Virus record (IMG/VR): IMGVR_UViG_3300025929_000053
Coordinates: 1-20,809 of that record
Direction: 5' to 3' (one strand)
Origin: a virus
Length of the DNA: 20,809 nt
Shown here: positions 1 through 20,809 of the stretch, one piece after another
Position numbering within the stretch: the first letter of the stretch is position 1
Layout: each line of letters opens with the position of its first letter
Notes under the pieces: model-generated
What the model saw: the letters and a program-made list of their open reading frames with translations, nothing else
Told to the model about the DNA's origin: nothing
The model's database searches: none
Program-made: the position numbers and the translations under genes

Positions 1-1240
1 GGAGTCGATTCAGCGTAAGCTGGCCGACGCCAAGAAGGTCGCGGCGGCTGAGGCTGATTTCGATCAGCGTATGCAGTCGGCTACCAAGCCTGCGAACCTT
101 CCCGAGCGTAGTGAGCACCGGGCTAGTGTGTCGGTGGGTCGCGAGGAGCGGACTTACAACCAGGGTAATGACCCGACCGGTAAGATGTTCCTTACTGACA
201 TTATGCGTCAGTTCGCTACTAACGATGTGCGTTCAGCCGACCGGCTGGGCCGTCACATGCGGGAAGAGTCCGTAGAGCGCGCGGGTACTGGTTATGAGCT
301 GCGTGCAGCCGGTGATGTGGGTACCGGTGCCTTCTCCGGTCTGGTTGTTCCGCAGTACCTCGTTGACATGGTGGCACCGCATATTGCAAACCTGCGCCCG
401 TTCGCAGACGTTTGTAACAAGCACCCGCTGCCTTCGCAGGGTATGAGCGTGAACATTGCCCGGATTACCACCCCGTCGCAGGTAGGCCCTGTAACCACTG
501 AGCTGCCTACTACTGGTGTTCCGGCGCAGTCTCTTAACGACGCTCTGCTCACCATTAACGTGAACGTTGCTGCTGGTCAGCAGACCGTTTCGCGTCAGGC
601 TATTGAGCGTGGTACTGGTATCGAGGATATCGTAATGCAGGACCTTTTCCGGCAGTATGCAACCAACCTGGATACCCAGCTCGTTAACGATGCTACTACC
701 GGTCTTACCACCGTATCGCACAGTAACACGCTGGGCGCGACTGACCTTCAGTCCCTCTTCTCGGCGGTTATGGGTGCAATGTCGCAGAGCGAGTCCGCAA
801 CTCTTGGTATGGCCCACCCGACGCACCTGCTTATGCACCCGCGTCGTTGGTACTACCTCCAGTCGCTTCTGACTACGCAGTGGCCTGCCATTGCTTCTCA
901 GGGCGTGCCTAACCGGTCGCTTGGTGTAGACAATGAGAATTTCTACAACCAGGGTATTCAGGGTGTTTTCCCTGGCGGCCTGGGCGTTGTGATGGACGCG
1001 AACATTCCTACCACCTATAACTCCACTACTCAGGACGTTATGTTCGTGGTTCCGAATGTGGAGTGCCACCTTTGGGAGGAGCCTAACGCTCCGGTTTACA
1101 TCCGCGCTGAGCAGCCGAAGGCTGCGAGCCTGGGAATCCTCCTGGTCGTCTATGGTTACTTTGCTTGGACGTTCCAGCGGTATACCAATGCTACCCAGAT
1201 GGTTTCGGGTACGGGCCTGGTTGCACCATCCGGTTTCTAA
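1..1240 (+). CDS. Major capsid protein, HK97 fold (5' end missing)
   Basis: Forms the icosahedral head shell. The frame is open from base 2 to the TAA at 1238-1240, giving 412 visible residues, so the true start lies before the window. The ATG at 71 is internal: the codons before it encode a charged Ala/Lys/Glu-rich helical stretch (begins ESIQRKLADAKK), as expected for the end of the N-terminal scaffolding (delta) region of HK97-type capsid proteins. After a polar linker comes the fold itself: a segment around 'GTGAFSGLVVPQYL' (nt 329-361), an alternating beta/alpha core with 'QTVSRQAIERG' (582-614), and a C-terminal 'PVYIRAEQPKAASLGILLVVYGYFAW' type region (1091-1168) matching the terminal strand and helix of the family. 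A terminator-like hairpin follows directly, as expected for a very highly expressed gene. Whether the N-terminal segment is cleaved cannot be seen here. Confidence 0.9.
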   Translation, partial: ESIQRKLADAKKVAAAEADFDQRMQSATKPANLPERSEHRASVSVGREERTYNQGNDPTGKMFLTDIMRQFATNDVRSADRLGRHMREESVERAGTGYELRAAGDVGTGAFSGLVVPQYLVDMVAPHIANLRPFADVCNKHPLPSQGMSVNIARITTPSQVGPVTTELPTTGVPAQSLNDALLTINVNVAAGQQTVSRQAIERGTGIEDIVMQDLFRQYATNLDTQLVNDATTGLTTVSHSNTLGATDLQSLFSAVMGAMSQSESATLGMAHPTHLLMHPRRWYYLQSLLTTQWPAIASQGVPNRSLGVDNENFYNQGIQGVFPGGLGVVMDANIPTTYNSTTQDVMFVVPNVECHLWEEPNAPVYIRAEQPKAASLGILLVVYGYFAWTFQRYTNATQMVSGTGLVAPSGF

Positions 1241-1264
1241 TCGATTTTCTGACTCATTCGGTTT

Positions 1265-1286
1265 GGCAGGCTCTTTCGAGCCTGCC
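1265..1286 (+). terminator. Terminator-like hairpin after the capsid gene
   Basis: A perfect 9-bp stem, GGCAGGCTC (1265-1273) with GAGCCTGCC (1278-1286), encloses a TTTC loop 24 bases after the capsid stop codon. It is followed by CTTCCG rather than a run of T, so it is either a U-tract-poor terminator or a 3'-end stabilising hairpin. It would lower transcription of downstream genes relative to capsid. Confidence 0.6.
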
Positions 1287-1348
1287 CTTCCGTGTGACTC
1301 AGGACGGTCAGAGTAATTGAAGTCCCTACGGCGGTTGTTGATTATCTT

Positions 1349-1927
1349 ATGCGAATTCTTTTCTGTTACAGCTCTCCTCCGAAACTTGTAGTTCTAAATG
1401 CGCTAGAGAAGTATGCTCCCGAGGCAGAGTTCATAGACACGTCAGGGAGCATATTTGATTACAATCTCGCTCTTGCTTCCCGATGGGCTAAAGACGATCT
1501 GGTTGTAATCGAGGGTGATAAGGAAATCACCTCAGATGTTATACCAGCCTTCTCCTGTTGTGACGAGCCGTGGTGCATCTTTGAGTATTGGAACTATCCT
1601 GTCCCGTACCAGAAAAACACAATTTACGGGCTGGGCTGCACCAAGTATTCCCTAGCAACGCAGCAACAGATCGACGCCTCTGAATTCTTCTGCCCTGACC
1701 CTACCTGGCTGGCACGCTGCCCGGTTTGTGATGGGGCCGGGTGCTGGAATTATCTGGACACTCGAATCACGCTCTCGATTCTGAGTAAATGCATTAGTTT
1801 TGCCCCTCACATCCATGGACGGGTTAATCATCACCACACATATCCGCCCGACTGGGCGAAACAGAGAGGATTGGAATCCTTATGCCAACACTGGATGAGG
1901 CCAAGCGTCGGTACACCCAGTACATGA
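1349..1927 (+). CDS. Glycosyltransferase-like Cys/His-rich phage protein (tentative)
   Basis: 192 residues, inserted between the capsid gene and a probable decoration gene. Seen: a beta-strand/helix start (MRILFCYSSP), an acidic motif 'DDLVVIEGDKEI' (residues 49-60; E55 and D57 resemble an ExD metal/sugar-nucleotide site), 'GLGCTKYS' (94-101), a cysteine cluster 'CPVCDGAGCW' (124-133), 'WNYLD' (133-137) and a histidine cluster (H154, H156, H161-163). This order (acidic ExD strand, Cys/Trp segment, GLGC, W-x-x-LD, final histidines) resembles small GT-A-like glycosyltransferases of actinobacterial phages; I cannot confirm that without a profile search. No good ribosome binding site precedes ATG 1349. 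A weak promoter-like pair (TTGAAG 1317-1322, GATTAT 1340-1345) would place the transcript start near the ATG, so leaderless translation is possible. The last 46 bases overlap the next gene in another frame. Bases and codons look more AT-rich than in the neighbours, which suits a later insertion. A role in glycosylating virion proteins is inference only. Confidence 0.45.
   Translation: MRILFCYSSPPKLVVLNALEKYAPEAEFIDTSGSIFDYNLALASRWAKDDLVVIEGDKEITSDVIPAFSCCDEPWCIFEYWNYPVPYQKNTIYGLGCTKYSLATQQQIDASEFFCPDPTWLARCPVCDGAGCWNYLDTRITLSILSKCISFAPHIHGRVNHHHTYPPDWAKQRGLESLCQHWMRPSVGTPST
1866..1881 (+). promoter_or_regulatory. Weak hairpin over the decoration-gene ribosome binding site
   Basis: AGGAT (1867-1871) pairs with ATCCT (1876-1880) around a TGGA loop, with a possible closing G-T pair (1866/1881). 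This places the Shine-Dalgarno sequence AGAGGA (1865-1870) of the gene at 1882 in a small stem. The upstream gene is translated through it and stops at 1927, so ribosomes finishing that gene would open it (translational coupling). The stem is short and could be chance. Confidence 0.3.
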
Positions 1928-2391
1928 TCAAGAGTGCAGCCGTTCAGGCTCAGATCGCACCCCTGATTAACGAAGTTACCTTCGCACTTGCTGAGATGGG
2001 CGTCACGCCTTCTCTTACCGGCTATCCGGCCGGTACCGCCGTTTCGACGGCTCAGACCGGTAACGGTAATTCGACGGTCTACGATTTCGGATTCGACGGC
2101 CGAGATAACTCTCGAGAAATGGTTCTGGTCAGGATCACCGCCAGTGGTGGTACTACTCCTACTTGTACCTATGCAATTCAGGGTTCTACGGATGGCACAA
2201 CCTATAATAACCTTCCGATTGCCGATATTAGTGCTCCGACCACGTTTAGCTCTAGCACCTTTACTATTGCGGCTGTCGGGCCTACGACCGTAGTAAAGAT
2301 TGTTCCAGCGGGCCTGGAATACCGTTACCTGCGGATTGCCTACTCGGCCAACACCGCAATGACCAACACTGCTGACGTTTACCCACTCTAG
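1882..2391 (+). CDS. Probable capsid decoration / head fibre protein
   Basis: 169 residues. Start ATG 1882 is 11 bases after AGAGAGGA. An N-terminal helical stretch (residues 1-40, 'TLDEAKRRYTQYMIKSAAVQAQI') could anchor to the shell. A Thr/Gly-rich linker follows, then an all-beta C-terminal domain (about 67-169) with 'YAIQGSTDGTTYNNLP' and 'YRYLRIAYSANT'. This pattern of strand, 'GS-DGT-W/Y-LP', strand, 'YRYLR' is typical of small beta-sandwich modules in phage capsid decoration and head fibre proteins. It follows the capsid gene, the usual place for decoration proteins. No enzymatic motif is visible. A small minor tail protein is an alternative but less likely given the position. Confidence 0.55.
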   Translation: MPTLDEAKRRYTQYMIKSAAVQAQIAPLINEVTFALAEMGVTPSLTGYPAGTAVSTAQTGNGNSTVYDFGFDGRDNSREMVLVRITASGGTTPTCTYAIQGSTDGTTYNNLPIADISAPTTFSSSTFTIAAVGPTTVVKIVPAGLEYRYLRIAYSANTAMTNTADVYPL

Positions 2392-2402
2392 GAGAACTAT
2401 AT

Positions 2403-2741
2403 ATGGACCCCCACAACATCGCAGGACTTAAGCGCAAGCATGCGGCCACGGATGAGCCAGTCAAGAAGCTGGAGCTGGCCCATCAGCTAAAGATGCTGGG
2501 TCATGACCCCGAGGACGAAGAAAAGGGATCTGAGGATCGCTCAGGTGCTCCCGAAGGTCGCACGGCCGACAAGAAGGTAACTGCCGAAGACACCAAGCCT
2601 ACTGCCAAGGCAGCCAAGGCCGAAGAGGCCGACAAGCCTGCCGGTAGGCGACCTGGCCGCCCGAGCAAGGCTGAGGCTTCGAGCAAGGAAGATAAGCCAG
2701 CGGCTAAAGCCGCTGACAAGAAGCCGGGGGATGCTAAGTGA
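2403..2741 (+). CDS. Small Lys/Ala/Pro-rich AT-hook protein
   Basis: 112 residues; start set by GGAGA (2391-2395) 7 bases before ATG 2403. Residues 5-32 could form a basic amphipathic helix (LKRKHAATDEPVKKLELAHQL). Residues 35-63 are acidic/polar. From about 64 to the end the protein is a low-complexity Ala-Lys-Pro tail like histone H1 or bacterial HU/Lsr2-type tails. It contains 'RRPGRPSK' (82-89), a good match to the AT-hook minor-groove DNA-binding motif (core GRP flanked by basic residues). Function unknown; DNA binding is inferred from the motif alone. Its position among head genes would fit a role with packaged DNA or in capsid assembly. It overlaps the next gene by 4 bases (GTGA). Confidence 0.6.
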   Translation: MDPHNIAGLKRKHAATDEPVKKLELAHQLKMLGHDPEDEEKGSEDRSGAPEGRTADKKVTAEDTKPTAKAAKAEEADKPAGRRPGRPSKAEASSKEDKPAAKAADKKPGDAK

Positions 2742-3010
2742 GCAACACTCGCAAACTAAAAGGACAGTCGTGGCCCGCTGGCGCGGGCCACACACCCATT
2801 GACCGGAATAAGCTCCGGTCGATTGGCTATCTTTCTCGCGGGCAGACCCGAAACAAGGTTATCGAATATCACGATCCTGTAGATGGTCACGGTATTAAGG
2901 CTACTACTGATGAAGCCGGTAATACGGTAACGGAACACAATAATAAGGATGACCGAGTGGATGTGATGCTACGACCACAGACGGTCGAAATGAAAATGAG
3001 GACTGATTGA
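2738..3010 (+). CDS. Small hypothetical head-region protein
   Basis: 90 residues, not recognised. The start is GTG 2738 in a GTGA overlap with the preceding stop codon, 7 bases after a GGGGG run (2726-2730), which indicates translational coupling. The product is basic at the N-terminus (SNTRKLKGQSW), then has 'LSRGQTRNKVIEYHDPVDGHG' and an acidic/polar beta-like end. No membrane segment, signal peptide or catalytic motif is seen. Codons 11-29 contain two strong tandem RNA hairpins (listed separately). Tight coupling on both sides argues that it is a real gene of the late operon. Confidence 0.6.
   Translation: MSNTRKLKGQSWPAGAGHTPIDRNKLRSIGYLSRGQTRNKVIEYHDPVDGHGIKATTDEAGNTVTEHNNKDDRVDVMLRPQTVEMKMRTD
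2770..2823 (+). other. Two strong tandem hairpins inside a small gene
   Basis: Hairpin A: GTGGCCCGC (2770-2778) pairs perfectly with GCGGGCCAC (2783-2791), loop TGGC. Hairpin B: ATTGACCGGA (2798-2807) pairs with TCCGGTCGAT (2814-2823) with one G-T pair, loop ATAAGC. Both lie 30-85 bases after the GTG start of the small gene at 2738, and only six bases separate them. Neither is followed by a T run. They could act as a pausing/attenuation element, an RNA processing or stability element, or reflect codon choice only. Function unknown. Confidence 0.4.
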
Positions 3011-3011
3011 T

Positions 3012-3494
3012 ATGGCATGGACCACCAACATTGCCACCGGGTCACTTATTGCATCCGCCACCATTCGTGATGGCCTTAACAATGCAATCGCTATGAATAT
3101 TGGCGGTACGTCACCCGATGCTCTGAAGCTAGCACTGTACGACGTAACCGCTACCCCCAGCCAGGACACAGACCCGATGGAGTACAACGTTGCTCCCTGG
3201 GCTTCTGGCGAGGTTACCGGTACCAACTGGCCTGCCGGTGGCGTGGCCCTGGCGGGAAACGCTCTGACGCTTCTTGCTGGTACAGGTATTAAGTTCACCG
3301 CGACCAACGTTTCTGTGGCAAGCACCACGATCGCAACGGGTGCTTATGGCTGTCTCATTTATGACACTCAGACCGGCCTGGCCAACCGTGTTATCTGCGC
3401 GGTCTACTTCGGTGGCACCGGTTATACCACTAATAACGGTACCTTCGGAATCACGTGGAATGCATCGGGCATTTTCACGGTGACTCTTCACTAA
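3012..3494 (+). CDS. Beta-rich virion structural protein, actinophage type
   Basis: 160 residues. ATG 3012 follows ATGAGGAC (GAGG 2998-3001). The sequence has a short helical start, then 'ALKLALYDVTATPSQDTD', 'NVAPWASGEVTGTNWPAGGVAL', 'TNVSVASTTIATGAYGCLIYDTQ', 'NRVICAVYFGGTGYTTNNGTFGITWN' and 'GIFTVTLH'. This strand pattern (LALY, Y-x-V/A-x-W-x-x-x-EV, GG-x-x-L, ALIYD, FG-T-NGTF-I-W) is one I associate with a small beta-sandwich protein found in structural operons of actinobacterial phages. I do not know a proven function. Its place next to a decoration gene and before the large appendage genes suggests a capsid or appendage component. Confidence 0.6.
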   Translation: MAWTTNIATGSLIASATIRDGLNNAIAMNIGGTSPDALKLALYDVTATPSQDTDPMEYNVAPWASGEVTGTNWPAGGVALAGNALTLLAGTGIKFTATNVSVASTTIATGAYGCLIYDTQTGLANRVICAVYFGGTGYTTNNGTFGITWNASGIFTVTLH

Positions 3495-3509
3495 TTGAAC
3501 GGAGAATAA

Positions 3510-3821
3510 ATGACAACTCCCGTCTCACCACCGTCTATTACTTCGATCACCTTTGATAAGCCTAACGGCTATAACACTGGCGACACCATTACCGCCACGA
3601 TTAATTACGTGGCGGGCGTATCGTCATCTACGTCCACCCAGACCTTTACCGGTACCGCTACCGATAGCGTTAGCGGGCAGTCAGGCCAGATTCAGTTCAC
3701 TTTCACGACCGCTAACAACGCTACTGACTCTGAATCTATGGCCGTTTCGGACACAGGTAACCGTGCATGGACCAAGGTCAGCGACAACGGCTCAGTAGCC
3801 GTTTTCACTGCTACTGCTTAA
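3510..3821 (+). CDS. Small Ig-like beta-sandwich virion protein
   Basis: 103 residues; GGAGA (3501-3505) is 4 bases before ATG 3510, slightly close. The whole protein looks like one Ig/cadherin-type domain: 'ITFDKPNGYNTGDTITATINYV' (strand, turn, strand), 'TFTGTATDSVSGQSGQIQFTFTT', and an end strand 'GSVAVFTATA'. The phrase TATDSVSGQSG closely resembles TLTDSVTGQSA in the next protein (about residues 250-262), so the two share a module. It may be a small subunit or adaptor for the large appendages. No enzymatic residues are seen. Confidence 0.6.
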   Translation: MTTPVSPPSITSITFDKPNGYNTGDTITATINYVAGVSSSTSTQTFTGTATDSVSGQSGQIQFTFTTANNATDSESMAVSDTGNRAWTKVSDNGSVAVFTATA

Positions 3822-3834
3822 GGGGATTTGATAT

Positions 3835-6177
3835 ATGCCTACAACTACACTAGCTCCGTCTTCAGCTAGCCCGGCCGTCAGGGATTCCAACTTCCTTGGC
3901 GTCAGTCCGCACGGGCACCAGTCAAATTCGTTCAGCCCTCCTGCTGGCTCGATTGTTATCGTTACCGCTTACGCGGGCGACTCTTATCACGGTGACTGGG
4001 ATACTACGCTGCCCACGATCACGGACAGCCTTACGAATCACCTGACTTGGCATCAGTTCGCCAGTGCGTACAGCAATTCCCTTTCCGACGTTTCCCGACG
4101 TGTTTCCACCTGGTGGGCCTATGTGGCGACCGCTCCGGGTGCGATGACGGTATCGGTTACGGAGGGCGTTACCGGAGGTCAGTATCTTTCATACATGGCT
4201 GTTGCTGTTGAAATCTGGACTAACGCTAACACAACTAATCCTATCGGTGCTCTTGTTGTCAATAATGCGACTTCTTCGGAAGCGTCGGTTAGTGTCAGCA
4301 TCACGCCTCAGAATATCGGCAGCGCCCTAGTTCTGGTCGCGGCGGCTGACGGCACATATCAGGATGTTACTAAGGGTTCCGGCGATTACGACTACAATAA
4401 CGGTACCCCTGATGCCAGCTTCCTTTCGGAATGGGTGGGTACTAGCAGTGGTCCGACGCTCACTACTTCTCTTAGTCCGCAAACCCTTACGGCCAGCGTT
4501 CCTACGGCAACCACCTGGCAGACCATCGCTTACGAGGTTGTTCCGGCGTCGGCTGGTTCCGCTCCGGTTAGCTACACGCTTTCCGCAACGCTCACTGACT
4601 CCGTGACGGGGCAGTCGGCTTCAGCTACTAAGGGGTTCACCGTTACTGGCAGTGGTGGCGGCACCTCGCTAGCCGTTGCTACCAGCTCGCTTCCCTCGGG
4701 CACCGTGGGCACCGCGTACGCGGGCGCGACCCTGGCGGCCAGTGGCGGAACCTCGCCTTACACCTGGTCTATCACTAGCGGTACGCTCCCGGCCGGTCTG
4801 TCCATGACTAGCGGCGGTGTCATCAGCGGCACGCCTACGGCAGCAGGTACTTCGAGTATCACGGTCGAGGTCACGGACGCAGCAAGTAACACGGCTACGA
4901 AAACGCTCAGCATTACTGTCTCCGCTGCATCGAGCGGTTCGCTGACCATCCTGTCGCCCTCGGTTCTTCCGGGCGTGAACTACGGTCAGGCGTATCCGGG
5001 CATTACGCTCTACGCCACGGGCGGTACTGCGCCTTACACCTGGTCGGCCTCGGGTCTTCCCTCGGGATTCTCGCTGTCGTCTGGTGGTGTTCTGAGCGGT
5101 CCCACTCCTAGCTCGGGCGCGGGTGCTAACACCTTCACGGTTACTTGCACTGACTCGGCCCTCAACACGGCTACGCAGACTTGCAGCATCCAGATTACTA
5201 ACGAAACCCTCCAGACGATTACCACTGATCAGCAGATAAGCGGCCCTAGCCCTTACTACGCCTCGAATCAGAGTAATACTGGTGTTGGTACTGTTGGTTT
5301 TGCGTCTGACATTCAGGAGTCCGGCTGGACCAATAATGGTCAGTCCGGGCAGGTTATTCAGCAGCAGACGACCCGTTATTACGATCCGGGTAACTGGAAG
5401 ACTACTTGCCAGGAAACTGGTCCTCAGCAGTCGCCTGCTAATACCGGTGCGGTTTACACTGGTCCAGAAGCCTATCAGTATTTCGATACTGGGGGCTGGA
5501 CTAGCAATGACGAACCGGCTCTTAGCTCTTTCACGTCGTTGACGACTAGCTATTCTCACATTGCTCCAGTTTACAACGGTATTAACTGGCCTAATGAGGG
5601 TGCTCAGGCTTGGGAATTTTGTTATGACCTCTGGCTGAATGGCTTTAATACTGAAGTCATGATCTGGACTCACACGGCTGGTCCGCGCTTCCCGTGGGCT
5701 GGTTGGCCTACGTCTAGCAGCAGCCCGGTTCCGTTGACCAACCCGGTTAATATCAATGCGGGTGGGATGAACGTGGCCTACGGCCAGTTGGTCACTATCA
5801 ACTGCGGTCCTAACAACACCCCGATGAAGTTCGGGTTCAGCTATAACTATGAGGCTGTCACCGATTCCAGCTCGGGCATTAGCGTTCCGCGCGGCCCGTT
5901 CAACTTCGTTCAGGTTTCCGACACCTCGCACTTTAATAACACCGATTCCGGGGTTATTAACCTGATTGGTGGCGGTAACGGACTTCTTGACTGGCTGGTG
6001 GCTAAGGGCTTTGTTGGTGGCACGGCAGGTGCTCCGGGCATCTCGGCTTATACGCCGAAGCTGAATGGCATTAACTACGGAGTTGAAATCTGCTCGACGG
6101 GTGGGACGGATTACCCGGCCCTCGACTTCCAGGTTACCAGTTTCTCAGTTAATGCTAACCCAACGTACTCGGGCTAA
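3835..6177 (+). CDS. Modular virion protein: He_PIG repeats + GH12-like glycosidase domain
   Basis: 780 residues; AGGGGA (3821-3826) is 8 bases before ATG 3835 and overlaps the upstream stop. Domains: (1) about 10-238, a secreted-type beta-sandwich with 'VSTWWAYVATAPGAMTVSV' and '-WQTIAYEVVPAS'; (2) 240-273, an Ig-like strand pair; (3) about 277-364 and 370-456, two He_PIG repeats (GG-SPYTW, LPAGLS, GVISGTPT, VTDAASNTA); (4) about 457-780, a domain matching the glycoside hydrolase family 12 beta-jelly roll. Evidence for GH12: 'AWEFCYDLWLNG', then 'NTEVMIW' with E607 at the position of the family nucleophile (usually NE-I/V-M-I/V-W), then 'LLDWLVAKGFV', then 'GVEIC' with E751 at the acid/base position (usually G-F/T-E-P/I-W), and a final 'FQVTSFSVN'. 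The spacing between the glutamates (144) is longer than in compact GH12 enzymes, suggesting an insertion. Family members cut beta-1,4-glucans or xyloglucan. The substrate here is unknown and may be a host surface glycan. Position suggests a capsid-borne appendage. Confidence 0.7.
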   Translation: MPTTTLAPSSASPAVRDSNFLGVSPHGHQSNSFSPPAGSIVIVTAYAGDSYHGDWDTTLPTITDSLTNHLTWHQFASAYSNSLSDVSRRVSTWWAYVATAPGAMTVSVTEGVTGGQYLSYMAVAVEIWTNANTTNPIGALVVNNATSSEASVSVSITPQNIGSALVLVAAADGTYQDVTKGSGDYDYNNGTPDASFLSEWVGTSSGPTLTTSLSPQTLTASVPTATTWQTIAYEVVPASAGSAPVSYTLSATLTDSVTGQSASATKGFTVTGSGGGTSLAVATSSLPSGTVGTAYAGATLAASGGTSPYTWSITSGTLPAGLSMTSGGVISGTPTAAGTSSITVEVTDAASNTATKTLSITVSAASSGSLTILSPSVLPGVNYGQAYPGITLYATGGTAPYTWSASGLPSGFSLSSGGVLSGPTPSSGAGANTFTVTCTDSALNTATQTCSIQITNETLQTITTDQQISGPSPYYASNQSNTGVGTVGFASDIQESGWTNNGQSGQVIQQQTTRYYDPGNWKTTCQETGPQQSPANTGAVYTGPEAYQYFDTGGWTSNDEPALSSFTSLTTSYSHIAPVYNGINWPNEGAQAWEFCYDLWLNGFNTEVMIWTHTAGPRFPWAGWPTSSSSPVPLTNPVNINAGGMNVAYGQLVTINCGPNNTPMKFGFSYNYEAVTDSSSGISVPRGPFNFVQVSDTSHFNNTDSGVINLIGGGNGLLDWLVAKGFVGGTAGAPGISAYTPKLNGINYGVEICSTGGTDYPALDFQVTSFSVNANPTYSG

Positions 6178-6188
6178 TACCTGAGTAC
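6165..6188 (+). terminator. Hairpin across the stop codon of the GH12-like gene
   Basis: GTACTCGGG (6165-6173) pairs with CCTGAGTAC (6180-6188) with one G-T pair; the CTAATA loop holds most of the TAA stop (6175-6177). There is no T run afterwards. It could be a partial terminator or a 3'-end stabiliser that sets the level of the giant downstream gene. Confidence 0.35.
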
Positions 6189-6210
6189 AGCTACTAATAA
6201 GGATTGAATC

Positions 6211-6399
6211 ATGATCAACGCAACAGTCTTTGCTACATGCGTGCGTGCAACCGCTGCCGTGGCAACGGGCAGTCGCATTATCCGCGCTGTTCGCAGTTGG
6301 TTTCATCTTCTACCCGCTCCCGTGTGCAATCCGCTAGGCGGATTCGCGAAGCTCGCGGATTACATCGCGGTAGCGTCATCGCTATCGCCTCCTAAGTGA
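6211..6399 (+). CDS. 62-codon ORF, possible regulatory leader peptide
   Basis: AAGGA (6199-6203) stands 7 bases before ATG 6211, so it is a well-formed start; a TTG at 6204 in another frame is less well placed. The peptide is Ala-rich and basic (ATVFATCVRATAAVATGSR, then IIRAVRSWFHLLP) and resembles nothing I recognise. It stops at 6397-6399, only 11 bases before the start of the 2144-aa gene. Its last 11 codons run through hairpins that mask the ribosome binding site of that gene. It may be a real small protein, a leader whose translation controls the next gene, or spurious with the segment acting only as structured RNA. Confidence 0.45.
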   Translation: MINATVFATCVRATAAVATGSRIIRAVRSWFHLLPAPVCNPLGGFAKLADYIAVASSLSPPK

Positions 6400-6407
6400 G
6401 GCGGTAG
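6367..6407 (+). promoter_or_regulatory. Mutually exclusive hairpins masking the RBS of the giant gene
   Basis: Three arms. Arm 1 GCGGTAGCG (6367-6375) pairs with CGCTATCGC (6380-6388), 9 bp with one G-T pair, loop TCAT. Alternatively CTATCGCCTC (6382-6391) pairs with GAGGCGGTAG (6398-6407), 10 bp with one G-T pair, loop CTAAGT. The two stems share bases 6382-6388, so only one can form. The second stem buries GAGG (6398-6401), the Shine-Dalgarno of ATG 6411; the first leaves it free. Arms 1 and 3 share the direct repeat GCGGTAG (6367-6373, 6401-6407). This is the layout of a translational attenuator, with the 62-codon ORF passing through it. No function has been shown; the structures are read by eye. 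Confidence 0.5.
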
Positions 6408-6410
6408 GCG

Positions 6411-9400
6411 ATGGCAACTGTTTCAGCTTATGTCGGCACGGGCGGTTCTTCCGGTACCGGCAGCAAAAGCACCGCTTGGACTAACCTAACCAATGCCGTA
6501 GGTTCGACCACCGGTACCTTTGCTTCATGGTCTTCTACCCAGCGATCAGAAATTGGCACTTGGACTGGCGGCTCATTTGGGTTGTCGGTTCCTGCTGGTT
6601 CTACAATTAACTCTGTTACCGTCCAGGTAGCTCACAAAGAATCAACCACTGGCACGACCATTTCGTCGGTTACCGGTCAGCTATTTATCGGCTCTACGGC
6701 AGTTGGTACAGCCCAGTCCTTTACCCCGCTAACGACTACTGAGCGTACAGATAGTTTTGTGGTATCCAGCGGTGTTCTTGATACGGATATCCCGAATCTA
6801 GCTGTTCAAGTCGTATGTGCTCGGGCTAACTCAACTACTTCTGCTGGTGAGTCTATTGACTGGTGCCAGATAACCGTAGATTATACTCCACCTGCGACTA
6901 TCGCTACGCCCGCCGTAATAGCATCAACTACTTCCATTCCTACCCCGACCATTACTACGGTAGATCCAGGTGGCTGGAGCGTTGTCCAGTCGGCCAGTAA
7001 TGCAGCGGCTAGCGGGACTCCTTCCGTCACGTTTGCTACTAAAAATCTTTCCAGTGGAACTGTTCTGCTGGCCTATGTCAACATCTGGCACGGCTCTGCT
7101 AGCGCGGTCAGTGACGGCAATGGGAACAGCTTTACCAAGCTGCCCTTCTCTTCTGCGGGTAGTTCTACCGAACTGACGGTATGGGCGCTGGCTACGCCAG
7201 CGGGTGATGTGGGCACTAAGCCTACGATCTCCGTTACTAGTTCCGCCTCGTCTTACTGGGCAGTTCTTGTTCAGGAAGTGTCCGGAATCAAAACGTCCCT
7301 TGACGGGACGGCTGGCACTGCGAGCGGCAGCACAACCGCGAACCCGTCGTATTCCAGCACGGCAGTTAATGAGTACCTGGTTACAGTAGAAGCGGATAAC
7401 CAGTCTGCCACCAGTACGCCGACGCTGAACAACCCTAGCGGCTGGACACTGGACCCGGCTAACTGCGGTGGTAACGCATTCGTTACCGTTAATGTCGCTT
7501 ACAAGAAAAGCACAGGCGGCGCGGAATCGGACGGGTGGACCGGACCGGGGTCGGACACTGAAACCGCTATGGTGGCGTTCCAGTTGGCTGCGTCTACCAC
7601 GTCAGCGGCGGTAACCCCCAGCGCGATTACATCTACGACTAGCTTTCCAGTTCCCGCTGTAACGGGAAACACTAGCGTTTCGGTGAGCCCTAGTGTTGTT
7701 GCAGCTACTACTACTATTCCCGCACCTCCCTTGGTAGGTGCCGGGGTTCCGTACATCACAGGGGTAACGTCCTCTACCAGCTCGCAGGCTGGCTATTTCA
7801 TCGATAACACCGGAACACCCCAACTATGGGTGTGTGCTCAGCCGTGGGGTTTGCCGTCTAACGCGGGCAAATACAACGGAACTACCGGTGGAACCTGGCA
7901 ACAGGATATTGACAACTTCATAACGACGCGAGCAGGCCAGGGTGTCAACATGATCCTGGTCTACCCGATTTCCAACCTCGCTAACGGCGGTGCCTTCGAC
8001 AACGGGAATACCTGGGATAATGTCCCGCCGTTTAACACCGGGCAAGACCCGTCTTCCGGCCTGAATAATACCTTCTGGACCCGGATTGACTACCTGCTCA
8101 ACAGTGCGCTGAACAACGGCATGGCGTCGTTTATCAATATCGACATAACCTATAACGCGGGTACAGGCCAGTGCTTCTCAGGCTGGACAACCACCCAATG
8201 GCAGCAGTTCGGTACAGCGCTCGGCACCAGGTATAAGAATCAGCCGGGTTTCTCTTGGAACTTCGGGGACGACACGTACCCGACTACGTACGACTCCTTT
8301 TACGACGCATTCCTGACCGGGCTGTCATCGGCGGGTGATTCACACCCGATCTCGGCACAGTGGGAGGGTGAATACACCAGCCGGTACGAGACTGACAATA
8401 ACCTAAAGTCCACGTGGGGAACAACGCACTCCACCTATAACTACGTTTACACGTACAACTGTAGTTACTGGTGTGTCGAGTACGCCTATGGTGAGGTTGC
8501 TAACCAGGCGGCGACTACCCTTTTGCCGGTAGTGTGGGGTAACGGATATTACTACGCGGGCGGCAGCACTTATAGTTCTACCGCTGACCGGGCATGGCGA
8601 CAAGAGATATGGTGGAGTCTTTCATCCGGTGCGCGTGGAATTGTCACAGAAAGCAATCAGCGGCTTTGGTCTTCCAGCGCTCCCGGATCAGCCGCAACCC
8701 AGTGGTCGTTTGTTAATAGCCTGAAAAAGATCATTACCACGCACAATTCATGGGTGGGGTGGAACCGGCTGCTGCCTGACCTATCGTCCTCGTTTGTAAC
8801 ATCTGGGCGGGGTACTCGTGCGTCTGGGCTGGTTTCCGGTGGTTCTGCTACGCCGTATGAGCCAGCCTTTACCAACTCCTACGTTACAGCCAGTATCACC
8901 CCCGAGGGTGATCTTGCAGTCTGTTACCTTCCCAATCACACGACCATTACCGTAAACACTGCGTTGTTGAGGTCCGGATGGACCGCATCATGGATTGACC
9001 CTATTAATGGGACTGCTACCGATGCCGGTACCAGCGGTACGTATAATTCCACCACCAAGGGAACCAACAGTCAGGGTGACCCAGACTGGGCGCTGGTTTT
9101 CCAGGCCCCAACTTCGACACCCGCAAACGTTACCCCTGCGGTAGTGGCAGCAACTTCTAGCATTCCTGCGCCGACTGTTACAGCAGTATCTAATGCTTCT
9201 GTAGCTCCTACGGTTATTGGCGCGACTAGTAACATCCTGAGCCCAGTTCTACATACAGGCTCTACGCTGGCTCCAGCCACAATTTCGGGTGAGGCGACTA
9301 TTCCGCTGACAACGGAATCTACGGGTTCTACTCTTGCTCCACCAGTAGTAACAGCTAGGGGATCGATTTCTACCCCGGCGATCGTTACCGGGGATGTAAT

Positions 9401-12400
9401 AGCACCAAGCCCGATAGCGGCCACAACGGCAATTCCGGGTGTCACGATAGAGGCTGACAGCAGTGCGTCTGCCGCACCTAGTGTGATAGCGGCGACGGCA
9501 GCTATTCCACTGCCTGTCGTATATCCACCGCCAAACCTAGTCACTGTCGTACAGACCAAGGATTCAGCAGGTTTGGGCTCACCCAATACCCTGAATTTCG
9601 ATAGTGCTGTGGCTGTTGGCAACTCCGTCATTGTATGGATTTGTGAATACAACACCAGCGGCTTGACTATTAGTTCTGCGGCACCGACGTACAATGGTGC
9701 GCCGGTTCCAGGTGCGACGATGATACTGGAATCCCAGGCGACTGATGTTACGGCATCGCGGGACATCTACTTCGCTATATGGCTTTTGCCCGATGTCCAG
9801 TCTTCTGGCACGTCGGTCACTACCAGTGTAACTAATGGTGCGGGGGATGCCAACGCTCACTATTACATAGCAGAAGTTAAGAATCTCGGCGCAGCCCCTG
9901 CTCTTGATACGGGCTCGCCCAACCCGGCTCTTAATAACGGCTTGAGCGGTACAGCTATATCGTCGGGTGTTACCGGTAACGCGGCAAGCGCTTCCGGTAT
10001 TGTCCTTGGCGGCATGATGCAGACCTCCGACAACGGAGGGTGGACCTCGCCAGCCGGATGGACGACTCTAACGGAGGCGTATGGTGGCGCAAGCTATCAG
10101 GTTTACTCTGCTCCCGGTGCTAGCTACACGTGGGATACGGCGGTAAGTTCGTCAACCCGGTGGGCGACTGGTGCGGTAATCCTTGCAGCGTCGGCACCTA
10201 CCATTACAACGTCCGTAATCGCGGCTAAGGCTACGATCCCGGTTGTCACGGTCACGGTTACTTCCAGTGCCAATGTGAGCCCGACTGTTATAGCGGCTAC
10301 GGCTGCAATACCGGCCCCGGCTGTTGTCACGAGCGGAAACGCCAACATTGCACCGTCATCACTGGCGGCCACGGCGACGATACAGGCACCAGTAGTTAAC
10401 ACGACTGGAAACGCCAATATCACTCCGGTAGCGGTAACCGCTACTTCGGCCCTAGCCACCCCCACAGTCAGCACCACGGGTCCAGCGGTAGCTACTACGA
10501 GTATCGCGAATGCCGCTCAGAATGTGGAGGTTAAGCGCTGGCTTATCGCTTCTGGCGGTACAGCTCCGTACACGTGGGCTATTAGCTCGGGGAACCTCCC
10601 GGCTGGGTTGACGCTGGATAGTGACGGTACCTTGCACGGCACGCCGACCGCAACGGGCACTTCTACCTTCACGGTGGAGGTGACTGACTCCAGCTCGCAG
10701 ACTGCTACGGCAAGCCTGTCAATTGACAGCGTAAGTGCTCCATTCTCTCCTAGTGGCTCTACTACCGATTCTAACGGTGTCATCACGTGGAATATATCGA
10801 GCGGCCTTAACCTGACTGACTCGGAATCAATTCGTGTGCTGGAGCCGACTAGTCCTAACCCGGACTATGATCATGGCTTCCTTATCACCCTGCCAGTTGA
10901 GGCGGGCACGGATAGCACAACCTACGGAAATGGTCTGGACACGGCTAGAACGGCCGGATTGCACAATGCCTACAACCTAACGGTTATCGAACCGAGCACC
11001 GGAGGTTTCTGGCTGGCGGATAACCCATCTAATGGTATCGTCCTCCAAGAAACCTACATGCTACAGCTCGTAGCATGGGTTAAGGCGAATTACGCCACTA
11101 CGGGAACTGAGAAGACTTACCTGATCGGTTTCTCGAGAACGGGCCTAGGTAACCAAGGGCTTTTCTTCCATCGTCTGGATCTTTATGACGGTGTGGCCAC
11201 TTGGGACTCTCCGGTCGGAATGACCGGAATTGACGGTACTGACCCAGACCGGCCCGGTAACCCGGTGGGTGGCTCCCCTTCGTCTAGTTATGGTACTCAG
11301 GACAACTTTGATGCTAACTATCTATTGTCCTCGGCTAACCTGACTAAATGGATGGCTGGATCTAACCTCACCACGGTTAACCGGATTTGGCTTGGAGGTT
11401 ACGTAGCTTTCCAGGGCGACATGGTGGCGTATGATACGACGCTTACTAACCTTGGTGTTAAGCATACGTTTGATCCGTCATTCACTGCTGATACCCATGC
11501 TTGGCATGCGGACTGGATGTCGGCGGCTATGGCCGCGCTCGTTCCTGAGAACAATGCGAACATCACCCCTGCTGTGGTATCAGCTACGGCATCAATACTG
11601 GCTCCTAGCGTATCGACGGCCAGTGGGGCTGCGGTAACCCCTGCTGTAATCAACGCTACGACGAATATTTACAGTATTTCGTTTAGTTCTAGCGTGGCTG
11701 TCACTACTTCGGTAGTGCCGGGTAGGGTAACCATCCCAACGCCAAACTTGTTGATTAATACCAACGTCCTGGCGGGTGCTGTAGCGGCGAGGGCAACCCT
11801 GCCTACTCCCGCAGTCCAGACACAGGGGAACGTAGCGGTCCTTCCGAGCGTGATCGCAGCTCAGGCGACGATACAGCCGCTTACGGCCGATACGGGTACG
11901 GCGATCAATCCAACTACGGTCAGTGCTACAAGCTCTGTACCCGGTGCGAGCATCGGAACAGGTACGGCAGCGGGTCCGGGTGCGGTAGCAGCAACTACCC
12001 AAATTCCCACCCCGTCCGTACTCACGTCCAACTCGACCTCAGTTCACCCGAACCTGCTCACAGGTTCGGCAACCATACCGGGTCCATCAATAACGGCAGG
12101 GTCCAGCACAACGGTTGCCCCCAATGCAGTTAACGGTGTGGCGAGTATCCCGAGCGTCGGAGCCCAGGCAGGTACGACTGTTACAGCCAGCCCGGTGACG
12201 GCAACCACAGAGGTACTACCTCCGTCAGTCGTTGGCGGGTCGTCCTCTACGGTCAGCCCAGGTGTGCTCAGGGTCTTCTCGTTCGTCCTCGGGCCTACGG
12301 TAACGATCAGTTCGGATGCGACCGTGACCCCCGGCACGATAGCAGCTCGGGCAACCGTCCAGAGTGCTAGCGCGAGCGTAAGCTCCACGGCTAATCCTGC

Positions 12401-12845
12401 GGTTATTCAGGGCTCAACAAGCCTGGGAGTGCCCCAATTCCTTGGCAGCGTAGATGTCCAGCCTTCGGCTGTTATGGCCTCTGCGTCGATCCTAGCGCCG
12501 TCTGTGGTTGCTATACGCCAAGCCAACATCACGCCTAGCGTGGTGACGGCCTCGACCGCCATCCCGTCTCCGTCTACTGGCGTGAGTGCGGCAGTTCAAC
12601 CGAGCGCGATCAGCGCTCAGGTTCATATCCCCGTGCCTGTCGATTCTACGGGGGCTTCCGTATTGTCGCCCGTTATCCGTGCGACGGCGGATATCCCATT
12701 GCCGACGATGTTTAACACATTCGGTATCTCGGCGGTCAGGACACATCTGGGGGGCTCTACGGCTGTTACAGGCCGGAAGGCAGGAAATATAGAAACTACT
12801 GGTCAGATCGCCGTAAATGTAGAAGCCTCGGGAAGGGAATCTTAA
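6411..12845 (+). CDS. Giant modular virion protein: GH140-like, He_PIG and esterase-like domains on a repeat stalk
   Basis: 2144 residues; GAGG (6398-6401) lies 9 bases before ATG 6411. Domains: 1-160 beta-rich N-terminal domain, possible attachment; 188-393 beta-sandwich; about 448-900 a DUF4038/GH140 (apiosidase-like) TIM-barrel domain ('GYFIDNTGTPQLWVCAQPW', 'RAGQGVNMILVYP', 'WNFGDD' with D620/D621, 'EIWWSLSSGARGIVTE') followed by its typical C-terminal beta domain ('AVCYLPNHTTITVN', 'ASWIDPINGTATDAG', 'DPDWALVFQAP'); 1043-1263 a second beta-sandwich; 1360-1442 He_PIG repeat; about 1443-1712 an alpha/beta-hydrolase with nucleophile elbow GFSRTG (S1575), candidate acid D1670 and candidate histidine H1696. 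About 30 repeats of roughly 23 residues (consensus like A-N-V-x-P-x-V-I-A-A-T-x-x-I-P-x-P-x-V) link these; 17 in a row form the C-terminal stalk (about 1715-2100). The last 45 residues are non-repetitive. Substrates are unknown; the set suggests polysaccharide degradation or binding. Stop and next start overlap (TAATG). Confidence 0.75.
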   Translation: MATVSAYVGTGGSSGTGSKSTAWTNLTNAVGSTTGTFASWSSTQRSEIGTWTGGSFGLSVPAGSTINSVTVQVAHKESTTGTTISSVTGQLFIGSTAVGTAQSFTPLTTTERTDSFVVSSGVLDTDIPNLAVQVVCARANSTTSAGESIDWCQITVDYTPPATIATPAVIASTTSIPTPTITTVDPGGWSVVQSASNAAASGTPSVTFATKNLSSGTVLLAYVNIWHGSASAVSDGNGNSFTKLPFSSAGSSTELTVWALATPAGDVGTKPTISVTSSASSYWAVLVQEVSGIKTSLDGTAGTASGSTTANPSYSSTAVNEYLVTVEADNQSATSTPTLNNPSGWTLDPANCGGNAFVTVNVAYKKSTGGAESDGWTGPGSDTETAMVAFQLAASTTSAAVTPSAITSTTSFPVPAVTGNTSVSVSPSVVAATTTIPAPPLVGAGVPYITGVTSSTSSQAGYFIDNTGTPQLWVCAQPWGLPSNAGKYNGTTGGTWQQDIDNFITTRAGQGVNMILVYPISNLANGGAFDNGNTWDNVPPFNTGQDPSSGLNNTFWTRIDYLLNSALNNGMASFINIDITYNAGTGQCFSGWTTTQWQQFGTALGTRYKNQPGFSWNFGDDTYPTTYDSFYDAFLTGLSSAGDSHPISAQWEGEYTSRYETDNNLKSTWGTTHSTYNYVYTYNCSYWCVEYAYGEVANQAATTLLPVVWGNGYYYAGGSTYSSTADRAWRQEIWWSLSSGARGIVTESNQRLWSSSAPGSAATQWSFVNSLKKIITTHNSWVGWNRLLPDLSSSFVTSGRGTRASGLVSGGSATPYEPAFTNSYVTASITPEGDLAVCYLPNHTTITVNTALLRSGWTASWIDPINGTATDAGTSGTYNSTTKGTNSQGDPDWALVFQAPTSTPANVTPAVVAATSSIPAPTVTAVSNASVAPTVIGATSNILSPVLHTGSTLAPATISGEATIPLTTESTGSTLAPPVVTARGSISTPAIVTGDVIAPSPIAATTAIPGVTIEADSSASAAPSVIAATAAIPLPVVYPPPNLVTVVQTKDSAGLGSPNTLNFDSAVAVGNSVIVWICEYNTSGLTISSAAPTYNGAPVPGATMILESQATDVTASRDIYFAIWLLPDVQSSGTSVTTSVTNGAGDANAHYYIAEVKNLGAAPALDTGSPNPALNNGLSGTAISSGVTGNAASASGIVLGGMMQTSDNGGWTSPAGWTTLTEAYGGASYQVYSAPGASYTWDTAVSSSTRWATGAVILAASAPTITTSVIAAKATIPVVTVTVTSSANVSPTVIAATAAIPAPAVVTSGNANIAPSSLAATATIQAPVVNTTGNANITPVAVTATSALATPTVSTTGPAVATTSIANAAQNVEVKRWLIASGGTAPYTWAISSGNLPAGLTLDSDGTLHGTPTATGTSTFTVEVTDSSSQTATASLSIDSVSAPFSPSGSTTDSNGVITWNISSGLNLTDSESIRVLEPTSPNPDYDHGFLITLPVEAGTDSTTYGNGLDTARTAGLHNAYNLTVIEPSTGGFWLADNPSNGIVLQETYMLQLVAWVKANYATTGTEKTYLIGFSRTGLGNQGLFFHRLDLYDGVATWDSPVGMTGIDGTDPDRPGNPVGGSPSSSYGTQDNFDANYLLSSANLTKWMAGSNLTTVNRIWLGGYVAFQGDMVAYDTTLTNLGVKHTFDPSFTADTHAWHADWMSAAMAALVPENNANITPAVVSATASILAPSVSTASGAAVTPAVINATTNIYSISFSSSVAVTTSVVPGRVTIPTPNLLINTNVLAGAVAARATLPTPAVQTQGNVAVLPSVIAAQATIQPLTADTGTAINPTTVSATSSVPGASIGTGTAAGPGAVAATTQIPTPSVLTSNSTSVHPNLLTGSATIPGPSITAGSSTTVAPNAVNGVASIPSVGAQAGTTVTASPVTATTEVLPPSVVGGSSSTVSPGVLRVFSFVLGPTVTISSDATVTPGTIAARATVQSASASVSSTANPAVIQGSTSLGVPQFLGSVDVQPSAVMASASILAPSVVAIRQANITPSVVTASTAIPSPSTGVSAAVQPSAISAQVHIPVPVDSTGASVLSPVIRATADIPLPTMFNTFGISAVRTHLGGSTAVTGRKAGNIETTGQIAVNVEASGRES
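7605..7742 (+). repeat. Stalk repeat block, 2 units
   Basis: Two units of the roughly 23-residue coding repeat (TPSAITSTTSFPVPAV and SPSVVAATTTIPAPPL) immediately before the GH140-like domain. One further unit (ATPAVIASTTSIPTPT) lies at 6894-6956, between the N-terminal domain and the first beta-sandwich. Confidence 0.7.
9123..9524 (+). repeat. Stalk repeat block, 6 units
   Basis: Six consecutive coding repeats averaging 67 bases, for example TPAVVAATSSIPAPTV, APTVIGATSNILSPVL and APSVIAATAAIPLPVV. They link the GH140-like domain to the second beta-sandwich. Units are diverged at the DNA level but keep the Pro and Val/Ile positions. Confidence 0.7.
10197..10481 (+). repeat. Stalk repeat block, 4 units
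   Basis: Four coding repeats averaging 71 bases (for example SPTVIAATAAIPAPAVV, APSSLAATATIQAPVV, TPVAVTATSALATPTV). They link the second beta-sandwich to the He_PIG repeat. Several units begin with the same N-A-N-I/V phrase. Confidence 0.7.
11553..12707 (+). repeat. C-terminal stalk, about 17 consecutive repeat units
   Basis: About 17 units averaging 68 bases follow the esterase-like domain, from TPAVVSATASILAPSV to LSPVIRATADIPLPT. The unit is two short strand-like segments separated by Ala/Thr and punctuated by Pro (x-P-x-V-I-x-A-x-A-x-I-P-x-P-x-V-x-x-x-G). Units are strongly diverged, so recent slippage expansion is unlikely. An extended beta-fibre or bead-like stalk is inferred. Confidence 0.75.
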
Positions 12846-13672
12846 TGGCAGCAATAGAGACAGGCGCATCCTACGAAACGTCGGTTGCGGTAACAGATGT
12901 TGACGGCAACCCCGTTGACCCTGCCTCGGTTACCCTGAATGTCACCCTTCCTGATGGCACTACGCAAACCCCAACGGCAGTGAAGGATAGCGTAGGAAAT
13001 TATCACGTGGACTACACGGTAACCCAGGAGGGACTGTATGTCTTCCAATGGGTTACCGCTACTCCCGATACGGTTAAGACGGATTATCTCCCGGTCAATG
13101 ATTTCCGGTCTGTTATCAGCCTGGATGATGCTAAAACATACATCAGCTATGACAGCACCGGAGGCCGGGAGGATATCCTCCGTCAGATTATGGCAGCGGC
13201 TACTGAGCTGATCGAGGATCAGATCGGGATTTGCGTAGTTCGCACCTTTACCGACCAGAGGATTACGGGCAGTTCGGCCAGGGTTATAAAGCTGCCTCAC
13301 TCACCACTGCCAAGCGATACGGCAGTTACTTCGGTCACATCGCTCTGGAACGGCGGTCCCACTTGGACGAGCAATGAAATGATCGTGTTTCCAAATAGTG
13401 GCACACTTCAACTTTTGTCACAAATGCCATTCTATCTCGGACCTTGGAAGGCAACTTACCAAGCCGGGCGAGCTGTGATTCCTGCGAAGGTGCAGTTGGC
13501 CGCGAAGGAAATCATTTATGACCTCTGGGCAACACAGAGGCAATTCGGCATGGATTCCCTGGAGCCTAGTCCTCAGGATACGGCCCGATGGGAACAAATG
13601 CTAGTCAGCTACCAGATTCCACCTCACGCTATGGCTATGTTGCAAGCCGAGCAAAGGCCAGGGTTCCGCTAA
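12845..13672 (+). CDS. Head-tail connector (gp6-like) with N-terminal Ig-like domain
   Basis: 275 residues; AAGGGA (12833-12838) is 6 bases before ATG 12845, which overlaps the upstream stop by one base. Residues 1-80 form an Ig/bacterial-surface type beta domain ('YETSVAVTDVDGNPVDPASVTLNVTLPDG', 'GNYHVDYTV', 'GLYVFQWV'). From about 85 the protein matches the HK97 gp6-like connector (DNA-packaging adaptor) family: 'SLDDAKTYISYDS...REDILRQIMAAATELIEDQIG' (helical N-part), a central beta part ('RVIKLPHSPLPSDTAVTSVTSL'), then 'VPAKVQLAAKEIIYDLWATQR'-like helix (nt 13480-13540). These proteins form a ring below the portal and join head to tail. The extra N-terminal domain is unusual, as most family members are about 100-200 aa; it may project from the neck. 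Confidence 0.8.
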   Translation: MAAIETGASYETSVAVTDVDGNPVDPASVTLNVTLPDGTTQTPTAVKDSVGNYHVDYTVTQEGLYVFQWVTATPDTVKTDYLPVNDFRSVISLDDAKTYISYDSTGGREDILRQIMAAATELIEDQIGICVVRTFTDQRITGSSARVIKLPHSPLPSDTAVTSVTSLWNGGPTWTSNEMIVFPNSGTLQLLSQMPFYLGPWKATYQAGRAVIPAKVQLAAKEIIYDLWATQRQFGMDSLEPSPQDTARWEQMLVSYQIPPHAMAMLQAEQRPGFR

Positions 13673-13697
13673 CGATGGATTACAAATACATCGCAGA

Positions 13698-13713
13698 GCC
13701 CTCAAGGGAGGGC
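13698..13713 (+). promoter_or_regulatory. GC-rich hairpin over the tail-terminator RBS, with a 16-codon mini-ORF
   Basis: GCCCTC (13698-13703) pairs perfectly with GAGGGC (13708-13713), loop AAGG, hiding most of GGGAGGG (13706-13712), the ribosome binding site of ATG 13719. A 16-codon ORF (ATG 13675, stop TAG 13723-13725; MDYKYIAEPSREGVLC) starts 2 bases after the connector stop, reads through the hairpin and ends just inside the next gene. Its own ribosome site (CAGGG, 13659-13663) is far away and weak. Translating ribosomes would open the hairpin. Confidence 0.35.
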
Positions 13714-13718
13714 GTCTT

Positions 13719-14183
13719 ATGCTAGCTACAACTATTGACGAACTAATCACTGGAATCGTTAGCACGATCGGGGCAGCCGTTAATTACAAGGTTTACGACG
13801 GTGTTCCATCCAAGCTGCCAGAAACCAGGATAGTAACTCAGTACCTAGTTATAGGCGCAGAAAATCTAGATAACCGGGAAGCTTTTACGTCCTCAGCTCA
13901 CATGGAGCAAGCCTGGGCCGGTTTGGGCGCAGTGGCACGGGACGAGACGGTCTTTATTGATTGTGTAGCAGTCGGAATTGCAAAGTCTATCGCTGGTGCT
14001 CGCGCTAATGCTACTGCGGTTTTGAATGACGTTAAAACCAATCTTCCGACTCACCCAACTTCTAATTCATATAACGCACTGATTGAGCAGGTCGTGGCTG
14101 TCAGGTCATTGAACGTGCAAGGCGGCGCGATAGTTCAAATGCAATTCATTATTACAGCAAAGGCGAGGATCACGGATGCTTAA
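13719..14183 (+). CDS. Probable tail terminator / tail completion protein
   Basis: 154 residues; GGAGG (13707-13711) is 7 bases before ATG 13719. An alpha/beta pattern is seen: an N-terminal helix ('TIDELITGIVSTIGAAV'), strand 'YKVYDGVP', 'TRIVTQYLVIGAEN', 'ETVFIDCVAVGIA', a helix 'ARANATAVLNDVKTNL', and a final strand 'AIVQMQFIITAKARI'. This is the layout of small phage tail terminator (gpU/gp17-like) proteins, which cap the tail tube and join the connector. Position between connector and tail tube gene is the standard one. Sequence identity to a named family is not obvious by eye. The gene overlaps the next by 8 bases. Confidence 0.65.
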   Translation: MLATTIDELITGIVSTIGAAVNYKVYDGVPSKLPETRIVTQYLVIGAENLDNREAFTSSAHMEQAWAGLGAVARDETVFIDCVAVGIAKSIAGARANATAVLNDVKTNLPTHPTSNSYNALIEQVVAVRSLNVQGGAIVQMQFIITAKARITDA

Positions 14184-14400
14184 GACCTATATCGGCCCGC
14201 ATAGCCCGGCAAGGGTTGTAGTTGGGGGCGTTGATTTCGGGTTTGTCGAACACGGCGAGTCTATTGCCGTGGATGATGACCTGGCTGACTCAGTTGCCTG
14301 GCCGGAAGAACACTGGCAGGACGGCGCTCCGGCAAAGGACGACCAGAAGGACGACAAGCCGGAAGTAGACAATTTTTCTAATGAGGGTGTTGATAACTAA
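14176..14400 (+). CDS. Small acidic hypothetical protein before the tail tube gene
   Basis: 74 residues; GCGAGG (14163-14168) is 7 bases before ATG 14176. The first 45 residues form a compact beta-like part ('SPARVVVGGVDFGFVEHGESIAVDDDLADSVAWPEEHW'), followed by a highly acidic Lys/Asp-rich tail (APAKDDQKDDKPEVDN). Similar small 'f-x-x-G-x-x-x-V-D/P-x-x-L-A' proteins are common between connector and tail genes in siphoviruses, with no proven role. Its stop overlaps the next start (TAATG). Confidence 0.6.
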   Translation: MLKTYIGPHSPARVVVGGVDFGFVEHGESIAVDDDLADSVAWPEEHWQDGAPAKDDQKDDKPEVDNFSNEGVDN

Positions 14401-15446
14401 TGGCAACTGGTTCAGGTCTTGATGCCCAGATAGGGTTTAAGAACGAAACTACGGTAGGGACTTCGGCAGCTCCGGTTACCAAGTTCACTACTTTCAACAT
14501 GTCCGATCTCACCTTTGATCCGACCTACCTCGAAGGTACTGGGCTCCAGTCAGGTAGGAAGTTCAAGAGTGTTAACCAAGCCGGTATTGCTCGCCGGTCG
14601 GCTACTGGCAAGGTTGAAGTGCCTGTGATGTATAAGGGCTTCGGCTGGTACTGGCAGCACTTCATTGGTTCGGCTGGAACTGCAAGTGTGGTAACTGGCG
14701 GCACTCTTGCCTATGAGCAGTACCACACTCCCGGTGCTCTCTGGGGCAAGTCCTTCACGACTCAGGTCGGTAAGCCGGAACCGGCTACGGGGATTGTAAA
14801 GCCGTTTACGTACCGAGGCTGTAAGTGCCTCGACTGGACCCTGACTTTTCAGGACAACGCTAAGACCCTGTGCGACTTTACGATTGACGCCTGGGATGAG
14901 GACACCGCTACGGCCCTGGCAGTGGCGAGCTACCCGGCTTCAAACATCCAGTGGGACTTTTCTTCGGTTACTAACTTTGCTATTGGCGGGACTCCCACCA
15001 CGACCAGCGGTAAGACCACTATTGCGGGTAGCTCGCCGGTTACCGCAGTTGTAACCTCGCTGTCGCTCGCAGGTAAGAACAACCTGTCTAACCAGCGGTA
15101 CGGCCTGGGAAGCGGTGGAGTCAAGAAAGAGCAGCTTGAGAACAACTTTCAGGAAATTACGGGGACGTTCAAGGCTGACTACGACTCGACAAACTTCATT
15201 AACCAGTTTGATGCGGGTACTTCTACGGCGCTTCAGATCGACTCCTTCGGGTCGATTATCGAGGGCACCACCAAGTATCAGCTAAGCATCATCCTTCCGA
15301 CTGTGAAGATTACCAAGGCCCCGGTGGTCGTCTCCGGCCCCGATCTGGTACAGGTCCAGGGCGAATTCACGGTGTACGACCCTGACGATGGCCAGAACCC
15401 GCCAATTCAGGTTCACATTGTCAGCACGGATTCGACTGTTCTGTAA
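14400..15446 (+). CDS. Major tail tube protein
   Basis: 348 residues; GAGGG (14383-14387) lies 12 bases before ATG 14400, which overlaps the upstream stop by one base (coupled translation). The protein is beta-rich throughout: 'SGLDAQIGFKNETTVGTSAAPVTKF' at the N-terminus (typical of tube proteins, 'G-D-x-x-G-E-T-Y-G-T'), then 'YKGFGWYWQHFIG', 'YRGCKCLDWTLTFQDNAKTLCDFTIDAW', 'ITGTFKADYDS' and 'GPDLVQVQGEFTVYDPDDGQNPPIQVHIVS'. It polymerises into hexameric rings around the tape measure protein. Its size is within the range of actinophage tube proteins. No C-terminal Ig domain is evident. It precedes the tail assembly chaperones as expected. Confidence 0.85.
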   Translation: MATGSGLDAQIGFKNETTVGTSAAPVTKFTTFNMSDLTFDPTYLEGTGLQSGRKFKSVNQAGIARRSATGKVEVPVMYKGFGWYWQHFIGSAGTASVVTGGTLAYEQYHTPGALWGKSFTTQVGKPEPATGIVKPFTYRGCKCLDWTLTFQDNAKTLCDFTIDAWDEDTATALAVASYPASNIQWDFSSVTNFAIGGTPTTTSGKTTIAGSSPVTAVVTSLSLAGKNNLSNQRYGLGSGGVKKEQLENNFQEITGTFKADYDSTNFINQFDAGTSTALQIDSFGSIIEGTTKYQLSIILPTVKITKAPVVVSGPDLVQVQGEFTVYDPDDGQNPPIQVHIVSTDSTVL

Positions 15447-15448
15447 TC

Positions 15449-15463
15449 AAGTTGTAGCAACTT
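15449..15463 (+). terminator. Small hairpin after the tail tube gene
   Basis: AAGTTG (15449-15454) pairs with CAACTT (15458-15463), loop TAG, starting 3 bases after the tail tube stop codon. It is AT-rich and short with no T run. A mild attenuator separating the abundant tube protein from the scarce chaperones is possible; chance is also possible. Confidence 0.25.
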
Positions 15464-15480
15464 TAACGAAAGATGGGACA

Positions 15481-15849
15481 ATGCCCCTAATTACGATCGA
15501 GAACTGCGAAAACTGCCACGTTGATCATGAGTGGATTTTTGACGGAGCAAAGCTTAGCGAGCTTCGGATGATCAAGAAACTAACCGGGATGAGTCAGAGG
15601 GCTTTTGCTGAGGCAGGAGACGAAGGCGACCCCGAGGCGCTCGCAGCCCTGATTTACATCTTGCATCTACGCGACAAGATCAAGGTTCCGTTCGAGAAGA
15701 TCGATCTTGATTTCAAGCATTTCAAGATGGAACCGACTGAGCAAGAGCAGAAGGAGCTTGATGAGCTTCTAAAGTACCAGGAGCTTGACGGGGAAGACCC
15801 AAAAGACGAAGACGAGATCGAGAATGGCCTGACCGCCGAGGTGGTCTAG
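15481..15849 (+). CDS. Tail assembly chaperone, short form (gpG-like)
   Basis: 122 residues. The start is ATG 15481: it gives 'MPLITIENCENCHVDHEW', and the longer frame back to 15388 runs inside the tail tube gene. A GGGA (15475-15478) precedes it closely, so the ribosome site is weak. The product is helical and acidic toward the end ('DLDFKHFKMEPTEQEQKELDELLKYQELDGEDPKDEDEIENG'), typical of the G chaperone of siphoviruses, which coats the tape measure protein during tail assembly and is absent from the virion. 'KLSELRMIKKLTGMS' and 'EALAALIYILHLR' resemble the conserved core of the family. It is read both to its own stop and, by slippage, into the long form. Confidence 0.8.
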   Translation: MPLITIENCENCHVDHEWIFDGAKLSELRMIKKLTGMSQRAFAEAGDEGDPEALAALIYILHLRDKIKVPFEKIDLDFKHFKMEPTEQEQKELDELLKYQELDGEDPKDEDEIENGLTAEVV

Positions 15850-16001
15850 AGGCGCAAGTCCTCAGTTATGCCGCTGATATCTGGGAGCTGTACGGCGTCA
15901 ATGCCCTCGATATCTGGGAGCTTCCGGCAGATTACTTTTTCAGCATGGCTAGTCAAGTCGATGCCGTACGTCAGGAAGCGGCCAGAGCAAAGCGAGGTTA
16001 G
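15481..16001 (+). CDS. Tail assembly chaperone, -1 frameshift long form (gpGT-like)
   Basis: Slippage by -1 on CCCAAAA (15798-15804) takes ribosomes from the short-form frame at codon 108 into the frame ending at TAG 15999-16001, giving about 173 residues. The -1 frame is open from 15789 and has no start of its own near the join. The added part reads RRRRDREWPDRRGG, then 'EAQVLSYAADIWELYGVNALDIWELPADYF', then 'MASQVDAVRQEAARAKRG', the usual helical T extension, which contacts the tape measure protein. It ends 2 bases before the next gene, whose ribosome site GCGAGG (15992-15996) lies inside it, supporting real translation of this frame. A 14-base direct repeat GATATCTGGGAGCT (15876-15889, 15909-15922) gives a duplicated DIWEL with an 11-codon offset. 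Confidence 0.75.
15798..15804 (+). promoter_or_regulatory. -1 ribosomal frameshift slippery site CCCAAAA
   Basis: The heptamer is in the right register (C CCA AAA in the short-form frame) and fits X XXY YYZ. It lies 45 bases before the short-form stop. A possible stimulatory stem, GACCGC (15831-15836) with GTGGTC (15841-15846) and loop CGAG, is further downstream than usual, so the stimulator is uncertain. Confidence 0.8.
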
Positions 16002-16003
16002 TA

Positions 16004-16345
16004 ATGGCGCTGGACAGTTATCTCAGGCAGAAGCTAGAAGAGGGCGCAGCAATTGTTTGTCGGGAGGCTCAGCGCATAGCGCTGAGCTTTTCCAAGCGCA
16101 CTGCTGCCGCAACCCACGTTGTTTCAGATTCAGTGGGCGTAGGGGTTGAAACTAATAGTGTTGAGGCACCTATGGCCAGGCCCTTTCAGGGCGGCCTTCG
16201 ACATCCTCTGTTCGGAAATACTGACCACTGGTATCCGCAACCATATCACCCTTATATGTCCCTAGCATGGGAAATCAAGCGACCGGACGTAGAGCAGAAG
16301 GCTGCGGAATGGGCGGAAGAAGAGTGGAAAAGGAAATTGCAGTAA
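16004..16345 (+). CDS. HK97 gp10-like tail/neck protein
   Basis: 113 residues; GCGAGG (15992-15996) is 7 bases before ATG 16004. It has an N-terminal helix ('YLRQKLEEGAAIVCREAQRIA'), a beta region, then 'GGLRHPLFGNTDHWYPQP' (63-79) and a C-terminal charged helix. The 'RHPLFGN...W' signature is characteristic of HK97 gp10-like (head-tail joining / tail completion) proteins of actinobacterial phages. In HK97-like genomes this gene normally sits before the tail tube gene. Here it lies between the chaperones and the tape measure gene, so it may have a somewhat different role. Confidence 0.65.
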   Translation: MALDSYLRQKLEEGAAIVCREAQRIALSFSKRTAAATHVVSDSVGVGVETNSVEAPMARPFQGGLRHPLFGNTDHWYPQPYHPYMSLAWEIKRPDVEQKAAEWAEEEWKRKLQ

Positions 16346-16375
16346 TTATCAAGCCCGCCCGAAAGAGGTAATTTA

Positions 16376-19300
16376 ATGGCCACCCAAGCGAATGTATCCC
16401 TGCGGTTTGTAATGTCCGGTGCCAACTCGGTTATCGGTATTATGGACAGGATTTCGGGTAAGAAGCGTGACCTTGAACGGCCGGTGGATGTCCCCATTAA
16501 GGCTGACGATGGTGATGCGCAGGCAAAGTTTGACAAGGTTCGGGCGGAGATTGCCGACCTAAACCGCCTGGTTGCCAAGTCTAAGCTTACCGCTGACGAC
16601 GCCCCTGGCATGGTCAAGATAAAGGCATTCCAGATCGAGTTGCGTAAGCTTAATGACTACGTTGCTCGCCCTACTATCTCTGATCGTGGTTTGGACTCAG
16701 CAGAGCTACGGGCTCTCAGGCTTCTTGCCACTCTTAAGGAAATCGACCGTACTAAGTCCACCTTCAGCATTTCCAGCCTTATTTCTAAGATTCCTGGCTT
16801 GGGCGGGTTTGGTGGTGGTTCTAGCTCCGGTGGCATGATTAACGATGCTGCTTCGGGCGGTGGTACCAATCCGCTGCTGATGATTGCTAATCCGCTGTCT
16901 TCAGGTGCTCTTACCAACCCATGGGTTCTTGGCGGTATCGCGGGCTTGGCCCCATTCCTCGGCACCCTTGCCGGCGGAGCATTGACAGGTAGCCTGGGTG
17001 CGGGCCTCGCGGGTGCGGGCATTGCCGGGGCAATCATGGGGAGCCAGAATTCTGCGAATACCCCAGCCAATAAGGCAGCACTAGCCGCTGCTCAGGACAA
17101 GCTGACGGCTGCTGAGCAGCGGGCCGCTGCCGCGCAGGCTAACTTGAACCAATTGCAGTCCGGTGGAGGTGCATCGGCACTCCAGTTGTCAGCAGCACAA
17201 CTCCGGGTGGTATCTGCTCAGGACCGCCTTAACCAGTTGGAGACAAGCGGTAAGGCTACAGCCTCTCAGTTGGCGTCGGCTAAGGCCACGCTGGCTAGCG
17301 CACAGGCCAACCTGGTTAAGTTGCAGACTAGCGGCGTTTCATCGACAACCAAGCTGGCTAATGCTCACGCCAGTTTGGCTAGTGCCCAGGGCTCCGTCAT
17401 AACGGCGCAAGCCGCGCTGAACAAGCTACAAGATGACGCCACCACTTCAGCCCCCCAACTGGCGGGGGCTATTAAGGACCTCGGGGATAACATCGTTAGC
17501 GGCTGGGAGGCAATTTCTACGCCCTTCCAGGGTGCGTTGATGAAGATAATAGGAGCTGGGGAACAGGTTCTTCCTAAGGTGCTCAAACCACTGGGAGATG
17601 CTTTTAAGTCAATGGCTGGCCCCGTGGGCGACCTTGGTGTGGCTATAGCCAGTTCGTTCGGGTCACCTGCTGTAGCCACCGCTATTAAGACGGTGGCCCA
17701 GGCATTTGACACATTCCTGAAGGCTTTTACCCCGCAGGCACCTGTAATCGCTAACGCACTTGCTAACGGTATAACTGGGATGGCCTCAGCATTTACTGAC
17801 CACCCGGACATGATCAAGGGCATGGTCGCGGTAGTAACATTCCTGGCTGAGCTGCCGGGATATGTGATGAGTGCCCTAGGCTCGCTAACCCGAGTAAGTA
17901 ATTGGCTGCTTTTCGGACTCCCCCACGATGTATCAATTGGCCTGGACGATACCCGCAAGTTTTTTATTGACATTGGTCACGGCATTGAGTCGGCTTGGGA
18001 CGCAACCTTTGGTGCTGTTACAGGTGCGGTTAGTACCGCACTAAATTGGCTTGGTAGTCATTGGGAACTGCTGACGGCAATCATGCTCGGCCCCATAGGG
18101 CTGGCTGTAGCCGGGATCGTCAAGTATTGGGCTGATATTAAGGCTCCTTTCGTAGACGGTTACAACTTCATCATTGGAATTTATCGGGATATAACTACCT
18201 GGGTAAGTTCCAACTTTGATAAATGGTGGGCTGAGAACGGCGATGCCGTTAAGCAGCTCTGGCATGAAACCTGGACGAGCGTTAAAGATACTGTCCTTGA
18301 GTACTGGACTCCGATTGCAGGCGTCATTAAGGTCGGCTGGAGTTCGATTACTGACACCTTTACGAATTCTTGGGACACTATTCGCGGCCTTATGACTGCG
18401 GGTTGGGCCGTTGTGAGAGGTATTTTCATAGGCGGCATTGACCTGATTAAGACTGTCTGGAATGTAGGCTGGGCCACTATCGAAGGCACCGCCAAGATTA
18501 TGTGGCTGGAAGTACAGGATATTGTCAAGGTCGGCTGGGCAGCAATATCACTTCTGTTTAAGGCTTCTATCGGAATTCTCGTAGCCTCCTGGCAGATTTT
18601 CTGGTCGATGCTTTACAACATAGCTAAGGTGACCTGGACTCTCATCGAAAACACGGTTAAGGGTATCTGGGATATTATCGTCGGCATTTTCTCCGTGTTC
18701 ATCAACTTGCTTACCGGGCACTGGCGCACAGCCCTTAACGACATGAAGAACATGGGCACTCAGATTTGGAATCTGACTAAGGATAATCTGAATGCCATCT
18801 GGACTGCGATCAAGAATATTGCTATTACGATATTTGATTCGCTGAGGTCATATTTCATTTCGCTTTGGAATGCTGTAAAGAGCTTCGCTATTACTAGCTG
18901 GACCGATACTAAGAATGCAATCGTAAGCATCTGGGATAATGTTGTATCGACCGGCAAGACGATCTGGAATGACTTCTTCGGATGGCTGCGAAGTGGCTGG
19001 ACAAATGTTGTAAGGTCTGCTGGCTCCATTTGGAACGGTATCAAGGACGCTGTATCGAGTCCGGTTAAGTGGGTAGCTCACAATGTGCTCTCTCCCCTGT
19101 TCCGTGGTATCGATGCGGTTACCAACTTTGTCCACCTGGGCAACCCGCTAGCAGGCGCAGTTAGCACACTGTCAGGGATGGCAGCGGGCGGTAAAATCAA
19201 TGTGGGCACTCACGGTACCGCCGATGACGTGCTGATCCGGGTATCCAAAAACGAAACAGTGTTGTCTGAGGCTCACTCTCGGTTTCTGGCCCCGTTGCTA

Positions 19301-20617
19301 GGCCAAATAGGTGTACCTGGGTACGCCTCGGGCGGACTCGTTAACCCGATCGGTTCTGGTGCTCGACCCGAGCGAGTAGACATGGGTGTGGACTACGGCG
19401 GGTTTTTCCCGCTGTACGCTATTGGGTCCGGGTCCATCACCAATACCAACAATTCTGGCTGGCCAGGCGGCACATTCATCGGTCTGCGCCTGAACCCCCC
19501 TTACGGTTCCGGATACTGGTACTACGCCGAAGACATCATGCCTGCCGTACAGGTTGGGCAGTCCGTTCAAGCTGGGCAGCTCATTGGCCATGCTTGGGGC
19601 GGTCCATCAGGTATTGAGGTCGGTTGGGCGGCACCACCCGGCACCGGCGAAACCATGGCTGCGGCACAAGGTCAGCAGAACAAAAACGGTGATCCTGGCG
19701 CAGTCGCAACTGCTTGGGGTGTGTCAGCATCTAACCTGATTGCATCACTTGGCGGTCCTCGCGGAATTGTCTCAGGAAAGATTAGCGGAGGTACTGCCGG
19801 TATCGGCAGTATCATCGAAACCGTACAGCAGATTTTCAGCGGTCTTGGCAGGTTTGCTAAGACGGCTATTGCTATCGCTGGGGGAAACCTCGGCGGTGCT
19901 GTAACCGATCTGCTGGGCCTGGTAGCTCACGGAGCTGGCGGTGCTGGCGGAATGCTGGGTCAAACCCTGCTTAAGATTCCGGGCACCCTGGCTGGAGATG
20001 CAGTCCACTACATTGTTAATGCGGTTAAGCATTTCGTAACAGGGCAGCAAGCTGCTGGCGGCGGTATGGGCGTAACTGCTACCGGCCCACTTCAGGACTA
20101 TGCGAAGAAGCTGGTAGAAGCTAAATGGGGTCCTGCCTACTGGCCGTACTTTGCGGATATTGTCCGCCGAGAGTCGGGCTGGAATGTCCACGCGACTAAC
20201 CCGTCATCGGGCGCATACGGTATTCCGCAGGCATTGCCAGGCGACAAGATGGCGTCGGCGGGAGCTGACTGGCGCACTAACGGCTATACGCAGCTTCGAT
20301 GGATGGTCGGCTATCTGGCATCCAGGTGGGGCAACCCACTTAACGCCGATGTTAACGAGCAGAGAAACCACTGGTACGCCAACGGCACTATGTCAGCCCT
20401 TCCGGGTTGGGCAGTAGTCGGAGAACGTGGACCCGAGCTGGTTAAGTTCGGCGGTGGCGAAAGGGTGATTCCTAATCATCAGCTCGGAGGCGGAAACGTT
20501 ACATACATCATCAATGTTAGTCCCGGCCCGCTAGCTCGACCGGCCGATATCGGTCGTGAGGTAGTCGGCGCAATTCGCGAATACGAGAAACGGAGCGGTA
20601 AGGGCTGGAGGTCTTAA
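16376..20617 (+). CDS. Tape measure protein with degenerate M23-like and SLT lytic transglycosylase domains
   Basis: 1413 residues; AAAGAGGT (16362-16369) is 6 bases before ATG 16376. Sets tail length and is ejected during infection. Layout: 1-130 helical; about 135-225 Gly/Ala-rich hydrophobic stretch ('GTLAGGALTGSLGAGLAGAGIAG'); 241-352 Ala/Gln coiled coil with 34-36-residue repeats; further hydrophobic helices to about 590; 595-920 Trp-rich amphipathic repeats ('IW-x-x-I', 'W-x-x-F'), typical of tape measures; about 996-1090 an M23/LytM-like beta domain lacking zinc ligands (D1002 where H is expected before D1006; E1052 for the 'YAH' histidine; E1081-V-G for HxH); about 1240-1340 an SLT domain with 'VRRESGWN' (catalytic E1266) and 'SSGAYGIPQ'. 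The end has 'GERGPELVKFGGGERVIP', a common tape-measure C-terminal motif. The SLT domain should cut peptidoglycan during DNA entry. Confidence 0.92.
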   Translation: MATQANVSLRFVMSGANSVIGIMDRISGKKRDLERPVDVPIKADDGDAQAKFDKVRAEIADLNRLVAKSKLTADDAPGMVKIKAFQIELRKLNDYVARPTISDRGLDSAELRALRLLATLKEIDRTKSTFSISSLISKIPGLGGFGGGSSSGGMINDAASGGGTNPLLMIANPLSSGALTNPWVLGGIAGLAPFLGTLAGGALTGSLGAGLAGAGIAGAIMGSQNSANTPANKAALAAAQDKLTAAEQRAAAAQANLNQLQSGGGASALQLSAAQLRVVSAQDRLNQLETSGKATASQLASAKATLASAQANLVKLQTSGVSSTTKLANAHASLASAQGSVITAQAALNKLQDDATTSAPQLAGAIKDLGDNIVSGWEAISTPFQGALMKIIGAGEQVLPKVLKPLGDAFKSMAGPVGDLGVAIASSFGSPAVATAIKTVAQAFDTFLKAFTPQAPVIANALANGITGMASAFTDHPDMIKGMVAVVTFLAELPGYVMSALGSLTRVSNWLLFGLPHDVSIGLDDTRKFFIDIGHGIESAWDATFGAVTGAVSTALNWLGSHWELLTAIMLGPIGLAVAGIVKYWADIKAPFVDGYNFIIGIYRDITTWVSSNFDKWWAENGDAVKQLWHETWTSVKDTVLEYWTPIAGVIKVGWSSITDTFTNSWDTIRGLMTAGWAVVRGIFIGGIDLIKTVWNVGWATIEGTAKIMWLEVQDIVKVGWAAISLLFKASIGILVASWQIFWSMLYNIAKVTWTLIENTVKGIWDIIVGIFSVFINLLTGHWRTALNDMKNMGTQIWNLTKDNLNAIWTAIKNIAITIFDSLRSYFISLWNAVKSFAITSWTDTKNAIVSIWDNVVSTGKTIWNDFFGWLRSGWTNVVRSAGSIWNGIKDAVSSPVKWVAHNVLSPLFRGIDAVTNFVHLGNPLAGAVSTLSGMAAGGKINVGTHGTADDVLIRVSKNETVLSEAHSRFLAPLLGQIGVPGYASGGLVNPIGSGARPERVDMGVDYGGFFPLYAIGSGSITNTNNSGWPGGTFIGLRLNPPYGSGYWYYAEDIMPAVQVGQSVQAGQLIGHAWGGPSGIEVGWAAPPGTGETMAAAQGQQNKNGDPGAVATAWGVSASNLIASLGGPRGIVSGKISGGTAGIGSIIETVQQIFSGLGRFAKTAIAIAGGNLGGAVTDLLGLVAHGAGGAGGMLGQTLLKIPGTLAGDAVHYIVNAVKHFVTGQQAAGGGMGVTATGPLQDYAKKLVEAKWGPAYWPYFADIVRRESGWNVHATNPSSGAYGIPQALPGDKMASAGADWRTNGYTQLRWMVGYLASRWGNPLNADVNEQRNHWYANGTMSALPGWAVVGERGPELVKFGGGERVIPNHQLGGGNVTYIINVSPGPLARPADIGREVVGAIREYEKRSGKGWRS
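17096..17437 (+). repeat. Coiled-coil repeats in the tape measure gene
   Basis: Three to four coding repeats of about 34-36 residues with the pattern A-x-x-x-L-x-x-L-Q/E-S/T-S-G followed by S/A-x-x-L-x-x-A-x-x-x-L-x-x-A-Q (for example AQANLVKLQTSG and AQDRLNQLETSG). They form the coiled coil at residues 241-352. Confidence 0.7.
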
Positions 20618-20618
20618 C

Positions 20619-20809
20619 GTGACTGAGTTTATCCCCCTGCCGGATATGCAGGTGGCTGTGGGATTCAATCCTGACAGCCCCACTGGAGGTTCAGGGCTCC
20701 TAGTTCTAGACGACCCTACTTTCGGTCAGCTAGACGCAGGGGCTCTGGCCTCGTCTATCGACTGGTCGGATATTACTGACTATGTAGTAAGTTTCAGCGT
20801 TTCGAGGAC
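20619..20809 (+). CDS. Distal tail / minor tail protein (3' end missing)
   Basis: GTG 20619 is 7 bases after GGAGG (20607-20611), which lies inside the end of the tape measure gene; the start follows that stop by one base. 63 codons are visible and the frame is open to the window edge. The visible part reads 'MTEFIPLPDMQVAVGFNPDSP', 'GLLVLDDPTFGQLD' and 'SSIDWSDITDYVVSFSVSR'. The phrase W-x-D-I/V-T-x-x-V followed by a strand is typical of the first tail-tip protein after the tape measure in actinobacterial siphoviruses (distal tail or baseplate hub). The rest of the gene is outside the window. Confidence 0.7.
   Translation, partial: MTEFIPLPDMQVAVGFNPDSPTGGSGLLVLDDPTFGQLDAGALASSIDWSDITDYVVSFSVSR

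Follow-up and report, generated by a model that had tools for sequence, protein, structure and literature searches.

A predicted hairpin over the start of a giant phage structural gene and its probable translational coupling to a short leader ORF

This study provided computational evidence that the ribosome-binding site and the start codon of a giant structural gene in a virus record are buried together in a stable predicted hairpin, and that a 62-codon leader ORF runs into this hairpin and ends at its loop. The best explanation appears to be that the hairpin enforces translational coupling between the leader and the giant gene, and we assign this a probability of about 0.62. The window, namely the whole stretch of DNA analysed (20,809 nucleotides), is a 20.8-kb virus record with a structural gene module. 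Sequence and computation directly give the ORFs and the hairpin, together with its predicted stability and the geometry relating them; the features are as follows.

2-1240: HK97-type capsid gene, identified by phage matches
3835-6177: gene of a 780-aa Ig-like protein
6199-6203, + strand: Shine-Dalgarno (SD) sequence AAGGA of the leader ORF, with 7 nt spacing to the ATG at 6211
6211-6399, + strand: 62-codon leader ORF, with an ATG start and the stop TGA at 6397-6399
6375-6415, + strand: main sequestering hairpin, with 5' arm 6375-6391, loop 6392-6397, 3' arm 6398-6415, and a bulge at 6407
6398-6401, + strand: GAGG, the SD sequence of the giant gene, lying in the hairpin's 3' arm and overlapping the leader stop codon
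6411-12845, + strand: giant gene, 2144 aa, repetitive Ig-like and fibre-type, with its start codon within the hairpin
from 12845: head-completion-like gene
from 16376: tape measure gene, assigned by length and position

Comparison of the capsid sequence pointed to prophages and viral contigs from actinobacteria (Streptomyces and allied) as relatives. On the + strand between 5800 and 6800, no intrinsic terminator and no sigma-70 promoter were found, and no Rfam covariance model of riboswitches or leaders matched within the window. Position 6411 is the sole credible start of the giant gene: upstream, its frame is closed by a TAG at 6405-6407, and the first in-frame alternative beyond it, a TTG at codon 58, lacks an SD sequence. 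The same TAG, just ahead of the AUG, rules out a frameshift fusion of the leader and the giant gene. The giant protein gave weak Pfam matches to Collagen_bind_2 (residues 831-897, weak but above the cutoff) and PKD-like domains, contains an Ala-Thr-x-x-Ile-Pro-x-Pro type motif repeated many times, and was matched by sequence to no solved structure; the gene is probably a fibre gene.

Folding energies were predicted with ViennaRNA at 37 C. When the segment 6190-6450 was folded, the hairpin at 6375-6415 appeared with 17 base pairs and one bulge, at -26.9 kcal/mol alone, burying both the GAGG at 6398-6401 and the AUG at 6411 and placing the leader stop at its loop, 11 nt ahead of that AUG. The pair probabilities of the main stem in full context were predicted to be 0.98-0.9998. 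Its stability ranked first among the 41,538 windows of 41 nt on both strands, and of 33 dinucleotide-shuffled versions of the + strand, one reached the same stability in its best 41-nt window. The cost of opening the region from SD to AUG at 6411 was 19.8 kcal/mol, the highest among 278 ATGs tested, and ranged from 3 to 11 kcal/mol at the other genes of the window. An earlier note on this DNA had proposed a hairpin at 6382-6407 that buries the GAGG; it is present (-15.3 kcal/mol) and forms the inner part of the larger stem. The observation is confirmed as real, and is stronger and larger than first stated. From these predictions, the hairpin would be expected to form in vivo.

The leader ORF was also recovered as the earlier note had described it, with its own ribosome site and 11 nt before the giant gene. 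Its start region is accessible (opening cost 3.4 kcal/mol), and its frame is the best of six by codon use (-0.03 versus -0.09 to -0.39 per codon). The codon score exceeds 98.7% of off-frame windows but is lower than 98% of real gene windows, and a 62-codon frame stays open in 13% of base-shuffled sequences. No homologue of the leader peptide was found in viral contigs, phage records, fetched loci, or family libraries. The leader ORF may be short, young, or constrained in sequence, and its sequence and the computed accessibility of its start suggest that it is translated. Two small hairpins, AATCCGC/GCGGATT and CGCGA/TCGCG, lie back to back within the ORF at 6325-6365, and the leader RNA is thus rich in inverted repeats.

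To model the ribosome, the downstream RNA was refolded outside a ribosome footprint set at each leader codon. In this footprint model, the opening cost of the giant start remained at 16-27 kcal/mol until the ribosome was within about ten codons of the leader stop, then dropped to 11, 7, 6, 3, and 2 kcal/mol at the last leader codons. Since the cost falls only near the leader end, the geometry fits coupling by a finishing ribosome and not an erm-type stall further upstream. Based on this evidence, the following mechanism may be proposed. On the transcript of the structural genes, the hairpin would hide the SD and AUG of the giant gene and bar free 30S subunits, while ribosomes would load at the accessible leader start and translate its 62 codons. 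A ribosome reaching the last codons and the stop would cover the 5' arm and release the 3' arm with the SD and AUG, whereupon the terminating ribosome or a new 30S subunit could initiate the giant gene. The output of giant protein would then equal the leader initiation rate multiplied by the coupling efficiency.

Coupling of this kind is recognised by a downstream start sequestered in RNA structure, an upstream ORF running into that structure and ending near the downstream start, and the freeing of that start by a ribosome at the ORF end. Here, the SD and AUG are predicted to lie in a stem costing about 20 kcal/mol to open, the leader TGA lies at the loop with an 11-nt gap, and the modelled cost is 2-3 kcal/mol when the P site holds the last sense codon or the stop. 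The functional coupling that we infer is supported by a hairpin positioned exactly over the SD and AUG, by a leader that has an SD and an accessible start and whose frame scores best by codon use, and by the analogous hairpins at fibre and tape-measure starts of relatives described below. Against it, the arrangement is known from one sequence, the leader and hairpin being found nowhere else in the sequences searched, and the leader codon use falls below that of nearly all real gene windows.

The control type is probably an already known one, translational coupling, rather than a sensing switch. The 'RNA unfolding' model of translational coupling is established, with phage f1 VII-IX and MS2 coat-lysis as examples (review PMC12548453). 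As in our case, the downstream start in those pairs is sequestered in RNA structure and released by ribosomes on the upstream ORF (PMC12548453), whereas the window has a short, seemingly dedicated leader, a stop codon in the loop, and a 6.4-kb gene, probably for a fibre, in a DNA phage. In the Gifsy-1 prophage pair orf45-anrP, translation of a small ORF likewise drives the downstream gene by coupling while RNA structure holds that gene off, but a trans-acting RNA, IsrK, opens the start of the small ORF, and stop and start overlap as AUGA (PMC4825925); here, the leader start is accessible, and 11 nt separate stop and start. The designed element synTCE also places a strong hairpin around the second ribosome-binding site, unwound by ribosomes on the first ORF, but with a short stem and an overlapping stop-start (PMC11602170), in contrast to the natural 17-bp stem, loop stop, and 11-nt gap of the window. 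The best-coupling spacing between stop and start in that synthetic element is -1 to 5 nt (PMC11602170), and the spacing of 11 nt here is longer.

The rival that survives best, although we hold it to be unlikely, is that the structure arose by chance and has little effect, with kinetic folding or other ribosome traffic permitting enough initiation and the leader being a decaying or unrelated small gene. Of the 1222 gene starts called in relatives, about 1% are at least as costly to open after adjustment for GC, some of them at unremarkable genes, and this agrees with a chance origin, as does the frequency with which such a frame stays open in shuffled sequences. The combined rarity argues otherwise, since the best hairpin of the window, itself of a level reached in one shuffle out of 33, would have had to fall exactly over one of about 17 gene starts.

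Slightly less probable is a real hairpin with another purpose, such as a processing site for RNase III or another enzyme, a pause site, or a DNA inverted repeat serving as a protein site or module boundary, the ORF being incidental. The weak codon signal of the leader fits this reading, and so does the lack of the region in relatives, as expected of a module boundary. The location of the hairpin exactly on the start site speaks against it. Further, no U-run follows the hairpin, which therefore is not an intrinsic terminator, and its two G-U pairs make it a better RNA stem than DNA palindrome; the giant gene would in any case still need to escape from a block of 20 kcal/mol.

The earlier note had interpreted the leader as control by mutually exclusive hairpins, in which a direct repeat, GCGGTAG, lets arms 1 and 3 compete for arm 2. 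The repeat is indeed found at 6367-6373 and 6401-6407, and the rival hairpin of arms 1 and 2 exists:

6367-6388, + strand: minor competing hairpin, -13.9 kcal/mol, predicted as a transient co-transcriptional intermediate only

The rival hairpin had been thought to leave the ribosome-binding site open. Its pairs have an equilibrium probability of 0.0002-0.0005 in full context, and imposing it takes 4.6 kcal/mol, after which the giant start is still closed, at an opening cost of 15.2 kcal/mol. It was seen only in partial transcripts ending before nucleotide ~6406, and it is ordinary for the window, in which fifteen 22-nt windows on the + strand reach -13.9. This hairpin may slow the formation of the main stem, according to these predictions, rather than serve as a stable open state. 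In ermC leader attenuation, there are four arms and an inducible stall. The window resembles ermC in having a short leader ORF ahead of a sequestered ribosome-binding site, and differs in that neither the four arms nor the stall is seen and the alternative pairings are not balanced; no stall signal, inducer, or ligand was evident in the leader, with no known stall peptide recognised by eye and no family match. The anatomy gives good support to translation of the giant gene that depends on the leader through a sequestering hairpin, and the two comparably stable states of an erm-type switch are not supported. An erm-type attenuator, in which arms 1:2 and 2:3 alternate and the state depends on whether the ribosome stalls, or how fast it moves, in the leader, is very improbable: despite the three arms with their repeat, the earlier formation of 1:2 during transcription, and the Pro-Pro codons directly before the leader stop, the equilibrium lies strongly with 2:3 (~0.99 versus ~0.0004), a ribosome over arm 1 alone leaves 2:3 closed, and the Pro-Pro codons are perhaps a mere by-product of the CCUCC required for pairing with the SD.

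The search for relatives with the same gene pair yielded no copy of the leader or hairpin in viral contigs, phages, genome contigs, or fetched loci in which pairing could be compared. The N-terminus of the giant protein had no match in viral contigs or phages, the whole giant protein none in genome contigs, and the upstream 780-aa gene none in viral contigs; the 3'-arm sequence is present in 65 viral contigs, none with the same hairpin. Neither of the closest relatives, L001 (MCP 74%) and L014 (99% over downstream genes), covers the region: they stop short of it or start beyond it. Several syntenic loci span the interval from capsid to head completion; none has the leader, and the gene before the fibre differs.

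The fibre starts of relatives are nonetheless often buried, at 12-15 kcal/mol in 7 of 8 (about five of them independent), whereas 81 gene starts gave a median of 6.2. At two of them, L115 (4030-4084) and L108 (5340-5400), the upstream UAA lies in a hairpin loop and the SD GGGAGG in the 3' arm. Swapping arms between the two weakens both (-18.9/-17.8 native versus -10.9/-15.6), a suggestive compensation that, with two distinct sequences only, is not proof of covariation. These hairpins are analogous to that of the window but non-homologous.

Across the same 1222 gene starts, the GC-adjusted opening cost peaks for products of 700-1000 aa, many of which are tape-measure genes with the N-terminus SDTSLVFNL. 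Nine such tape-measure starts carry strong stems that bury the SD, with arms that have changed in sequence and yet still pair.

L136, 15615-15660: tape-measure hairpin
L160, 15468-15513: tape-measure hairpin
L174, 15496-15541: tape-measure hairpin
L017, 15495-15540: tape-measure hairpin
L139, 6321-6366: tape-measure hairpin
L162, 15362-15407: tape-measure hairpin
L154, 15516-15561: tape-measure hairpin
L167, 15471-15516: tape-measure hairpin
L144, 9837-9882: tape-measure hairpin

Native arms of these nine stems pair at -25.6 versus -20.8 kcal/mol for swapped arms (permutation 1e-5, a value inflated by relatedness). In all nine, 24-40 nt separate the stop of the ORF ahead from the tape-measure start, and this stop lies at the 5' foot of the stem; in most tape-measure loci without a stem, the separation is about 6-10 nt. 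The difference hints that the stem is retained where stop and start are apart. A wider and tentative reading, to which we give a rather low probability, is that phages and prophages of the actinobacterial lineage have repeatedly, and independently in sequence, locked the starts of the longest of their structural genes, those for fibre and tape measure, by hairpins that open only when ribosomes complete the ORF ahead. The window would then be an extreme example in which the leader ORF is a dedicated one, and such locking would mean that costly or stoichiometry-critical proteins are never made out of step.

The seemingly dedicated leader ahead of a giant phage gene merits attention, as do the parallel hairpins in relatives. 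If the coupling is true, a tiny leader ORF gates a structural protein of 2144 residues, which would be made only through coupled translation, and this would offer a simple, testable rule for setting structural protein ratios in phages without separate promoters. The analogous fibre and tape-measure hairpins in relatives would turn such gating into a general design feature overlooked by gene callers and annotation.
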